64,000 bases of DNA from Halorussus salinus. GTDB taxonomy: Archaea > Halobacteriota > Halobacteria > Halobacteriales > Haladaptataceae. The position numbers and the translations under genes were made by a program. Under the pieces are notes generated by a model that saw only the letters and a list, made by a program, of their open reading frames with translations, ran no database searches and was not told where the DNA came from. How positions within the stretch are numbered: the first letter of the stretch is position 1; each line of letters begins with the position of its first letter. The DNA lies in the NCBI RefSeq assembly GCF_004765815.2, contig NZ_ML974129.1, forward strand, positions 1 through 64,000, read 5' to 3'. Shown piece after piece: positions 1-64,000 of this stretch.

Positions 1-67
1 AGTACTGGAGTGCGCGAGCCTCTGGAAACCCCGCTTCGCCGCCTCCCACTCATACCCACACACATCA

Positions 68-98
68 CCCCCGACCAGCACCACGCTGGCTCCGGGGG
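68..98. repeat. GC-rich stem-loop, possible terminator
   Basis: An inverted repeat of two stacked stems: CCCCCG (68-73) pairs with CGGGGG (93-98), and CCAGC (75-79) with GCTGG (85-89), around a 5-nt loop. A T-rich stretch (tttcctcattt) follows on the plus strand, so it could end a plus-strand transcript entering from the left. The remaining bases of 1-207 hold no convincing gene. Confidence 0.4.
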
Positions 99-207
99 TT
101 TCCTCATTTCGAACCAACCGAAAATCCTCGATACGTCCCTACTACACACAACCAGTGATCCCCGCAACCCTCGTCGAGGAGCCCCGTCCACCAGTAAAAG
201 TGAACCG

Positions 208-1815
208 TTACCGGAGCGACGACGGAAGCGCGTTCCGGTACCGGTCGGCGAGCGTCGCGCCGAGTCGTCGTTCGACCGTCGTGAACCCGAGGAGGCCGAG
301 CGACGCGCCGTACGCGATCAACCCGAGCGCGGTTCCGACGACGAGCGCCACCGCGCCCGAGAGTGCGAACCGGGCACCGAGTGCAACGGCCGCCAGCGGG
401 ACGCCAGCGACCAGCGGCTTCGCGTGGAGGCGCGTGAACGGTTGTAGTCCTTCGAGGTAGTACAGCACCGCCACTTCGAGTCCGTTGTTGACCGTGAGCA
501 TCAGAAGATAGCTCGCGACGAGTCCCGGAAGTCCGAACGTCGTCGTCAGCGGAATCGCCGTGACCGTCAGGAACGCGGTGATGACGAGGTTGACGACGAG
601 GAGCGCCCGCTGGTGGTCGGTCATCGTCAGCAAAATTCCGACGCTCCCCGCGGCGCAGGCGGCGTACTGCGCGAGGACGAACCCCGGCAACAGCGGTGCG
701 TACTCGACGAACGTCGGGCCGAACAGTCGCATCACCGACTCGCGGTAGACCACCACCGGAATCGCCAGTCCCGTCACGCCGACCAGCACCAACCGACTCG
801 TCACGTGATAGAGTCGCGCGAGCGCGTTCCGGTGGCCCTCTTCGTGGAGCGCGGCCGCGACCGGCGGGATGAACTGGTTGATACCCATCAACGGCAACCG
901 AACCAGCGTCCCGACGAGGACGCCGACTGCGAATACGCCGCCCGCGACGCTCGACAGGAACACCGCGATGAGTGGATAAAACCCGAGGCGTTGGGTGGTC
1001 GTCGCGATGCCGCCGACGAACAGCGGGAGCGTGAACGAGAGGTATTTTCGGCGGAGACGCCGCGCGTCTCCGCCTCGGAGCCGTGGCCGGAAGCCGCGCT
1101 CGCGGACGAGCCACGCCGCCGCGCCGATGCCGGTCAGCCCCATGACAGCCAGCACGCCCGCGGCGGCGAGCGCGAGGTCGTGGAAGACGAACGCGGCGAC
1201 CGCGCCGACGGTGAGCTGTGCCGTCGGGAAACAGACCCGTAGCGTGAGGTTGAGCGGGCCGACGGCTTCGATGCCGCGCAGAACCTCGGTGACGGTGAAC
1301 AGCCAGACGCCCGCCGGGAGTCCGACGGCGAAGATGCGCAGGAACAGTTCGAACTGCGCGCCCTCGTCGGCGGTTCGGGTTACGAAGGGCGCGGCGACGA
1401 ACAGCACGATACCGAACGCGGCGGCCGCGCCGACGAGGAGTAGTCCCGCGAACGTCGCTAGCGAGTCGCGTTCGGCGTCCGAATCGGCGTTCGGCAGGAA
1501 TCGGCTCAGTCCGCGCCGGAAGCCGAGCGCGACTCGGAGCAAGTACCGCTGGAGTCGCCGGGCGAGCGCGAACGCGCCGTAGGCACCCGCCGAGAAGCCG
1601 TTCGTCAGGACCGCGGTGAACGCCAGCGTCAGGCCGCGCTGAACGAGGATAGCCGGTACCGAGACGGTCGCGCCGTGGGCGACTCGCTCCAGCGCGTCTT
1701 CGAGGCGGGCCTCCACGGGGTCGCCTTCGAGCGTCTCGCCGGTCGGTGAGAAGTCGCTCGCGGCCGACCCGTCGCGTTCGGCGGCCGCCTCGCTTTGGGT
1801 CGAGTCCGGGGTCAC
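208..1815 (-). CDS. polysaccharide/oligosaccharide flippase (MOP superfamily)
   Basis: A 535-aa integral membrane protein likely to flip lipid-linked saccharides across the cytoplasmic membrane. After an acidic cytoplasmic N-terminus (about residues 1-50) there are many hydrophobic segments spread over the whole length, about 12-14, broken by short Arg-rich loops. This is the layout and size of Wzx/RfbX-type exporters. It lies downstream of the molybdenum hydroxylase operon with a 39-nt gap but no functional link to it. A second flippase of this class lies at 60069-61505 beside aglB, so this copy probably serves a different polymer. The substrate cannot be inferred. Confidence 0.85.
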   Translation of the reverse strand: MTPDSTQSEAAAERDGSAASDFSPTGETLEGDPVEARLEDALERVAHGATVSVPAILVQRGLTLAFTAVLTNGFSAGAYGAFALARRLQRYLLRVALGFRRGLSRFLPNADSDAERDSLATFAGLLLVGAAAAFGIVLFVAAPFVTRTADEGAQFELFLRIFAVGLPAGVWLFTVTEVLRGIEAVGPLNLTLRVCFPTAQLTVGAVAAFVFHDLALAAAGVLAVMGLTGIGAAAWLVRERGFRPRLRGGDARRLRRKYLSFTLPLFVGGIATTTQRLGFYPLIAVFLSSVAGGVFAVGVLVGTLVRLPLMGINQFIPPVAAALHEEGHRNALARLYHVTSRLVLVGVTGLAIPVVVYRESVMRLFGPTFVEYAPLLPGFVLAQYAACAAGSVGILLTMTDHQRALLVVNLVITAFLTVTAIPLTTTFGLPGLVASYLLMLTVNNGLEVAVLYYLEGLQPFTRLHAKPLVAGVPLAAVALGARFALSGAVALVVGTALGLIAYGASLGLLGFTTVERRLGATLADRYRNALPSSLR

Positions 1816-1854
1816 GGTCGGACTTGCGCCAAGCCCGGAATAAGTCCGCCGGTC

Positions 1855-4206
1855 CTACCGCTCGGCCTCCCGAATCGCGCGCCAGACGCGCTCGTCGGTC
1901 AGCGGCATGTCTACGTGGCGGACGCCGAGCGGTTCGAGCGCGTCCGCGACCGCGTTCGCGAGCGCGGGCGGCGCGCCGATGGTCCCGGCCTCGCCGACGC
2001 CCTTCACGCCGAGGTCGTTGCGCGGCGAGGGCGAGACGGTCGCGCGGGTCTCCATCTCGGGAATCTGTTCGGCCCGCGGGACGGCGTAGGTCTGCATCGA
2101 GTCGGTCAGAAGCTCCCCGTCGTCGTCGTAGGCGGTCTGCTCGTAACGGGCCTGTCCGATGCCTTGAGCGACCCCGCCGTGAATCTGGCCCTCCACGATA
2201 GTCGGGTTGACGCGCTCGCCGCAGTCGTCGGCCGCGACGTAGCGCAGTATCTCGATGTCGCCGGTCTCGGGGTCCACCGCGACGACCGCGACGTGGGTTC
2301 CGTGGGGGTAGGTCGTGCCCTCCGGCTCGTAGAACGTCGTCGCCTCCAGCCCCGGCGAGAGGTCGTCGGGGAGGCCCGGCCCGTAGGCCGCCGCCGCGAC
2401 CTCCGCAAACGAGACCGTCTCGTCGGAACCGCAGACCCGGAAGGTCCCCTCGTCGAGCGCGACGGCGTCCGGGTCGGCGTCGAGGAGATACCCCGCGACT
2501 TGCCGGGCCTGCTCGCGGACCTCGCGGGCGCTCTCGGCGACCGCGTTCCCGCCCGCGATGGTGCTTCTGCTGGCGAACGTCCCCGTGCCCTTCGGAATCC
2601 GGTCGGTGTCGCCCTCGCCGACCGCGACGGTCTCGTAGGGGACGCCGAGTTCGTCGGCGACGATTTGGGCGTAAGTCGTCTCGTGGCCCTGCCCGTGAGA
2701 GTGGGTTCCGGCGTACGCGCGGACGTTTCCGTCGGGTTCGACGCGGACGACGCCGCTCTCGAAGGAGAACCCGCTCGACTCCACGAGACAGGCCACCCCG
2801 ACGCCGACGTAGCGGCCGTCGTCGTCGCGCTCCGTGGCCGTGCGGTCAGCGTAGTCCACCGCGTCGAGCGCCGCGTCCATCGTCGCCTCGTAGTCGCCGC
2901 TGTCGTAGGACGCGCCGACCGCGGTCTCGTGGGGCAGGTCCTCGGGTGCGAGTTGGTTCCGCCTTCGGAACTCCACGGGGTCCGCACCGAGTTCGCGGGC
3001 CGCGGCGTCCACCAGTCGCTCGGTGACGTAGATGGCTTCGGGGCGTCCGGCCCCCCGATAGGAGTGGACCGGCGCGGTGTTGGTGAACGCGACGCTGGTT
3101 TCGCAGTGAATCGCGGGCACGTCGTACTGGCTGGCCAGTAGGGTGCCGTAGTTCGCGGGCATCGCCGGACCGGCACCGAGGCCGTAACCGCCCGCGTTCG
3201 CGCGGGTCTCGACCCGGAGGCCCCGAATCGTCCCGTCGTCGTCCACCGCCACCTCGCCGCGGGTTCGGTGGTCCCGACCGTGGTTGCCCGCGAGGTAGTT
3301 GCCCCGCCGGGTCGCGGTCCACTTGACCGGGCGACCGAGTTCCATCGCGGCCCACCCCGCCAGCGAGTCGCCGGGGTAGGGCGTGTTCTTGTGGCCGAAT
3401 CCGCCGCCGACTCGGGGCGCGACGACCCGGATGTCGCTCTCGGTCAACCCGAGCGAGTGGGCGAACTTCCGGCGCTCGCCGTGGGGTGCCTGCGCGGTCA
3501 TCTCGACGGTCAGTCGCTCGTCGCCCGCCGACCAGCGCGCGAGCGCGGCCCGCGGTTCCATCGCGGTCGGCATCAGCCGGTTGTTCTCAACGTCGAGGGA
3601 CACCACCCGGTCGGCGTCCTCGAACGCCGCCTTGGTCTCCTCGGCGTCGCCCAGTTCGCTCGTCAGCGCGAGGTTGTTCGGGACCTCCTCGAACAGGTCG
3701 GGAGCCGACTGTTCCGTCGCTTCCGCGGGGTCCACGACCGCCTCGCGCTCGTCGTAGGTCACGTCTACGGCGCGGGCCGCGTCGGCCGCCGCGTAGCGGT
3801 CCTCGGCGACCACCGCGGCGACCGGTTGACCCTGATACCGCACCCGGTCGCGCGCAAGAAGCGGATGCTCCGGCGGGTCGCAGTCGAGCGGTCCCGTCGC
3901 CAGCGGGAGCGTGCCGGGCGCGTCGGAGGCCGCCACGTCCGCCCACGTGAACGCCGCGACCACGTCCTCGCGCGCGGCCGCCTCGGACGTATCTACGTCC
4001 ACCACGTCGCCGTGCGCGCACTCGCTCCGAACCAGCGCGAGGTGGGCCATCCCCGGCGCGCGCAGGTCGTCGGTGAACTCCGCCTCGCCCCGGAGGAGCG
4101 CGGCGTCTTCCCGTCGCGAAACGCCCTCGCCGACCAGCGACTCGTCGGTCTCGTCCCCGTCGTCGGCCGACCCGGCGGCGTCGCCCCGAGGAGCCGACTT
4201 GCTCAT
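1855..4206 (-). CDS. molybdopterin-binding large subunit, xanthine dehydrogenase/CO dehydrogenase family
   Basis: 783-aa catalytic subunit that should bind molybdopterin cytosine dinucleotide and hydroxylate an aldehyde, purine or other heterocycle. Visible marks are the Gly-rich segment VGGGFGHK (about 266-273), the active-site loop YRGAGR (383-388) and the C-terminal GVGEAG with the presumed catalytic Glu739. The loop matches the so-called form II pattern and lacks the AYXCSFR loop of true CO dehydrogenases, so CO oxidation is unlikely. The start codon overlaps the stop of the FAD subunit by 4 nt (ATGA). It is the last gene of a small-medium-large operon. The substrate is unknown. Confidence 0.93.
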   Translation of the reverse strand: MSKSAPRGDAAGSADDGDETDESLVGEGVSRREDAALLRGEAEFTDDLRAPGMAHLALVRSECAHGDVVDVDTSEAAAREDVVAAFTWADVAASDAPGTLPLATGPLDCDPPEHPLLARDRVRYQGQPVAAVVAEDRYAAADAARAVDVTYDEREAVVDPAEATEQSAPDLFEEVPNNLALTSELGDAEETKAAFEDADRVVSLDVENNRLMPTAMEPRAALARWSAGDERLTVEMTAQAPHGERRKFAHSLGLTESDIRVVAPRVGGGFGHKNTPYPGDSLAGWAAMELGRPVKWTATRRGNYLAGNHGRDHRTRGEVAVDDDGTIRGLRVETRANAGGYGLGAGPAMPANYGTLLASQYDVPAIHCETSVAFTNTAPVHSYRGAGRPEAIYVTERLVDAAARELGADPVEFRRRNQLAPEDLPHETAVGASYDSGDYEATMDAALDAVDYADRTATERDDDGRYVGVGVACLVESSGFSFESGVVRVEPDGNVRAYAGTHSHGQGHETTYAQIVADELGVPYETVAVGEGDTDRIPKGTGTFASRSTIAGGNAVAESAREVREQARQVAGYLLDADPDAVALDEGTFRVCGSDETVSFAEVAAAAYGPGLPDDLSPGLEATTFYEPEGTTYPHGTHVAVVAVDPETGDIEILRYVAADDCGERVNPTIVEGQIHGGVAQGIGQARYEQTAYDDDGELLTDSMQTYAVPRAEQIPEMETRATVSPSPRNDLGVKGVGEAGTIGAPPALANAVADALEPLGVRHVDMPLTDERVWRAIREAER

Positions 4207-5189
4207 CGGTCCACCTCCTCGCGCTCGGTCGGTCGCTCGCCCGGCTTACTCCCGGTCGCGTTCGCCACCGCGGCCGTCAGCGCGCGCTCGGCGTAGACTC
4301 CGAGCAGGTGAAGCCGGAACTCGCCGGAGGCCGCCACGTCCGAGCGGGCCTCCTCGGGGTCGAGTTCCGCACCCGCGCGCTCGGCGGCGTCGGCCAGCGT
4401 CTCGGCGTTCGGGTCGCGGCCGACGAGGGCCTCCTCGACGGCGGGCAGTCGCATCGGTGCGTCGGCGACGCCGGTGGCCCCGAGGAGGGCCTCGGTCACG
4501 GTCCCGTCCGCGAGCGCCAGCGAGGCCGCGACCCCGACCAGCGCGTACCCCGTGGCCGGGTGGGTCTTCTTGGCGTACGCGCCGCCCGCGGCGACCGGTC
4601 GGTCCTCGTCGCGTCGGTCTCCGGCCGGGTCGCTCGCGTCGGACACCCGAATCTCGGTCAGGAGTTCCCGGTCGCCGAGGTCGGTCCCGCCGTCCGCGCG
4701 GAAGAACGCCTCGGCCGCCATCTCGCGCTCGCCGTCCCGCCCTTCGAGGACGAGCGTCGCGTCGGCCGCGAGCGCCGCCGCCGGGAGGTCCGCCGCCGGG
4801 TCCGCCTCGGCGAGGTTCCCGCCGACGGTCCCGCGGTTGCGGACCTGCACGTCGCCGACTTCCGCCGCGGCCTCGGCCAGTTCGGGGGCGATTTCCCGGA
4901 CCCTCGCGGCGTCGGCGAGCGTCGCGTGGGTCGTGAGCGCGCCGATTGCGGTCGAATCGTTCTCGCCTCCTCGTTCTCGCTCGCCCTCTCGTCTCCCGAC
5001 GCCGCGCAGGCGGTCTATCTCGGTGATGTCGATGGCGACGCCGAAATCCGCCGCCCCGGTCTTCGCGTCGGGGAGGAGACCGTGGCCGCCCGCGAGGAGA
5101 ACCGGCTCGTCGTCGCGGTGGCGCTCCAACAGGTCCAGCGCCTCCGCGACCGACGACGCCCGGTAGTAGTCGAACTCGGGCGGAATCAC
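4203..5189 (-). CDS. FAD-binding medium subunit of molybdenum hydroxylase
   Basis: 328-aa flavoprotein that passes electrons from the Fe-S subunit to an acceptor. The N-terminus carries a first FAD loop AGGHG (33-37), a variant of the family AGGxS motif, and a second loop TVGGNLAEADPAAD further in, followed by a CO dehydrogenase flavoprotein C-terminal domain. A charged insertion rich in Glu/Arg/Gly lies near residues 66-78 and is probably a surface loop. It overlaps both neighbours by 4 nt, which indicates translational coupling and fixed stoichiometry with the other two subunits. Confidence 0.93.
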   Translation of the reverse strand: MIPPEFDYYRASSVAEALDLLERHRDDEPVLLAGGHGLLPDAKTGAADFGVAIDITEIDRLRGVGRREGERERGGENDSTAIGALTTHATLADAARVREIAPELAEAAAEVGDVQVRNRGTVGGNLAEADPAADLPAAALAADATLVLEGRDGEREMAAEAFFRADGGTDLGDRELLTEIRVSDASDPAGDRRDEDRPVAAGGAYAKKTHPATGYALVGVAASLALADGTVTEALLGATGVADAPMRLPAVEEALVGRDPNAETLADAAERAGAELDPEEARSDVAASGEFRLHLLGVYAERALTAAVANATGSKPGERPTEREEVDR

Positions 5190-5722
5190 GAGTCGTCACC
5201 TCCGGCCGGAGTTTCCGCGGGGTCGCCCGAGTCGCCGAACGCGGAGTCGGCGTTCTCCTCGGCTTCGTCCGCGACCCGCTCGATGGCGTCCACGACGTTC
5301 TGATAGCCGGTACACCGACAGACGTTGCCCTTGAGCGCGGCCCGAATCTCGTCGCGGTCGGGGTCCGGGTTCGTGTCGAGGAGGTCCACCGCGGTCGTCG
5401 CGATGCCGGGCGTGCAGTAGCCACACTGGAGTCCGTGGGCCTCGTGGAGCGCGGTCTGGACCGGGTGGAGGTCGTCACCGCCGAGTCCCGCAGCGGTGGT
5501 CACGTCGCTCCCGTCGGCTTGGACCGCGAGGACGGTGCAGGACTTCACGGCGTCGCCGTCGAGACCGACGGTACAGGCCCCGCACTTGCCCGAGTCGCAA
5601 CCGACGTTGGGCGCGGTGTAGTCGAGTCGGTCCCGGAGCGCGTGGACGAGCAGAGTTCGGGACTCGACGGTCAACTCCTCGGTCGTGCCATCGACGGTCA
5701 GGGTGATGTCGTGCGTCGTCAT
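5186..5722 (-). CDS. 2Fe-2S small subunit of molybdenum hydroxylase
   Basis: 178-aa electron-transfer subunit with two [2Fe-2S] clusters. The plant-ferredoxin-type cluster ligands are C42, C47, C50 and C62; the second, helical-domain cluster uses C100, C103, C135 and C137 (CGYC and CRCTGY). All eight cysteines are present. A haloarchaeal acidic tail of about 30 residues follows the last motif. It is the first gene of the operon. The only TATA-like sequence upstream on this strand lies near 5802-5810, implying a leader of about 50 nt. Confidence 0.95.
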   Translation of the reverse strand: MTTHDITLTVDGTTEELTVESRTLLVHALRDRLDYTAPNVGCDSGKCGACTVGLDGDAVKSCTVLAVQADGSDVTTAAGLGGDDLHPVQTALHEAHGLQCGYCTPGIATTAVDLLDTNPDPDRDEIRAALKGNVCRCTGYQNVVDAIERVADEAEENADSAFGDSGDPAETPAGGDDS

Positions 5723-5898
5723 GGTTCGTGGTGGTGGTGAGTCGTCATGGCTGAGGTAGTGGCGTGTCCACTGGTCGATACGTTCTCGTGTGCCACCGAC
5801 GTACTAATATCCTCGCTGAATCTCGCTCCTGTAAGCGAATCTATCACTATTCGAGGTGTCTGTCACGCGAGAAATAATTTCCATATCTGTCTGGCAAA

Positions 5899-5911
5899 TT
5901 TTACATATTAA
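5899..5911 (+). promoter_or_regulatory. TATA-like box upstream of the first esterase
   Basis: The A/T-rich run tttacatatta stands out in GC-rich DNA. Its centre is about 50 nt before the chosen ATG (5958) and about 38 nt before the alternative ATG at 5943, consistent with a short leader. Confidence 0.5.
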
Positions 5912-5957
5912 CCTCTGGTTAGATTACCGCTCGGGTCGAGGTATGCTATGTCACGTC

Positions 5958-6950
5958 ATGAACTGCGACAGACGCACGCTGATGAAATCGGCCGGTAGCG
6001 CAGTTGTCGGAGCAACTGTTCTCGGTAGCGTCGGCACCGCCGCGGCCTCGGGGTCGTACACCAACGAGTACTACAGCGGCTTCGACTACTGGAAGTACGT
6101 CCCGGACGGCGTCGGGGCGGGCGACCCCCTCGTGGTGATGCTCCACGGCTGTTCGCAGACCGCCGACCAGTTCCGCGAGGAGACCCGGATGAACGCGGTC
6201 GCCGACCGCGAGGGGTTCGCGGTTATCTACCCCGACCAGTACAACGCTCGGAACGGCGCGCTCTGCTGGAACTGGTACTACGACGCCAACACCACGCGGG
6301 GCAACGGCGAGGGCGCAGTCATCGCTGGGATGACGCAGGAAACCATCGACGCCGAAGGACTCGACTCCGAGCGCGTCTACGTCGCCGGTCTCTCGGCGGG
6401 CGCGGCGATGGTTCCGAACCTGCTGGCGGAGTACGCCGACATCTATGCCGCGGGCGGCATCCACTCGGGGCTGGAGTACGACGCGGCCGAGACCGCCACC
6501 GGCGGCACGATGGCGATGTCCTACGGGGGTCCCGACCCGCAGAGTCAGGGCACGCAGGCTTACGAGACGATGGAGTCCTACGGCATCACCAGCGAGATTC
6601 CCACCATCGTCTTCCACGGCACCGACGACGGGACCGTGGACCCGATTAACGGCCATCAGGCCGCCGAACAGGCGACCCAGACCAACGACCTCGCGGCCGA
6701 CGACGCGGACGACGGCGGCATCGACGACGACCCCGACGCGGTGAAGGACGGCTACGCGGACGCCTACGGTTACACCGCCTACGAGTACCACGACGCGAGC
6801 GGCGACTCAGTGGTCGAGAAGTGGCTGGTCGAGGGGATGGACCACGCGTGGTCCGGCGGGGTCTCGGGCGGGGAGTTCACCGCGCCGGGCGGCCCGGACG
6901 CGAGCGAAATCATGTGGAACTTCTTCGACGGCCGAACCCGGAGTGAGTAA
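5958..6950 (+). CDS. Tat-exported PHB-depolymerase/feruloyl-esterase family hydrolase
   Basis: 330-aa secreted alpha/beta hydrolase of the polyhydroxybutyrate depolymerase type (esterase family 1). The N-terminus MNCDRRTLMK is a twin-arginine signal followed by an Ala/Gly/Val core and a likely cleavage near AAAS (29-31). The nucleophile elbow is GLSAG with Ser146, an oxyanion-type HGC lies at 63-65, a candidate acid is Asp224 in HGTDD, and the base is His296 in MDHAWSG. I chose 5958 because the tandem paralogue begins with a signal of identical spacing; an ATG at 5943 is possible. The next gene starts right after its stop. The natural polymer or ester is not determinable. Confidence 0.88.
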   Translation: MNCDRRTLMKSAGSAVVGATVLGSVGTAAASGSYTNEYYSGFDYWKYVPDGVGAGDPLVVMLHGCSQTADQFREETRMNAVADREGFAVIYPDQYNARNGALCWNWYYDANTTRGNGEGAVIAGMTQETIDAEGLDSERVYVAGLSAGAAMVPNLLAEYADIYAAGGIHSGLEYDAAETATGGTMAMSYGGPDPQSQGTQAYETMESYGITSEIPTIVFHGTDDGTVDPINGHQAAEQATQTNDLAADDADDGGIDDDPDAVKDGYADAYGYTAYEYHDASGDSVVEKWLVEGMDHAWSGGVSGGEFTAPGGPDASEIMWNFFDGRTRSE

Positions 6951-6951
6951 A

Positions 6952-8448
6952 ATGAATCTACAACGACGCACCCTACTGAAGTCGCTGGGAAGCACGGTCG
7001 GCGCGGCCGCCTTCGCGGGCGTCTCGGCGGGCGCGGCCGGGAACTACACCTCTGAGAGCTATAACGGCCGGACCTACAAGAAGTACGTCCCGACCGGGGC
7101 CGACGGTTCGAGCGACGTGCCGCTGGTCGTGATGCTCCACGGCTGTACGCAGAGTCCCGACTCGTTCAAGGACGAGACCCGGATGAATCAGGTCGCCGAG
7201 CAGGAGACGTTCGTCGTCATCTACCCCGACCAGACCACCAGCGCGAACTTCAACGAGTGCTGGCAGTGGTTCAACGACGCCAACACCACTCGCGGGAGCG
7301 GCGAGTTGGCGCTCGTCAAGGGAATGGTAGACCAAGTGAAATCCGACCACGCCATCGACGACGAGCGAGTCTACGCCGCCGGGTTCTCGGCTGGCGGGGC
7401 GTTCGTCCCGAACCTCGCCGTGGAGTACGCCGACGTGTTCGCCGCGGCCGGGGTCCACTCGGGCCTGATGTACGACGTGGCCGAGAGCCAGACCGGCGGA
7501 ACGACCGAGATGAGTAGCTGTAGCGGCGCGCCGACGCCCGCCGGGAAGGGCCAACAGGCCTACGACCGGATGGAGGAGTTCGGCATCACCCGACCCGTGC
7601 CGACCGTCGTCTTCCACGGCACCGACGACTACACCGTCTACCCCTGTAACGGCGACGAGGAGGCCGAGCGCGCGACCGTGACCAACGACCTCGCGCTCGA
7701 CGGCGCGGACGACGACAATCTGGACTACACCGCCGACGACACGGTGAACGGTTCGGGGTCCAGCCTGAGCTACACGAAGTACGAGTACGCCGACGACGCC
7801 GGAACCGTCTGGGTCGAGCAGTACGAGGTCGAGGGCATGGGCCACGCGTGGTCCGGCGGAGCCTCCGGTGGCTCGTACACCGCGCCGGGCGGTCCCGACG
7901 CCAGCCAGCGCATCTGGAACTTCTTCTCGCGGTTCACGCTCGACGGCGCTGACGGCGGGTCCGGTGGCGGTGACGACGGGGGCGACGACGGCGGAAGCAA
8001 CGCCGTGCCGACCGCCGACGCGACCGCGAGTCCGACCGACCCCGCGGTGGGCGCGACGGTCTCGTTCGACGGGTCGAACTCGTCGGACTCGGACGGCTCC
8101 ATCGCGTCCTACGAGTGGGAGTTCGGCGACGGCGCGACCGCGACCGGGGCGACCGCCAGCCACAGCTACGACTCGTCGGGCGACTACACCGCGACGCTGA
8201 CCGTGACCGACGACGCGGGCGCGACCGACACCGCCTCCGTGACGATTTCGGTCGGCGGCGGGAGCTTCGAGGGCTACTGCGACACCGACGACAACTACGC
8301 TCACGTGCAGGCTGGCCGGGCGTACTCCTCGGGCGGCTACGCCTACGCCGAGGGTTCCGACGAGAAGATGGGCCTGAACAACACGTTCTACACCACGACG
8401 CTGAAGGAGACCTCGGAGGGGTACTTCGAAATCGTGGACGGCTGTTAG
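6952..8448 (+). CDS. Tat-exported PHB-depolymerase-like esterase with PKD and C-terminal domains
   Basis: 498-aa paralogue of the preceding gene, with a Tat signal (MNLQRRTLLK), GFSAG nucleophile Ser146, HGTDD near 222-226 and GHAWSG base His298. A Gly/Asp linker (about 335-350) leads to a PKD domain (about 352-435, with YEWEFGDG and the ASHSY motif). A terminal module (440-498) has cysteines C443 and C498, and I recall similar C-termini in extracellular PHA depolymerases and chitinases. PKD and terminal module probably hold polymer or surface. A GTG at 6943 overlapping the upstream stop is an alternative start. The two genes form an operon. Confidence 0.88.
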   Translation: MNLQRRTLLKSLGSTVGAAAFAGVSAGAAGNYTSESYNGRTYKKYVPTGADGSSDVPLVVMLHGCTQSPDSFKDETRMNQVAEQETFVVIYPDQTTSANFNECWQWFNDANTTRGSGELALVKGMVDQVKSDHAIDDERVYAAGFSAGGAFVPNLAVEYADVFAAAGVHSGLMYDVAESQTGGTTEMSSCSGAPTPAGKGQQAYDRMEEFGITRPVPTVVFHGTDDYTVYPCNGDEEAERATVTNDLALDGADDDNLDYTADDTVNGSGSSLSYTKYEYADDAGTVWVEQYEVEGMGHAWSGGASGGSYTAPGGPDASQRIWNFFSRFTLDGADGGSGGGDDGGDDGGSNAVPTADATASPTDPAVGATVSFDGSNSSDSDGSIASYEWEFGDGATATGATASHSYDSSGDYTATLTVTDDAGATDTASVTISVGGGSFEGYCDTDDNYAHVQAGRAYSSGGYAYAEGSDEKMGLNNTFYTTTLKETSEGYFEIVDGC

Positions 8449-8536
8449 CTCCCGAACTCCGGATTTGGATTTGGATTTTCGAGGGTCGCTCGCCCCGGCC
8501 TCAAGCCGTTTCCGTCGCCGACCGTAACACCGACCA

Positions 8537-9967
8537 GTGGAAGTTAGCGACTCCGAAACCGAGACGGTCGGGCGACGAGCGGCGACGTACGCGGCGAGTG
8601 CGACGTTGATTTCCGGCGCGCTCGCCGCACCCGCGGTCGTCGCGCCCGCCTACTCCCGAGCGGTGGGCACGCTCCTCGTCGTACTTGCCGTCGGAGTCGC
8701 ACTCCGGGCCGCGGTCGGTACGGCGCTGGCGTTCCGACCCGCGGACGCGCTCGGTCCGACCGAGGAGACCGACCCGAGTTCGCCCGACGAGTGGCCGACC
8801 GTCAGCGTCGTCGTCACGGCCTACGACGAGGCCGACACCCTGTCGGCGACCGTCGAGGCGTGTCGTCGCCTCGACTACCCCGCGGACAGACTCGACGTAC
8901 TGCTCTGCTACGAACGAGCATCGACCGACGGGACCGCCCGCATCGCCGAGCGAGTCGCGGCCGACAATTCTCGATTCCGGGCAATCGAGCGCGACGCGCC
9001 GCCCGGCGGGAAGGCCCCGGCCGCGAACGTCGGACTGCGCCACGCGACCGGCGACGTAATCGCGTTCGTGGACGCGGGCCAGCGACCCGAATCCGGGGCG
9101 CTCCGGCGGGCCGTCGCGTGGTTCCGAGGAGACGACGACGCGTGGTGTGTGAAAGGACGCTGTTGGGGGACCAACGCCGGGGACTCGCCGGTCGCGCGCC
9201 ACGCCGCCGTCGAGCGCCACCTCGCCGAGCGCGGGGAGTTCGTCGCCCGCGAACTCGCCGACGGATTCACGCTGTTCACCGGCGGACTGGCCTTCTTCCG
9301 CCGGGAGGCGTTCGCGGCGTTGGGAGCGTTCGACGAGACGGTCCTGCTGGAGGACGTGGAGTTCGCCTCGCGGATTCACGCCCGCGGCAAGCGCGTCCGC
9401 GTGGACCCCGGCGTCGTCTCGGCCGAGACCAACCCCGCGACGGTCGGGTCGTGGTGGAGTCGCCGCAAGCGGTGGGCCAGAGGAGGCATGCAGGTCGCCC
9501 GCCGGTATCTCGGGTCGTTCGCCCGGAACGCCGACCTCCCGGCGCGCCTCCGCGCGGACGCCGTGGCGACGTTCGGCGGCCTGCTCGCGCTCCCGGTCGC
9601 GCTCCTCGCGCTTCCGGCGGTGCTGGTCGGTCTCGCCGACGGCGGCCCGGCGAGCTACGTTCCCGCCGAGCGGGCGGTCCTGCTCGCCGCCGGGGCCGCG
9701 GCGCTCCTGTCCCCGGTCGGCGTCTTCGTCCGGGACGCCCTCGACGGTCGGCCCCACTCGTTCGGCGAGTACGCCGCCGTGCCGACGCTCCCGGTCTACT
9801 TCGCCGTCGAGGCCGCGGTCGTCGTGGCCGCGTTTCTGGACGAGTTCGTCCTCCGGCGGCCGTCTGTGTACGTCCCCTCCGACAGGCCGGGCGCGGAGAC
9901 CGACCAGCACGCGGAAGCCAACCAGTCGAGTGCGGAGGCCGACCGTTCCGCCGAGGGCGACGACTGA
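8537..9967 (+). CDS. membrane glycosyltransferase family 2
   Basis: 476-aa GT-A enzyme anchored in the membrane. Two hydrophobic segments lie at about 17-38 and 42-62. The catalytic domain begins at VSVVVTAYDEADT (about 89-101), with an FVDAG acidic site (Asp179), LEDVEF (Glu272-Asp273) and RRKRW (309-313), a variant of the QxxRW motif of processive synthases. Several C-terminal membrane segments (about 345-430) precede an acidic tail. This layout resembles cellulose/hyaluronan-synthase-like enzymes, so it could extend an exopolysaccharide. It starts with GTG at 8537. No other glycan gene is adjacent. Confidence 0.82.
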   Translation: MEVSDSETETVGRRAATYAASATLISGALAAPAVVAPAYSRAVGTLLVVLAVGVALRAAVGTALAFRPADALGPTEETDPSSPDEWPTVSVVVTAYDEADTLSATVEACRRLDYPADRLDVLLCYERASTDGTARIAERVAADNSRFRAIERDAPPGGKAPAANVGLRHATGDVIAFVDAGQRPESGALRRAVAWFRGDDDAWCVKGRCWGTNAGDSPVARHAAVERHLAERGEFVARELADGFTLFTGGLAFFRREAFAALGAFDETVLLEDVEFASRIHARGKRVRVDPGVVSAETNPATVGSWWSRRKRWARGGMQVARRYLGSFARNADLPARLRADAVATFGGLLALPVALLALPAVLVGLADGGPASYVPAERAVLLAAGAAALLSPVGVFVRDALDGRPHSFGEYAAVPTLPVYFAVEAAVVVAAFLDEFVLRRPSVYVPSDRPGAETDQHAEANQSSAEADRSAEGDD

Positions 9968-10044
9968 CCCTCCTCGGGAAGCAGACGGCCGGGTCTCCTC
10001 GCCGGAAGGAAACCGTTTTTCGCCCGCGCTCCGAACTCCTCGCC

Positions 10045-11319
10045 ATGAACGTGCAAGAGTTGGCGGACCTCGGTCCCGACGACCGCCGGGCGCTGTTCGA
10101 CCGCGACGCTGGCATCGAGGGCGTCCGCGAGGACGTGCGGGAAATCGTCTCGCGCGTCCGCGAGGAGGGCGACGTGGCGGTCCGGGAGTTCTGCGAGGAG
10201 TTCGACGACGTGTCGGTCGGCAACCTCGAAATCACCGACGAGGCCGAGCGCGCCTACGACCAACTGGACGACGAGATGCGCGAGACCATCGAGACCGCCG
10301 CGGCGAACGTCCGGGAGTTCCACGAGGCCCAACTCCCCGAGGACTGGCGGCGCGAGTTCTCGTCGGGTCGGGAGTTGGGGCGGCGGTTCCGACCGCTCGA
10401 ACGCGTCGGCGTCTACGTCCCCGGCGGGGCCGCGGCCTACCCCTCCAGCGCGCTGATGGGTGTCATCCCCGCGAAGGTCGCGGGCGTCGAGCAGGTCGCG
10501 GTGGCGACCCCGCCCGCCGACGAGATGAACCCCGTGACGCTCGCGGCCATCCACGCCGCGGGCGCGGACGCGGTGTTCAACGTCGGGGGCGCGCAGGCGG
10601 TCGGCGCGCTGGCCTACGGTACCGAGCAGATAGATAGGGTCCAGAAAATCGTCGGCCCCGGAAACAAGTGGGTCACGGCGGCCAAGGCCGAAGTGCAGGG
10701 CGACGTGGCCATCGACTTCCTCGCCGGGCCGAGCGAGGTGCTGGTCGTCGCCGACGAGACCGCCGACCCGCGACTGGTCGCGGCCGACCTCGTGGCGCAG
10801 GCCGAACACGACCCCGAGGCCTCCGTGGTTGCCGTGACCGACGACCGGCAAACTGCCGAAGAAATCGCCGAGGAGGTCGCGGCCCAACTCCCCGAGCGCG
10901 AGCGCGAGGAGGTCGCCCGTCGAGCCCTCGACAGCGACGTGAGCGGGGTCTTCCTCGCGCGCTCGCCGAGCGAGGCCATCCTGTTCGCCGAGGAGTACGC
11001 CGCCGAACACCTCTCGATTCAGGCCGACGACGACGAGGAGATACTCGACCGCATCGAGAGCGCCGGGTCGGTGTTCCTCGGACCCTTCACCCCGGTCGCG
11101 GCGGGCGACTACGCCAGCGGCACGAACCACGTTCTGCCGACCAACGGACTGGCAAAGATTACCGGCGGCCTCTCGGTCGATACCTTCCTTCGAGAGACCA
11201 CCGTCCAGCGGTTGGACGAGGACGCGCTCGGCGACCTCTCGGAGACGATTACGACGCTCGCGGAGGCGGAAGGATTGGAGGCCCACGCCGAGAGCGTCCG
11301 CAAGCGATTCGAGGACTGA
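10045..11319 (+). CDS. hisD: histidinol dehydrogenase
   Basis: 424-aa cytoplasmic enzyme that carries out the last two oxidations of histidine biosynthesis (L-histidinol to L-histidine, NAD and Zn dependent). Family blocks are clear: YVPGGAAAYPSS, GPGNKWVTAAK, AGPSEVLVVAD, the QAEHD box with catalytic Glu/His, YAAEHLSI, and the C-terminal GDYASGTNHVLPT. The ATG at 10045 gives the usual length; the open frame extends far upstream only because it shadows the glycosyltransferase in another frame. The gene stands alone, as his genes often do in haloarchaea. Confidence 0.97.
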   Translation: MNVQELADLGPDDRRALFDRDAGIEGVREDVREIVSRVREEGDVAVREFCEEFDDVSVGNLEITDEAERAYDQLDDEMRETIETAAANVREFHEAQLPEDWRREFSSGRELGRRFRPLERVGVYVPGGAAAYPSSALMGVIPAKVAGVEQVAVATPPADEMNPVTLAAIHAAGADAVFNVGGAQAVGALAYGTEQIDRVQKIVGPGNKWVTAAKAEVQGDVAIDFLAGPSEVLVVADETADPRLVAADLVAQAEHDPEASVVAVTDDRQTAEEIAEEVAAQLPEREREEVARRALDSDVSGVFLARSPSEAILFAEEYAAEHLSIQADDDEEILDRIESAGSVFLGPFTPVAAGDYASGTNHVLPTNGLAKITGGLSVDTFLRETTVQRLDEDALGDLSETITTLAEAEGLEAHAESVRKRFED

Positions 11320-11325
11320 GACCGC

Positions 11326-12771
11326 TCAGTTCTCTCGGTCGTCTTCCGGCCGCTTCACCTGTTTCTCCTCGGCGTCGCCGTCTCCACCGCTCTCGCTGGC
11401 GTCACTCCCACCGGTCGGCGCGCCGTCGCCGCTCTCGGCGTTCCCTCCGTCCGACTCGTCGCGCTCCCGAACCGCGACCGTCGAGACCCGAGCGCCGTCC
11501 ACCTCCTCCACGTCGAGATAGTAGCCGTCGGTCTCGACGCGGTCGCCGACCTCCGGCGCGCGCCCGAGTCTGTCCAGTACCAGTCCGCCGATGGTGTCGA
11601 AGTCCGCGACCTCGAAATCGGCGTGCAGGCGGTCGTTGACATCCGAGACGGCGACGCCGCCGTCCACGGAGAAGCTTCCGTCGCTCCGGCGGTCGATGGA
11701 GGGCTCGCGGTGGTCCACGTCGAACTCGTCCCGGAGGTCGCCGACGACGACCTCCACGAGGTCCTCGACGGTCACGATGCCCTCGAACGACCCCCACTCG
11801 TCGATGACCGCGGCCATCTGTCCCTGCTGGTCCTGAAACTCCGAGAGGAGGTCGTTGATGCGACCGGTCTCGGGGACGACCGGCAGGTCGCGCGCGAGGT
11901 CCGCGGCCGTGACCGCGGCGGTCCCGTCGGCGGACTCGCCCGCCTCCAGCACGTCTTTCACGTCCACGTACCCCACGACCTGATTGCCGTCGTCGGCCTC
12001 CACGACGGGGTAGCGCGTGTGTCCCTCCTCGATTATCAGCGTTCGGAGGTCCGACAGCGGGAGGTCGGCGGGCGCGCTCACCACGTCGGGGCGCGGAACC
12101 ATGACCTCCCGGACGGTGATGTCGTCGAGGTCGAACACGCGCTCTATCATCTCGACCTCCGACTTGTCGATGTGACCTTGCTTGCCCGAGCGCGTCAGCA
12201 CCATCAGGAGTTCCTCCTCTTCGAGGCTCTCCTCGCTCTCGGTCACGGGCGGCACGCCGATGAGTCGCGTGAAGGCGTTGGCCGTCCCGTTGAACACGAC
12301 GATACCGGGCACGAACAGGTAGTAGAAGAACTTCATCGGGGGCGCGGCCAGTAGCGAGACGCGCTCGGCCTTCGCGATGGCTATCGTCTTCGGCGCGAGT
12401 TCGCCGAAGACGACGTGCAGGAACGTGATGAAGCCGAACCCGACGGCGAAGGCGACGAGGTGGACGAGGTTCGACGGGAGGAGCGACCCCAACACGGGTT
12501 CGATGAGCGCCGCCACGGCCGGTTCGCCGATCCACCCCAGACCGAGCGACGATATCGTGATGCCGAGTTGGGTCACCGCGAGGTAGTCGTCGAGGCTCTC
12601 CATCGCGGTCTGGAGCGTGTTCGCGCCGGGCTTGCCCTCCTCGACCAGCGTCTCGACGGTGGTGGCCCTGATTCTGACGAAGGCGAACTCCGTGGCGACG
12701 AAGAAGCCGTTCAACACGACCAGCAGGAGCGCGAGGAGGACCCGACCGACCGAGAACGCGAGGTCTACCAT
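11326..12771 (-). CDS. CNNM/CBS/CorC-type membrane protein (HlyC/CorC family)
   Basis: 481-aa protein of the magnesium/cobalt efflux-associated family once called hemolysin C. An N-terminal DUF21/CNNM membrane domain (about 1-185) has hydrophobic segments near 7-29, 62-82, 100-122 and 144-164 and the conserved GELAPKT motif (123-129). A CBS pair follows (about 220-345, with VMVPRPDVV and RYPVVE), then a CorC/HlyC transporter-associated domain (about 355-435). The last 40 residues are a Gly/Asp/Glu tail typical of halophiles. It converges with hisD, with 6 nt between them. Ion specificity is not shown by the sequence. Confidence 0.92.
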   Translation of the reverse strand: MVDLAFSVGRVLLALLLVVLNGFFVATEFAFVRIRATTVETLVEEGKPGANTLQTAMESLDDYLAVTQLGITISSLGLGWIGEPAVAALIEPVLGSLLPSNLVHLVAFAVGFGFITFLHVVFGELAPKTIAIAKAERVSLLAAPPMKFFYYLFVPGIVVFNGTANAFTRLIGVPPVTESEESLEEEELLMVLTRSGKQGHIDKSEVEMIERVFDLDDITVREVMVPRPDVVSAPADLPLSDLRTLIIEEGHTRYPVVEADDGNQVVGYVDVKDVLEAGESADGTAAVTAADLARDLPVVPETGRINDLLSEFQDQQGQMAAVIDEWGSFEGIVTVEDLVEVVVGDLRDEFDVDHREPSIDRRSDGSFSVDGGVAVSDVNDRLHADFEVADFDTIGGLVLDRLGRAPEVGDRVETDGYYLDVEEVDGARVSTVAVRERDESDGGNAESGDGAPTGGSDASESGGDGDAEEKQVKRPEDDREN

Positions 12772-12942
12772 CCGCGCCTCCGCGGCGGCCCGGTCGAACC
12801 GCGTCGTGTCCGCACGAGCGAGTCGTCGCGCGCGGCGCTATCCGGCACCGGCGCGACGGCTACGTATCCAGTCATGCATTAGGGTAGCGTTCACGATGTG
12901 ATAAGAATGACCTTCCCGCTCGGCGGCACCCGACCCCGCGAG

Positions 12943-13311
12943 CTACGTCCGGAAGCTCTCGCCACAGCCACACTCGCTGACGACGTTCGGGTTCTCGACG
13001 TGGAAGCCCGCACCCTGCAGGCCGTCCTCGTAGTCCACGACGCTCCCCTCGATGTAGTTCATGCTCGCGGGGTCCACGAACACCCGGAGACCGTGATGCT
13101 CGTACACCGTGTCGTCTTCTTCCGGCTCCTCGTCGAATCGCATCCCGTAGGAGAGGCCCGCACAGCCGCCCTGCTGGACGAACAGGCGGAGTCCGGCGAT
13201 TCCCGTGTCTAGCTCCTCGCTCTCCAGCAGTCCGAGTGCTTCGTCGGCGGCGTCGGGCGTCACCTCGATTTTCGGCGTGGCGTCGCCGTCGGGTGCGGTG
13301 TCGGTACTCAT
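12943..13311 (-). CDS. HesB/IscA-type iron-sulfur cluster carrier
   Basis: 122-aa A-type carrier that would bind and pass Fe-S clusters to apoproteins. The three diagnostic cysteines are present: C50 in GGCAGLSYGM and C114/C116 in the C-terminal CGCG motif. The body (about 14-122) is the whole family domain, preceded by a short acidic extension. No isc or suf genes adjoin it. ErpA/IscA subclass cannot be resolved without a tree. Confidence 0.95.
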   Translation of the reverse strand: MSTDTAPDGDATPKIEVTPDAADEALGLLESEELDTGIAGLRLFVQQGGCAGLSYGMRFDEEPEEDDTVYEHHGLRVFVDPASMNYIEGSVVDYEDGLQGAGFHVENPNVVSECGCGESFRT

Positions 13312-13396
13312 ACCTCACAGTTGCGCGGCCGGGGTGTTAATCCTGACGCCGACGGCCGAACTCGTTCGGACGAATCGACTCTCCGGCGTCGGTCCG

Positions 13397-13597
13397 CTAC
13401 TCCTCCAACTCGAAGGCGACCGTGACCTCGGCCTGATACTCGCGGTCCGGCGCGTTGGCCACCTCGACGCCCAACTCGTCTACTTCGATCCACTTCACGT
13501 TCTGGAGGGTCTCCTCGGCGCGGTCGATGGCGTCGTCCGCGGCGGCGTCGAAACTCTCGGAACTCGTGCCGATGAGCGTGATCTTCTTGAACACCAT
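13397..13597 (-). CDS. dodecin
   Basis: 66-aa flavin-storage protein expected to form a hollow dodecamer binding riboflavin or FMN. The sequence begins [16 protein letters not shown], has the family Trp in the NVKWIEVD strand (W36) and ends in the [14 protein letters not shown] strand. The length matches known haloarchaeal dodecins. The start ATG is at 13597; longer in-frame extensions would read the antisense of the next gene and lack halophile codon use. It stands alone in the genome context seen here. Confidence 0.93.
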
Positions 13598-13671
13598 AGC
13601 TCCTCCGGATACGGCGGGGAGACGCAAAAAGGTACACGGCCGCTCGCCCCGCCGATTCGCCGACGGCGTTC

Positions 13672-14322
13672 CTACTCGCCGATTCGGCGGCGGTCGAGGC
13701 GGTCGGCGAGCGCGCCCACCACGTCCGAGAGGTACGCCGTCCCCCAGACCGCGACGAGGAGGCCGCCCACCGTGTCGAACAGCAGGTCCTTCATCGTGTC
13801 TTCGAGACCGAACTGGGTGAGAATCTTGGCGCTCCCCATGATGGAAGCCAGTCCGCCGACGCCGAACTCGATGACCTCCCAGACGACGCCGAACGCCACG
13901 ACGAACAGCAGAATGAAGACGAACGTGAACCGCGGCGGGAGGTAGATGTCGTCGGTGTGTTCGTCGAGCGCGCGGGTGGTCGCGTAGCCGATGGCCGCCA
14001 CGAGCGACGACGAGAGCGCGTGGGTCATGTGGTCCCACCACCAGAGCGTCGGGTCGCGGTACGGGCCGAGCGTCCCGAGCGCGTGGAGGAAGACGGCGGC
14101 CGTAATCCAGAGGGTCAACCCCGCGTCCATCGGAATGTCGTAGTCGCGTTCGAGTATCGCGGGCAGGAACGTGATGGCGAACGCGATGCTCGCGTTGACC
14201 ACGACGCCGACGTTCCGCCGGTAGAGACCCGCCAGCAGGACGACCACGAGTCCGACCTCCATCGCGCGGGTCGCCTGTTTCTGTCTGCGCTCGGAGATGC
14301 GGAGTCGGTCGCGGACTCTCAT
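13672..14322 (-). CDS. polytopic membrane protein, YjdF/DUF2238-like
   Basis: 216-aa membrane protein with about 6 hydrophobic segments. Polar residues lie inside or beside membrane segments: [10 protein letters not shown], a [10 protein letters not shown] block and a late DLLFDTVGG block, the pattern I associate with DUF2238/YjdF proteins. Acidic and His residues in these blocks might coordinate a metal, but this is speculation. Its start overlaps the stop of the next upstream gene by 4 nt (ATGA), so the two membrane proteins are probably made together. Confidence 0.78.
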
Positions 14323-14927
14323 AGCCGCTCACCGTGTTCCCCCGGCAGTCGCGCCCCGACGCGCGCGAACCGCCGGAAGTACCACTCGAAGACGACGCCA
14401 GCCACCACGCCGACGGCCGTCGCGGCCACGAAGTCCCACATCAGTCGGTGTTCGCTGTGGATGAACGCGGTGCCGAGGTAGATGTCCGAGAGCCACTGGA
14501 CGACCGCCCAGACGCCCGCGGTGGCTATCGTGGCGACCACGACGAACAGCACCGCGAACCAGTAGGTCATCTCGACGGGGGTGAAGACGTGCAACTCGAC
14601 GGCGACGACGAGCGCCAGCGCCGCGACCGAGAGGTACGTCGCCACCCGCGAGGTAATCGGGAGCGTCGCCATCGCCCGCCCGAGGACCGGGAGCGCCGAG
14701 AGCGCCAACACTTCCCACGGGAGCATCACCGTCCAGTCTCGGTCGGCGACCGCGGGGACCAGCGCCACCGCCGCGACGAACGCGGCGAACCCCGCCCAGA
14801 GGAGGTTCCCGTCGAGGAACTCCTCGGCCGCGACCAGCGCGAGGAAGGCCACGAGCGCCCACCCGAGGGCGGCGTTCACGCGCTCGTCCTCTACGACTCG
14901 GTCGAGCGCGCCCGTACTGCGTGCCAT
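14319..14927 (-). CDS. haloarchaeal membrane protein, partner of 13672-14322
   Basis: 202-aa protein with about six hydrophobic segments (roughly 20-60, 68-90, 98-113, 120-145 and 165-185) and an Arg-rich C-terminus. I do not recognise a family. It precedes and overlaps the YjdF-like gene by 4 nt, a sign of translational coupling and a likely shared complex or pathway. The start ATG (14927) follows a region without other good starts. Confidence 0.75.
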
Positions 14928-15084
14928 GGCGGTTCGTAGAGAGCGACCCGATATGAAAGCAAGGGGTGTCGGGTCGGTCCGAGTCAGGTCGGTGGGGCCG
15001 AGTCGCTCGAACCGGGTCCGGCGAGGCCGGGTCCTTCGGCCCCGTCGAGTCGGCCACGCCGCCCGAGTGACGAGGAGCGAACGC

Positions 15085-16083
15085 TCACGCGAACGGGACC
15101 GACACGTAGACCAGCGTGTAGGTCAGCGCGGCGATGGAGACCGCCGTCAGGCCGGTCAACACCCACGTCACGGCCTCGTTCCACTCCGCGGACAACACCG
15201 ACCGGGAGGGCAGGAGGTTCGGCGCGACCCCGACCGCGCCGACCGCCAGAATCGAGAACACGAAGTGGTACGACACGTCGAGCGTCGGCGCGGGCATCGC
15301 CACCGCCGCGATGGCGTAGGCGGCCCCGAACGCCGCGCGGGTGTCCACGTGTTCGAGGAGACGCCGGTCGGTCGCGCGCAGGTAGACGTACCCCGCGAGC
15401 CAGATAGTCGCCAACTCGACGCCGAACACCGCCAACAGGTTGAGCGTCGGGTCCGCGAGCAGGGTGACGCGCTCGGTCAGCAGACGCAGGTCCAGCGGAT
15501 ACAGGAAGCGCGGCGGCGCGCCCGTGAACAGGTCGCCGAAGGGGTGGGTAAGCAACCCCAGAAGCGCCGCGGCCAGAATCGTCCGCGGGCCGAAGTCGGT
15601 CCGGCGCGCGGCGACCGCCGCGACGGCGAGGCCCGCGAGGAGGAACGCCAGCATCACCGCGCCGCCGAGGAGGCCGCTCTCGGCGACCGACGCGGCGGTC
15701 AGTCCCGTCACGAGCGCGGCCGCGAGGAGCCGAGACCAGCGGCCGCCGAGGCGAGACCATCGGCCGTCCGAGCGCGACGCCGCGGTCTTGCGCCCCGCGA
15801 CCGCCGCCGCGAACGCCGCGCTGGCGACGACGCCGACGACGAGCGAGTGGGTCACGGCGCGGTGGACGAGGTGGGAACTCTGCCAGAACGCTTCGGTCAT
15901 GGCCCAAACGCCCCCGAACCCGACCTGCGCGAGGCCGACGACGGCGTAGAGCATGTCCACGTCCGGCACCGCGGCGAACGCGCCCGCAATCGCCCCGAAT
16001 GTGAGGGCGCGCTCGCTGGGCCACCGTCGCATCGTGACGGCGGTCGCTACGGCGAACGCGACCATCGCGTGCCCGACCATCAT
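15085..16083 (-). CDS. YdjM/DUF457-like membrane-bound metal-dependent hydrolase
   Basis: 332-aa integral membrane protein. The N-terminus MMVGHAMVAFAVAT with His5, the VPDVDMLY block and HRAVTHSLVVG are the conserved metal-binding His/Asp positions of the DUF457 family (LexA-regulated YdjM in E. coli). About eight more hydrophobic segments follow. Haloarchaea often have several copies; the substrate is unknown. A TATA-like element on the minus strand (16118-16107, cttatatc) sits about 27 nt before the ATG and supports a leaderless start at 16083. Confidence 0.87.
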   Translation of the reverse strand: MMVGHAMVAFAVATAVTMRRWPSERALTFGAIAGAFAAVPDVDMLYAVVGLAQVGFGGVWAMTEAFWQSSHLVHRAVTHSLVVGVVASAAFAAAVAGRKTAASRSDGRWSRLGGRWSRLLAAALVTGLTAASVAESGLLGGAVMLAFLLAGLAVAAVAARRTDFGPRTILAAALLGLLTHPFGDLFTGAPPRFLYPLDLRLLTERVTLLADPTLNLLAVFGVELATIWLAGYVYLRATDRRLLEHVDTRAAFGAAYAIAAVAMPAPTLDVSYHFVFSILAVGAVGVAPNLLPSRSVLSAEWNEAVTWVLTGLTAVSIAALTYTLVYVSVPFA

Positions 16084-16273
16084 GGATACGTCCGTTGGCG
16101 CTCGGGCGATATAAGCGTCTCCCCGTCTGCGAGAGATTTACAGTCGGGGTTCCCGTGTCACCGAACACAGCCGTCGTTAGCCATCGACATGTCTGTAGCT
16201 GGCGAAAAGAAATACTACGCTTTTCTAAACTCGTCTACGCACGGCTATCGAGCGCGAGAGTGACGTAATCGGT

Positions 16274-16293
16274 CGGGCGGAAATCTCCGCCCG
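16274..16293. repeat. 8-bp perfect inverted repeat
   Basis: CGGGCGGA (16274-16281) and its complement TCCGCCCG (16286-16293) flank a 4-nt AATC loop. The tight loop and GC stem would form a stable hairpin in RNA from either strand. Confidence 0.6.
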
Positions 16294-16384
16294 CCACGGC
16301 AGAAAGACGGCTCGGGACGCCGCGCAAGCGGTCGCGACCGCGACTCGGCCGCCCTCCGTCGGGCAGTAGCGTCGTGCCCGCACG

Positions 16385-16417
16385 GGGTCGGACCAACCTC
16401 CCCCGTTTGGTGGACCC
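16385..16417. repeat. interrupted inverted repeat
   Basis: GGGTC (16385-16389) pairs with GACCC (16413-16417) and ACCAA (16392-16396) with TTGGT (16407-16411), with a small internal bulge and a C-rich 10-nt loop. It is the middle of three stems in this intergenic region. Confidence 0.5.
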
Positions 16418-16454
16418 TCGTACGGGCTTCGGTCGTAGCCGTCCGTCGGTCGCT

Positions 16455-16472
16455 CCCGCGGTCCCCCGCGGG
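16455..16472. repeat. 7-bp perfect inverted repeat
   Basis: CCCGCGG (16455-16461) and CCGCGGG (16466-16472) flank a TCCC loop. It is the third stem of the possible structured RNA. Confidence 0.55.
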
Positions 16473-16703
16473 TCCGGTCGTGCCGTTTCGAAATCTCGCC
16501 CGTCGAACGCGCCCCCGTCGCGTCCGTCTGGGCGTCATCATGTATGCCAGTCACTGGAATAAACGGACACGACCGTTCTGTCCGTTCAGCGACCGAAACG
16601 CCGGGTTTCCCCGGCTTCCAGTCGTTCGGAGTCGCGCAACGCGACGTTACGAGACCTCACGCCGTCGGAAACGATGGAATAATCCGGTCGCGGGGGTGAA
16701 ATC

Positions 16704-16711
16704 GTTTAAGT
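16704..16711 (+). promoter_or_regulatory. TATA-like box of the aminotransferase gene
   Basis: The element gtttaag, centred about 28 nt before the ATG at 16736, is the expected spacing for leaderless transcription in haloarchaea. Confidence 0.6.
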
Positions 16712-16735
16712 CGCCGCGGGGAGATATCACGGGGT

Positions 16736-17926
16736 ATGGTGGAGAAACCCGACGTTGGCGAGTTGACGCCGCCGGACAGGACGCTGATGGGTCCCGGACC
16801 GAGCGAGGTCCACCCGCGGGTACTGCGCGCGATGAGTACCCCGCTGGTCGGCCACTTGGACCCCTCGTTCATCGAGGTCATGAACGAGGTCCAAGACCTG
16901 CTCCGGTACACCTTCCGGACGGACAACCAGTGGACGATTCCGGTCTCGGGCACCGGTTCGGCCGCGATGGAGGCCGCCATCGGTAACGTCGTGGAACCCG
17001 GCGACACGATGCTGGTGCCGACGAACGGTTACTTCGGCGGCCGGATGGAGGAGATGGCCACTCGCGCGGGCGGCGAGGTCGTCCACGTGGACGCGCCGTG
17101 GGGCGAGCCGTTGGACCCCGCCGACGTGGCCGCGGCGATGGACGAACACCAACCCGACGTGTTCGGGTTCGTCCACGCCGAGACCAGCACGGGCGTCCTC
17201 CAACCCGAGGTGTCGGAACTGACGAGCGTCGCCCACGACCACGACGCGCTCGTGATAGCCGACACCGTGACCTCGCTCGGCGGCGTCGAGCTGAAGGTAG
17301 ACGACTGGGACATCGACGTGGCCTACTCCGGCCCGCAGAAGTGCCTCTCGTGTCCGCCGGGCGCGGCCCCGCTCACGCTCAACGACCGCGCGATGGACAA
17401 GGTGCTGTCCCGCGACGAGGAGGCCCGGTCGTGGTATCTCGACCTCTCGTTGCTGGAAGGCTACTGGGGAGACGACCGGTCGTACCACCACACCGCGCCC
17501 ATCACGAACGTCTACGCGCTCCGGGAGGCCCTGCGCCTCGTCGCCGAGGAGGGCATCGAAGACCGCTGGGAGCGCCACCGCGAGAACGCCAGCGCGTTGA
17601 AGGCGGGCGTCGAGGCGATGGGGATGGAGATGAACGCGGCCGACGACTACTGGCTCCCGAGCCTCAACGCGGTTCGCGTGCCCGACGGCGTGACCGACAC
17701 CGACGTGACGAGCTACCTGCTCGACCAGTACGACCTCGAAATCGCCACCGGACTCGGTGACTTGGAGGGCGACATCTTCCGCATCGGTTGCATGGGGTAC
17801 TCGTCGCGCGCCGAGACGGTCTCGTACCTGATGGCCGCGCTGGGCGACGCGCTCGACGAGCAGGGCGCGGACGTGGACGTAGAGGCCGGACTCGCGGCGA
17901 CGGCCGAACGGCTCGGCGAGCGGTAA
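16736..17926 (+). CDS. class V PLP aminotransferase, alanine-glyoxylate/serine-pyruvate type
   Basis: 396-aa aminotransferase. The N-terminal MGPGPSEVHPRVL block is typical of the alanine-glyoxylate/serine-glyoxylate group, VSGTGSAAMEA binds the cofactor phosphate, IADTVTSLGG carries the pyridine-binding Asp, and YSGPQKCLSCPPG holds the Schiff-base Lys202. Likely reactions are transamination of Ala or Ser with glyoxylate or pyruvate; the exact donor cannot be assigned. It is monocistronic by spacing. The ATG is supported by the TATA-like box upstream. Confidence 0.92.
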   Translation: MVEKPDVGELTPPDRTLMGPGPSEVHPRVLRAMSTPLVGHLDPSFIEVMNEVQDLLRYTFRTDNQWTIPVSGTGSAAMEAAIGNVVEPGDTMLVPTNGYFGGRMEEMATRAGGEVVHVDAPWGEPLDPADVAAAMDEHQPDVFGFVHAETSTGVLQPEVSELTSVAHDHDALVIADTVTSLGGVELKVDDWDIDVAYSGPQKCLSCPPGAAPLTLNDRAMDKVLSRDEEARSWYLDLSLLEGYWGDDRSYHHTAPITNVYALREALRLVAEEGIEDRWERHRENASALKAGVEAMGMEMNAADDYWLPSLNAVRVPDGVTDTDVTSYLLDQYDLEIATGLGDLEGDIFRIGCMGYSSRAETVSYLMAALGDALDEQGADVDVEAGLAATAERLGER

Positions 17927-18015
17927 GTCGAGCGACGGCGGTCGAACTGCCCGGTGAGACGCGATGCGCGGTGAAATGCGAAACGGTGCGCCGGAAGTCC
18001 GGCGCGAGAACGATT

Positions 18016-18333
18016 TTAGGCTGCTGTCGCACTCGGCGGTGCGCGGAGGACTTCGTAGTCGCCGCCCTCTCGGACGCCGATTATCGCCCACTCGTACTCC
18101 GGGTCGGTCCGTCGGAGATGCCGACGAAGCTCGGACGCGCGGTCGCTCCACGTTACGAAACAGCGTAACTCGCCGTCGTCCGGAGTCGTCTCTGAGTCGG
18201 TCAGGGCCGTGACGCGAACGACCCGCCACTTCCGTTCGGCTCGGAACTCGTCACCGTCGCCGGAGACGGTGTAGCCCAAGTCGGAGAAGATGGTCCTCGC
18301 CTGTTCGATGGGCGGTGTGCTAACAGTGGCCAT
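18016..18333 (-). CDS. small haloarchaeal protein of unknown function
   Basis: 105-aa soluble acidic protein. It begins MATVSTPPIEQARTIFSDLGYTV and alternates predicted helices and strands; the core VTALTDSE and ELRCFVTWSD looks like a compact alpha/beta domain. I recognise no motif or function. Codon use is typical haloarchaeal, which supports a real gene. It lies 44 nt downstream of the next minus-strand gene and may share its transcript. Confidence 0.7.
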   Translation of the reverse strand: MATVSTPPIEQARTIFSDLGYTVSGDGDEFRAERKWRVVRVTALTDSETTPDDGELRCFVTWSDRASELRRHLRRTDPEYEWAIIGVREGGDYEVLRAPPSATAA

Positions 18334-18377
18334 CCATGTGGACCTTACACGGACGAGGTAATAAACTTTCTTGCGAC

Positions 18378-18911
18378 CTACCGGAGTCGGAGCGTCGGGT
18401 CGCGGTGTTGAGACGCGAACTCCTCGATTTCGTCGTTCTGTCGCAGTTCCTTGATTCGCTGACGTGCGGTCTCGTTGTCGATGCCCGCGACGGTCTGGGC
18501 CACCCGCAACACCTTCGGTTGGGGAACGCCCCGCTCGTCCGTGACCGCTTCGCGCTGGTCGCCTTCCGCTTCGGTGACTTCCCTCTGAATCACCGCTATC
18601 ACGTCGCGGATGTCGCCGCTGTCGGAAATCGACTCGTGCCAGTCGGCCGGATAGGCGCTGAGTCGGCCGTCACCGAGGTCGTAGAGTCGTCCGCCTTCCT
18701 CCCACCGGTCGCTGTCGGTGAGTCGTTCGTCTATCGCGTCGAGGTCCACGTCGAAGTAGACTGCGTCGGCGTAGGCCGCGAGTAGTTCGCGGTCGATTCC
18801 CCGCCCCTCGTCTCGGTGGTGGGCCTCGATGGTTTGGACGAACTCCGGAAACGTGAGCGTCTCGCTGTGGCTATCGAGTTCTTCCACCACTTCCTCGCGT
18901 ACGTCTGTCAT
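18378..18911 (-). CDS. haloarchaeal protein with winged-helix-like C-terminus
   Basis: 177-aa acidic protein of unknown function. The N-terminal part (1-100) is helical with an internal DLGDGRLSAYPADWHE segment. The C-terminal part (about 125-170) reads PKVLRVAQTVAGIDNETARQ and RIKELRQNDEIEEFA, which resembles a helix-turn-helix or winged-helix fold with a recognition helix, so DNA binding is possible. The frame stays open upstream of 18911, but the ATG at 18911 begins the part with consistent haloarchaeal composition. Confidence 0.72.
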   Translation of the reverse strand: MTDVREEVVEELDSHSETLTFPEFVQTIEAHHRDEGRGIDRELLAAYADAVYFDVDLDAIDERLTDSDRWEEGGRLYDLGDGRLSAYPADWHESISDSGDIRDVIAVIQREVTEAEGDQREAVTDERGVPQPKVLRVAQTVAGIDNETARQRIKELRQNDEIEEFASQHRDPTLRLR

Positions 18912-18978
18912 AGTAGTGGTTCGGGAAAAGCGGGCAAAAGCCGACTGGCCGAATCGACGGCGGTTGGCTCCGGCCGTC

Positions 18979-19218
18979 TCACTCGTGGGCCGCGTCCCAC
19001 TCGGTCGGCTTCCGGACGTTCCCGCAGACGTTGCACTCGATGCGGCCCATCGAGTCCATCGCGTTGTCGATTCGCTCGCAGTTGCCACAGAGGTAGCCGT
19101 AGCGGTTCTCGCGGGCGTCGTCGCCGTAGACGACGAAGAACGGTCCCCTCGACCCGCGGTCGCCCTCGTCGCGGGCCACGTACACCGTCCGGCCGTCTGT
19201 CGTCGTGGTCGCGTCCAT
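18979..19218 (-). CDS. small zinc-ribbon protein (DUF5816-like)
   Basis: 79-aa protein with two CxxC knuckles, YLCGNCERI (about 43-51) and IECNVCGNVRKP (about 60-71), that should bind one zinc. The N-terminal half is a short strand-rich segment including GPFFVVYGDD. I recall a haloarchaeal family of this layout named DUF5816. No function is known. It lies 67 nt upstream of the winged-helix-like gene on the same strand. Confidence 0.8.
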   Translation of the reverse strand: MDATTTTDGRTVYVARDEGDRGSRGPFFVVYGDDARENRYGYLCGNCERIDNAMDSMGRIECNVCGNVRKPTEWDAAHE

Positions 19219-19326
19219 CGCCTCCGCGTAGGCGGTCCGGGCGTTTAGGCACTCCGGACCCGCCCGAAACGATTCCGCCGAACCGTCCCGAAGGAATCAT
19301 ATCGCGGGGCTGGCAACGCCGACCCA

Positions 19327-20739
19327 ATGGCTCCCCGCCTCGTCCACTACTCCGACGTGGAGAACGTCTACGACACCCCCGAGCGCGCGGGGCGACTCGC
19401 CGGTCTCCTCCGGGAACTCGGTGGCGACGACGCCCTCCTCGCGGGGTCGGGCGACAACACCTCGCCGGGCGTCCTCGCGCTGGTCGAGGAGGGCGCGCAG
19501 GCGCTCGACTTCTTCGCGGCGGTCGAACCCGACGTGGAGACGTTCGGCAACCACGAGTTCGACCACGGCACGGCACCGCTCCGGGACCTCGTGGCCTCCT
19601 CGCCCCAGACGTGGGTCAGCGCGAACGTCTGGCGAGACCGGCCCGACGAGACGGCGGACGCGGACGGCCGAGACCGCCAGCGGTTCGGCGCGGACGCGGG
19701 CGTCGTCCCCTCGACGGTCGTCGAGGCCGACGGCGAGACGGTCGGATTCGTCGGCGTCACGACCGAGCGCACGGGGTCGATAAACCCGGAGGCGACCGAC
19801 ATCGAGTTCACCGACCCGATAGCGGCGGCCCGCGACGCGCTGGCCGACCTCGACGCCGACTATCGGGTTCTCGTCTCGCACCTCGGCCAGCGCGACGAGG
19901 AGCTAGCCCGCGCCGTCGAGGCCGACGCCATCCTCGGCGGTCACGTCCCGACCGAGCGACGCGACCGCATCGACGGGACGCTCCTCACTCGCCCCGGCGA
20001 CGGCGGGTCGGTCGTCCTCGAAGTGGACCTCGGGTCGGGCGAGGTGACGCGCCACAACGTCGCGGACGCGCCGATACACGAGGAGGTCGCCGACGCGATG
20101 CGCGCGAGGCTCGCCGAGACGGGCCTGAACGACGTGGTAGGGACGGTCGAAGAACCCATCTGTCGGAAGGAGACGACGCTGTTCGGCGGCGAGTGCCGAC
20201 TCGGGAACTTCGTCGCCGATGCCTACCGCTGGGAGACCGACGCCGAGGTGGGTCTCCAGAACAGCGGCGGGGTCCGGACCGGCGACGACCTGACCGGGGA
20301 GATTACCGCGGCGGACCTCGTGAGCGTCACGCCCTTCGAGGAGCGCGTCGTCGTCGCCGAGGTGCCCGGCGACGACCTCCGGGCGGCCTTCGAGTGGGCC
20401 GCCAGCCCCGATTTGGGCTTCGCCGAGGAGGGCTGGTGGCACGCGCAGGTCAGCGGCGCGACGGTCGCGTGGGACCCCGACGCCCACCGCGTCGAGTCGG
20501 TCGCTGTCGGCGGCGAACCGGTGGCCGACGACCGGACCTACTCGGTCGCGCTCTCGGATTACGTCCTCCACACCGACGACGAGTTCCCGTCGCTCCGGGA
20601 GTCTCAGCGGGTCGAGACCGCGGGCATTCAGTACGAGGTGCTGGTCGAGTACGCCCGCGAAACCGGCGTCGCACCCGAACTCGACGGCCGAATCGCGGAC
20701 GGTAGCGACCCGGAGCGACCGCGAGTAACCGAGAGGTAA
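19327..20739 (+). CDS. 5'-nucleotidase/UshA-type metallophosphatase
   Basis: 470-aa bifunctional metallophosphatase family protein. The N-terminal calcineurin-like domain has HYSDVEN, a GSGDNT block, GNHEFDHG (about 77-84) and an LVSHLGQ/GGHV pair for two metal ions. The C-terminal 5'-nucleotidase domain (about 260-440) has GGECRLGNFVADA and LQNSGGVR for nucleotide binding. Bacterial UshA is exported, but no signal peptide is visible here, so this protein is probably cytoplasmic. Substrates may be nucleotides, UDP-sugars or cyclic nucleotides. Confidence 0.88.
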   Translation: MAPRLVHYSDVENVYDTPERAGRLAGLLRELGGDDALLAGSGDNTSPGVLALVEEGAQALDFFAAVEPDVETFGNHEFDHGTAPLRDLVASSPQTWVSANVWRDRPDETADADGRDRQRFGADAGVVPSTVVEADGETVGFVGVTTERTGSINPEATDIEFTDPIAAARDALADLDADYRVLVSHLGQRDEELARAVEADAILGGHVPTERRDRIDGTLLTRPGDGGSVVLEVDLGSGEVTRHNVADAPIHEEVADAMRARLAETGLNDVVGTVEEPICRKETTLFGGECRLGNFVADAYRWETDAEVGLQNSGGVRTGDDLTGEITAADLVSVTPFEERVVVAEVPGDDLRAAFEWAASPDLGFAEEGWWHAQVSGATVAWDPDAHRVESVAVGGEPVADDRTYSVALSDYVLHTDDEFPSLRESQRVETAGIQYEVLVEYARETGVAPELDGRIADGSDPERPRVTER

Positions 20740-20766
20740 AAGGGGCCGGGCGGCGTCTCCGAAGAC

Positions 20767-21171
20767 GTGACTCGCGTCGTCGTCCCCGTCAGGTATCCGC
20801 TCACCGAACACTCCGAGCGAACGCTCGCGGAGGCCATCCGCGTCGCCGACGAGCGCGACGCGGCGCTCACCGTCCTGCACGTCAACCTCTACCACCGCGG
20901 GCGAGAGGTGTCGCGCACCGAGTTGAAGCGCGCGGTCGAATCGGCGTTCGACCGGATTCCCCACTCGCGGTACGTCGTCCGCGAGGGGTTTCTGGTCGAG
21001 GAGACCATCCTCGAAGAGGTCGCGGCCGAGAAGGCCGACGTGGTCGTCATCGGCCACAAGCAGGCGGGTCGCTGGCGGCGGATGCTCCGGAAGCTGACCT
21101 CCGACCCCGACATCGAGGGGTACCTCCGCGAGCAACTCGACGCCGAAGTCGTCACGGTCGGGCGCGACTGA
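20767..21171 (+). CDS. universal stress protein family (UspA)
   Basis: 134-aa single-domain Usp. It starts TRVVVPVRYPLTEHS, has VLHVNLYHRG, and the late block VVVIGHKQAGRWRRMLRK stands where ATP-binding Usps carry GxxGxxxx, so nucleotide binding is uncertain. It starts with GTG at 20767, 27 nt after the metallophosphatase, and may be cotranscribed with it. Confidence 0.88.
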   Translation: MTRVVVPVRYPLTEHSERTLAEAIRVADERDAALTVLHVNLYHRGREVSRTELKRAVESAFDRIPHSRYVVREGFLVEETILEEVAAEKADVVVIGHKQAGRWRRMLRKLTSDPDIEGYLREQLDAEVVTVGRD

Positions 21172-21195
21172 CGGGCGAGGCGCGGCCGCGTCCGT

Positions 21196-22242
21196 TCAGT
21201 CCGGCGAGTCGAACTCCTCGGGCGAGTCGAACTCCTCGGGCGAGTCGAACTCCTCGGGCGAGTCGAACTCCTCGGGCCGCGGCCGAGTGTCGCTCTCGCC
21301 GTCGGGGTGAGGTCGCTTTTCGTCGTCCGGGCGGGGGCGCTCCTCGGTCTCCGTGACCGCCACGCTGGCGGTGCCGCTGGTCTCGTCGAACACGAGGTGG
21401 CTGTGGGGGTAGGCGATTTCCACGTCGGCGTCGTCGAGTTGGTCCCAGACTTGCTCTTGAATCTTCGACTCGACCCGACCCACGTAGTAGGGGTCTTTCA
21501 CCCAGTAGCGCAGGTCCAACAGGACGCCGTGGTCGGCGTACTCCTTGATGTACGCGACCGGGGCGGAGGGGTAGCGCGCGCTCCCGATGCGGATGTCCGG
21601 TCCGCCCTCCACGACCTCGGTCGTCTCGCGGGCCGCCCGCTCCATGATGGCGCGGGCCTGCTCCAAGTCGCCCTCGTAGGTCACGAGCAGTTCCAGCGAG
21701 AGCCGCGACCGGGTGTCCTCCGCCGAGAAGTTGATCACGTCCCGGTCGCGCATGTTCGAGTTCGGAATCACGAGGAAGGTGTTTTCGAGCGTGAAAATCT
21801 TGGTGTACCGGAGCGTGATGTCCTCGACGTAGCCCCGCTGGTTGCGGTCCACGAGTTCTATCATGTCGCCGATTTCGTAGGGCTGGTCGGCCAGCAGAAA
21901 GAGGCCGTTGATGACGCTCCCGATGATGGGCGCGAGGACCAGACCCAACACCGCGGAGAAGACCGTGACCGAAAGCAGAATGTCGCCCGGTCTGAGTCCG
22001 AACTGGTTCGCGGCGACCGACGCCGCGAGTACCATCACGATGCCCCGTAACCCGCCCAGAACCGTCTTGGTCAGGCTCGGGCGCTGGAACCGCCGGGCGA
22101 CGGGTCGGCCGAGAAACCGTATCAGGAGCTGGCTCCCGTACCACGCGACCACGAGTATCAGCGCGGCCGTCAGGTAGCTCTCGCCGGGGAGGCTCCTGTA
22201 GGTCTCCAAGAACTGCTCGATAGCCTCGGCGACCGTGACCAT
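21196..22242 (-). CDS. MscS-family mechanosensitive channel
   Basis: 348-aa channel that should open on hypo-osmotic shock and release solutes, important for a halophile facing dilution. Hydrophobic segments lie at about 24-43, 62-80 and 88-118; the last is Ala/Gly/Leu-rich pore-lining TM3 running into ADQPYEIGDMIEL (118-130). The MscS beta domain follows (about 131-185) and a cytoplasmic alpha/beta domain (about 186-285). The tail (320-348) is four repeats of PEEFDS. Start 22242 (MVTVAEAIEQ) precedes the first membrane helix; the longer frame runs into the divergent PAC2 gene. Confidence 0.92.
   Translation of the reverse strand: MVTVAEAIEQFLETYRSLPGESYLTAALILVVAWYGSQLLIRFLGRPVARRFQRPSLTKTVLGGLRGIVMVLAASVAANQFGLRPGDILLSVTVFSAVLGLVLAPIIGSVINGLFLLADQPYEIGDMIELVDRNQRGYVEDITLRYTKIFTLENTFLVIPNSNMRDRDVINFSAEDTRSRLSLELLVTYEGDLEQARAIMERAARETTEVVEGGPDIRIGSARYPSAPVAYIKEYADHGVLLDLRYWVKDPYYVGRVESKIQEQVWDQLDDADVEIAYPHSHLVFDETSGTASVAVTETEERPRPDDEKRPHPDGESDTRPRPEEFDSPEEFDSPEEFDSPEEFDSPD
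21204..21275. repeat. four tandem 18-bp repeats at the 3' end of mscS
   Basis: Four identical copies of an 18-bp unit (gcgagtcgaactcctcgg) run head to tail. In the minus-strand frame each encodes PEEFDS, giving an acidic C-terminal tail. Because 18 is a multiple of 3, gain or loss of a unit keeps the frame, so this tail may vary in length between strains. Confidence 0.95.
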
Positions 22243-22404
22243 GCCACCAACCTTTCCCGGCGTTGGCAAAACGCTTTCGCCCGAGGGAGCGCGGGTCGCT
22301 CGTCGCTCCTCGGTTAGTCGCCACACTCCCGGCCACCGGACAGCGCCCGACCACGAACAGCGACCCCGCAAAGACCTAAGAGCTGGTTCGTCGTACGTGT
22401 CGAT

Positions 22405-23148
22405 ATGAGTAGCGAGCCGCGTTCTGTAGGCGCTTCGTTTGAAATCGACGCCCACGACCTCCAAGAGACGGTCGTCGTCGGATTCTCACAGTTCGGGCTT
22501 GCGGGCCTGACCGCGGTGGACTACCTCGTGGACCACCTCGACTTCGACGAGGTCGGCCACATCACGGCCGACCAACTCCCCGCCATCACGCCCTTCGAGA
22601 ACGGCCAGCCGCGCCACCACACTCGCGTCTTCTCCCACGAAGGGGCGGGCCTGTCGCTCCTCGTCGGCGAACTGTTCGTCCCGGCGTGGGCGGCCCAACC
22701 GTTCAGCGAGGCCGTGCTGGAGTGGACCGAAGCCGAGGGCATCGAGGAGGTCACGGTCCTCCACGGCGTCACGATTCCCCACGCGCCCGACGAGCATCAG
22801 GTGTTCTACGTCGCCACCGAGGACTACCGCGAGCATCGCCTCGCCGACACCGAGATACCCCCGATGGGACGCGGGTTCCTCGACGGCGTGAACGCCGAAC
22901 TCGTGGCCCGCGGGATGGAGTCAGACCTCCGGACCGCGACGCTCGTCACGCCGGTCCACGCCCAAGCCCCGGACGTGGAGGCCGCGATTCGACTCCTCGA
23001 CGCGACCCAGCGAATCTACGGTCTCGACGTGGACACCGGCCCGCTGGAGGAGTTCGCCGCCGAGATACAGGGCTACTACGAGGGTCTCGCCGAACGACTC
23101 ACCGAGCGCGCCGAAACCGAGGGACCGGAAGACCGGATGTACATGTAG
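22405..23148 (+). CDS. PAC2 family protein (proteasome assembly chaperone-like)
   Basis: 247-aa soluble protein of the PAC2 superfamily. Family features are the N-terminal TVVVGFSQFGLAGLTAVDYLVDH block, the HVTADQLPAI-like segment (HITADQLPAI), VTVLHGVTIPH, and the IRLLDATQRIYGLDVD block with a C-terminal helix. Eukaryotic relatives help assemble proteasomes; the archaeal role is unproven. It is divergent from mscS, with 162 nt between start codons. Confidence 0.88.
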   Translation: MSSEPRSVGASFEIDAHDLQETVVVGFSQFGLAGLTAVDYLVDHLDFDEVGHITADQLPAITPFENGQPRHHTRVFSHEGAGLSLLVGELFVPAWAAQPFSEAVLEWTEAEGIEEVTVLHGVTIPHAPDEHQVFYVATEDYREHRLADTEIPPMGRGFLDGVNAELVARGMESDLRTATLVTPVHAQAPDVEAAIRLLDATQRIYGLDVDTGPLEEFAAEIQGYYEGLAERLTERAETEGPEDRMYM

Positions 23149-23152
23149 AACC

Positions 23153-23202
23153 TTTTGCCGCGCTCGGAGAGTCGCCGCTGGCGACTCTCCTCGCTGGCAA
23201 AA
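23153..23202. repeat. 50-bp palindrome just after the PAC2 stop codon
   Basis: Outer arms TTTTGCC (23153-23159) and GGCAAAA (23196-23202) enclose an 11-bp perfect stem GGAGAGTCGCC (23166-23176) with GGCGACTCTCC (23180-23190) and a 3-nt GCT loop. It begins 4 nt after the stop codon of the PAC2 gene, so it may act as a terminator or mRNA-end structure. Confidence 0.8.
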
Positions 23203-23227
23203 CGTTCATGAAAAACACTGCGTCACC

Positions 23228-23260
23228 CCCTCAGAAGCGCCTGCGGCGCTTCTTCGAGGG
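23228..23260. repeat. 14-bp inverted repeat with TGC loop
   Basis: AGAAGCGCC (23233-23241) pairs with GGCGCTTCT (23245-23253) around TGC, extended by CCCTC (23228-23232) with GAGGG (23256-23260) past a 2-nt bulge. Confidence 0.8.
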
Positions 23261-23286
23261 TTCCTTGGTCCGCTCGCTCGTGGCTC

Positions 23287-23309
23287 AGCGCGGCGCTTCG
23301 CGCCGCGCT
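23287..23309. repeat. 10-bp inverted repeat with TTC loop
   Basis: AGCGCGGCGC (23287-23296) and GCGCCGCGCT (23300-23309) form a perfect hairpin with a 3-nt loop, the third of its type within 160 bp. Confidence 0.8.
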
Positions 23310-23327
23310 CTCGCCCCTCGTTCGCGG

Positions 23328-23364
23328 TCGTCTGCTGGTGCGAACCGCATCGTCTGCTGGTGCG
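23328..23364. repeat. 15-nt direct repeat, two copies, 22-nt period
   Basis: The sequence tcgtctgctggtgcg occurs at 23328-23342 and again at 23350-23364. It lies next to the palindromes and has no coding reading. Confidence 0.85.
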
Positions 23365-23610
23365 TGCCGCAGTTCCGTTGGCACACTCCCGATTCGTCTG
23401 GGTTCCCCGCTCCCGAGAGTTTATAAACGAAGCCGGGACGAACTCGTGGCGTGCCGACTCGTCGCGTCCTCTTCGGCCTCGCTTGCCTGCTCGTTCGGGT
23501 CGCTCAGCGACTGGTGGACGGGTTTTGCTCGGACACTACGCAGAGGATGAAACTCGTTTTCGGAAGTCGGTGCTACTCGAAATCGGATAAATCATTTACC
23601 CGTAGAGAGT

Positions 23611-24678
23611 ATGGCCTCTCACATGAGTTCGGACGACCTCTACGCGACGATGGAGAAAGTCGGGGACCGGTTCGACCTCGGCGAGTACGAAATCGACGCC
23701 TACCTCACCGTGTTGGAACACGGCGACCTCACCGCGAGCCAGATAGCCGACCGCACCGATATCCCGCAACCCCGCGTCTACGACACCGTGCGGAGCCTCA
23801 GCGACCGCGGACTGGTCGAGTTGCGCGAGTCCCGACCGATGAAGGTCATCGCGGTGGACCCCGACGAGGCGTTCTCGGGCATCCAGTCGTCGCTGATGGA
23901 CATGGTGTCGGAACTCGAAGCCCGCTACACCGCGCCCGCCAGAGAAACCGAGGCCGTCTCGCTGGTCAAGTCGCGCTCGACCATCCTCCGGTACTTGGAG
24001 GAGGTCATCGCCGAAGCCGAGTTCGAACTCGCGCTCTCGCTGACCCCGGACCTGCTGGAGCGGTTTTCCGACGAGTTGAGCGCGGCCATCGACGAGGGCG
24101 TCAGCGTCGAGTTGCTGGTCACGCCCGCCTCGGAAGCGCCCGACCCCGCGGAGTTCGACTACCTCGACGTGGCGACCACCGCCCGCGCTCGCCGGGGTAT
24201 CACCACGCCCGTCATCGCGGTCGCGGACGGCGAGTACTCCATCTACGCCACCCAAGACGCCCTGCGCGACGACGAGGACCGCTACGGCGTCATTTTCAAC
24301 CGCTCGGCGCTCGGCTTTCTCGTCTCGGGATTCTTCGGCACGGTCCTCTGGACCACCGCCGAGCGCACCCTCTCGACCGACGGCGAGGACCGCCCGTTCC
24401 CCCGCCGGTACGCCTCCATCCGGCGCTGTGTGAAGGAGTTACAGGAACTCGACGGCGACTTCTACGCCACCATCGAGGGCCGGGATATCGAGACCGGTTC
24501 GTCCCGAATCGTGGAAGGAGAGGTCGTCGGCTTCTCGTTCGAGGCGGGCGAGCGCGTCGCCGGGATGAAGATAGAGACCGCCGACGGCGTGGTCACGGTC
24601 GGCGGGCAGGTCGCGGCGCTCGAAGACGTGGAAGCCCACGAAATCCGAATCGGACGGAACAGTCCGCCCGCGCGCTGA
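23611..24678 (+). CDS. TrmB-family sugar-responsive transcription regulator
   Basis: 355-aa regulator. The N-terminal TrmB winged helix (about 20-85) has [28 protein letters not shown] split over helices and the recognition region [19 protein letters not shown] linker helix (90-115) leads to the sugar-binding regulatory domain (about 120-350) with a C-terminal beta-rich part. TrmB proteins bind sugars and control their uptake and catabolism. A sugar ABC importer begins 2.3 kb downstream on the same strand, so it is the natural candidate regulator. Start 23611; an internal ATG at 23623 is possible. Confidence 0.92.
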
Positions 24679-24699
24679 CGGAGAGTCGGTCAGCGCCCG

Positions 24700-25653
24700 C
24701 TACTCGAAGGTGTAGAGTCGCGCGTCGCAGTCGGCACAGGCCAACACGTCGTCGGGCGCGTCGGCTTGGGTCCCGCCCGGCCCGCCACAGCAGTCTACTT
24801 CTGTCGCCTCCTCGACCGGGCCGTCACAGACCGGACAGGCCCGCAGGAGCGTCCGGAGCGGTCCGGCGGCCTGCGCCCGGCGCGTCGCGTCGAGGTCGGT
24901 CTCGTCGGCTAGCGTCCGGACCGCGCTCGCCTCCGCGACGGCGACCGGTCGGGTGAGCCAACTTTCAGCGGCGGGGTCGTCGCTCCCGTCGGAGACGACG
25001 AACCACCGGTCGTCGTCGCCGGACCAGTTGCCCGACTCGACTACCTCCACGACGCTCTCGTCGGGGGCGACCTCCCGGAGCGCGGCCGCGAGCTGGTCGT
25101 CGTCCCGCGCTCGTAGCGTCTCCATCTCCGCGCGCCACGCCTCGCGGAACTCGTCGGCCAGCGCGACCGCCTCGCCGTCGGCGACGACCACGCCGCGGTC
25201 GAGGAGCGCCGCGAGGACTGCTTCTCCGGCGTCCTCCTCGGTCTCGTCGCCGAGCGACCCCGACGCGCCCGGAGCGGACTCGGCGGGCTTCGGCTCGTCC
25301 GGACTCTCGGGGTCTCCTCGGGCGTCCGAATCGTCCCGCGCGTCGGGTCCGCTCGTCGCGCCGAGGGTCCGGGACGCGCGGTCGGGCGCGGGGTCGTCGT
25401 GGCCGAAGAGGTCGCCGGGGAGGTACGAGACCAGTTTCGGCGCGAATTTGGGCGTGTAGGGGACCAGATACCCGCGGACCGCGATGGCCGCCGCGCCGAT
25501 AGCTCCGAGACCGGCCGCGAGCAGACGCGAGCGTCGGCGCGCGACGACCGCGGCTGCGACGAGGAGTACCGCGCTGTTGACGACGGTGCAGGGCCAACAC
25601 CGGCGGTCGCCCGTGTGCGAGGGGTCCCGGAGCCGGTCGTAGAGGGAGTCCAT
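24700..25653 (-). CDS. haloarchaeal membrane protein with C-terminal zinc fingers
   Basis: 317-aa protein of unknown function. The N-terminus has a CWPC pair (C19, C22) and two hydrophobic segments (about 24-38 and 42-60). A long Ser/Asp/Pro-rich linker (about 85-135) leads to a soluble domain (about 138-265). The C-terminus holds ACPVCDG, a DCCGG group and ACADCDARL, probably one or two zinc knuckles. The ATG at 25653 was chosen because the frame upstream is only the antisense of the reductase gene. It is divergent from the aldo/keto reductase. Confidence 0.75.
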   Translation of the reverse strand: MDSLYDRLRDPSHTGDRRCWPCTVVNSAVLLVAAAVVARRRSRLLAAGLGAIGAAAIAVRGYLVPYTPKFAPKLVSYLPGDLFGHDDPAPDRASRTLGATSGPDARDDSDARGDPESPDEPKPAESAPGASGSLGDETEEDAGEAVLAALLDRGVVVADGEAVALADEFREAWRAEMETLRARDDDQLAAALREVAPDESVVEVVESGNWSGDDDRWFVVSDGSDDPAAESWLTRPVAVAEASAVRTLADETDLDATRRAQAAGPLRTLLRACPVCDGPVEEATEVDCCGGPGGTQADAPDDVLACADCDARLYTFE

Positions 25654-25780
25654 GGCCGACGTTTCGGGGGCGGTGGGCTTCGGTTTTCCGGACGCGGCGT
25701 CGTTTTCGTTCCGGAGCCTTGCCCCTCCCCACACGGTTTTGTCGGGCGTCGCCGTAGCAGACCGCGTGCCAGAGACAGAC

Positions 25781-26758
25781 ATGGAGTACACGACGCTCGG
25801 CGACACCGGCCTCGAAGTCTCGCGATTCTGCCTCGGGTGCATGAACTTCGGGAGCGACCGCGAGTGGATGATCGACGACGACGAGAAGAGCCACGAGATA
25901 ATCGACCGCGCCATCGACCTCGGTATCAACTTCCTCGACACCGCGAACGTCTACTCGCGCGGCGAGAGCGAGGAGATAGTCGGCGACGCCATCGCCGAGT
26001 ACGACCGCGAGGAGTTGGTGATAGCGACGAAGGTGTATGGGTCGATGGGCGAGGGACCGAACAAGCAGGGCCTCTCGCGCAAGCACATTCTAGACCAAGT
26101 GGAGGGGAGCTTACAGCGCCTCGACACCGACTACATCGACCTCTACCAGATTCACCGCTGGGACGACTCGACGCCCATCGAGGAGACCCTCCACGCGCTC
26201 GACCACCTCGTCGAGACCGGGAAAGTCCGGTACGTCGGTGCCTCCACGATGGCCGCGTGGCAGTTCACGAAGGCCCTCTACGAGAGCGACCTGAACGACT
26301 ACGCTCGGTTTGCCTGCATGCAACCCCAGTACAACCTCGTGGACCGCCAAGAGGAGGAGAACGTCCTGCCGGTCTGTGCAGACGAGGGAGTCGGCGTCAT
26401 CCCGTGGAGTCCCCTCGGCGGCGGGTTCCTGACCGGCAAGTACGACCGCGAGGACGACCCCGACGAGGGCCGGGCCGCGACCGACGAACACACCCACGAG
26501 CGGTTCACCGACGACAACTGGCAGGTGTTGGACGCGGTGCGAGAAGTCGCCGACGAGAGGGACGCGTCGCCCGCGCAGGTCAGTCTCGCGTGGCTCCTGC
26601 ACAAGGACGTGGTGGACGCGCCGATAATCGGCCCGCGGAGCATCGACCACTTAGAGGAGAACGTGGGCGCGCTCGATGTCGCGCTCGACGACGAGGAGAT
26701 GGAGCGACTCGAAGCGCCGTTAGAGCCAGCTTGGTCTCGCGTTATCGCGGACCTGTAG
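25781..26758 (+). CDS. aldo/keto reductase
   Basis: 325-aa NADP-type (beta/alpha)8 oxidoreductase of the YajO/voltage-channel-beta-like group. The catalytic tetrad is visible: Asp53 and Tyr58 in [11 protein letters not shown], Lys84 in IATKVYG and His125 in YQIHRWD. The C-terminal cofactor site has [13 protein letters not shown]. The start at 25781 gives [14 protein letters not shown], the usual N-terminus; GTG at 25766 is an alternative. Its place between TrmB and the sugar importer suggests action on a sugar or derived aldehyde, but that is inference. Confidence 0.93.
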
Positions 26759-26908
26759 CGTCCGAAATTGTCCCCTCAGACGCTCTTATTTCGACAATCC
26801 AGTATTAGAACTGTGGTGTACCCCCGCCGCTGAGGCGGACGGCCGCCACTCGACCCAACGACGCGAACGCGCTCGCGGAAAGCCGACCTTACTGTTGACA
26901 GCACACAA

Positions 26909-26920
26909 CTACAACCGTAG
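26909..26920. promoter_or_regulatory. candidate operator, CTAC-N4-GTAG palindrome
   Basis: The dyad ctac-aacc-gtag ends 14 nt before the TATA-like box of the sugar importer operon. The position fits an activator or repressor site of a sugar regulator such as the TrmB protein encoded upstream. No second copy of the motif was checked for systematically. Confidence 0.35.
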
Positions 26921-26934
26921 TTACTATCACAAGG

Positions 26935-26941
26935 ATATAAA
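26935..26941 (+). promoter_or_regulatory. TATA box of the sugar ABC importer operon
   Basis: ATATAAA is the best TATA match in this region and is centred 31 nt upstream of the ATG at 26969, consistent with a very short leader. Confidence 0.7.
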
Positions 26942-26968
26942 TGGGGAAACGTGGTCATACGCGTTGGA

Positions 26969-28486
26969 ATGGTTGACAGTAGTTCACACGAGTCCGACGG
27001 CCGAGACGGCAGCGTCTCCCGACGGAACTTCGTGCGAGCAGTGGGGGCATCGGGTGCGGCGGCAGGACTCGCCGGTTGCGTCGGTGGGGGTGACCCGGAG
27101 CAAACCGACACGAGCGGGACGATAGGAAACGTGGACAATCAGGGGCAGACGACGACGCTCCAGTGGGCCACCGACCCCGACTTCCAAGGGGCGACGTGGA
27201 ACGAGGAGCTTCAGCCGATTCTGTACAACAACGGACTGTCGAACGACATCGAGGTGAACGTCCTCGCGGGACCGTCGGTGACGGACAACCGCCGGGCGCA
27301 GTACCAGCAGTGGCTCTCGGCGGGCCGGAACAAACCGGACCTCCTCTACATCGACAGCGGGTGGACGATTCCGTTCATCGTCCGCAACCAGTTGCTGAAC
27401 CTGAGTCAGGCCGGGAACTTCGGCCAAGAACAGATGCAGCAGCTCGAAAACGAGTACTTCGAGGCCAGCGTCTCCACCGCGAGGGGACCGAACGGCGACC
27501 TGTTCGCCGTGCCGATGTTCCCCGACTTCCCGACGATGCAGTACAATAAGCAGTACCTGCGAAACGCGGGCTTCGGGCAGTCGGACTTCGACACGTGGGC
27601 CAGCGACTCGATGACGTGGCAGCGGTTCGCCGAAGTCACGAATCAGGCCAAGCAGAACAACGACATCCAGTACGGCTTCACGTTCCAAGCGAACGCCTAC
27701 GAGGGCCTGTCGTGCTGTGACTTCAACGAGTTCATGTCGAGTTGGGGCGGGGCGTACTTCGGCAACCCCGAACAGAACCTGTTCGGACCGGTCGGCGACC
27801 GACCCATCACCGTGAACGAACCGCAGGTGGTCAACGCCATCAAGATGGTCCGAACGTTCATCCACGGGTCGGACGCCAACAACACGCTAAACAACTATCA
27901 GGGTAACATCGCGCCCGCGGCGGTGATGCAGTGGACCGAGGAGCCCTCGCGGAAACCGTTCACGAACGGCGACGCCGCGATGCACCGCAACTGGCCCTAC
28001 GCCATCAACATCAGCGGGTCGGAGGACAACCTCGGGCAGGACCTCGGCGTGATGCCGATTCCGTACGCCAAGACCGCCCAAGAGGCGAAGTATCCGATGA
28101 CCGGCGGCCCGGTGGCGGCGCTGGGCGGGTGGCACAACGCGGTCAATCCCAACTCCAACAACACCGAGGCGGCCGTCGAGGTCATCAAAGCGATGATGAG
28201 CGACGAGTTCAAGTACAAGCTCTTCGAGGTGCTGGGCTTCCTCCCGCCGGAACCCCAACTGCTGACCTCCAGCCGGGCACAGGAAGTGCCCGTGATGGGC
28301 CGGTACGTCGAGCAGTTCCGCATCGCTGGCGAGAACGCGATTCCGCGCCCCGTCACGCCGGTTTGGCCCGCGCAGTCGGCCAAAATCGCCCAGCAGGTCA
28401 ACGGCGCGTTCGGTCAGGGCGGCAGACCCCAGCAGGCGATGACCCAGCTTCAGGCGCAGCTCGAAGCCATCGAATCGAGCGCGTAG
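26969..28486 (+). CDS. sugar ABC transporter substrate-binding lipoprotein
   Basis: 505-aa extracellular binding protein. The N-terminus has a Tat motif SRRNFVRAVG (17-26) and a lipobox LAGC with Cys37 as the likely lipid anchor, followed by a Gly/Asp/Thr linker. The rest has the size and fold pattern of cluster-1 extracellular solute-binding proteins for carbohydrates: DLLYIDSGWTIPF, DLFAVPMFPD and a late MTGGPVAALGGWH segment. It is the first gene of an importer operon with two permeases and an ATPase. The start at 26969 is chosen from the TATA spacing; an in-frame start lies 18 nt upstream. The sugar is unknown. Confidence 0.93.
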   Translation: MVDSSSHESDGRDGSVSRRNFVRAVGASGAAAGLAGCVGGGDPEQTDTSGTIGNVDNQGQTTTLQWATDPDFQGATWNEELQPILYNNGLSNDIEVNVLAGPSVTDNRRAQYQQWLSAGRNKPDLLYIDSGWTIPFIVRNQLLNLSQAGNFGQEQMQQLENEYFEASVSTARGPNGDLFAVPMFPDFPTMQYNKQYLRNAGFGQSDFDTWASDSMTWQRFAEVTNQAKQNNDIQYGFTFQANAYEGLSCCDFNEFMSSWGGAYFGNPEQNLFGPVGDRPITVNEPQVVNAIKMVRTFIHGSDANNTLNNYQGNIAPAAVMQWTEEPSRKPFTNGDAAMHRNWPYAINISGSEDNLGQDLGVMPIPYAKTAQEAKYPMTGGPVAALGGWHNAVNPNSNNTEAAVEVIKAMMSDEFKYKLFEVLGFLPPEPQLLTSSRAQEVPVMGRYVEQFRIAGENAIPRPVTPVWPAQSAKIAQQVNGAFGQGGRPQQAMTQLQAQLEAIESSA

Positions 28487-28519
28487 ACGTTCCAAAGACA
28501 AACAATCCCACACATTTTC

Positions 28520-29503
28520 ATGTCAACGACTGACGAAGGGGTTCGTGAATCCCGGCGGTCGGGGCCGTACGTCGCGGTAGTCCGCTGGATGGAGAACCTC
28601 AGCGACACCCAGTTCGCGTACCTGCTGTTGACGCCGGTGCTGTTGTTGCTCGGCCTCATCGCGTTCTGGCCGCTGTTGAGTACGTTCCGGATGTCGCTGT
28701 TCGCCGACAACCTCGTGGGGAGCGCCGCGCTCGGGGAGTTCGTCGGGCTGGAGAACTACGTCGCACTCCTGACCGGCGAGCGCGACGCGCTGTTGGTCAG
28801 ACCGTTCTTCGACCCGGCGACGCCGTTCCAGAGCGCCCTGACGGTGACGCTCATCTTCACCGTGGTTAGCGTCTTCTTCGAGACCATCGTCGGGTTCGGA
28901 CAGGCGCTGGTCTTGGACCAAGACTTCCGGGGCCGACGGTGGGTTCGGGTCGCTATCATCATCCCGTGGGCGGTTCCCATCGTGATTCAGGGGATGATCT
29001 TCTTCCTGCTGTTCCAACCGAACATCGGGTTCCTCGTGGACCCGCTCCAGAGTTTGGGCGTCTTCACCTCAACGCCGCTGTCGAACTCGGTGGACTCGCT
29101 CATCATCCTCGTGGTCGCGGACGTGTGGAAGACCTCGGCGTTCATGGCGCTCATCATCCTCGCCGGACTCCAGAGCGTCGATCGGAGCCTCTACGACGTG
29201 GGGCGAGTCGCTGGCGCGTCGAAGTACCAACAGTTCCGGATGATTACCCTGCCGCTGGTCCTGCCGTCGGTGCTGGTCGCGATGCTGTTCCGGACCATCG
29301 GCGCGATGCGTATCTACGGTCTCATCGAGACGGTCGTGGGGTGTAACACGGTGCCATCGCTGTCGTGTCTCGTCGTCACGACCTTCCGCGGGTCGCGGAT
29401 GTACGGGACTTCGGCGGCGGTCGCGTTCATCACGGCGGGACTCATCGGTATCGTGGTCTCGGTGTACATCGTCAAGTACGCGGACACGGAGACGGGAGGC
29501 TAA
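28520..29503 (+). CDS. sugar ABC transporter permease (MalF-like)
   Basis: 327-aa inner permease with about six transmembrane helices; the first follows a 33-residue cytoplasmic N-terminus (AYLLLTPVLLLLGLIAF). The EAA loop that docks the ATPase is seen as DVGRVAGASKYQQFRMI near residues 232-248. It follows the binding protein by 33 nt and precedes the second permease by 2 nt, so it is in the same operon. Confidence 0.93.
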   Translation: MSTTDEGVRESRRSGPYVAVVRWMENLSDTQFAYLLLTPVLLLLGLIAFWPLLSTFRMSLFADNLVGSAALGEFVGLENYVALLTGERDALLVRPFFDPATPFQSALTVTLIFTVVSVFFETIVGFGQALVLDQDFRGRRWVRVAIIIPWAVPIVIQGMIFFLLFQPNIGFLVDPLQSLGVFTSTPLSNSVDSLIILVVADVWKTSAFMALIILAGLQSVDRSLYDVGRVAGASKYQQFRMITLPLVLPSVLVAMLFRTIGAMRIYGLIETVVGCNTVPSLSCLVVTTFRGSRMYGTSAAVAFITAGLIGIVVSVYIVKYADTETGG

Positions 29504-29505
29504 CG

Positions 29506-30429
29506 ATGGCTACGGAAACAGATTCCAGCAAAGGTGCGTTCTCGCGGTGGGCAGACTCGGCGATACAGAATCCGGGGAAGGTGTATCGGGCGATGTTCTA
29601 CGTCGCCATGATATTCTTCCTGTTCACCACCTTGTTCCCGTTCTACTGGCTACTGGTGCTGGCTCTCACGCCGAACGAGGCTATCACTAGCTTCGGCTTC
29701 CCGCCGGTTCCCCACGGGTTCAACCCCGGCGCGTTCGTGGAGGTGTTCACGACGGTCCCGTTCCACCTCTACATGTTCAACAGCTTCGTCCTCGGCATCG
29801 CCACGACCGCTATCGTGTTGGTACTGGCGAGTCTGGCGGGCTACGTGTTCGGACGGCTCGACTTTCCGGGGAAGGGCGCGCTGATGTTGCTGATACTGGC
29901 GGTGTCGTACTTCCCGCCAGCGGCGTTCATCATCCCGCTGTTCCGACTGTTCACCGGCAACATCTCGCTGTTGGGCGTGTCGAGTCCGAACCTGTTCAAC
30001 ACCCCCTTCTCCATGATACTGCCGTTCAGCGCGCTGTTCATGCCGCTGTCGATATTCATCCTCTCGACGTTCTACGGCCAGATTCCGGACGGGCTGGAGG
30101 ACGCCGCGCGCATCGAGGGGACGACGCGGCTCGGGGCGCTGTTCCGGGTCATCATGCCCTTGTCGGCTCCGGGAGTCGCCACCGCGGGCGTGTTGACGTT
30201 CATCTCGGTGTACAACGAGTTCTTCTTCTCGTTCCTGATGACCTCGGGCGAGGCCCAGAGCTGGGCACCCATCGTCTGGGGCATCCTGAGCTATCAGGGC
30301 CAGTACACGCAGTTGTACAATCTCATGGCGGCCGCGAGCATCGTCGGGGTCCTACCCGTTGCCATCCTCGTCGTCGTCGCGCAGGAGAAAATCGTCAGCG
30401 GACTCACCGCAGGAGCGCTCAAGGAGTGA
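29506..30429 (+). CDS. sugar ABC transporter permease (MalG-like)
   Basis: 307-aa permease with about six transmembrane helices. The EAA motif reads LEDAARIEGTTRLGALFRVI (about residues 197-216). The C-terminus ends VSGLTAGALKE, like other MalG-type permeases (GLTAGAVKG). The ATG at 29506 lies 2 nt after the stop of the first permease; the open frame further upstream is only the shadow of that gene. Confidence 0.93.
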   Translation: MATETDSSKGAFSRWADSAIQNPGKVYRAMFYVAMIFFLFTTLFPFYWLLVLALTPNEAITSFGFPPVPHGFNPGAFVEVFTTVPFHLYMFNSFVLGIATTAIVLVLASLAGYVFGRLDFPGKGALMLLILAVSYFPPAAFIIPLFRLFTGNISLLGVSSPNLFNTPFSMILPFSALFMPLSIFILSTFYGQIPDGLEDAARIEGTTRLGALFRVIMPLSAPGVATAGVLTFISVYNEFFFSFLMTSGEAQSWAPIVWGILSYQGQYTQLYNLMAAASIVGVLPVAILVVVAQEKIVSGLTAGALKE

Positions 30430-30435
30430 TTCACA

Positions 30436-31635
30436 ATGGGTAAAGTCATTTTGGACGATGTCACGAAACGCTACGCGGACGTAACGGCAGTCGACAACAT
30501 GAACCTCGAAATCGAGGACGGCGAGTTCGTTACCCTCGTCGGCCCGTCGGGGTGTGGGAAGTCCACCACGCTGGAGACCATCGCGGGGTTGACCATCCCC
30601 ACGTCCGGCACCATCACCATCGCGGAGCGCGATGTGACGAACCTGCCGCCGAAGGACAGGGGGATAGCGATGGTGTTCCAGAACATCGCGCTGTTTCCCC
30701 ACATGGACGTGTACGACAACATCAGCTTCGGCCTCCGGTTGCGCGATTACCCGAAAGACGAGATAGACCGCCGGGTCGATCGAGCGTCGGACATCGTGCA
30801 GTTGGAAGGAATGTTAGAGCGGATGCCCGACGAGATGTCGGGCGGTCAACGCCAGCGCGTCGCTATCGCTCGCGCAATCGTGCGGGAACCGGAAGTGTTC
30901 CTGATGGACGAACCGCTGGCAAATCTGGACGCGAAACTGCGCGTCCACATGCGGACGGAACTCCAGCGCCTCCACAAAGAACTGGACACCACCATCATCT
31001 ACGTGACCCACGACCAAGCCGAGGCGATGACGATGTCCGACCGCATCGCCATCATCGACGGCGGCGAACTCCAACAGATCGACCCGCCGCTGGTCTGTTA
31101 CAACGAACCGGCGAACCTCTTCGTCGCCGGGTTCATCGGCTCGCCCTCGATGAACTTCGTCGAGGGCGAAGTCACCGCGACGGGCCTCTCGACGCCCGAT
31201 TTTAACGTGGACTTCGACACCACGCAACTCTCGGGCGTCACCGAGGGCGACCACCTGACGCTCGGCGTCCGGCCCGAAGACGTGTATCTCCGCGAGAAGG
31301 GTCGGGAGATCGCCAACCCGACTCAGGCGATTCAGGCCCGGACCGACGTGTTGGAGCCGATGGGCGACGAGATATTCGTCTACCTGCTGACCGGCGACGC
31401 CGCGGAACCGCAGTTGGAGACCGAGGGCGACGAGGCCGAGATGCCACAGAACCAACTGCTGATGAGCGTCGACCCCTCGTCGGACATCGAGAGCGAACAG
31501 GACGTGGAGGTCGTCCTCGACCGCGAGCGCGTCCACCTCTTCGACACCGAGACCGGCGAAGCCATCAGCCACAGCCTCGAATTCGCGGCGGCCGAACCGA
31601 GCGCGACCGAGACAGAAGCGGAGGGCGACGACTGA
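30436..31635 (+). CDS. sugar ABC transporter ATPase (MalK/UgpC type)
   Basis: 399-aa ATP-binding subunit. Walker A GPSGCGKST (36-44), the signature MSGGQRQR (about 134-141), Walker B VFLMDEPLANLDAK (about 154-167) and the switch His in YVTHDQAEAMT are all intact. A C-terminal TOBE/OB regulatory domain (about 235-385) marks it as a MalK/UgpC/MsmX type rather than a peptide transporter ATPase. It sits 6 nt after the second permease. The acidic tail (about 380-399) is longer than usual and halophile-like. Confidence 0.95.
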   Translation: MGKVILDDVTKRYADVTAVDNMNLEIEDGEFVTLVGPSGCGKSTTLETIAGLTIPTSGTITIAERDVTNLPPKDRGIAMVFQNIALFPHMDVYDNISFGLRLRDYPKDEIDRRVDRASDIVQLEGMLERMPDEMSGGQRQRVAIARAIVREPEVFLMDEPLANLDAKLRVHMRTELQRLHKELDTTIIYVTHDQAEAMTMSDRIAIIDGGELQQIDPPLVCYNEPANLFVAGFIGSPSMNFVEGEVTATGLSTPDFNVDFDTTQLSGVTEGDHLTLGVRPEDVYLREKGREIANPTQAIQARTDVLEPMGDEIFVYLLTGDAAEPQLETEGDEAEMPQNQLLMSVDPSSDIESEQDVEVVLDRERVHLFDTETGEAISHSLEFAAAEPSATETEAEGDD

Positions 31636-31838
31636 TGGTCACGACGCTCGGCTGGCTCTACCTCGTCGGCGGGACGGTCCTGTTCTTCTTCTGGGCGTAC
31701 GGCATCGTGTCGTTCGCCTTCGACTGCAAGAACAAGTTCCTTCCCGCGATTCGGACGTTCGTGGCCAACCGCCGGGCGCAGAAAGAAGAATCCGAGCGCG
31801 AGAGCGAGCGCGAGGAGGCCGAGCGCCAGTTGTACTGA
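31635..31838 (+). CDS. small single-span membrane protein coupled to the ABC ATPase
   Basis: 67-aa protein. One hydrophobic helix (about 6-28, LYLVGGTVLFFFWAYGIVSFAF) is followed by a basic stretch and a strongly charged Glu/Arg helix (about 48-66) likely to be in the cytoplasm. Its ATG overlaps the TGA of the ATPase gene (TGATG), so translation is coupled. I recognise no family. It may stabilise or regulate the importer. Confidence 0.8.
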   Translation: MVTTLGWLYLVGGTVLFFFWAYGIVSFAFDCKNKFLPAIRTFVANRRAQKEESERESEREEAERQLY

Positions 31839-32048
31839 TGTGGCGACCCGACGGACGACGGACGGGGCGGTCCCGGCGACGGTGGGCCGACTGCGAACCG
31901 ACCGGACCCTCCTCGGGCGGACTGCGAACGGCGGGGAGACTACCGGACGCTGCCCGAGCGCGTCCGGTGGCGCTACGTTTCCGCTCGTTGATGGACGACC
32001 GAACAGAAAAGCCTAACAACGATTCACGGTTGCCTACCACTAGTAACT

Positions 32049-33122
32049 ATGTCTGCTACGAATGAGCCGGTTCGCGTCGGATTCGTCGGCCTCGGAAACA
32101 TCGGTCACTACCACGCCGACCGCCTCGTGGACTTGGACGGCGTCGATATCGTGGGCGGCGTCGATATCAATCCCGACGCGCGAGCGCGCTTCGCCGAGAA
32201 GTACGGCGTCGAATCGTACGAGAGCTACGAGGACCTCTACAGCGCCGCGGTGGACGCGGTCGTCGTCACCACGCCGAACAAGTTCCACGAGGAGTACGCG
32301 GTCGCGGCCCTCCGGAGCGGCCTCGACGTACTCCTCGAAAAACCGCTCGCCCACTCGCTGGAGAGCGCCGAGCGCATCGCCGAGGCGGCAAACAACGCCG
32401 AGGGCTTCTGCATGGTCGGGTTCCACAACCGCTTCCGGAACCCGGTCGAGGTCGTGAAAGCCTACCAAGAGGAGGGCCGGTTCGGTCGGACCCGCCACGT
32501 CGAGGCGAACTTCATCCGACGACGCGGCATCCCCGGCCGCGGGTCGTGGTTCACCAACAGCGAAATCGCGGGCGGCGGCGCGCTCATCGACATCGGCGTC
32601 CACGCCATCGACCTCTCGCTACACTTCCACGACTTCCCGACGGTCGAGGAGGTCTCGGGCACGATTCGCTCGCAGTTCGGGTCGCGCGACGACTACGCCT
32701 ACCTCGAAATGTGGGGCGAGGACGCCCAGTCGGGCGAGTTCTCGGTGGACGACTCGGTGAGCGCGTTCATCCGCTGTGAGGGCGGCAAGACCATCGCGCT
32801 GGAGGTCGCGTGGGCCGCCAACCGCTCGCCCAACGAGGAGTACATCGTCCGCGGGACGGAAGCGGGCGCGACCTTCGACAAGGGCGACGACAGCCTCACG
32901 CTCCACGAGACGGGGCGACAGGGCACCGACCACTTCTCGGATTCGGAGATTCAGACCCGCCACGAGGACGCCCACAAGGCCGAACAGCGCATCTTCTTCG
33001 AGGCGGTCCGCGACGGCGTGGCCCCGACGATGAACACTGTCGAGCAGGCGCTGGAAGTCCAGCGCGTCATCGACGCCATCTACCGCTCCCACGAGGAGGG
33101 GCGCGCGATTCAGCTCGGATAG
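32049..33122 (+). CDS. Gfo/Idh/MocA family oxidoreductase
   Basis: 357-aa NAD(P)-dependent dehydrogenase. The Rossmann motif is GFVGLGNIGHYHADR (11-25) and the catalytic Lys98 lies in the LLEKPLA block; a C-terminal alpha/beta domain has GGGALIDIGVHAIDL with the usual Asp/His. Substrates in this family are sugars, inositols or biliverdin. It lies 210 nt after the importer's last gene, with a TATA-like region near 32015, so it may have its own promoter yet still serve the same sugar pathway. Confidence 0.92.
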   Translation: MSATNEPVRVGFVGLGNIGHYHADRLVDLDGVDIVGGVDINPDARARFAEKYGVESYESYEDLYSAAVDAVVVTTPNKFHEEYAVAALRSGLDVLLEKPLAHSLESAERIAEAANNAEGFCMVGFHNRFRNPVEVVKAYQEEGRFGRTRHVEANFIRRRGIPGRGSWFTNSEIAGGGALIDIGVHAIDLSLHFHDFPTVEEVSGTIRSQFGSRDDYAYLEMWGEDAQSGEFSVDDSVSAFIRCEGGKTIALEVAWAANRSPNEEYIVRGTEAGATFDKGDDSLTLHETGRQGTDHFSDSEIQTRHEDAHKAEQRIFFEAVRDGVAPTMNTVEQALEVQRVIDAIYRSHEEGRAIQLG

Positions 33123-33222
33123 CTGAAGAGAAACCTCTGTCTGTCCTATAGGTTTCTACGTCTGTGTTTTAGATTCCTGTGTGTTGTTCGAGAAGCTATC
33201 GGTCTCGTCGTGCCGACCCGCG

Positions 33223-34158
33223 TCAGAAGGCGACCGTCCCGGTTTCGACCGCGAAGACGGCGGCGTCGTGCGCCAGCGAGAGGCTGAAATACGCGAGTGC
33301 GGGCACCGCGAGCGAGGAGGTCCGCGCGTAGGTCACCGCCGCGAGCGCGAGGACGACCACCTGTGTCGCCGCGAACAGCGCGCCGGTCGCGGACCCGACG
33401 GCGGCGACGGCCGAGAACAGGACCGCGCCGCCGACCGCCAGCACGGGCACCGCCGCGAGATAGCGGACCCACCCGCGGTCGGCCCGGTCCGCGCCGACGA
33501 GCGCGACGCCGACCGCGAGCGCGAACAGGACCGCGCCCGCGAGTCGCCCGCGGTCGGGAACCGGCGACAGTCCGGTCCCGCCCTGCGTTCCGACCAGCAG
33601 GAACGCTGTCGTCGCCGTCGTCAGCACCGCGGCGGCGTCGCGGCCGACGGCGCGCTCGAAACTCCCCTGCACGAGGACCTGACAGACGAGGAGATAGCTC
33701 GGCACGCCGACCAGCAGGCCCAGTCCGGTGACGACCGCGACCGGCCGGAGCGCCACGCCGGGGGCGTAACTCGTCCGCGCCAGCGAACTGTACGAGACGC
33801 CCGTGGCGTCGCCGACCAACGCGGTGAGCGCGACGAGGAGGGCCGGAACCGCGAGCGCCTCGACGAGCGCGGGGGTCTCCTCGCGGGTCGGCAGCGAGAC
33901 TCGCACGTCGATGCCTCGACGCGTCGCGTAGGTGCCGACGAGCAGGCCGAGTACGGCGAGCAAGACGGTGCTGTGGACTAGTCCATCGACGAGAAGACCG
34001 CCGGGGAGCGCGACGAGGCCCCGGACGCGGGTCGTGACGGCGGCGACGCTTCGGAACGCGAGGGCGAACCCGACCGTCGCGGCGACGGCGAGTCCGAACT
34101 CGGCCGCGAGCGGGTGGTCTGCTCGGTCGAAGACCGGAGTCGAGTCGGAGGTGGCCAT
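33223..34158 (-). CDS. haloarchaeal polytopic membrane protein
   Basis: 311-aa protein with about eight to nine hydrophobic segments and short Arg/Asp loops. The sequence is Ala/Val/Leu rich with no conserved polar motif that I recognise. Its start ATG at 34158 is next to an A/T-rich region (ttgtaataaacgc) on the plus strand, a plausible TATA for the minus-strand gene. It is alone on this strand. No function can be assigned. Confidence 0.72.
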   Translation of the reverse strand: MATSDSTPVFDRADHPLAAEFGLAVAATVGFALAFRSVAAVTTRVRGLVALPGGLLVDGLVHSTVLLAVLGLLVGTYATRRGIDVRVSLPTREETPALVEALAVPALLVALTALVGDATGVSYSSLARTSYAPGVALRPVAVVTGLGLLVGVPSYLLVCQVLVQGSFERAVGRDAAAVLTTATTAFLLVGTQGGTGLSPVPDRGRLAGAVLFALAVGVALVGADRADRGWVRYLAAVPVLAVGGAVLFSAVAAVGSATGALFAATQVVVLALAAVTYARTSSLAVPALAYFSLSLAHDAAVFAVETGTVAF

Positions 34159-34265
34159 GCCGTTAACTGTTCAGCCCGTTGTAATAAACGCCCGCCACGA
34201 ACTCGACATGACCCGTCGCTCCTCGAAGCGCAACCTCGAAACCCCACGACGGCCAACGAGGGCGT

Positions 34266-34853
34266 ATGTACGAAGTCGAAGTCAAGGTCCCGGCCGACCA
34301 CGCGGCCGTCCGGGAACGCCTCGACGCGCTCGGGGCCGACCCGGTGAACGCCGTCGAACAGGAAGACACCTACTACGACGCGCCCCACCGCGAGTTCGCC
34401 GAGACCGACGAGGCGTTGCGAGTCCGCCGGGAGACGGTCCACAGCGTCGGCGAAGCGAGCGACGAGGCCACCGAAGACGCCGACGAGTTCGCGGAACTCA
34501 CCTACAAGGGACCGCTCGTGGAGGCCGAGTCGAAGACGCGCCGGGAAATCGAGACCGAGGTGGCGGAGGTCGAGGTCACGGGCGACCTCCTCGGGGCGCT
34601 CGGGTTCGACCCCGCCGCCACGGTCCGCAAGGAGCGCGAGCGGTTCGCGCTCGACGGCTACACCGTCACCCTCGACGCGGTGGTGGGGTTGGGCGAGTTC
34701 GTGGAAGTCGAGACCGAGGTCGCCGACGAGGAGTCCGTCGAAGCGGCCCGCGACGAGGCGTTCGAGGTGTTGCGGAAACTGGGACTGGACCCCGACGACC
34801 AGATTCGGACCTCGTATCTGGGGCTGTTGCTGGAACAGGAGTCGGAAGCGTAG
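34266..34853 (+). CDS. CYTH-domain protein (class IV adenylate cyclase/thiamine triphosphatase superfamily)
   Basis: 195-aa protein. The defining ExExK motif is at the very N-terminus (E3, E5, K7 in MYEVEVKV). Further tunnel residues are seen in ALRVRRE, ELTYKGP, KTRREIETEV and the ERFALDGYTVTLDAVVGLGEFVEVE region, read as separate strands. Archaeal members may be cyclase-like or tripolyphosphatases; the sequence does not decide which. It stands alone upstream of the SAM synthetase gene. Confidence 0.9.
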   Translation: MYEVEVKVPADHAAVRERLDALGADPVNAVEQEDTYYDAPHREFAETDEALRVRRETVHSVGEASDEATEDADEFAELTYKGPLVEAESKTRREIETEVAEVEVTGDLLGALGFDPAATVRKERERFALDGYTVTLDAVVGLGEFVEVETEVADEESVEAARDEAFEVLRKLGLDPDDQIRTSYLGLLLEQESEA

Positions 34854-35057
34854 TCTCGTGCTTCGGGCCGGTTTCGGTCGGGAGGTCGTACCCGCCCGCG
34901 CCGGAAGGCGAGCCGCCGCGAACGCGGCGCAATATTTGCGGCGACCGGTATCACTCGTGTTCGACCCTCTCGACGCCTGTCGAGCCTACAGAGCGTAACG
35001 ACCGCCGTACCGATAGATAACCCGAGGTAATCCAGCATACCGATTTTCTTTTCGCAA

Positions 35058-35064
35058 GTTATAG
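35058..35064 (+). promoter_or_regulatory. TATA-like box upstream of SAM synthetase
   Basis: GTTATAG is centred about 30 nt before the ATG at 35091. The 237-nt gap between the CYTH gene and this gene shows no other feature. Confidence 0.55.
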
Positions 35065-35090
35065 AATCCGCGACCGGATACGTTGGGGTA

Positions 35091-36302
35091 ATGACTGACC
35101 GCAACATTCAGGTCGAACCCATCCAGCGCCCCGCAGTCGAGGACCAAGAGATAGAGATCGTCGAGCGAAAGGGACTCGGCCACCCCGACTCCATCAGCGA
35201 CGGCATCGCCGAGCGCGTCTCGCAGGCGTTGGCGAACGCCTACCTCGACCGCGTGGGCAAGGTCCTCCACTACAACACCGACGAGACCCAACTCGTCGCC
35301 GGGCGCTCGAACCCGCAGTTCGGCGGCGGCGAGATGATCGAACCCATCTACCTCCTCATCGTCGGGCGCGCGACCAAGGAGTACGGCGACCGGACCATCC
35401 CGACCGAGACCATCGCGCTCGAAGCGGCCCGCGACTACCTCTCGGAACACTTCCCCGAACTGGAGTTCGGCACCGACATCATCGTAGACGTGAAGTTGGG
35501 CGAGGGAAGCGGCGACCTCAAGGAGGTCTTCGGCGAGGAGGGCGTCACCGTCCCGATGGCCAACGACACGAGTTTCGGCGTCGGCCACGCGCCCCTGACC
35601 GAGACCGAGCAGATAGTCCTCAACGCCGAGCGACGCCTCAACGGCGAGTTCGCCGAGGACAACCCTGCGCTCGGCCAAGACATCAAAATCATGGGCAAGC
35701 GCGAGGGCGACCAGATAGACATCACCGTCGCGGCCGCGATGGTGGACCGCTACGTCGAGGACCGCGCGGACTACGACGACACCGTCGAGTCGGTCCGGGA
35801 GTTCGTCCGCGACGTGGCCCACGAGTACACCGACCGCGACGTGAGCGTCTACGTCAACACCGCCGACGGCGACGGCGACGACGAGGAGAGCGTCTATCTC
35901 ACCACGACCGGCACCAGCGCCGAGATGGGCGACGACGGCTCCGTGGGCCGGGGCAACCGCTCGAACGGCCTCATCACGCCCAACCGCTCGATGTCGATGG
36001 AAGCCACGTCGGGCAAGAACCCCGTCAACCACATCGGGAAGATTTACAACCTCCTCGGCACGGAAATCGCCGAGTCGGTCGTCGCCGAGGTCGATGGGAT
36101 TCGAGACCTCCGGATTCGCCTGCTGTCCCAAATCGGTCGGCCCATCGACCAACCCCACGTCGCCGACGCCGAGGTCGCCACCGAGGAGGGCGTCGCCGTC
36201 GCCGACATCGAGGACGAGGTGGCCGAAATCATCGACCGCGAACTGGCAGACGTGACCTCCATCACCCAGCGCGTCATCGACGGCGAACTCTCGACGTTCT
36301 GA
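35091..36302 (+). CDS. mat: S-adenosylmethionine synthetase, archaeal type
   Basis: 403-aa enzyme that makes S-adenosylmethionine from methionine and ATP. It is the divergent archaeal class, not the bacterial MetK class. Landmarks are [17 protein letters not shown] near residues 24-40, [13 protein letters not shown], the Gly-rich [13 protein letters not shown] region, and [13 protein letters not shown] in the C-terminal part. Length and full colinearity are normal. SAM riboswitches are not expected in archaea and none was seen upstream. Confidence 0.96.
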
Positions 36303-36318
36303 CCGCAGTCCGGGAGGA

Positions 36319-36723
36319 CTACCGCAACTGCCTGACCAGCGAGAAGAGTTCCCTCGCGTCTTCGAGCTTTTTCCGTCGCATCTGCTCGCCGATATCGGGG
36401 GCGTCGAGTCCCTCCAGCGCGGTGAGCGCGCGGTCGATTCCGATGATGCTCTCGACGAGTCGTTCGCCCTCCTCGTACGAGACTTCGTTCCGGACGATCT
36501 GCTGTTTCCGCCCGAGCCGTTCCCGGCGGAGTTTGCGCTTCGTCTCCTCGATGCGGTCCCGCTCGGCTTCGGGAATCGCGTCTAAGTTTTTACACTCGAA
36601 GACGAACTCCTGTAAATCGACCGTCGTCTCCTGAATCGTGAGTTCTTCGGGCATCTGCGCCCCGACCGTCGCCGAGGGGCGACGAATCCTGTCGAGGAGT
36701 TGTTTTCTGTCGCTCTCGTTCAT
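36319..36723 (-). CDS. DUF5788-like small coiled protein
   Basis: 134-aa charged, mostly helical protein. After a short N-terminal segment (RIRRPSATVGAQMPEEL) there is a strand-rich piece (LTIQETTVDLQEFVFECK) and then Arg/Glu-rich helices that may form a coiled coil (about 53-75 and 110-132). I associate this with the haloarchaeal DUF5788 family; no function is known. Start 36723 removes an upstream extension without halophile composition. It converges with the SAM synthetase and is divergent from thiI. Confidence 0.82.
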   Translation of the reverse strand: MNESDRKQLLDRIRRPSATVGAQMPEELTIQETTVDLQEFVFECKNLDAIPEAERDRIEETKRKLRRERLGRKQQIVRNEVSYEEGERLVESIIGIDRALTALEGLDAPDIGEQMRRKKLEDARELFSLVRQLR

Positions 36724-36910
36724 GTCTGAATTTTGGCTCTTGACGGTAGTTATAGTTCCGGGTGAAACCCACGCTACCAATTTCGGCTGGTTTCGAGCGG
36801 TCGTTCTCACGGGGCCGGGAGTGCGGAATCTCACGCTCGGGACCGACGCGGAGACGCCGTCGAACCCCGAACGAGAGACCGGGTCGAATCCGGTTCCCAA
36901 CCGAACCCCA

Positions 36911-36916
36911 TTTATT
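36911..36916 (+). promoter_or_regulatory. TATA-like box of thiI
   Basis: TTTATT centred about 25 nt upstream of the thiI ATG (36939) fits a leaderless transcript and supports that start over the longer open frame. Confidence 0.6.
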
Positions 36917-36938
36917 CCCCTCACGTCTACCCCAGTCC

Positions 36939-38120
36939 ATGCGACAACCGGGAGCCGACACCGTCCTCGTGCGCCACGCGGACGTGGGCGTCAAGAGCGG
37001 GAAGGTCCAAGCCGAGATGGAGCGACGGCTCCGGGACAACATCGAAGCCATCGTCCGCGACCGGGGTATCGACGCCGAGGTCGAGCGCCGCTGGTCGCGC
37101 ATCTTCCTCCACGCCGACTCGGACGACATCGACGCCGCGGCCGACGCCGCGGCCGACACCTTCGGCGTGCGGTCGGCGAGTCCGGCGGCCATCGTCCCGC
37201 CGGAGAAGGGACCCATCGTGGACGCGCTGGCCCGGAGCGCCGACGCGAACGCCGACGCGGTGGGCGACACCTTCGCGGTCCGCGCCCGGCGCGCGGGCAC
37301 CGCCGAGGCCCACCCCTTCACGAGCGAGGACCTCGAACGCGAGGGCGGCGCGGCCGTCTTCGACGCGCTGGACGACCCCGAGGTGGACCTGACTGACCCG
37401 GACACGACCTTCTCGGTGGAGTGCCGGAAAGACGAGGCGTTCGTCTACACCGACGAGCGCCCCGGTCCCGGCGGGCTTCCGCTCGGAAGCCAAGCGAAAG
37501 TCGTCGCGTTGGTCAGCGGCGGCATCGACTCGCCGGTCGCGGCGTGGGAGATGATGAAGCGCGGGGCACCCATTGTCCCGGTCTACCTCGAACTGGGCGA
37601 CTACGGCGGCCAAGACCACGAGGCCCGCGCGATGGAGACCGTCCGGCGACTCGCCGATTTCGCGCCGAACTTCGACATGAACGTCCGAAAGGTGCCCGCG
37701 GGCGACGTGATGGACCTGCTGGCCGAGGAGGTCGGCCCGGCCAGAATGTTGGTCTACCGCCGGTTCATGTACCGGGTCGCCGAACACGTCGCCCGCGAGA
37801 CGAACTCCTCGGGCATCGTGACGGGTGAGGCCATCGGCCAGAAATCCTCCCAGACCGCCCGGAACCTCGGCGCGACGAGTCAGGCCGCCGACCTCCCGAT
37901 TCACCGACCTCTCCTGACGATGGATAAATCCGAAATCACCGAGCGCGCCCGCGACATCGGCACGTTCCGCGATTCGACGATTCCGGCGGGCTGTAACCGC
38001 ATCGCGCCGGACTACCCCGAGACGAACGCGACGCTCGAAATCGTGGAGAACGCGGAACCGGACGACCTCTTCGAGCGGGCCGAGAACGCCGCCCGGAACG
38101 CGACCATCGTGGACCTCTGA
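36939..38120 (+). CDS. thiI: tRNA 4-thiouridine synthase ThiI
   Basis: 393-aa enzyme that adenylates and thiolates U8 of tRNA. An N-terminal ferredoxin-like and THUMP region (about 1-165) is followed by a PP-loop ATPase domain with SGGIDS (193-198). GCNRIAPDYP near the C-terminus holds the Cys usually conserved in archaeal ThiI. The C-terminal rhodanese domain of the E. coli enzyme is absent, as is usual in archaea, so sulfur must come by another route. The start is fixed by the TATA-like box. Confidence 0.95.
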   Translation: MRQPGADTVLVRHADVGVKSGKVQAEMERRLRDNIEAIVRDRGIDAEVERRWSRIFLHADSDDIDAAADAAADTFGVRSASPAAIVPPEKGPIVDALARSADANADAVGDTFAVRARRAGTAEAHPFTSEDLEREGGAAVFDALDDPEVDLTDPDTTFSVECRKDEAFVYTDERPGPGGLPLGSQAKVVALVSGGIDSPVAAWEMMKRGAPIVPVYLELGDYGGQDHEARAMETVRRLADFAPNFDMNVRKVPAGDVMDLLAEEVGPARMLVYRRFMYRVAEHVARETNSSGIVTGEAIGQKSSQTARNLGATSQAADLPIHRPLLTMDKSEITERARDIGTFRDSTIPAGCNRIAPDYPETNATLEIVENAEPDDLFERAENAARNATIVDL

Positions 38121-38170
38121 GTTGGGGAGCGACGCCGAGAAAAACGGAGTCGGGGGAAGCGACGCCGAGA

Positions 38171-38557
38171 TTAGTCCGACTCGGCCCGCGAGGAGTTCGG
38201 GAGTCCGAGGAGTCCGTGACTCACCGTGGAGTCGAGCGGGACGCTCTCGGCCCACGTCGAGAGCGTCACGCTACTCTCCGCGGGGTCGAACTCGACCAGT
38301 TCGGCGTCGACCAGTTTCGGCACGTGGACGTGGTACAGACCGAGGAGCGAGGCGGAAACTCCCCTCCCGGCCGACGCGCTCCCGGTTGGCGGACCCTCCT
38401 CGACCAACTCGATTTCGGTGGCGAGGTCCGAGACCGGGACCGGTCCGGGGTGGCGAACCAGATACCGGAGGACGATTCGTCGGTGAGGATGGGCGAGCGT
38501 GCTGTACAGGAGGTCTTGGTACCGTTCGCAGTCGCCGGGACTCATCGTCGAATCCAT
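38171..38557 (-). CDS. DUF7344-like winged-helix regulator
   Basis: 128-aa protein. Residues 12-90 form a winged-helix pattern: YQDLLYSTLAHPHRRIVLRY as first helices, then VSDLATEIEL, and an LGLYHVHVPKLVDAELVEFD recognition and wing part. The last 30 residues are a Ser/Val-rich tail. This arrangement is common in haloarchaeal transcription regulators. It lies 74 nt downstream of the HTH-10 gene on the same strand. An internal ATG at 38545 is an alternative start. Confidence 0.85.
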   Translation of the reverse strand: MDSTMSPGDCERYQDLLYSTLAHPHRRIVLRYLVRHPGPVPVSDLATEIELVEEGPPTGSASAGRGVSASLLGLYHVHVPKLVDAELVEFDPAESSVTLSTWAESVPLDSTVSHGLLGLPNSSRAESD

Positions 38558-38631
38558 GTGGAGAGGTGAGAGGCGAACGCCAAGGCCGTGTCTTTGAGTG
38601 CTAAACCTCTTCAAATAGGGTGGGATATTTA

Positions 38632-39300
38632 TTAATCTCTCGTGGCGGTCTCGTGCGACTGGTGGACGAGGACCTGTTCGAGAATCCGGTCGTTCGCCCG
38701 CCGGATGCGTTCGGAGACGGCCTGTTCGGACACGTCGAACTCCGCCGCGAGTTCGGCGAGGGCGACCTCGCGCGGGATTTTGAAGTAGCCCCGACGCGTG
38801 GCTTCGGCCAGCGTTTCGTACTGTACCTCGGTCAGTCCGTACAACTCCGGCGACTTGGACCGTTCCGCGAGGGCGAAGACGCGACTCAGACGATAGGTGA
38901 TGCCGTGGTCGAGACAGTGGGCGTTGAACGCCACGAGACCGGCGCGGTCGTCGAATCGAATCCGGAACGTCCACTCGTCGTCGCCGTGGGCTTCGAGGAT
39001 GGTGGCGTCGGTCTCGGTGATGCCGACGACGAGTCGTTCGGCTGGCTCCTCCCACTCGATTTTGTACAGCGCGCTCTCCGGGAGTCGGTCGAGGACTACG
39101 AACGACTCGACGTGTGGGTCGCGTTCGAGACCGGCTTCGAACGCGGGTAAGTCGTCGCCGTGGCCCCAGACGTACGGCACGACGCGCTCCTCGGCGGGGA
39201 TGACGCGTTCGAGTTCGACCGAGAGGTCCGGATACTCGTCTATGAGTCCCCCGAGTAGGAACTCGTCGGCGTCGATGACGAACTCCGCGATGATACTCAT
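38632..39300 (-). CDS. bacterio-opsin-activator-like HTH-10 regulator
   Basis: 222-aa transcription factor. The N-terminal 150 residues are the beta-rich Bat-type sensory part (VIDADEFLLGGLIDEYPDL to FRIRFDDRAGL). The C-terminal HTH-10 domain (about 155-210) has LTEVQYETLAEATRRGYF and the recognition stretch LAAEFDVSEQAVSERIRR. Haloarchaea have many such regulators; the target genes are not evident. It may be cotranscribed with the following winged-helix gene. Confidence 0.9.
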   Translation of the reverse strand: MSIIAEFVIDADEFLLGGLIDEYPDLSVELERVIPAEERVVPYVWGHGDDLPAFEAGLERDPHVESFVVLDRLPESALYKIEWEEPAERLVVGITETDATILEAHGDDEWTFRIRFDDRAGLVAFNAHCLDHGITYRLSRVFALAERSKSPELYGLTEVQYETLAEATRRGYFKIPREVALAELAAEFDVSEQAVSERIRRANDRILEQVLVHQSHETATRD

Positions 39301-39442
39301 ATCGAAACGGAAGGTCGGCGAGACGAAAGCTACTCCGTAACCGGTCGATTCAGTTTCGTGTCCGCTGACGGGTAACGCGGGGTCTCACTCGCCGCGACGA
39401 AACCGTTTTCACTGCGCCCGTCGCGGGTCCGCTCGGGGGACT

Positions 39443-39940
39443 ATGCCAAGAGTTACCAGACGGGGGCTCCTCGCCGCCTTCGGAAGCAGTGCGCTCGGAC
39501 CCGCCCTTCGAGCGAACCGACTCGCCGACTCCGGACCCGAGACGTTCGGCGCGTGGCTGACCGGCGCGAACGAGGTCCCGCCGGTCGAGACAGCGGCGTT
39601 CGGGGTCGCGGGCTTCAGACTGGCGGGCGACGAATCCGGCATCGACTACTGGCTTGCCGTCGCCGGAATCGAAAACGCCGAGGAGGCCCACATCCACAAG
39701 GGGCCGCCGGACCTGAACGGCAACGTCGTGGCGTACCTGTTCGGGCCGGTGCGGGAACCGGTAGACGAGACCGGCCTGCTGGCGTCCGGCAGACTGGCCG
39801 ACGACGACGCGATTTGGCCGCTGACCGACGTGGAGGGGATGGCCGACGAGATGCGCGACGAGAACGTCTACGTCAACGTCCACACGACCGCCGATCCGTC
39901 GGGGGAGATTCGAGGACAGATACGACCGCTCGGCGGATGA
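39443..39940 (+). CDS. exported CHRD-domain protein
   Basis: 165-aa protein. The N-terminus has a twin-arginine type signal RRGLLAAFGSSALGPAL (6-22). The mature part is one CHRD domain (about 38-163), with LTGANEVPPV at its start, EEAHIHKGPP in the middle and VYVNVHTTADPSGEIRGQI at its end; these His and Gly positions are typical. CHRD was described in chordin and is found in many prokaryotic surface proteins; its function is unknown. Confidence 0.9.
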   Translation: MPRVTRRGLLAAFGSSALGPALRANRLADSGPETFGAWLTGANEVPPVETAAFGVAGFRLAGDESGIDYWLAVAGIENAEEAHIHKGPPDLNGNVVAYLFGPVREPVDETGLLASGRLADDDAIWPLTDVEGMADEMRDENVYVNVHTTADPSGEIRGQIRPLGG

Positions 39941-39999
39941 ACGCCTGACCGCTGTCGGGGAACGAAATCGCTTTACCGCACAGGTGCCATCGGAGACGT

Positions 40000-40455
40000 G
40001 TGACTCGGGTCTGTCTCGTCGGGTCCGACGGCGTGGACCTCCGCACCGAACTCGTCACGCGGGAGACCGCCCGCGAGGCGTTGGCGACCTACGACCTCCG
40101 CGAGGAGTACCGCAACTCGCTGGCGCTCGAAACCATCAGCCTCGGGTCGGCGGTCTCGCTACTGAACGACCTCAACTGGTATCTCGTCCGGTTCACCGAC
40201 GACGCGCTGGTCCTCGAACCGAGCGTCAGCGAGACCGAGTGGCTCTCTCGGGACCTCGCGGAGGCGGTCCGCGACGGTATCACCGACCCCGACGCGACCG
40301 ACGAGTATCTGAAGGTGTACGGTCTGACCGCCGAGGGCGACCTCGTGGAACCGATGTACCTGACCCGCCAAGACGGCGCGTTGCCCGACTACGACCTCCG
40401 CGACGTGGACGATACCGTAGTCGTGCGGGTGACGGAAGCCGAGTTCGGCGACTGA
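40000..40455 (+). CDS. haloarchaeal soluble protein, DUF5804-like
   Basis: 151-aa acidic protein starting with GTG. It begins TRVCLVGSDGVDLRTEL, which looks like a first strand and turn of an alpha/beta domain, and has LNDLNWYLVRFTDDALVLEP in the middle. I recall a haloarchaeal family of this type labelled DUF5804, without function. Codon use is strongly haloarchaeal. It is followed by a convergent small gene. Confidence 0.75.
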   Translation: MTRVCLVGSDGVDLRTELVTRETAREALATYDLREEYRNSLALETISLGSAVSLLNDLNWYLVRFTDDALVLEPSVSETEWLSRDLAEAVRDGITDPDATDEYLKVYGLTAEGDLVEPMYLTRQDGALPDYDLRDVDDTVVVRVTEAEFGD

Positions 40456-40478
40456 TTCTCGCCTCGGACCGCTCGGTC

Positions 40479-40784
40479 TCAGACCTCCGCGTCGCGGACG
40501 TGTTCGGCGAGTCCGTTGACCTCCTCGCGCAGGACCGACACCGCGCCCTCCTCGTCCGACCAGTTGAACGAGACCCACTCGCGAAACTCGCCCTCGTCGT
40601 GACGATTAGGCCGGTTTCTGCGCCGTAAGCCCGCGACCGGTGCGGCCTCCAGCGCGCCGTCGGAGAGGCCGGTCTCGACTTCCACGAGGCCGCGGTACTG
40701 CGTGGCCTCCTCGACGCTCGTCCGCTGTATCTCGCACTTCCGGCCTTTGTACGTCCATCGCTTCGCGGTCTGCCAGAGTATCAT
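40479..40784 (-). CDS. small hypothetical protein
   Basis: 101-aa protein (MILWQTAKRWTYKGRKCEIQ at the start, ending in an acidic helix VNGLAEHVRDAEV). The N- and C-terminal parts have good haloarchaeal codon bias, but the middle (about 50-63, AAPVAGLRRRNRPN) does not and may be a variable insert or a sequence error. No motif is recognised. Confidence 0.62.
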   Translation of the reverse strand: MILWQTAKRWTYKGRKCEIQRTSVEEATQYRGLVEVETGLSDGALEAAPVAGLRRRNRPNRHDEGEFREWVSFNWSDEEGAVSVLREEVNGLAEHVRDAEV

Positions 40785-40911
40785 GGGGACTCTGGCTACG
40801 TCGAATCGAGCGGGAGCATATGCTTTTCGGTGCTTCGGCGGGGAAGAAAAGTGGGCGCGTCGGAGGCTCGGTCGGTTACGCGTCGGACGCTCACTCGGGC
40901 GCGTCGGACGC

Positions 40912-41298
40912 TTACCCCGTCACGCGCCGCAGGCCCGCGCCGACGAGGTGGGCGGGAAGCGCGACGACGAGGGCCAACACGAGCGCCCCGACGAGATTCT
41001 GCAAGACGATACGCATCGGGGCGCTCGTCGAGGCGGCCGCGACCACGAACCCGCCGAGCGTGAGCGACGCCGCGAGGAGGACGCTGACTAGCACGCCGCT
41101 GTTGCTGTAGGAGTTGTACAGCGCGGTCAACGCCATGACGGCGAACAGCGCGTAGGTGAACCACTGCTGGGACCGGAGTCCCGGCGAAACGGTGTAGAGT
41201 CCCGCGACGACGACGAACAACGCGAGCGCGAGGCCGCCGTGGTTGCGCGAGGTCGAACGCGACCGACCGAGGAGTGCAGTTCGGAACGAGTATTCCAT
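40912..41298 (-). CDS. small polytopic membrane protein
   Basis: 128-aa protein with four hydrophobic segments (about 23-40, 46-62, 66-88 and 98-120) after a basic Ser/Arg N-terminus. No family is recognised. The A/T-rich stretch at 41300-41335 upstream would serve as its promoter. A function cannot be proposed. Confidence 0.68.
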   Translation of the reverse strand: MEYSFRTALLGRSRSTSRNHGGLALALFVVVAGLYTVSPGLRSQQWFTYALFAVMALTALYNSYSNSGVLVSVLLAASLTLGGFVVAAASTSAPMRIVLQNLVGALVLALVVALPAHLVGAGLRRVTG

Positions 41299-41396
41299 AT
41301 TCGTGATATAATATCGGCAGTATTTAAATATTTACTATCGGCAAGAAATAATAATCGGAATCGCGCCCGAAAATCCGTGAGCCTCTCGAAGCGGGC

Positions 41397-42410
41397 TCAG
41401 TCGAACATCCCCGTCGAGAGGTACCGCTCGCCGCTGTCGGGGAACACCGTCACGACCAGCGGGCAGTCGTCGTAGCCGTCGAGCGCACCGCCGTCGGACC
41501 GGAGTCCGGACGACGCTTGCACCTCGCCGTCCTCGCCCAACAGGTCCGCGAGTTCGTCGGGAGCCTCCGGGCAGTTCAGTTGCGGTTCGGCGAGGCGGTC
41601 GGCGACCCGGCGGGCCGCGACCGACGCCGCGCCCGACGACTGGCCGACGAGGATACCCTCCTCGCGGGCGAGTCGGCGGGCTTCCTCCTCGGCGTCCGCC
41701 AGCGCGACCGTCTCGACCGAATCCAGCAGGTCGGTGTCCAGCAGGTCGCTGACGAACCCCGGTCCCATCCCCTGATAGTCGTCGTCGCCGGACTCGCCGG
41801 TCGAAAGCACCGCGTTGCGCTCGGGTTCGACCGCGACGACCTCCATCTCGGGGAACTCCTCGCGCAGGCGCGAGGCGGTGCCGGTGATGGTGCCGCCGGT
41901 GCCCACGCCTGCCACGAGGGCGTCTATCTCGCGGCCCTCGACCTGTTCGAGTATCTCCTCGGCCGTGGTTCGGTAGTGGGCTTGGGCGTTCGCGGGGTTC
42001 TCGAACTGGCCCATCTGGACGACGCCGTCCTGTTCTGCCAAGCGGTCGGCACGCTCGCGGGCGCTCTCCATCTCGCCGTCCACGAGTTCGAGGTCCGCGC
42101 CGTAGGCCTTCAGCAGTTTCCGACGCTCGGGCGACTTCGAGGCGGGCATCACGATGGTCAGGTCGTAGCCCCGCGCCGCGGCCGCGACAGCGAGGCCGAT
42201 GCCGGTGTTCCCGCTGGTCGGTTCCACGAGGCGGTCGCCCGGCGAAATCTCTCCGGCGCGCTCGGCGGCCGCGATCATCTCGCGGGCGGGTCGGTCCTTC
42301 GCGGACCCGCCGGGGTTGAACCCCTCGACTTTGGCCGCGACGGTCGCGCCCTCCGGCGACGATACCCTCACGAGCGGCGACCCCACCGCATCGAGGATAG
42401 AGTCTTTCAT
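41397..42410 (-). CDS. PLP-dependent cysteine synthase family protein
   Basis: 337-aa beta-replacement enzyme that would make cysteine (or a related product) from O-acetylserine, O-phosphoserine or cystathionine-type substrates. PLP Lys38 lies in GGSAKDRPA, the phosphate-binding loop PTSGNTG is at 64-70, and GVGTGGTITG binds the cofactor. The C-terminal third has an acidic insert (about 290-315) not seen in bacterial CysK. The start at 42410 drops an upstream extension in weak codon context. Confidence 0.92.
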   Translation of the reverse strand: MKDSILDAVGSPLVRVSSPEGATVAAKVEGFNPGGSAKDRPAREMIAAAERAGEISPGDRLVEPTSGNTGIGLAVAAAARGYDLTIVMPASKSPERRKLLKAYGADLELVDGEMESARERADRLAEQDGVVQMGQFENPANAQAHYRTTAEEILEQVEGREIDALVAGVGTGGTITGTASRLREEFPEMEVVAVEPERNAVLSTGESGDDDYQGMGPGFVSDLLDTDLLDSVETVALADAEEEARRLAREEGILVGQSSGAASVAARRVADRLAEPQLNCPEAPDELADLLGEDGEVQASSGLRSDGGALDGYDDCPLVVTVFPDSGERYLSTGMFD

Positions 42411-42580
42411 TGTTCGGGCGTAGGCACGGGACGTATAAACGAATGGCGGCTGGTGGCAGGACGTGCCGGTAGTCCCGAACTCGGGCGATTTGGACCCACA
42501 CGTAACGAACGCCGAATCGAACGCTCCCCAGCACTGCCCCGACCCGCACACCTAAACACGTCGAGCGACAACCGAGGGAC

Positions 42581-42952
42581 ATGGAGACGACCGAACCGAA
42601 CCCGACGTGGGACGCCGCGGCGCACAGCGAAGTCGTAGACGCCATCGAGGCTGGCGTCGGCGAAGTCACCTACCGCGTCTGGGGTGCCGACTGGTGTGGC
42701 GACTGCCGGGCCGCACTCCCCGACTTCTTCGCGGCGCTGGAGGCCGCGGGCGTCCCAGACGAGGAGGTCGAGGTTTACGAAGTCGACCGCGACAAGGAAG
42801 GACCGAACGTCGAAGCCTACGACGTGTCGCTCATCCCGACCGTAGTGGTCGAGCGCGACGACGAGGAGGTCGCCCGATTCGAGGAGTCCGAGGACCGCCC
42901 GGCCGCGGAGTACGTCGCCGAGAGGCTCCTCGACGGCGACGTGATGGCCTGA
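42581..42952 (+). CDS. thioredoxin-like protein with CGDC site
   Basis: 123-aa single thioredoxin fold. The redox site is WCGDC (C39, C42) instead of the classical CGPC, and LIPTVVVE supplies the cis-Pro loop. The change of Pro to Asp may shift its redox potential toward an oxidant or bacilliredoxin-like role. It is divergent from the cysteine synthase gene and lies next to the CHAT gene without an evident link. Confidence 0.9.
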   Translation: METTEPNPTWDAAAHSEVVDAIEAGVGEVTYRVWGADWCGDCRAALPDFFAALEAAGVPDEEVEVYEVDRDKEGPNVEAYDVSLIPTVVVERDDEEVARFEESEDRPAAEYVAERLLDGDVMA

Positions 42953-43020
42953 CCAGTGATGACGCCGAACTCAGATGCGGTACTGCCGCATCGTTTTGTG
43001 GATAGTTCGTCGCTGAGTCA

Positions 43021-45168
43021 TTACTCGTCCGAATCGTCGTCGTGGAACCACTGGTCGGTCCACCGGAGGGTGCCGTTGACCACCAACGGTGCGAAATCGT
43101 CGCCGATTTTAGCGTCGACCTCTCTGAGTTGGTGTGTCGACTGTAATGACGCAGGGGCGACGTAGGATTCTGGACTCTCCTCGTTCCGGAAGTACGGCGT
43201 AACGACCATACCGTGGGAGCGGTCCGGGGGATTGTAACTTATGATCTCTGCTTCGACTGTTTCGTCCGGGTCGGGGCGATCTTCCGAGTCGAACTCTAAC
43301 GCTGCTATCACCGGCGTGGCATCTCTACACTGTGCCACCGTGACGTTCGGATCGCCGACCACGACGTAGTGGTGTCCGATACTGGTGTACTCGTCTACGA
43401 CTTCGAGTGCGCCCCCGACACCGAACCCGTAGTTGAGCAGTCGTGCAAACGTTTCGCCGACTTCGAGCGCGCCGAGATTACCGACATCGCCCCAGCTCAC
43501 GATTGCGGCGCGTGCCCCCGCTTCCAAGAGTGCAATTCCTTGATCGTGCGACCGACATGCGTTGAGTAGCACCGTCGTCGCACCGGTCTCCGGGAGCGTC
43601 TCGGCGTCGAGGAGACCGTCGGGGCACTGTAGTCCCCGACCGTCTACGTGGCCGATGAAGTGGAACAAGTCGTGGTCTTCAGACAATAGCGCCCGAAGCT
43701 CGTCGGTCGAGACGCCGAAGCGACAGTCCACGTCGAACGGGACTACGTCTCGATTTCCGTATACTTCCGAGACGGCGTCCCACTCCTCGCGCATCTCCTC
43801 GTCGTTGCAGACGACCGTTACCTCGATGACGCCGTCAGTCGATTCCGTTGGTTCGTGTTGGAACGCCGCCGGGTGGAATTTCGACCCGTGAACCGGCGTC
43901 CCGTCGCCGACCCACGCTCGCTCCATCGCCTCGGTCTCCGGAAGCGGAACGTACTCGCCGAAGTCGGGGACGCCAGCCGCTCGCTCGTCCGAGTAGTCCG
44001 GGAAGTTCGGTTCTGTGGACGTCGAATTGCGTTTGAACGAGTCTAGTGCTTCCAACTCGCGGTCCCGTCGAGCCTCGGAAGATGGAGAAAAATTCGGCGT
44101 CGATGGGGATTTCGTACGGATTATCGAGAGGTCGTTGACGATGTACGGTAGAACTTCCATGCTCTCGGCGACGGGGCGAGCGTAGACGACGCGGCCCCAT
44201 GTCGGTTTGGCTTCGTCTAGCACCGCCTCTGGTATCGAGAGGTAGGTTTCGAGACGTTCCGCCAACGGAGTTTCGTAGAGCGCCTCGGTGTCGAGATCGA
44301 CGAACGACTCGACCGCTCGGTGTTCGGCGAGGTCCGTCTGGTGAAATCCTTCGGTTCGGGTCACGCAGTCGAGAATGAACGCCTGTTTCAGTACTCGGGC
44401 GACCTTGTCTTCGAAGTCGTCACCGTCACCGAACGAGTGACTGAAGCCGTTCTCAGTGGTGAGTCGCGGCACTTCACCGGGGACGACGGTCGCCCCGAGG
44501 TAGTACGCCAGCGGGGCGACCGGTAGAACGTACCGGTACTCCGCCGGAACGTGAATCGTAACCCCGGTCTCGGGAACGTCGAGGTCGTCGGGAATCGACA
44601 GTTCGTCTCCTCGTTCGATGCGCGGCGGGTGTCCGCGCAGAGAGGGCCACGACCGCTCCGGAGTAGTCGTCTTCGGTGCCGATCCGAACGTCGATACTGC
44701 TCGCATAGCCGCTCTCGGTTCGTCGGGCACGGTTACGGTGGTTACGGGAGAAGTATGTATCGACCGCACCCCGACTTCGACGAGGGTTTCGGACCCGAAG
44801 TCGAACCGGTGTCGGTTTTCGGCCACGGACAGAGAGAACGACGACTCGATACGGAGGTAGAGAGTGAACAGTGTACCGATATCGAGCAAGTAATCGTCGG
44901 CGTCGAACTCCCAATTTCCACTCCGGTCGATGTCGCAGATGTGTGTCCCATCCTGTGCATCTCTGATTCCAATTAGCGGCTTCGTCGGAAGCGTAATACC
45001 AGATGTGACGAATCGTCGTGCGACTGTCACGGGGTAGACGAACCGCTCGGTGTCGGTCGGGGTCAACGACACCGGTTCGGGTGTGTGGAGGACGTAGCGA
45101 TGGCTCTCGATGGGGTCTACTATCTCCACGCCGGGTCGGTCGCCGAGCGAGTCAATTCGTGGTCGCAT
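43021..45168 (-). CDS. CHAT-domain (caspase-like) protein
   Basis: 715-aa protein. The C-terminal part (about 450-615) is a CHAT domain with the caspase-type dyad: HFIGH (His507) and LLNACRS (Cys538), followed by GARAAIVSWGDV and GETFARLLNYG. The N-terminal 440 residues have no recognised domain; there is a strand-rich part with repeated charged loops and a predicted helical core (about 250-330). The last 100 residues form a beta-rich tail. CHAT proteases cleave partner proteins in signalling and immunity. It is 72 nt downstream of the KaiC-like gene on the same strand, so both are probably one operon. Its third-position GC looks lower than that of neighbours. Confidence 0.88.
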   Translation of the reverse strand: MRPRIDSLGDRPGVEIVDPIESHRYVLHTPEPVSLTPTDTERFVYPVTVARRFVTSGITLPTKPLIGIRDAQDGTHICDIDRSGNWEFDADDYLLDIGTLFTLYLRIESSFSLSVAENRHRFDFGSETLVEVGVRSIHTSPVTTVTVPDEPRAAMRAVSTFGSAPKTTTPERSWPSLRGHPPRIERGDELSIPDDLDVPETGVTIHVPAEYRYVLPVAPLAYYLGATVVPGEVPRLTTENGFSHSFGDGDDFEDKVARVLKQAFILDCVTRTEGFHQTDLAEHRAVESFVDLDTEALYETPLAERLETYLSIPEAVLDEAKPTWGRVVYARPVAESMEVLPYIVNDLSIIRTKSPSTPNFSPSSEARRDRELEALDSFKRNSTSTEPNFPDYSDERAAGVPDFGEYVPLPETEAMERAWVGDGTPVHGSKFHPAAFQHEPTESTDGVIEVTVVCNDEEMREEWDAVSEVYGNRDVVPFDVDCRFGVSTDELRALLSEDHDLFHFIGHVDGRGLQCPDGLLDAETLPETGATTVLLNACRSHDQGIALLEAGARAAIVSWGDVGNLGALEVGETFARLLNYGFGVGGALEVVDEYTSIGHHYVVVGDPNVTVAQCRDATPVIAALEFDSEDRPDPDETVEAEIISYNPPDRSHGMVVTPYFRNEESPESYVAPASLQSTHQLREVDAKIGDDFAPLVVNGTLRWTDQWFHDDDSDE

Positions 45169-45240
45169 GCTTCTGAACGTCTCCGCTGGTCTATGGTCGC
45201 GGCAAGCAGTCGGGTCGGCTAGTCCGGTTTGCCCGGTCGG

Positions 45241-46005
45241 TCATAGGGGGAACCAGTCGGTCACTAAGTCGCGACTCGCGACGCGCCAGCGCTCCTCGGC
45301 GTGGTGGCCGTCGCGGCCGCTGTCGACCGCGCGTATCTCGACCACGGCGTCGAAGTCGTCGGCGATTCGTTGGACGCGCTCGCTGTCGTACGGTTCGGTC
45401 AGGACGTAGTGGCCCATCGCGTCGTAGTCGGTGACGTAGCCGGTGACGACTTGGAGACAGCGGCGCACGACGCCAGCGTCGTAGTGTTCGAAGAGCGCCC
45501 CGAGCGAATCGACGCCGACGCGCAGTTGGGCCGGACGAAGCCCGCCCGCGTGGCGGTTGAACGTCGCCATCGACTCGGCCAGTTCCGCCTGCAGGCCAGC
45601 GAGTTGCGGGTCCACGACGCGCCGCTCCGAGAGGTCGCCCAGCGGCGGCGTCTCGGGCGGGTCATCGCTCTCTACGACCGACCGAGGAGGCGACGCGTGG
45701 TTGACGATCTCGGTCGTCTCGCCGAACTCGCCGGGCGTCTCGTCGGGGTCGGGGAGGCGCTCGACGACGCTCTGGGCGCTCGCGTCGGTCACCGCGAGGA
45801 GCCGGTACCGCTGTTCGTCGGTCCCCCCGAGCAGTCCCGCGCTGGCTTCGGTAAACAGGCGGCGCGGCGCGTCCCCGACCACCAAGAGGTTACACCCGTC
45901 GGCCTTCAACTCCCGTAGCACGTCGAGAAACCGAGGAGGCTCCTCCGAGGCAGTCACATCGTCGCCCGAGCCGCTCCCCCGATACCCGGAACTCCCTGCA
46001 CTCAT
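45241..46005 (-). CDS. degenerate RecA/KaiC-like protein (DUF7504-like)
   Basis: 254-aa protein. CNLLVVGDAPRRLFTEASAG (38-57) stands where a KaiC/RadA P-loop would be, but the GxxxxGK[ST] residues are lost (GDAPRRLF). A later block LRVGVDSLGALFEHYD (161-176) resembles the Walker B strand, and AMGHYVLTEPYDSE (196-209) the following strand, so the fold is probably RecA-like without ATP hydrolysis. The start at 46005 fits a TATA-like box; ATG 46047 is less likely. It is cotranscribed with the CHAT gene. Confidence 0.72.
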   Translation of the reverse strand: MSAGSSGYRGSGSGDDVTASEEPPRFLDVLRELKADGCNLLVVGDAPRRLFTEASAGLLGGTDEQRYRLLAVTDASAQSVVERLPDPDETPGEFGETTEIVNHASPPRSVVESDDPPETPPLGDLSERRVVDPQLAGLQAELAESMATFNRHAGGLRPAQLRVGVDSLGALFEHYDAGVVRRCLQVVTGYVTDYDAMGHYVLTEPYDSERVQRIADDFDAVVEIRAVDSGRDGHHAEERWRVASRDLVTDWFPL

Positions 46006-46030
46006 TGAGCAACCGGTTGCAGATGTATAG

Positions 46031-46038
46031 TTAATAAA
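46031..46038 (-). promoter_or_regulatory. TATA box for the KaiC-like/CHAT operon
   Basis: Read on the minus strand, TTTATTAA is centred 29 nt before the ATG at 46005, the right spacing for leaderless transcription. It lies in a 189-nt divergent intergenic region shared with the zinc-ribbon gene. Confidence 0.65.
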
Positions 46039-46160
46039 CTTTCGCACCGACGAGAGCAGAAATCTGGACTCCGAATCGGTCGATTCGCCGGGGTTTTCGC
46101 GGCGAGAATCCTAGTATGCGGTAAAATACCGTGTATGCCTCGATATCCAATTAGGACAAC

Positions 46161-46168
46161 CATTAACA
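46161..46168 (+). promoter_or_regulatory. TATA-like box for the 47-aa zinc-ribbon gene
   Basis: cattaaca is centred 30 nt before the ATG at 46195. It is weaker than the divergent box and is proposed mostly from its position. Confidence 0.4.
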
Positions 46169-46194
46169 CCGACTTCGTGTGAACTGTTACCACG

Positions 46195-46338
46195 ATGGTT
46201 CGGACTGATTCCTACCGACCGGGGACCGCGACCTACGAGTGCAACGACTGTCTGGAACGCGTGCGGTCGAGCGACTTTCCGGGACCGTGCCCAGAGTGTG
46301 ACGGTGAGATGCGGAACATCGCCGTCCCGCGGGAGTGA
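46195..46338 (+). CDS. 47-aa zinc-ribbon (rubrerythrin-like) protein
   Basis: Small protein read directly from the sequence: MVRTDSYRPGTATYECNDCL at the start and a second knuckle PCPECDGEMRN. The two CxxC pairs (C16/C19 and C32/C35) make a single rubredoxin/rubrerythrin-like zinc site. The stop TGA is at 46336. Such small zinc proteins occur beside the KaiC-like family in haloarchaea, as I recall. It is divergent from the KaiC-like/CHAT pair and may be a partner. Confidence 0.82.
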   Translation: MVRTDSYRPGTATYECNDCLERVRSSDFPGPCPECDGEMRNIAVPRE

Positions 46339-46378
46339 GACGTTCGCTCCGACGCTCCTCGTCGGCTACCGACCCGAT

Positions 46379-48595
46379 TCAGGCGTTCCCGTCGGCCCAG
46401 TCGAGCGCCGCGGCGAGGTCTGTCTCGGGCGGCGAGCAGGCGAATTCCCGGCAGACGTAGACTGTCGGCTCGCCGTCCCTCTGGCCGCGCTCGGCCCAGA
46501 TGGGCGGGATATCGGCGAGGTCAAGCCGGTCGAGCCACGTCGATAGCTCGTCGTCGGTCGGCGGTCTGCGCGACAGCAGGCGCGTCGGCAGGTAGCGGTC
46601 GGCGAGTTCGTCGCGCCACGACTCGGGTAGCTCGTCGGCGACCGCGGTAATCTCCAGCGACCCGCGAGCGTAGCGGTCGGCCGCCAACGCGAGCGACGCG
46701 TGCTGGAGCGGGTTCGACCGAATCTCCCGTCCTCGGGTTTCGAGGACGCGCTCGGCAACGTCGGCGTACTCGTCGTGTCGGGCGCTCTCGGCGTTCGCGT
46801 CGGGCCTGAACGCCGCGAGCGCGAGGAGGGCGTCAGTCGCGACGCCCAAGCTGGAGGGCGTCGATTGGTCGTGTGGCTCTTGGGGGCGAGCGACTAGCTC
46901 CTCGCCGCGTTCGGGGGTGAAGTAGATGGTCCCGGCCTCGGCGTCCCAAAACTGGGCGACGATGGCGTCCGCGAGGTCGAGCGCGAAGCCGAGGTGGTCG
47001 GGGTCGCCCGTGGCCTCGTAGCAGTTCAGCGCGCCGCGCGCGAGGAAGGCGTAGTCTTCGAGGTAGCCCTCGATGGCCACGTCGCCGTCCTTGAAGCGTC
47101 GGGACAGTCGCCCCGTCTCGCCGTCCTCGTGCCACAACTCCTCGCGGACGAACCCGAGCGCGTCCGCGGCGAGGTCGGCGTAGTGGTCGTCGTCGAGGAC
47201 GAGCGCGCCCTCCGCGAGCGCCGAAATCATGAGGCCGTTCCAGCCAGCCAGCACCTTCTCGTCGCGCCGGGGTCGAACGCGCTCCTCGCGGGCGGCGAAG
47301 ACCTGTTCGCGGGCGGCCTCGACGGTCTCCTCGACTTCCTCCTCGGACAGGTCGTACTCGTCGGCGAGGTCCGGAATCGACTCGCTGACGGTCAGGACGG
47401 TCTTGCCCTCGAAGTTGCCCGACTCGGTGACGCCGAAGCGGTCGCAGAAGAGGTCGGCGGCGGTCTCGGCGTCGATGTCGGCGTCACCGTCCGCGCCCTC
47501 CCAGTCGTCGCCCTCGATGGCGTCGCGGATTTGGTCGGGCGTCCAGACGTAGAACTTGCCCTCCTCGCCGTCGCTCTGAGCGTCGAGCGTGCTGTAGAAC
47601 CCGCCTTCCGGATGGGTCAGTTCGCGCTCCACGAACTCGAAGGTCCGTCGTGCGGCGGTCGCGTAGCGGTCGTCGCCCGCGACCTGATACCCGGCGAGCA
47701 TGGCGCGCGAGATTTCGGCCTCGTCGTAGAGCATCTTCTCGAAGTGGGGCACGACCCACTCGCGGTCCACGGTGTAGCGGTGGAACCCGCCGCCCAACTG
47801 GTCGAACAGGCCGCCGTCGGCCATCGCGGAGAGGGCTTCCGTGGCGACCGCGCGGTACTCCTCGGCCGTTTCGTCGTCCGCCCCGCCCTCGCGCTCGGCG
47901 CGCTCGGCGGCACGCAAGAGGAGGTGGATTCTGCCCGCTTGGGGGAACTTCTGACCGGTTCCGAACCCACCGTGTTCGCGGTCGGCGCTTCGGACCGCGG
48001 CGTCGGCCGCCGTTTCCAGCAGGTCCGCGCCGGGTGCCTCGCCGGGGTCGGGGACGGATTCGAGTTCGCCCTCGATGGCGTCGGTCCACTGGTCGGCCCG
48101 GCGGTCCATCTCCCGGCGCTCGTCGTCGTCGGCCCACGACTCGGCGATGTTTTCGAGGAGTTCGCCGAAGCCGGGTTGGCCGCGCTTGGCCTCCTTGGGG
48201 AAGTAGGTCCCGACGTAGAACGGGCGGCCGTCGGGCGTGAGCCACACCGACAGGGGCCACCCGCCACGGCCGGAGACGGCCTGACAGATGGTCTGGTAGA
48301 TGCTGTCGAGGTCGGGGCGCTCCTCGCGGTCCACCTTGATAGGGACGAAGTTCTCGTTGAGGAGGTCGGCTATCTCCTCGTCCTCGAAGCTCTCGTCTTC
48401 CATGACGTGACACCAGTGACACGCCGAGTAGCCCACCGACAGGAAGATGGGCACGTCGCGCTCCGCGGCGGCGTCGAGCGCGGCGTCGTCCCACGGTTGC
48501 CAGTTGACCGGGTTGTCGGCGTGCTGGCGGAGATAGGGGCTTTCCTCCTCGTCGAGTCGATTGCGCGCGGTGGGGTCGGCGTCGGTGTTCGTCAT
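46379..48595 (-). CDS. YyaL/SSP411-type thioredoxin-domain protein
   Basis: 738-aa protein. The N-terminal DUF255 thioredoxin-like domain (about 14-175) has GYSACHWCHVM with the CxxC pair C59/C62 and the family signature VDREERPDLD. The rest (about 180-735) is an (alpha/alpha)6 barrel like N-acylglucosamine 2-epimerases, with GGFHRYTVD and LAGWNGLMISAL. The family is widespread; its biological role is unclear. The start at 48595 has a TATA-like cctttacg about 27 nt upstream, and the longer frame is an antisense shadow. Confidence 0.94.
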   Translation of the reverse strand: MTNTDADPTARNRLDEEESPYLRQHADNPVNWQPWDDAALDAAAERDVPIFLSVGYSACHWCHVMEDESFEDEEIADLLNENFVPIKVDREERPDLDSIYQTICQAVSGRGGWPLSVWLTPDGRPFYVGTYFPKEAKRGQPGFGELLENIAESWADDDERREMDRRADQWTDAIEGELESVPDPGEAPGADLLETAADAAVRSADREHGGFGTGQKFPQAGRIHLLLRAAERAEREGGADDETAEEYRAVATEALSAMADGGLFDQLGGGFHRYTVDREWVVPHFEKMLYDEAEISRAMLAGYQVAGDDRYATAARRTFEFVERELTHPEGGFYSTLDAQSDGEEGKFYVWTPDQIRDAIEGDDWEGADGDADIDAETAADLFCDRFGVTESGNFEGKTVLTVSESIPDLADEYDLSEEEVEETVEAAREQVFAAREERVRPRRDEKVLAGWNGLMISALAEGALVLDDDHYADLAADALGFVREELWHEDGETGRLSRRFKDGDVAIEGYLEDYAFLARGALNCYEATGDPDHLGFALDLADAIVAQFWDAEAGTIYFTPERGEELVARPQEPHDQSTPSSLGVATDALLALAAFRPDANAESARHDEYADVAERVLETRGREIRSNPLQHASLALAADRYARGSLEITAVADELPESWRDELADRYLPTRLLSRRPPTDDELSTWLDRLDLADIPPIWAERGQRDGEPTVYVCREFACSPPETDLAAALDWADGNA

Positions 48596-48901
48596 GTTTC
48601 GAGCGAGGGGCTTGAGCGACGTAAAGGCGGGGTTCGCGGCCACGCAGGGCGTCGATGGGTGTCGGTTTTCGAGGTTTCGGGGACTTTCGAGGCGGTCTCG
48701 GCTCCGAGAGTCGCGGGTACGTTCCCCGGAAATTCGGTCGTCGCCGTTCTGGCCGCCGCCGAAGACACCAGTACACCGACTCGAAGACTCCCTATACAAT
48801 GCTAAAACATAGGCACACAATCTCGACTTCGCCACGCTATCACGAACCACTTGGAAATCCGAGGAGTGAGTTTTTCATTGCGCGAGCGAGAACCCTCCTA
48901 C
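48596..48901. other. 306-nt divergent intergenic region
   Basis: Between the YyaL-type gene and the DUF5789-like gene. It holds the minus-strand promoter near 48617-48630 and a plus-strand T-rich box gtttttcatt near 48870-48879, about 27 nt before the ATG at 48902. Nothing else is evident. Confidence 0.5.
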
Positions 48902-49231
48902 ATGGGCGTGAGGCCACCATCGTCGAACTCGGACGAGGGTCCCGACGTTATCGAATTCGGCATCGCCGAGGTCGCGGCCGAACTCGACGGCGGGAACCTC
49001 TCGTTTCCGGCGACCGGCGACGAAATCGTGCAGGCACTCTCGGACCCGCGCATCAAGTACGACGCCGACGGCCACACCGTGCCGCTCTCGGAGGCCGTCT
49101 CGGACGTGGAGCGCGAGGAGTTCGAGGACAAACAGGAGTTCCTGAACGCCCTCCACCCAGTCTTCGAACACTATCGGAACTCCCGGACGCCGAGCGTCAT
49201 CGAGCGCGTTCGGTCCGCCTTGCCACTCTGA
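48902..49231 (+). CDS. DUF5789-like small protein
   Basis: 109-aa acidic protein. After a Ser/Asp-rich N-terminus comes a domain with EFGIAEVAAELDGGNLSFPA, ATGDEIVQALSDPRIKYDAD and a C-terminal LNALHPVFEHYRN helix, similar to haloarchaeal DUF5789/DUF2795-like proteins. Function is unknown. The ATG at 48902 has a T-rich box at the usual distance; an upstream in-frame ATG at 48851 is less supported. Confidence 0.78.
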   Translation: MGVRPPSSNSDEGPDVIEFGIAEVAAELDGGNLSFPATGDEIVQALSDPRIKYDADGHTVPLSEAVSDVEREEFEDKQEFLNALHPVFEHYRNSRTPSVIERVRSALPL

Positions 49232-49601
49232 ATCCGGAACGCTGTCTGTTTTCCCACGGATTTCTGATTCGGTATCGAGTTCGGTTCGGGATGGTGCTTC
49301 ATTTAGGCGGTGACCGCACGGCAACAGCAGACTGCACCGCGACCCCAGACCACGCTATTGCCGACAAAAAGGAGTCTCCCGCACCGCCCCGCACGGCACC
49401 GCTCCTCGTCCTCCCCAACCGCCTACGTTGCTCGGTCGCTTCGCTCCACTGCGCTACTCGGCCCTCGCGCGCTTGGCGAACCACGAGGGTTCGCCAGCAC
49501 GCGCCGGGTGGTCCGTAGAACCGCTCACGTTCGGTGGTCCGCCGGGTACCGTGCGCCGGGAGGGCTGTCGAGGAGTCCCGACCGAACTCCTCGCCCGCGG
49601 C
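49232..49601. other. 370-nt intergenic region, no gene found
   Basis: GC-rich, with direct and inverted short repeats, for example the gcggtgaccgc symmetric unit near 49306-49317 and the hairpin listed at 49474-49496. No reading frame shows haloarchaeal codon use. It separates convergent genes, so bidirectional terminators are expected here. Confidence 0.55.
49474..49496. repeat. 9-bp inverted repeat
   Basis: TGGCGAACC (49474-49482) and GGTTCGCCA (49488-49496) flank a 5-nt loop; flanking GCGCG and CGCGC runs allow a longer imperfect stem. It may end transcripts of the convergent genes. Confidence 0.6.
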
Positions 49602-51329
49602 TCACTGCCCGTCCACGTCGGCCTCCGCCTCGGCGTCGTCTTGGAGTTCCGTCCGGCGAATCTTCCCCGTCACGGTCTTGGGAAGCTCTTCCACGAACTC
49701 GATTTCGCGGGGGTACTCGTGGGCCGATAGCTCCTCGCGGACGTGAGTCCTGATGTCGTCTTTCAGGTCTCCGGAGGGGTCCGCGTCCGCGCTCGGGACG
49801 ACGTAGGCTTTCACGATGTTGCCGCGCTCGCGGTCGGGCTTGGGCACGACCGCGCCCTCTGCGACCGCGGGATGCTCGCCGAGCGAACTCTCGACCTCGA
49901 AGGGACCGATGCGGTAGCCCGACGAGATTATCACGTCGTCTGCTCGGCCCTCGAACCAGAAGTAGCCCTCGTCGTCTTTTCTGGCGAGGTCGCCCGAGAG
50001 GTACCACTCGCCGTCCGGCCCCTCCACGAAGCAGTTGGCGGTCTTCTCGGGCTTGTTCCAGTACTCCGCGAAGAAGCAGGGGAAATCGGGGCGCTCCGCG
50101 ATTTCGCCCGTTTCGCCCGGTTCCACCGGTTCGCCGGTTTGGGGGTCCACCACGTCGGCCTCGATGCCGGGCAGGGGTTTGCCCATGCTCCCCGGTTTCA
50201 ACTCCATCGTCGGGTAGTTGTTGATGACCATGTTCCCCGTCTCGGTCTGGCCGTAGGTGTCGTGGACGGTGACGCCCAGCGTCTCCTCGCCCCAATCGAC
50301 CACGCCCGCCGAGAGCGGTTCGCCGATGGAGAGGGCGTGGCGCAAATCGAGGTCCGCGCCGTCCAGCACCTCGTCGTTCTCCCGGAGCATCCGGTAGGCC
50401 GTGGGCACGCTGAACAGCACCGAGATGGGGTACTCGTCCAGCAGGTCGGCCCACTCCTCGGCGTCGAACTCGCCCTCGTAGGTGAACAGCGACGCGCCCC
50501 AGAACCACGCGCCGAGCGCGTTGATGGGACCCGTGAGCCATCCGAGGTCGCCCGTGGACCAGTAGAGGTCGTCGGGTTGGAGGTCCACCGCGTACTTCTG
50601 TGTCGCGGCGACTCCGGCGACCCACCGCTGTTTGTGCAGGACGCCCTTCGCCAGTCCGGTCGTCCCGCTAGTGTAGTAGAGCAGGGCGTCGTCTTCTCCG
50701 CCGGTCCGGGCCGCCTCGTACTCGTCGCTCGCGGCGTCGAGCGCGTCCGAGAACGCGACATCTCGGTCACCGACGCCTTCGCCGCGGTCCACCACGACGA
50801 CGTGTTCGACCGAGGAGACATCGGCCAGCGCCTCGCCGACCGTCTCGCGGTTGTCGCTGGTCGTCACCACGACCGAGGCGTCGCAGTCGTCCAGTCGGTA
50901 GGAGATGCCGTCGGGACCGAACCGCTCGTTGACGCCGCCGAAGACGGCACCGCGCTTGAGCGTCCCGACCAGCGCCACGTAGTGTTCCGGAATTCGGGGC
51001 ATGTACGAGAACACGCGCTCGCCGCGTTCGACGCCCAACTCTTCGAGGAGGTTGGCGAACCGGTTCGACCGGTCGGCCAGTTCCGCGAAGGTCAACGTCG
51101 TCAGTTCGCCGTCGGTCCCGACCTGCCGGAGCGCGACGTTCTCTCCTCGCGGCTCCGCCGCTCGGCTTTCCGAGGCGCTTCGCGGCTCGCTCTCTGCGTG
51201 GCGGTCGCAGACCTCGTGGCCCACGTTGAGTTCGCCGGGCGCGTCCCAGTCGGCCTCGTCGTACACATCGTCCCACGAGAACGATTCGCGCACTTTGTCG
51301 TAGTCCGAGAGGTTGTGGCTCTCTGCCAT
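49602..51329 (-). CDS. AMP-forming acyl-CoA (acetyl-CoA-like) synthetase
   Basis: 575-aa adenylate-forming enzyme that activates a short-chain carboxylic acid to its CoA thioester. The P-loop YYTSGTTGLAKGVLH (about 238-252), adenine-binding DTYGQTETGN, the SGDLARKDDEGY block with the hinge Asp, and the C-terminal PKTVTGKIRR with the catalytic Lys are all present. It is closer to the acetate/propionate/medium-chain group than to long-chain FadD. The start at 51329 (MAESHNL) is supported by an AT-rich box about 29 nt upstream; TTG 51347 and ATG 51341 are alternatives. Confidence 0.93.
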   Translation of the reverse strand: MAESHNLSDYDKVRESFSWDDVYDEADWDAPGELNVGHEVCDRHAESEPRSASESRAAEPRGENVALRQVGTDGELTTLTFAELADRSNRFANLLEELGVERGERVFSYMPRIPEHYVALVGTLKRGAVFGGVNERFGPDGISYRLDDCDASVVVTTSDNRETVGEALADVSSVEHVVVVDRGEGVGDRDVAFSDALDAASDEYEAARTGGEDDALLYYTSGTTGLAKGVLHKQRWVAGVAATQKYAVDLQPDDLYWSTGDLGWLTGPINALGAWFWGASLFTYEGEFDAEEWADLLDEYPISVLFSVPTAYRMLRENDEVLDGADLDLRHALSIGEPLSAGVVDWGEETLGVTVHDTYGQTETGNMVINNYPTMELKPGSMGKPLPGIEADVVDPQTGEPVEPGETGEIAERPDFPCFFAEYWNKPEKTANCFVEGPDGEWYLSGDLARKDDEGYFWFEGRADDVIISSGYRIGPFEVESSLGEHPAVAEGAVVPKPDRERGNIVKAYVVPSADADPSGDLKDDIRTHVREELSAHEYPREIEFVEELPKTVTGKIRRTELQDDAEAEADVDGQ

Positions 51330-51418
51330 ACGGAACACCATACTCAATTAACAGAAATAATTCTACCGTCGATTTCCGTCCGCGGGAAACTAACGGTCCG
51401 TCGATGGCGCGCGGCCAC

Positions 51419-52327
51419 TCACTCCAGTCGCCGCATCTGCTCGCGGTGGAGCGTCACGATGAGGTCCGAGAGGACCCCGAACATCAGCAGTTGCACGCCG
51501 AAGAGGATGGCGAACGCCGCGACCACCGCCAGCACCTCGTGGCTCTCGCGGGGGACCTTCACAAACCACTCGTAGCCGACGTAGCCGCCGACGGTCACGC
51601 CGACTAGCGAACTCGCCACGCCGACGCTCCCGAAGTAGAACAGCGGGTTGCTCGTCTTCGCCAGTTGATAGAGGGTCACGAGGATGACCCCGCCATCCCG
51701 AATCGGATGTAAGTTCGTGTCCGACTCGTCGGGCCGGGCCTCGTAGCGAATCGGCACCACCGTCGTCGGCACGCCGTGCTTGACGCACTCGACGGCGAGT
51801 TCGGTCTCGACGCCGAAGCCGTCGGCGTCCAGATAGAAGTTCTCCACCGACTCGCGGGTGAAGGCTCGGTAGCCGCTCAGGATGTCCTCGAAGTCCTTGC
51901 CGTGGATGGTTTGGAACACCCAGTTGAACAGGCCATTGCCGAACTCGTTGAACCGACTCATCGCGCCCTCCTCCATGTCGGCGAAGCGATTGCCGATGAC
52001 ATGTTCGTACTCGCCGTCGAGGAGCGGTTCCAACATGGCTTCGGCGTCCTCCGGGCGGTAGGTGCCGTCGCCGTCGAGCATCAGGACGTACTCGGCGTCG
52101 ATGTGGTCGATGGCTTCCCGGACTGCTTGTCCCTTTCCGGACCCCGACTGGTACATGACGCGGGCCCCGTGTTCGCTGGCGACCTCCGTCGTCCCGTCCG
52201 AGGAGTTCCCGTCGATGACGAGGACGTTCTCGTACCCGCGACTCGTGAACCCGTCGATAACCTCGCCGATGGTCTCGGCTTCGTTCAAGGTCGGGATGAG
52301 AACGCAAACCTCCTCGCTGTCGGCCAT
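51419..52327 (-). CDS. aglJ: AglJ-like dolichol-phosphate glycosyltransferase
   Basis: 302-aa family 2 glycosyltransferase likely to put the first hexose on dolichol phosphate for S-layer and archaellin N-glycans. The GT-A domain starts CVLIPTLNEAETIG and has the metal-binding DGD triad (D85-G86-D87). Near the end are two hydrophobic helices (about 228-252 and 262-288), the layout of Haloferax AglJ. It is divergent from the archaellin gene and 12 kb from aglB. Identity as AglJ rather than a related dolichol-phosphate glucosyltransferase is inferred from order, size and motifs. Confidence 0.85.
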   Translation of the reverse strand: MADSEEVCVLIPTLNEAETIGEVIDGFTSRGYENVLVIDGNSSDGTTEVASEHGARVMYQSGSGKGQAVREAIDHIDAEYVLMLDGDGTYRPEDAEAMLEPLLDGEYEHVIGNRFADMEEGAMSRFNEFGNGLFNWVFQTIHGKDFEDILSGYRAFTRESVENFYLDADGFGVETELAVECVKHGVPTTVVPIRYEARPDESDTNLHPIRDGGVILVTLYQLAKTSNPLFYFGSVGVASSLVGVTVGGYVGYEWFVKVPRESHEVLAVVAAFAILFGVQLLMFGVLSDLIVTLHREQMRRLE

Positions 52328-52538
52328 TGGAAGGCAGTGGTCACCACGAGCGCAAAAGGCTTACTCTATCAACTTTTCCCCGAGGCCCGGTGTGAGTCAC
52401 AGTCCGTGGCCGTCGGATTCTAAGACGAACTATCGTCGTATTCCCGAACGTTACCGACTCGAAACTGACCGAGGCGCACTCTTGGCGTCGATTTTCTCCT
52501 GTCCGGGTGCCGATTATCAGGACTGAAAACAGACGAAT

Positions 52539-52549
52539 GTTATATATAT
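52539..52549 (+). promoter_or_regulatory. TATA box of the archaellin gene
   Basis: GTTATATATAT is the strongest AT-rich element in the 276-nt divergent region between aglJ and the archaellin. The ATG is 55-65 nt downstream, implying a leader of about 30 nt, longer than that of most genes here. Confidence 0.6.
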
Positions 52550-52603
52550 CGTTGGTGGTACGTCCACGTTGGGAAAGTTCCCGAATACAAAACGGTCCGA
52601 ATA

Positions 52604-53221
52604 ATGACACGGAATTATCTCTCGGCGGTAAAAGATAGAATCGAGGGCGCGGTCAACGACCGCGGTCAGGTGGGTATCGGTACGCTCATCGTCTTCATCG
52701 CGATGGTGCTGGTCGCCGCAATCGCGGCGGGCGTGCTCATCAATACGGCAGGATTCCTCCAGACCAAGTCCGAACAGACTGGTCAGGAGAGCAGCGCACA
52801 GGTCTCGAACCGCGTGCAGGTCGTCAGCGCGTTCGGTGACGTCGCCAACGAACGAGTCGAAACCATTAATCTGACGGTCATGCGCGGCTCCGGGTCCGAC
52901 GACATCAATCTCTCGTCAGCCACGATAGAGTGGATCGGTCCGGAGAAGGCAACGACACTGGTCCACAACAACAAGGAACCGAAGACGCTGAACGGGACCG
53001 AATTCAACGTCAGTTCCATCAAGGACCCCGACGGCTCCGAGCCGGTACTGAACACGCAGGACGACCGATTCAAGATTACGATGGACGCGACCGCAATCTC
53101 CAGTGCCCTCGGTGAGGGCGAGGAGGTCAAACTCAAGCTCACTACCCAGTACGGCGCAGTGACGCTCTATCGTGCGAACGTGCCCCAGTCGCTCTCCCAA
53201 GAGAGCGCGGTCACGGTCTAA
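52604..53221 (+). CDS. archaellin (archaeal flagellin)
   Basis: 205-aa filament protein. A 21-residue class III signal ends at DRG and is cut before Gln22 by preflagellin peptidase; the mature N-terminus [18 protein letters not shown] is the hydrophobic assembly helix. The rest is a beta-rich surface domain. Four N-glycosylation sequons are present: N89-L-T, N102-L-S, N130-G-T and N135-V-S. No other archaellum genes (flaI, flaJ, flaCE) are in the window, so assembly genes lie elsewhere. The signal is longer than in other haloarchaeal archaellins that I recall. Confidence 0.95.
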
Positions 53222-53328
53222 TCGGTAGCGACCTTCCTCTCACTTTCGTCCTGTCCGTGCTGTTTTTTAGCACTACGCCAACGAGGAGACGCTGGTCTGT
53301 GGTCCGGCCGACGAACGACCAACAGTAT

Positions 53329-53335
53329 GTTATAC
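53329..53335 (+). promoter_or_regulatory. TATA-like box of the glycosyltransferase gene
   Basis: GTTATAC is centred 25 nt upstream of the ATG at 53357, which supports this internal start over the in-frame ATG at 53327. Confidence 0.6.
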
Positions 53336-53356
53336 TCCGATTCCATACCCGGTCGT

Positions 53357-54499
53357 ATGAACTCTCTCGTGGCCGCCGCCGGGGCGCTCGTCGCCGCCAC
53401 GGCGCTGCCGTATCTCGCGTATCTGGCCCTCTACGCCGTCGTCTCGCCGAGCGGGTCGCCCGCAGACAAGCGCGACGACGAACCGAGCGTCAGCATCGTC
53501 CTCCCGACGTACAACGAGTCGGGCATCATCGAGAAGAAACTCGACGACGTGGTGTCGCTGGACTACCCGATGGAGAAAGTCGAGTTGGTCGTCGTGGATT
53601 CGAGCGACGACGAGACGCCGGAACTGATAGCGGAGTACTTCGCCGACCGCGCCCACCCCGACCTGAACCTCATCCGCGAGCAGGAGCGCCGGGGACTCGC
53701 GCCCGCGCTCAACGACGCCTACGCCGCGGCCGACAACGAGATGGTCGTCAAGACCGACTGCGACTCCTACGTCGCCGACGACGCGCTCCGAGAAGCGGCC
53801 GCCAACCTCGCGGACCCCGACGTAGCCGCGGTCACGGGCCAGAACGCCGAGGTCCTCGGCGGGAGCGAGGTCGAGGCCGGGTATCGGGGCGTGCAGGCCC
53901 ACATCCAGACGCTCGAATCGCACCTCGACTCGACGCTCATCTTCCACGGTCCCTTCTCGGCGTTCGCGAACGACGCCATCGTCCCCATCGACCCCAACTC
54001 GCTGGCCGACGACACCGAGTTGGCGCTCAAGATTCGCCGGGGCGGCGACCGCGTGATATTCGACCCCGCGGTCCGGTACAAGGAGGCCTCCCATTCGGAC
54101 TTCGGCAAGCGCCGCCTCCAGAAGGACCGCCGCGGGATGGGGCTGATTCGCCTGCTCGCCCAGCACCGCGACGCGCTCGGCAAGTACGGTAACTACGGGA
54201 AGTTGGTCCTGCCGTTCAACTGGTGGTTCATGGTCGTCTCGCCGTGGTTGGTCGCGCTCGACGTGTTGGCCGTGACCGCGGCCGGAATCGCGGTCGCGGG
54301 CCCGGTCGGACTCGCGGTCCCGGCCGCGCTCGCCGGGTTCGTCTGGCTCGGTCAGAAAGACCTGCTTGGACCGCTTCAGGCAGTCTACGCGGTCTTCGAC
54401 TCGCAGGTCTCGCTGCTCCACGCCGCGATAGAACTCCTCCGCGGGAAGGGCGACGGGACGTGGGAAGTGGACGAGGAGCTACGGGAAGCGTTCGACTGA
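53357..54499 (+). CDS. membrane-bound glycosyltransferase family 2
   Basis: 380-aa enzyme. One hydrophobic helix (about 4-29) leads to a GT-A domain with SIVLPTYNESGII (about 46-58), VVVDSSDDETPEL, and the metal triad D134-C-D136. Two or three hydrophobic segments lie near 275-325. It should add a sugar to a lipid-linked or membrane-bound acceptor. It precedes a GT4 gene by 9 nt in what looks like an operon of N-glycan or surface-glycan genes. The start is chosen by the TATA-like box. Confidence 0.88.
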   Translation: MNSLVAAAGALVAATALPYLAYLALYAVVSPSGSPADKRDDEPSVSIVLPTYNESGIIEKKLDDVVSLDYPMEKVELVVVDSSDDETPELIAEYFADRAHPDLNLIREQERRGLAPALNDAYAAADNEMVVKTDCDSYVADDALREAAANLADPDVAAVTGQNAEVLGGSEVEAGYRGVQAHIQTLESHLDSTLIFHGPFSAFANDAIVPIDPNSLADDTELALKIRRGGDRVIFDPAVRYKEASHSDFGKRRLQKDRRGMGLIRLLAQHRDALGKYGNYGKLVLPFNWWFMVVSPWLVALDVLAVTAAGIAVAGPVGLAVPAALAGFVWLGQKDLLGPLQAVYAVFDSQVSLLHAAIELLRGKGDGTWEVDEELREAFD

Positions 54500-54508
54500 G
54501 GACCGCCG

Positions 54509-55573
54509 ATGAAGATTCTACAGGTCACACCGCGCTACCCGCCCCACACCGGCGGCGTCGAGACCCACGTCGCCGAAATCAGCGAACGGCTGGCGGCCCG
54601 CGGCCACGACGTGACGGTGTTCGCGGCCGACGCCGACGAGGAGCTTCCGCGGCGCGAGACCCGCGACGGAGTTCGTGTGCGGCGGTTCCGCGGGTTCGCG
54701 CCCGGCGGCGCGTTCCACGTCGCGCCCGGTATCTGGCCCGCGGTCCGGCGGGCCGACCCGGACGTGGTTCACGCGCACAACTACCACTCGCTTCCCGTCT
54801 TCTTCGCGGCGCTCGGGACCGCAGTCGGGGCCAGCGCCGGAGGTGAAAGCGGGGACGCCCGGTTCGTCGTGACGCCCCACTACCACGGCGGGAGCGCGAG
54901 CGGGTTTCGGGACAAGTTGCTCTCGCTCTATCGGCCGCTGGGCGGGTGGGCGCTCGACCGCGCCGACGAGCTAATCGCCGTCAGCGACTGGGAGCGCGAG
55001 CAGTTGCGCGCGGACTTCGGCGTCGAAGCGACCGTGATTCCCAACGGACTGAACGTCGAGCGATTCGCCGACGCGACGCCCGAGGAGCGCGACCGACCGT
55101 ACCTCCTCTGTGTCGGGCGACTGGACGAGTACAAGGGCGTCCAGCACGCGATTCGCGCCCTCCCGGAACTGCCCGAGTACGACCTGCTGGTCGCCGGGTC
55201 GGGGGACTTCCGCGAGGAACTGGAGACAGTCGCTCGTCGGGAGGGCGTCGCCGAGCGCGTGACGTTTCTGGGCTACGTCGCCGACGAGCGCCTGCCGGGG
55301 CTGTACGCCGGGGCCTCGGCGTATATTCTCGTCTCGTCGTTCGAGGCGTACGGCATGACCGTCGCCGAGGCGCTAACGAGTGGGACCTCCTGCATCGTCC
55401 GGACTGGAAGCGCACTCGACGACTGGGTGTCGGACCCCGGCGTTGTCGGCGTCGAGACGGTGGACCCTTCGACAATCGCGACCGCGGTCGGCGAGGCACA
55501 GGACGCCGTTCCCAGCGGCACACGAGTCCTGACTTGGGAGACCGTCGTGGACGAAATAGAGGCTCAGTACTGA
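54509..55573 (+). CDS. glycosyltransferase family 4
   Basis: 354-aa GT-B enzyme. The N-terminal domain starts MKILQVTPRYPPHTGGVETH, the nucleotide-sugar region has LLCVGRLDEYKGVQHAIRAL, and the retaining-enzyme motif SSFEAYGMTVAEAL has the two Glu that bind the donor. There is no membrane helix. It is 9 nt downstream of the preceding glycosyltransferase and probably cotranscribed. Donor and acceptor are unknown. Confidence 0.93.
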   Translation: MKILQVTPRYPPHTGGVETHVAEISERLAARGHDVTVFAADADEELPRRETRDGVRVRRFRGFAPGGAFHVAPGIWPAVRRADPDVVHAHNYHSLPVFFAALGTAVGASAGGESGDARFVVTPHYHGGSASGFRDKLLSLYRPLGGWALDRADELIAVSDWEREQLRADFGVEATVIPNGLNVERFADATPEERDRPYLLCVGRLDEYKGVQHAIRALPELPEYDLLVAGSGDFREELETVARREGVAERVTFLGYVADERLPGLYAGASAYILVSSFEAYGMTVAEALTSGTSCIVRTGSALDDWVSDPGVVGVETVDPSTIATAVGEAQDAVPSGTRVLTWETVVDEIEAQY

Positions 55574-55598
55574 GCGTGTACGACTCGAAAGCGGCGAA

Positions 55599-55605
55599 GT
55601 TATAC
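55599..55605 (+). promoter_or_regulatory. TATA-like box of the first sulfatase-like gene
   Basis: GTTATAC is centred 28 nt before the ATG at 55630, the right spacing for a leaderless gene. The same heptamer precedes the gene at 53357. Confidence 0.6.
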
Positions 55606-55629
55606 CTCCAAAGCGCAACTGGCCAAGCA

Positions 55630-57081
55630 ATGAAGCCGAACGTCCTCCTGATAGTCCTCGACAGTGTCCGGGCGGGCAACACGAGCCTGCACGGACACGA
55701 ACACGAGACAACGCCGTTTCTCGAGACGTTCGCCGAGGAGGCGACGGTCTACGAGCAGGCCCGGTCGCCCGGCACGTGGAGTCTTCCGAGCCACACCAGC
55801 ATGTTCACCGGCCTTCACGTGGAAGAACACGGCGTGACGCGGGCGAAACACTCTCTCCGTCCGGGTCACACGATCTTCGAGAGTCTCCGCGACGACCACG
55901 GCTACGAGACGGGCGTCTTTTCGGAGAACACGTGGATTACCGACATGGACGTGGGGCTGAAAGATGCTTTCGACACTGTCGAGGGTGCCCGAAATCTCCC
56001 GTACCCCGACGCGGTGGACCCGAGTAACTTCGTGCTGACCGAGGGACAGGGGCAGTATCTCGCGTATCTCAAGCATTGTCTCGACAGCGATTCGACCGCA
56101 CAGTCGCTGGCCAACGGCGTCGTCACGAAACTTGCGTGGGACTATCCACGTTACCTCCCTGACTCGCTCACCGCGAGTACGCCCGCAGAGGTGTACGCCG
56201 ACCTTTTCCTCGACTGGGAGGACGAGCGCGACGGCCCGTGGGCCGCCTGCATCAACTTCATGGACGGCCACCTCCCCTACGAACCCGACGCCGGTCACGA
56301 CGGCTGGGGCGGCGAGCAACTCCGAGACCTCCAAGAGGAGATGACCGACCAAGTGTGGGAGTTCAACGGCGGGCAACGTCCGTGGTGGCAGCGCAAGGCG
56401 CTGGAAGGGCTGTACGACGGAACCATCCACCAGATGGACAACCAAATCGGTCGCGTCGTGCAGACGTTGAAGCAACGCGACGAACTCGACGACACGCTGG
56501 TCGTCGTCACGTCCGACCACGGCGAAGGGTTCGGCGAGCCGAGTCGCGTCCGACCCGGCGCACGTGTCGCGGCCCACGGCGCTGGCATCCACGAGGCGCT
56601 TCTCCACGTCCCGCTGGTCGTTCGCGCACCCGGTCAGCGCGAGAGTGAACGCGTCGATAGCGTCGCGTCGCTCACGCAGTTCCCGGAAGCGGTTCACGCC
56701 GCACTCGACGACGAGTGGGAAGACGACGCGTTCGTCCCTGACGGACCGGTCGTGGCCTCCTCGCACGGTCTCGAAGAACCGATGGAGGAGCGCGCCAAGA
56801 AGTACTGCGGCGACCTCTGGCGGTTCAACGGCGACGCGTATGCAGTGTATCGCGACGATGAGGAGTTCGTCCGCAAGGACGTAACGTGGCGCGACGAGGC
56901 GGCGTCGGTTCTCGTTTGCGACGCGAAGGCCGCGAGCAAGACGGGTACCGACGAAGCACGCGAGAGAGTCGAAGAAGTGTACGAGACTATCGAAGACCTC
57001 GGGGTACGCGACGAGAGCGAAGGGATGGGTGACGTAGACGAGGCGACGCAGAAACGACTCGAAGACCTCGGGTACGTCTGA
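55630..57081 (+). CDS. sulfatase-fold hydrolase/transferase with Ser at the nucleophile site
   Basis: 483-aa alkaline-phosphatase-fold enzyme. The metal-binding Asp11 lies in LIVLDSVRA, the nucleophile motif reads S51-L-P-S-H in place of CxPSR, and VVVTSDHGEGFGE has the second metal Asp/His pair. The Ser and missing Arg argue against a formylglycine sulfatase and for a phosphate- or sulfate-ester hydrolase or a transferase acting on a glycan. No membrane helix is seen. The C-terminus ends LEDLGYV, shared with the next two enzymes. The ATG is set by the TATA-like box. Confidence 0.85.
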   Translation: MKPNVLLIVLDSVRAGNTSLHGHEHETTPFLETFAEEATVYEQARSPGTWSLPSHTSMFTGLHVEEHGVTRAKHSLRPGHTIFESLRDDHGYETGVFSENTWITDMDVGLKDAFDTVEGARNLPYPDAVDPSNFVLTEGQGQYLAYLKHCLDSDSTAQSLANGVVTKLAWDYPRYLPDSLTASTPAEVYADLFLDWEDERDGPWAACINFMDGHLPYEPDAGHDGWGGEQLRDLQEEMTDQVWEFNGGQRPWWQRKALEGLYDGTIHQMDNQIGRVVQTLKQRDELDDTLVVVTSDHGEGFGEPSRVRPGARVAAHGAGIHEALLHVPLVVRAPGQRESERVDSVASLTQFPEAVHAALDDEWEDDAFVPDGPVVASSHGLEEPMEERAKKYCGDLWRFNGDAYAVYRDDEEFVRKDVTWRDEAASVLVCDAKAASKTGTDEARERVEEVYETIEDLGVRDESEGMGDVDEATQKRLEDLGYV

Positions 57082-57090
57082 CCGCTGACC

Positions 57091-57657
57091 TTAGACCGGG
57101 AGCGTTCTTCGGACTTTCTGGCTGACGATTCTCGTGGCGACCGGACCGAAGACAGTCGGATGGCGGCGAGTGAGATAAGCGAGCCACTCGAAGTGTTCCG
57201 TGGTGGACATCCCGTCGCCGGTGTCCTCGTCGTAGTGCGGAACGGCCTCGCGGTCGAGTCGGACGATGGTTCCGCCGATCTTCTCGACCCTGATAGCGAA
57301 ATCAGTGTCACCGCCGTGGTGTCTCGTCTCATCGAACCCGCCGACGGCGCGCCAGAGGTCCCTGTGGAAGATCATCAATCGCCCGATTATCCACCGAAGC
57401 GGCGGAAAGTCGGCGAGTCCGGCGAGCGTCCGTTCGTCGATTCTGTCGATTGTTTCGGCGACCGTCGTGCTCGGGAAGTCGATATCGTCGTCAGCGATGA
57501 CGATCCAGTCGTTGCTCGCGGCTTCTACGCCAGCGTTTCGAGCGACGTTGAGGCCGTCGTCCCGACGGACGACGACTTCAGCCTCAGACGGTACCGTGTC
57601 GGTAGTATGAATCTCGTCACGGGCGGTCGGAACGACGATAGAGATGTTGTCGTACAT
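57091..57657 (-). CDS. short glycosyltransferase family 2
   Basis: 188-aa GT-A-like protein. SIVVPTARDE (about 6-15) is the nucleotide-binding strand, WIVIADDDIDF (51-61) gives the acidic triad, and GGFDETRHHGGDTDFAIRV has the usual ED-type catalytic region. It lacks any membrane helix and is shorter than most family 2 enzymes, so it may be a minimal catalytic domain. It is the only minus-strand gene in this cluster. The start at 57657 has a TATA-like GTTATA (57704-57699 on the minus strand) upstream. Confidence 0.85.
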   Translation of the reverse strand: MYDNISIVVPTARDEIHTTDTVPSEAEVVVRRDDGLNVARNAGVEAASNDWIVIADDDIDFPSTTVAETIDRIDERTLAGLADFPPLRWIIGRLMIFHRDLWRAVGGFDETRHHGGDTDFAIRVEKIGGTIVRLDREAVPHYDEDTGDGMSTTEHFEWLAYLTRRHPTVFGPVATRIVSQKVRRTLPV

Positions 57658-57751
57658 AAATCCTCGAAGGGTCGTTAGAGTGTTTTCGTGGGAAAACTTA
57701 TAACTGAACCGCAACACACTTGCGGGTCTACTGTACACGATTCAACAACGA

Positions 57752-59083
57752 ATGACCAACATCGCTCTCGTCGTTCTCGACACTCTGCGGAAGGATGTCT
57801 TTGACGAGTACTTCGACTGGTTACCCGGTCGACGATTCGAGCATGCGTACTCAACGAGTCATCGAACCGTTCCAGCACACGCCTCGCTGTTTACGGGCAA
57901 GTACGCGAGCGAGATCGGCGTCGGTGGTGAACACGAACACCTCGACTGCGAGGAGCAGGTCTTGGCCGAGCAGCTCCAGAGCGTCGGTTACACCACTCGC
58001 GCGTTCAGTGCTAATCCCTACGTTTCACAGCAGTTCGGCTACGACCGAGGGTTCGAACACTTTGGGGGTAGTTGGCGACTCGACTCGTTTGACGACGACG
58101 TGTTCGACTGGGGCGTATTCATCGCCAACTCGCAGGACGAAGGACCGATCCGATACGCACGCGCGCTCTGGAACTGTGTCGTCTCGGACTGCGACACCCT
58201 TCAGTCGCTCGCGCACGGCGCGACGCTGAAACTCTACGACACGGGGGTCGGACCATTCGAGATGGACGATGGAGCGAAGAACGCGCTCGACGTCGTCCGG
58301 AACACGCCGTTTGGCGACGACGAGTTCTTCTTCCTGAATCTGATGGAGGCCCACGCGCCGTACAACCCGCCGTCCGAGTTCCGGACCGTTGAGGAACCCG
58401 AGTTCGACGGCATCAGCGCGACGCTCGGAGACGACAACAACGTGGACACGGACCGTCTTCGCCAGAGTTACGAAGATAGCGTCCGGTATCTCTCGGACGT
58501 TTACCGCGACATCTTCGCGGAGCTTCGAAGCGAGTTCGACTACGTAATCACGCTCGCGGACCACGGCGAACTGCTCGGCGAACACGGCGCGTGGAACCAC
58601 TGTTACGGCGTCTTCCCTGAACTCACCCATGTCCCGCTAGTGGTCTCCAGCGACGAACACGAAGTCATCCGAGACCGAACGGTAGTGAGCCTCCTCGACG
58701 TCCACAGGACGGTCCTCGACCTCGCTGGCGTGTCCGGCGACTCCCGCGGCCGCGACCTGCTGGACGACCCCGAATCGGGAGCGTTCCTCGCCGAGTACCG
58801 AGGGCTGACGCCGCGGCAACTCGACCGACTCGAAGGCGAGGGGTTCGACTACGAGACGCTCACCGCCTACGACGAACCGCTCGACGGTCTCGCGGCCCCC
58901 AAGGACTACTACGGGTACGAGACCCGTGACGGATTCATCGAGACGGGGACGTCGCGGTCTTCGAATCCGTGGGAACGGCTTGACGCGCTCAGGGACGAGT
59001 TGTCCCGCGACGAAGCAAGCGGCGCTCGCGGCGACGTCTCCGACTCGGTACTTAAGCAACTGGAAGACCTCGGATACACATGA
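57752..59083 (+). CDS. sulfatase-fold enzyme with Thr at the nucleophile site
   Basis: 443-aa alkaline-phosphatase-fold protein, relative of the gene at 55630. Asp10 in LVVLDTLRKD binds metal, T39-V-P-A-H stands at the nucleophile position, and TLADHGELLGEHG gives the second metal site. Threonine there is known from phosphoethanolamine and lipoteichoic acid synthases of this superfamily, so phosphotransfer to or from a glycan is as likely as sulfate hydrolysis. No signal or membrane helix is present. The C-terminus ends LEDLGYT. Confidence 0.85.
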   Translation: MTNIALVVLDTLRKDVFDEYFDWLPGRRFEHAYSTSHRTVPAHASLFTGKYASEIGVGGEHEHLDCEEQVLAEQLQSVGYTTRAFSANPYVSQQFGYDRGFEHFGGSWRLDSFDDDVFDWGVFIANSQDEGPIRYARALWNCVVSDCDTLQSLAHGATLKLYDTGVGPFEMDDGAKNALDVVRNTPFGDDEFFFLNLMEAHAPYNPPSEFRTVEEPEFDGISATLGDDNNVDTDRLRQSYEDSVRYLSDVYRDIFAELRSEFDYVITLADHGELLGEHGAWNHCYGVFPELTHVPLVVSSDEHEVIRDRTVVSLLDVHRTVLDLAGVSGDSRGRDLLDDPESGAFLAEYRGLTPRQLDRLEGEGFDYETLTAYDEPLDGLAAPKDYYGYETRDGFIETGTSRSSNPWERLDALRDELSRDEASGARGDVSDSVLKQLEDLGYT

Positions 59084-59115
59084 GGTTCCGAGCGTCGCCC
59101 AAATGGAATCCATCG

Positions 59116-59124
59116 ATATTAAAA
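59116..59124 (+). promoter_or_regulatory. TATA box of the phosphodiesterase-like gene
   Basis: ATATTAAAA is centred 29 nt before the ATG at 59149, separate from the preceding operon. Confidence 0.6.
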
Positions 59125-59148
59125 GGGGATGCCGCATAGTACCTGCAA

Positions 59149-60069
59149 ATGACGCTCGTCGTACTCGGACTCGACGCACTCGACGCCGCCCTCGTAGACG
59201 ATTTCGGCCACGACGTGTACCGGCTCTCGACCCACGGGAAGATGGAGTCGGTCGCCTACATGTTCGACGACCGACCCCACACGGGCGAGGTATGGCCGAC
59301 GGTCGCTACCGGTCTCCACCCGAGCGAACACGGTATCACCGGCGGCGGCGAGAGCAGTTGGAGCAATCCCGTCGTCGAACTCGCCTCTCGGCTCATCGAC
59401 CCTCTCAATCTCAAGATGGGGACCCGAAACAAGTTGGGCGACGTCGTAGAGAACGTGACCGGTGCGAGTTGGGAACTCGCCACCGTTTCTGACCCGACGT
59501 TCTTCGACGGTCCAAACCGGGTCGTCCACAACTGGCCCGGCGTCCACCGAAACGAGGAGCTTCACCGGGTGTGGGACGTTATCGAAGACGGGATCCGGAG
59601 TGGCGAGAACAACATGCCCCGCGAGGTGTACGAGCGAAAAATAAAGGGCATCGCCGCCGAGGAGTTCGGCTGGATTCGCGAGATGCTGAATCACGACTTG
59701 TCGCTGGTCGCCTCGCACATCCACGTCCTCGACGCCTTCGGTCACGCCTACTACGACGACCGAGAGAACCTCTGTGCTGTCTACGAGTGGTGTCAGGCCC
59801 ATGTGCAGGAGATTCTCGACGAGATGGATGACGACGACGAGATGCTGATTCTCAGCGACCACGGCATGGAGACGACATGGACCGACGGTCAGAACGACCC
59901 CGGAACCCACTCGTGGCGCTCGTTCTCGGCGAGTACGCTCGACACCCGACCAAAGGACGTTCACGACGTGAAGTCGTGGGTTGAGGCGCACGTTGAGGAC
60001 GTGACCACCGAACAGTCGGAACTCGACCTCCCGGAGGAGCAACTTCGACAGCTTGGCTACATCGAATAA
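59149..60069 (+). CDS. type I phosphodiesterase/nucleotide pyrophosphatase-like protein
   Basis: 306-aa alkaline-phosphatase-fold protein. LVVLGLDALD has metal Asp9, WPTVATG places Thr51 as the presumed nucleophile as in autotaxin-type phosphodiesterases, and LILSDHGME provides the second metal site. It ends LRQLGYIE, similar to the C-termini of the two sulfatase-like proteins, which suggests a common targeting or contact role. Its stop overlaps the flippase start by one base (TAATG), so the two are coupled. Likely acts on lipid-linked saccharides or nucleotide sugars. Confidence 0.88.
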   Translation: MTLVVLGLDALDAALVDDFGHDVYRLSTHGKMESVAYMFDDRPHTGEVWPTVATGLHPSEHGITGGGESSWSNPVVELASRLIDPLNLKMGTRNKLGDVVENVTGASWELATVSDPTFFDGPNRVVHNWPGVHRNEELHRVWDVIEDGIRSGENNMPREVYERKIKGIAAEEFGWIREMLNHDLSLVASHIHVLDAFGHAYYDDRENLCAVYEWCQAHVQEILDEMDDDDEMLILSDHGMETTWTDGQNDPGTHSWRSFSASTLDTRPKDVHDVKSWVEAHVEDVTTEQSELDLPEEQLRQLGYIE

Positions 60070-61505
60070 TGGCGGACGCAGGCGACATGAATCTCGGGCT
60101 GGAGAGCCTGAAGGGATTCGCTGGTAAAATACTCCAAGCGGTCCTCGGCTTTGCGGGGACGATAATCTTCGCCCGCGTGCTCGGCCGGAGCGACTTCGGC
60201 GGGTTCTACTTCCTGCTGTCGCTGGTCTTCATCGCCGACCGGCCGATCAGAGGATTCGGACAGGCCGTGGAGAAGCGCTATTCCGAGGCCGGAGCGCGCA
60301 AGCGCGAAATCGCTGGCGGTGCGATACTCTTGACCGCGGCGGCGCTCGTCGTCGCTGGCGTCGTCGTCTTCGCATTGCGTGACCTACTCGTCCAGAAGAC
60401 GAATCTCGAGCAGGCCCCGGTAGTATTCGTGGCATTGTTCGTCGCGTTCGGCGTCTTCTACCCGGTACAGAAGATGCTTGGGGGAGAGGGGTGGATATCG
60501 AAGCAGACGTGGAACGATACACTCCGGTCGGTGCTAACCCTGCCGCTCCAACTCCTGTTCGTGTTCGCGGGGTTCGGCGCGGCAGGGATGGGCTACGGAC
60601 TCGCAGCGGCGACCCTGCTCGTCGTCCCGGTCGCGCTGTACTTCCTCCGAATCAGACCGAGCGTCCCCTCGCGCTCGACCGTCGCGTCGCTCTGGTCGTA
60701 CGCTCGGTACAGCACGGTAGCCGCGTTCGTCGGCAAGGCCTACGACCGGTTCGACGTGCTTCTGCTCGGGACGCTCCTGACGACGGGCGCGGTCGGAAAC
60801 TACGAGGCTGCGTACAAACTCACGGTTCCAGCGACGTTCCTCGCCAGCGTCGTCGCCTCCGGACTCGCGCCCAAGGTGTCGAACCGCCACTCGAAGGAAC
60901 AAGACGTGAGTATCGACGTGACAAACGGAGTCTCGTACGCTAGCCTCCTGTCGATTCCTCTATTCTTCGGTGTGCTGGCGATTCCGAGATCGCTCGTCGT
61001 GACCGCCTACGGTTCCGAGTATGCTGGGGCGGCGGTGTTCCTCGTCGGTCTCGCGCTCTACCAGTTGCTCTACTCTCAAACTTTGATGTACCAGCACGCC
61101 CTCTCGGGGCTGGACCTCCCCGACGTCAGGATGCGAATCGACATGCTAACGCTCGCATTTAACGTCGTGGCTGGCGTCGCGTTGCTTACCACCATCGGTG
61201 CCATCGGCGTCGTTGTCGCCACTATCCTCGCCGAGAGCGCGAGGTACGCCATGTCGATGCTTTCGGTCAACAGACGCATCGACGGTCTCGACGCGTTCCC
61301 CCGGACGCTCTTCGAGCAGGTGTTCGCGGCGGGCGTGATGTTCGTCATCGTTGAGGCTGGACAGCGCGCCATCGTCCTGCGGTCGTGGGTGCAACTCGGT
61401 CTCTTGGTCGGCATTGGCGCGGTCACCTACGGCGTCGTGCTACTCGTGGTCAGCCCCGGATTGCGGTTCACGCTCTCGTCGGTCTATCGGGACGCGACGA
61501 GCTGA
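60069..61505 (+). CDS. oligosaccharide flippase (AglR-like candidate)
   Basis: 478-aa membrane protein with about 12-14 hydrophobic segments and the polysaccharide-synthesis MOP fold: LKGFAGKILQAVLGFAGTII at the start, a YDRFDVLLLGTLL block and FLVGLALYQLLYSQTLMYQH later. It is translationally coupled to the phosphodiesterase-like gene and lies directly upstream of aglB, so it is the natural candidate to flip the dolichol-linked glycan for N-glycosylation. Haloferax AglR does a related job; orthology is not proven. Confidence 0.9.
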   Translation: MADAGDMNLGLESLKGFAGKILQAVLGFAGTIIFARVLGRSDFGGFYFLLSLVFIADRPIRGFGQAVEKRYSEAGARKREIAGGAILLTAAALVVAGVVVFALRDLLVQKTNLEQAPVVFVALFVAFGVFYPVQKMLGGEGWISKQTWNDTLRSVLTLPLQLLFVFAGFGAAGMGYGLAAATLLVVPVALYFLRIRPSVPSRSTVASLWSYARYSTVAAFVGKAYDRFDVLLLGTLLTTGAVGNYEAAYKLTVPATFLASVVASGLAPKVSNRHSKEQDVSIDVTNGVSYASLLSIPLFFGVLAIPRSLVVTAYGSEYAGAAVFLVGLALYQLLYSQTLMYQHALSGLDLPDVRMRIDMLTLAFNVVAGVALLTTIGAIGVVVATILAESARYAMSMLSVNRRIDGLDAFPRTLFEQVFAAGVMFVIVEAGQRAIVLRSWVQLGLLVGIGAVTYGVVLLVVSPGLRFTLSSVYRDATS

Positions 61506-61601
61506 ATCCGCCACGGACCCTCGTCGAATTCGTCGCGGGCGTCCACCAATCGTCTGTGAGCAGGCAACGGGAACGACGGAAAATCGTGCTGAGATGATAA
61601 G

Positions 61602-61609
61602 GCTTATGC
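61602..61609 (+). promoter_or_regulatory. TATA-like box upstream of aglB
   Basis: ggcttatg lies about 28 nt before the aglB ATG at 61634, in a 128-nt gap after the flippase. It suggests a separate promoter. Confidence 0.45.
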
Positions 61610-61633
61610 GCGTTTTCGCATTCCTTCAACTCA

Positions 61634-64000
61634 ATGAGCCAGCAGACTGAGCAGGTCGAGGACTCGTCCGATTCCGTCGGGTCGGTCCTCGACTCGTTCG
61701 AGGACTGGTATCACGTCCCCGTACTCGCCGCAGCGCTCTCGTTCATGCTGTGGGTGCGACTCCAGTCGTACGACAAGTTCGTCCAGAACGGTGAAGTCCT
61801 GTTCGACGGGAACGACGCGTGGTATCACCTCCGGCAGGTACAGTACACGGTGAACAACTGGCCCTCCACGATGCCGTACGACCCGTGGACCTACTTCCCG
61901 TTCGGCACCAGCGTCGGCCAGTTCGGCACGCTGTACGACCAACTCGTAGCGACTGCCGCGCTTATCGTCGGCCTCGGCGACCCCTCCCAGCAGACCATCG
62001 CGACGACCCTCCTCGTCGCGCCCGCGGTCTTCGGGACGCTCGTGGCAATCCCGACGTATCTCGTCGGCAAGCGGCTCGGCGGCCGCCCCGGCGGGCTGTT
62101 CGGGGTCGTCATCCTCGCGCTACTCCCCCGCACGTTCCTCCGGCGTGGACTCGTCGGCTTCGCCGACCACAACATCGCGGAACCGCTGTTTCAGGCGTTC
62201 GCCGTGCTGGCGATGATGGTCGCGCTGACCGTCGCCGAGCGCGAGAAACCGGTGTACGAACTCCTCGCCGACGGCGACTTCGAGGCGCTCCGAAGGCCGT
62301 TCGGCTACAGCATCCTCGCCGGTATCGCCACCGCGTTCTACCTCTGGACGTGGCCGCCGGGCGTCCTGTTGGTCGGTATCTTCGCGGTCTTCTTCGGACT
62401 GAAGCTCACCGCCGACTACGCCCGCGGCGTCAGTCCCGACCATCTCGCGTTCGTCGGCGCGGTTAGCATGACCGTGACGGGGCTCCTCATGCTGGTGCCG
62501 CTCGGCACGTTCGACTTCAGCCCGACGAAGTTCTCGCCGCTCCAGCCGCTTCTCGCGTTCGCCGTCGCGTTCGGCTGTGTCTTCATGGCGTGGCTCGCCC
62601 GCCAGTGGGACGCACGCGACCTCTCGACGGCGCTCTACCCCGCGACAGTCGGCGGCATCGTCGTCGCGGTGGTCGGCGTCGTCTACGTCGCGCTCCCGTC
62701 GCTGTACAGCCTCGTCAGCAACAACCTCGTCCGAATTATCGGGTTCAGCACTGGTGCGAAGACCCGAACCATCGGCGAGGCCCAGCCGTTCCTCTCGCGG
62801 ACTCAATCGCAGTTCGGCATCGCGTGGTACGACCTCATCATTCAAGAGTACGGTCTGATGCTGTTCACAGCCGTCCTCGCGGCTGTCTGGATGCTCTGGC
62901 GGACCTACCAGTCGGACGACGACCGCGCCGAGTACCTCCTCGTGCTGGTGTGGGCCGCGTTCATCACCGCGGCGGCGTTCACGCAGGTCCGGTTCAACTA
63001 CTATCTGGCGGTGCCGGTCGCGGTGCTGAACGCCTACTTGGTCGGCCAAGTGATTTCGTGGGCGAAGTTCCCGAGCTTCCAGAACGTCGGCGACATCAAC
63101 GGCACGCAGGTCTTCGCAATTCTGTTCGTCATCCTGCTCGTCGTTCCGGTACTCGTCATGCCCGCCAACCTCGGTACGGCCCGGTATCCCGACACACCGA
63201 CGGCGATTGAGACCGGACAGGAAAGTCCGGACGACATCACCAAGTGGAAAGGGTCGCTCGACTGGATGGAGAACAGCACGCCCGCGGAGGGCGACTACGG
63301 CAACGCGAACAACGCCGACCAACTCGACTACTACGGCACCTTCGACCAGAGCAACAGCGACTACGACTACCCCGAAGGAGCCTACGGCGTGATGTCGTGG
63401 TGGGACTACGGCCACTGGATTACGGTCGAAGGCGAGCGCATCCCGAACGCCAACCCGTTCCAAGAGGGTGCCACGACCGCCGCGAACTACCTCCTCGCCC
63501 AGAACGAGTCGGAGGCCAATCAGGTCATCGAGACGCTCGGTGCTCCCAACGAGGAGACCCGATACGTGATGGTCGACTGGAAGATGGCCTCGGTGTACTC
63601 GAACGCTGGCGGGAAGTTCTTCGCGCCGCCGACGTTCAAGGAGAACGTCTCCCGGTCGGACTTCTACGAACAGGTCTACCGCCAGAGCCAGCGAGGCGGT
63701 CTTCAGCCAGCGTTCAACCTGAAGAGCCAGAACTACTACGACAGCCAGTTGGCGCGGCTCTACCTCTATCACGGCAGTCGCGTCGAAGCCCAACCCATCG
63801 TCGTGGACTGGCGCGCTCGCCAAGTCCAGACCCGGACCGGTGAGCCCGTAACCATCAAACTCTCCGAGAGCGGTCCGAACTCGACGCTCGTCCGGCGCTT
63901 CCAGACGATGGAGCAAGCCGAAGCCTTCGTCGCTAACGACTCGACCTCCCAAATCGGCGGCATCGCGAAGTTCCCGACCGAGACCGTCGAGGCGCTGAAC
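61634..64000 (+). CDS. aglB: oligosaccharyltransferase AglB, 3' end outside the window
   Basis: 789 residues are visible before the sequence ends in frame. AglB transfers the lipid-linked glycan to Asn of N-x-S/T sequons on the outside of the cell. A cytoplasmic N-terminus precedes the membrane; the first outer loop has GNDAWYH with metal/catalytic Asp61, GLVGFADHNIAEPLF holds the second acidic motif, and about 12-13 membrane segments run to residue 520. The catalytic STT3 motif WWDYG is at residues 589-593. The C-terminal domain begins after that and is cut off. Confidence 0.96.
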   Translation, partial: MSQQTEQVEDSSDSVGSVLDSFEDWYHVPVLAAALSFMLWVRLQSYDKFVQNGEVLFDGNDAWYHLRQVQYTVNNWPSTMPYDPWTYFPFGTSVGQFGTLYDQLVATAALIVGLGDPSQQTIATTLLVAPAVFGTLVAIPTYLVGKRLGGRPGGLFGVVILALLPRTFLRRGLVGFADHNIAEPLFQAFAVLAMMVALTVAEREKPVYELLADGDFEALRRPFGYSILAGIATAFYLWTWPPGVLLVGIFAVFFGLKLTADYARGVSPDHLAFVGAVSMTVTGLLMLVPLGTFDFSPTKFSPLQPLLAFAVAFGCVFMAWLARQWDARDLSTALYPATVGGIVVAVVGVVYVALPSLYSLVSNNLVRIIGFSTGAKTRTIGEAQPFLSRTQSQFGIAWYDLIIQEYGLMLFTAVLAAVWMLWRTYQSDDDRAEYLLVLVWAAFITAAAFTQVRFNYYLAVPVAVLNAYLVGQVISWAKFPSFQNVGDINGTQVFAILFVILLVVPVLVMPANLGTARYPDTPTAIETGQESPDDITKWKGSLDWMENSTPAEGDYGNANNADQLDYYGTFDQSNSDYDYPEGAYGVMSWWDYGHWITVEGERIPNANPFQEGATTAANYLLAQNESEANQVIETLGAPNEETRYVMVDWKMASVYSNAGGKFFAPPTFKENVSRSDFYEQVYRQSQRGGLQPAFNLKSQNYYDSQLARLYLYHGSRVEAQPIVVDWRARQVQTRTGEPVTIKLSESGPNSTLVRRFQTMEQAEAFVANDSTSQIGGIAKFPTETVEALN

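Follow-up and report, generated by a model that had tools for sequence, protein, structure and literature searches.

The closest described relatives of the locus studied here are the CRISPR-activated proteases Craspase/Csx29 (TPR-CHAT) and SAVED-CHAT, with which it shares the caspase-like CHAT fold, a His/Cys dyad and a dedicated partner gene. In the haloarchaeal case, however, no CRISPR gene was found among the recurrent neighbours of CHAT, and the partners are instead a KaiC-fold pseudo-ATPase (DUF7504) and a putative short peptide precursor (DUF7503). The former resembles the inactivated KaiC-like ATPases (iKaiC) of haloarchaea, which PMC5847659, citing Makarova et al. 2017, describes as having lost the P-loop and occurring in many copies per genome; both features, as well as the KaiC fold, are shared by DUF7504, which, unlike iKaiC as described there, is tied to a protease gene. 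The latter recalls yeast alpha-factor-type precursors and the short peptide signals of Gram-positive bacteria, likewise built from a signal sequence and a short tail or from tandem identical cores with spacers; as in multi-copy pheromone precursors, copy number varies between species. The precursors reported here differ in being archaeal, in being paired with a caspase-like protease, in having no known exporter or receptor and in that their activity is putative. Compared with protease–gasdermin modules, whose substrate gene encodes a gasdermin fold, the partner is a ~44-aa protein with a Pfam family of its own. Our literature search found no paper that names DUF7503 or DUF7504, or that joins the CHAT domain with haloarchaea.

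The CHAT gene and its neighbours at the focal locus

Re-locating the open reading frames in the window (the entire analysed stretch, 64,000 nucleotides of a Halorussus salinus contig) reproduced the 72-nt gap between the CHAT and KaiC-like genes and the 189-nt gap between the latter and a divergent 47-aa zinc-ribbon gene, as given in an earlier note. Counted from its ATG, the KaiC-like frame is 254 aa long; a start at the GTG further upstream (46047) would make it 268 aa. A thioredoxin-like gene lies directly convergent with CHAT, both here and at orthologue L020.

Table 1. Features of the focal CHAT locus, in window coordinates.
Feature	Position	Strand	Basis
CHAT-type (caspase-fold) cysteine peptidase, 715 aa	43021..45168	-	ORF; PF12770 18.8 bits (cut-off 24); alignment; AlphaFold model; structural matches
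Caspase-like catalytic core, residues ~440-612	43333..43851	-	structural alignment range
Codon of catalytic His507	43648..43650	-	invariant 93/93
Codon of catalytic Cys538	43555..43557	-	invariant 93/93
Conserved N-terminal part of CHAT, residues 1-320	44209..45168	-	alignment; high-confidence model
DUF7504 (PF24336), KaiC-fold, without P-loop, recurrent CHAT neighbour	45241..46005	-	profile, alignment, model
Intergenic gap 3' of CHAT, usual site of convergent DUF7503 elsewhere	42953..43020	.	empty here
DUF7129 (PF23455) zinc ribbon, rubrerythrin-like, 47 aa, bystander	46195..46338	+	profile; co-occurrence

The caspase-like assignment proposed from the sequence was borne out by an AlphaFold model of the CHAT protein (pLDDT 90.7) and its structural matches to SAVED-CHAT (8tl0; VIA Z 16.9, rmsd 2.2 over 168 residues) and to separase, gingipain and Craspase (Z 12-16.5). 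These matches span residues ~324-613, the N-terminal region being hardly touched by the match list. The postulated dyad, His507 within an HFIGH motif and Cys538 within an LNACRS motif, is unchanged across all 93 homologues. The focal gene is a member of a largely unannotated haloarchaeal caspase-fold protease family, whose proteolytic activity is predicted from sequence and model.

This family has been overlooked because most members fall under the Pfam CHAT cut-off: so do the focal protein (Table 1) and most of the copies in its own genome, one paralogue reaching 25.7 bits against PF12770 with its neighbours in the frame. The genome carries 11 paralogues, focal copy included, and the family is present in 131 of the 145 Halobacteria genomes; copies also reside on megaplasmids, where plasmid records mostly annotate them as ‘hypothetical protein’. 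Being both widespread and so annotated, the family is a candidate source of the very strong caspase-like activity of Haloferax volcanii, the proteins behind which had yet to be identified, and no caspase gene recognised, in PMC3615174.

With respect to the upstream partner, the earlier description as a KaiC-like protein devoid of the P-loop lysine proved accurate. The protein matches the DUF7504 profile at 154.8 bits (cut-off 27), its model (pLDDT 86.8) superimposes on KaiC 8dba with Z 16.8, and a profile also matches KaiC chains (E 0.004). Neither the focal protein nor any homologue shown in the alignment has a Walker A GK[ST] lysine. Lacking an ATP-binding loop, DUF7504 is probably an adaptor or sensor. 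It adjoins CHAT at 8/11 loci of its own genome and, across 14 genera, at 51/78 of the related loci that could be evaluated; at roughly one CHAT locus in three, no DUF7504 lies alongside.

The earlier note had grouped both genes with the zinc ribbon, as a possible substrate or adaptor, in a candidate three-gene module. The pairing of CHAT with the KaiC-like gene recurs and stands, whereas membership of the zinc ribbon does not. The small protein is a DUF7129 member (69.8 bits, cut-off 30) and is encoded in divergent adjacency both at the focal locus and at a single related locus, orthologue L022, which speaks for the trio. Against it, of the five remaining loci in the focal clade four had no DUF7129, as had all related loci except L022 (present at 1/78 evaluable), it accompanies only the focal copy among the 11 paralogues, and a second copy in the same genome that also scores above the cut-off sits away from any CHAT locus. 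On co-occurrence we reject the zinc ribbon as a CHAT partner, and we regard the trio as extremely improbable.

DUF7503, a short gene convergent with CHAT

The third place in the module belongs in truth to DUF7503 (PF24335), a gene for a ~44-aa protein that faces CHAT convergently at its 3' end and that the earlier note had missed. In the focal genome it occupies this position at 10 of the 11 paralogues, as counted from nine HMM matches (weak ones included), all nine of them convergent at CHAT 3' ends, plus one read by eye; reading by eye completed three weak cases. The exception is the focal copy, whose 3' gap yielded neither a profile match nor a ~44-aa ORF ending in Gly-Pro. Among related loci, DUF7503 was found at 68 of 78 evaluable ones (19 genera), with a median of 9 nt between the open frames. 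Across the 145 Halobacteria genomes it occurs in 120, all of which also carry CHAT (Fisher p = 4e-13), and 86/87 evaluable matches in the class are convergent with CHAT. Neighbour clustering returned CHAT, DUF7503 and DUF7504 as the only families recurring in more than ten genera. In a remote genome with 11 divergent CHAT matches, several of these face convergent small hydrophobic ORFs whose tail contains GP. The caspase-fold family, present in roughly nine Halobacteria genomes out of ten, has a dedicated short peptide partner. An enzyme and its partner would more usually share an operon than lie convergent.

All DUF7503 proteins contain a hydrophobic segment, directly preceded by Pro in 75/78 and by Arg/Lys in 75/78, and a variable, mostly nine-residue tail, which ends in Gly-Pro in 71 of 78. 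Entropy is 2.87 bits in the tail versus 0.16 in the terminal GP, and a pN/pS of 0.23 in Haloferax indicates purifying selection. By alignment position, the -3/-1 signal-peptidase rule is satisfied in 72/78, with a predicted mature length of nine in 54/78 (GNTGVIYGP, for example, is the 9-mer predicted in Haloferax); applied without the alignment, the rule does not separate lengths of eight and nine. From its sequence, DUF7503 looks like the precursor of a mostly nine-residue peptide signal, composed in most genera of a Sec-like signal and a tail, for which we infer secretion and cleavage.

In one genus, presumed to be Haloplanus, the DUF7503 position encodes 2-14 tandem copies of the tail (e.g., GNSGGISGP), arranged as 13-aa units with 9-aa cores whose sequence differs between species. 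Within every array of more than two copies, protein identity is 100% and DNA identity 83-94%, and the residue preceding each core is mostly Asp (TAD-GN...). These precursors have lost the hydrophobic helix while keeping and multiplying the tail; they carry no signal sequence and fail the signal-peptidase rule, so the peptide would be exported by another route or act inside the cell.

Several other explanations of the small gene were dismissed. Selection, the conserved end and position rule out a chance ORF; codons for GP followed by a stop (TAA/TAG) were counted 268 times genome-wide, giving ~0.01 expected per 400-nt strand-specific stretch. The terminal Gly-Pro recalls nascent-chain arrest peptides such as SecM, but there is no directly downstream same-strand gene to regulate, the next gene being the convergent CHAT, and 13 tandem copies would make no sense. 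Identity of the peptide with the disk-forming quorum signal of H. volcanii is likewise not supported, that signal being described as a proteinase K-resistant small molecule (PMC12240190).

Roles considered for the proposed peptide–protease pairing

Given the gene association, the invariant dyad, the predicted folds, the purifying selection on DUF7503 and the tandem copies, we propose a peptide-linked protease module of CHAT, DUF7504 and DUF7503, to which we assign an even chance of being correct. Signal-peptidase-like cleavage of DUF7503 would free a mostly nine-residue peptide ending in Gly-Pro, with presumed Haloplanus supplying the same 9-mer from its 2-14 tandem copies instead. The released peptide would be a specific ligand or product of CHAT, and contact with the CHAT protein would let it be sensed (or matured); control would then run from the peptide, which would switch CHAT proteolysis of a cellular target, with DUF7504 transmitting or tuning the signal. 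Counting against this reading are the absence of DUF7503 from the focal locus, the missing signal sequence of the tandem precursors, the ambiguity between mature lengths of eight and nine outside the alignment, the convergent gene order, the CHAT loci with no neighbouring DUF7504, and the hydrophobic segment, which might serve as a stable anchor in the membrane. As a clade member devoid of the peptide gene, the focal locus would have to draw on a peptide encoded at another of the genome's ten CHAT loci or else respond to DUF7504 alone.

Alternatively, CHAT may be the maturation protease of the peptide—cutting, for instance, between tandem repeats—rather than its receptor. The strict gene pairing agrees with this, and the repeats require cuts at both core ends, where the mostly Asp residue before the core resembles a caspase-like site. 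However, a single-copy precursor would need signal peptidase only to give the 9-mer, and the dyad persists at several CHAT loci that have no precursor gene, among them the focal locus; we consider maturation rather unlikely. Slightly less probable still, DUF7503 could be a membrane-acting effector kept in check until CHAT frees its helix by cutting at the Pro-Arg/Lys site, the helix then damaging or depolarising the membrane as in the cell-death modules of proteases and gasdermins. Metacaspases and gingipain R, relatives in fold, cleave after basic residues, and both the universal hydrophobic segment and the near-invariant residues before it would suit such a cut. A basic residue at that spot is equally expected from the positive-inside rule, though, and the terminal Gly-Pro is conserved far beyond what a pore-former needs; moreover, the tandem precursors dropped the helix and multiplied the tail, which places the essential part outside the helix.

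An antiviral or abortive-infection role, as in many bacterial CHAT systems and as contemplated in the earlier note, would fit the fold common to Craspase and SAVED-CHAT, the many paralogues and the megaplasmid copies. Yet the family is near-universal in the class, no PADLOC model matches, no confirmed relative turned up in the viral contigs that were scanned, and none of the few recurrent neighbours is a recognised defence gene. Defence is thus not indicated, and we rate it as improbable.

Extending the peptide-linked module to the whole class leads to a more speculative proposal, which we deem possible but on balance doubtful: secreted Gly-Pro-ending peptides would mediate archaeal cell–cell signalling by controlling caspase-like proteases via KaiC-fold adaptors, and the same family would supply the missing gene for the caspase-like activity of haloarchaea. 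Should the peptide be a signal, archaea would have their own equivalent of the multi-copy peptide pheromones; our literature searches found none, and we know of none. Under class-wide signalling, the peptides would have diversified between species as well as between paralogues within one cell.

The focal CHAT locus and its recurrent neighbours

The three ORFs that the earlier note had combined into one module (CHAT protease, KaiC-like pseudo-ATPase and zinc ribbon) were recovered with the strands and spacings it described: the KaiC-like ORF lies 72 nt upstream of the CHAT ORF, and the zinc ribbon ORF is divergent from the former, 189 nt apart. PADLOC returned no match at this locus. The predicted structure of the CHAT protein (pLDDT 90.7) resembles SAVED-CHAT, gingipain R, separase and Craspase over residues ~324-613 (structural comparison, VIA Z 12-17). 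Its His507 and Cys538, on whose conservation in orthologues the module had been made to depend, proved invariant in an alignment of 93 homologues. The KaiC-like protein has a predicted KaiC fold (pLDDT 86.8; structural match Z 16.8) and indeed lacks the P-loop lysine, as do all homologues displayed in the alignment.

Features of the focal locus and a paralogous CHAT gene of the same genome
Feature	Length	Position	Strand	Family match
CHAT-type protein	715 aa	43021-45168	minus	CHAT PF12770, sub-threshold (18.8 bits vs cut-off 24)
KaiC-like protein	254 aa	45241-46005	minus	DUF7504 PF24336, 154.8 bits
Zinc ribbon	47 aa	46195-46338	plus	DUF7129 PF23455, 69.8 bits
CHAT paralogue C2c		L017:5809-7932		deeper CHAT subfamily

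The Halorussus salinus genome holds 11 CHAT paralogues and 24 DUF7504 genes, and 2 DUF7129 genes score above the cut-off. By coordinates, DUF7504 adjoins 8 of the 11 CHAT genes, on either side and on the same strand, and DUF7129 only the focal one (1/11). Among 78 evaluable related loci in other haloarchaea, DUF7504 lies within 1.2 kb of CHAT in 51 (14 genera) and DUF7129 near CHAT in one (L022). By the refutation criterion that the earlier note had set, co-occurrence, the CHAT–KaiC-like pair of the proposed trio stands, whereas the zinc ribbon is ruled out as a member. Neighbour clustering revealed only CHAT, DUF7503 and DUF7504 to recur in more than 10 genera.

DUF7503 opposite CHAT 3′ ends

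The true third partner is DUF7503 (PF24335), not the zinc ribbon. Small ORFs opposite the CHAT 3′ ends of H. salinus belong to this family of ~44-aa proteins; the genome (4.75 Mb) has nine matches to it, three scoring below cut-off, and every one is convergent at a CHAT 3′ end. Reading by eye completed the weak matches and added one more at paralogue C2c; DUF7503 is thus present at 10 of the 11 paralogues, the focal copy being without it. The same arrangement (convergent, ≤400 nt) was found in 68/78 related loci from 19 genera, with a median gap of 9 nt. CHAT occurs in 131 and DUF7503 in 120 of 145 Halobacteria genomes, none of which carries DUF7503 without CHAT (Fisher p = 4e-13); among the CHAT matches listed for these genomes, 86 of 87 evaluable DUF7503 matches—a count leaving out 15 further ones—are convergent with CHAT. 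A phylum-wide sample of 120 genomes contained 14 with DUF7503, all from the order of H. salinus.

One H. salinus locus (L011:5968-12653) comprises two facing CHAT genes with their own DUF7503 each in between, plus one DUF7504. Elsewhere (G012:C1:486534-486796), a tandem pair of DUF7503 matches beside CHAT is an apparent whole-gene duplication. In Haloferacaceae, DUF7503 (or the tandem form in its place) has a HalX response regulator upstream on its own strand (L065:7427-8116, L122:5124-5807); such loci form a cluster of 19 from 6 genera.

A peptide-like tail and its possible role

Purifying selection acts on DUF7503 (pN/pS 0.23 in Haloferax). In the alignment, Pro-Arg/Lys precedes a hydrophobic stretch, and Gly-Pro forms the final two residues in 71 of 78 proteins; the other seven (L038, L055, L081, L088, L092, L093, L095) have ends such as GTIR, TTIA, SLGT or SISGI. 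Variability is highest in the tail (2.87 bits), apart from its Gly-Pro (0.16 bits). By alignment position, 72/78 conform to the signal-peptidase -3/-1 rule, and the predicted remainder after this site measures 9 residues in 54/78, a length that is only a best estimate because counting from the protein end without alignment permits a remainder of 8 about as readily as one of 9.

Two genomes of the genus g43 that seemingly lacked DUF7503 encode, at the same convergent position, soluble proteins in which a 13-residue unit (e.g. TADGNSGGISGP-Y/F/S) is repeated 13 times in one and 7 times in the other. Tandem precursors of 2 to 14 copies, one array being interrupted by a masked stretch, were present in nine g43 genomes; judging from L075 (protein identical to that of L135), one of its members, the whole genus is probably Haloplanus. 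The 9-residue cores (GNSGGISGP, GNGGGISGP, GNSSGISGP, GNGGAVSGP, GNGSGISGP) are identical within each genome, different between species and in agreement with single-copy tails of related genera, such as GNHGAISGP in Halobellus. In arrays of more than two copies, the copy DNA is only 83-94% identical while the core peptide is unchanged; the peptide is therefore kept by selection. In a remote genome (G124) with 11 divergent CHAT matches and no Pfam DUF7503 match, convergent small hydrophobic ORFs with GP near the end accompany several CHAT matches (L107, L110, L111, L114, L116, L119, L121), some with longer tails in which GP is not always terminal (e.g. SEYSGPTNP).

DUF7503 is thus associated with CHAT genes and evolves like a peptide. 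On the preferred reading it is a peptide precursor, its Gly-Pro-ending 9-mer would be bound or produced by the CHAT protease, and DUF7504 would act as an adaptor; we infer processing and export of the peptide, its contact with CHAT, and a target. The hydrophobic stretch might instead be a membrane anchor. The tandem proteins, which retain the tail without a hydrophobic helix, make a membrane-effector role of DUF7503 less likely. CHAT itself may mature the peptide: Asp, a caspase-like site, precedes most tandem cores. There is little support for a defence system, as the CHAT family is present almost throughout the class (131/145 genomes) and had no confirmed relative among the viral contigs scanned; megaplasmids carry the family too.

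A literature search found no mention of DUF7503 or DUF7504, nor of 'CHAT domain' together with haloarchaea, and among plasmid records that give these CHAT genes an annotation, most read 'hypothetical protein'. For H. volcanii, caspase-like activity is described with no gene assigned (PMC3615174). This species, which served as a control, has DUF7503 and no match to the Pfam CHAT model; the CHAT family of the focal gene is present in many Haloferax species. We do not equate the H. volcanii quorum signal with a DUF7503 peptide, because the published description is of a small molecule that withstands proteinase K (PMC12240190).

The focal clade within the CHAT tree

The focal CHAT groups with L018-L022 (SH-aLRT 100), among which only L018 has DUF7503. 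The focal gene is therefore an orthologue from a clade mostly without the peptide gene, with its catalytic dyad retained. The focal locus and L020 also have in common a thioredoxin-like gene that is the direct convergent neighbour of CHAT. Across the tree, the state 'no DUF7503' requires 8 changes, an upper figure because the loci counted as lacking it include L087 (truncated at the edge), L075 (with a tandem form) and L035 (with a small ORF that ends in GP).

No DUF7503 was seen at L124-L126, which have the motif LNACGS and belong to a deeper CHAT subfamily; C2c, the H. salinus member of that subfamily, has a GP-ending small ORF. A TbsP-type regulator gene apparently neighbours the genes of this subfamily; Pfam confirms it at L017 alone.
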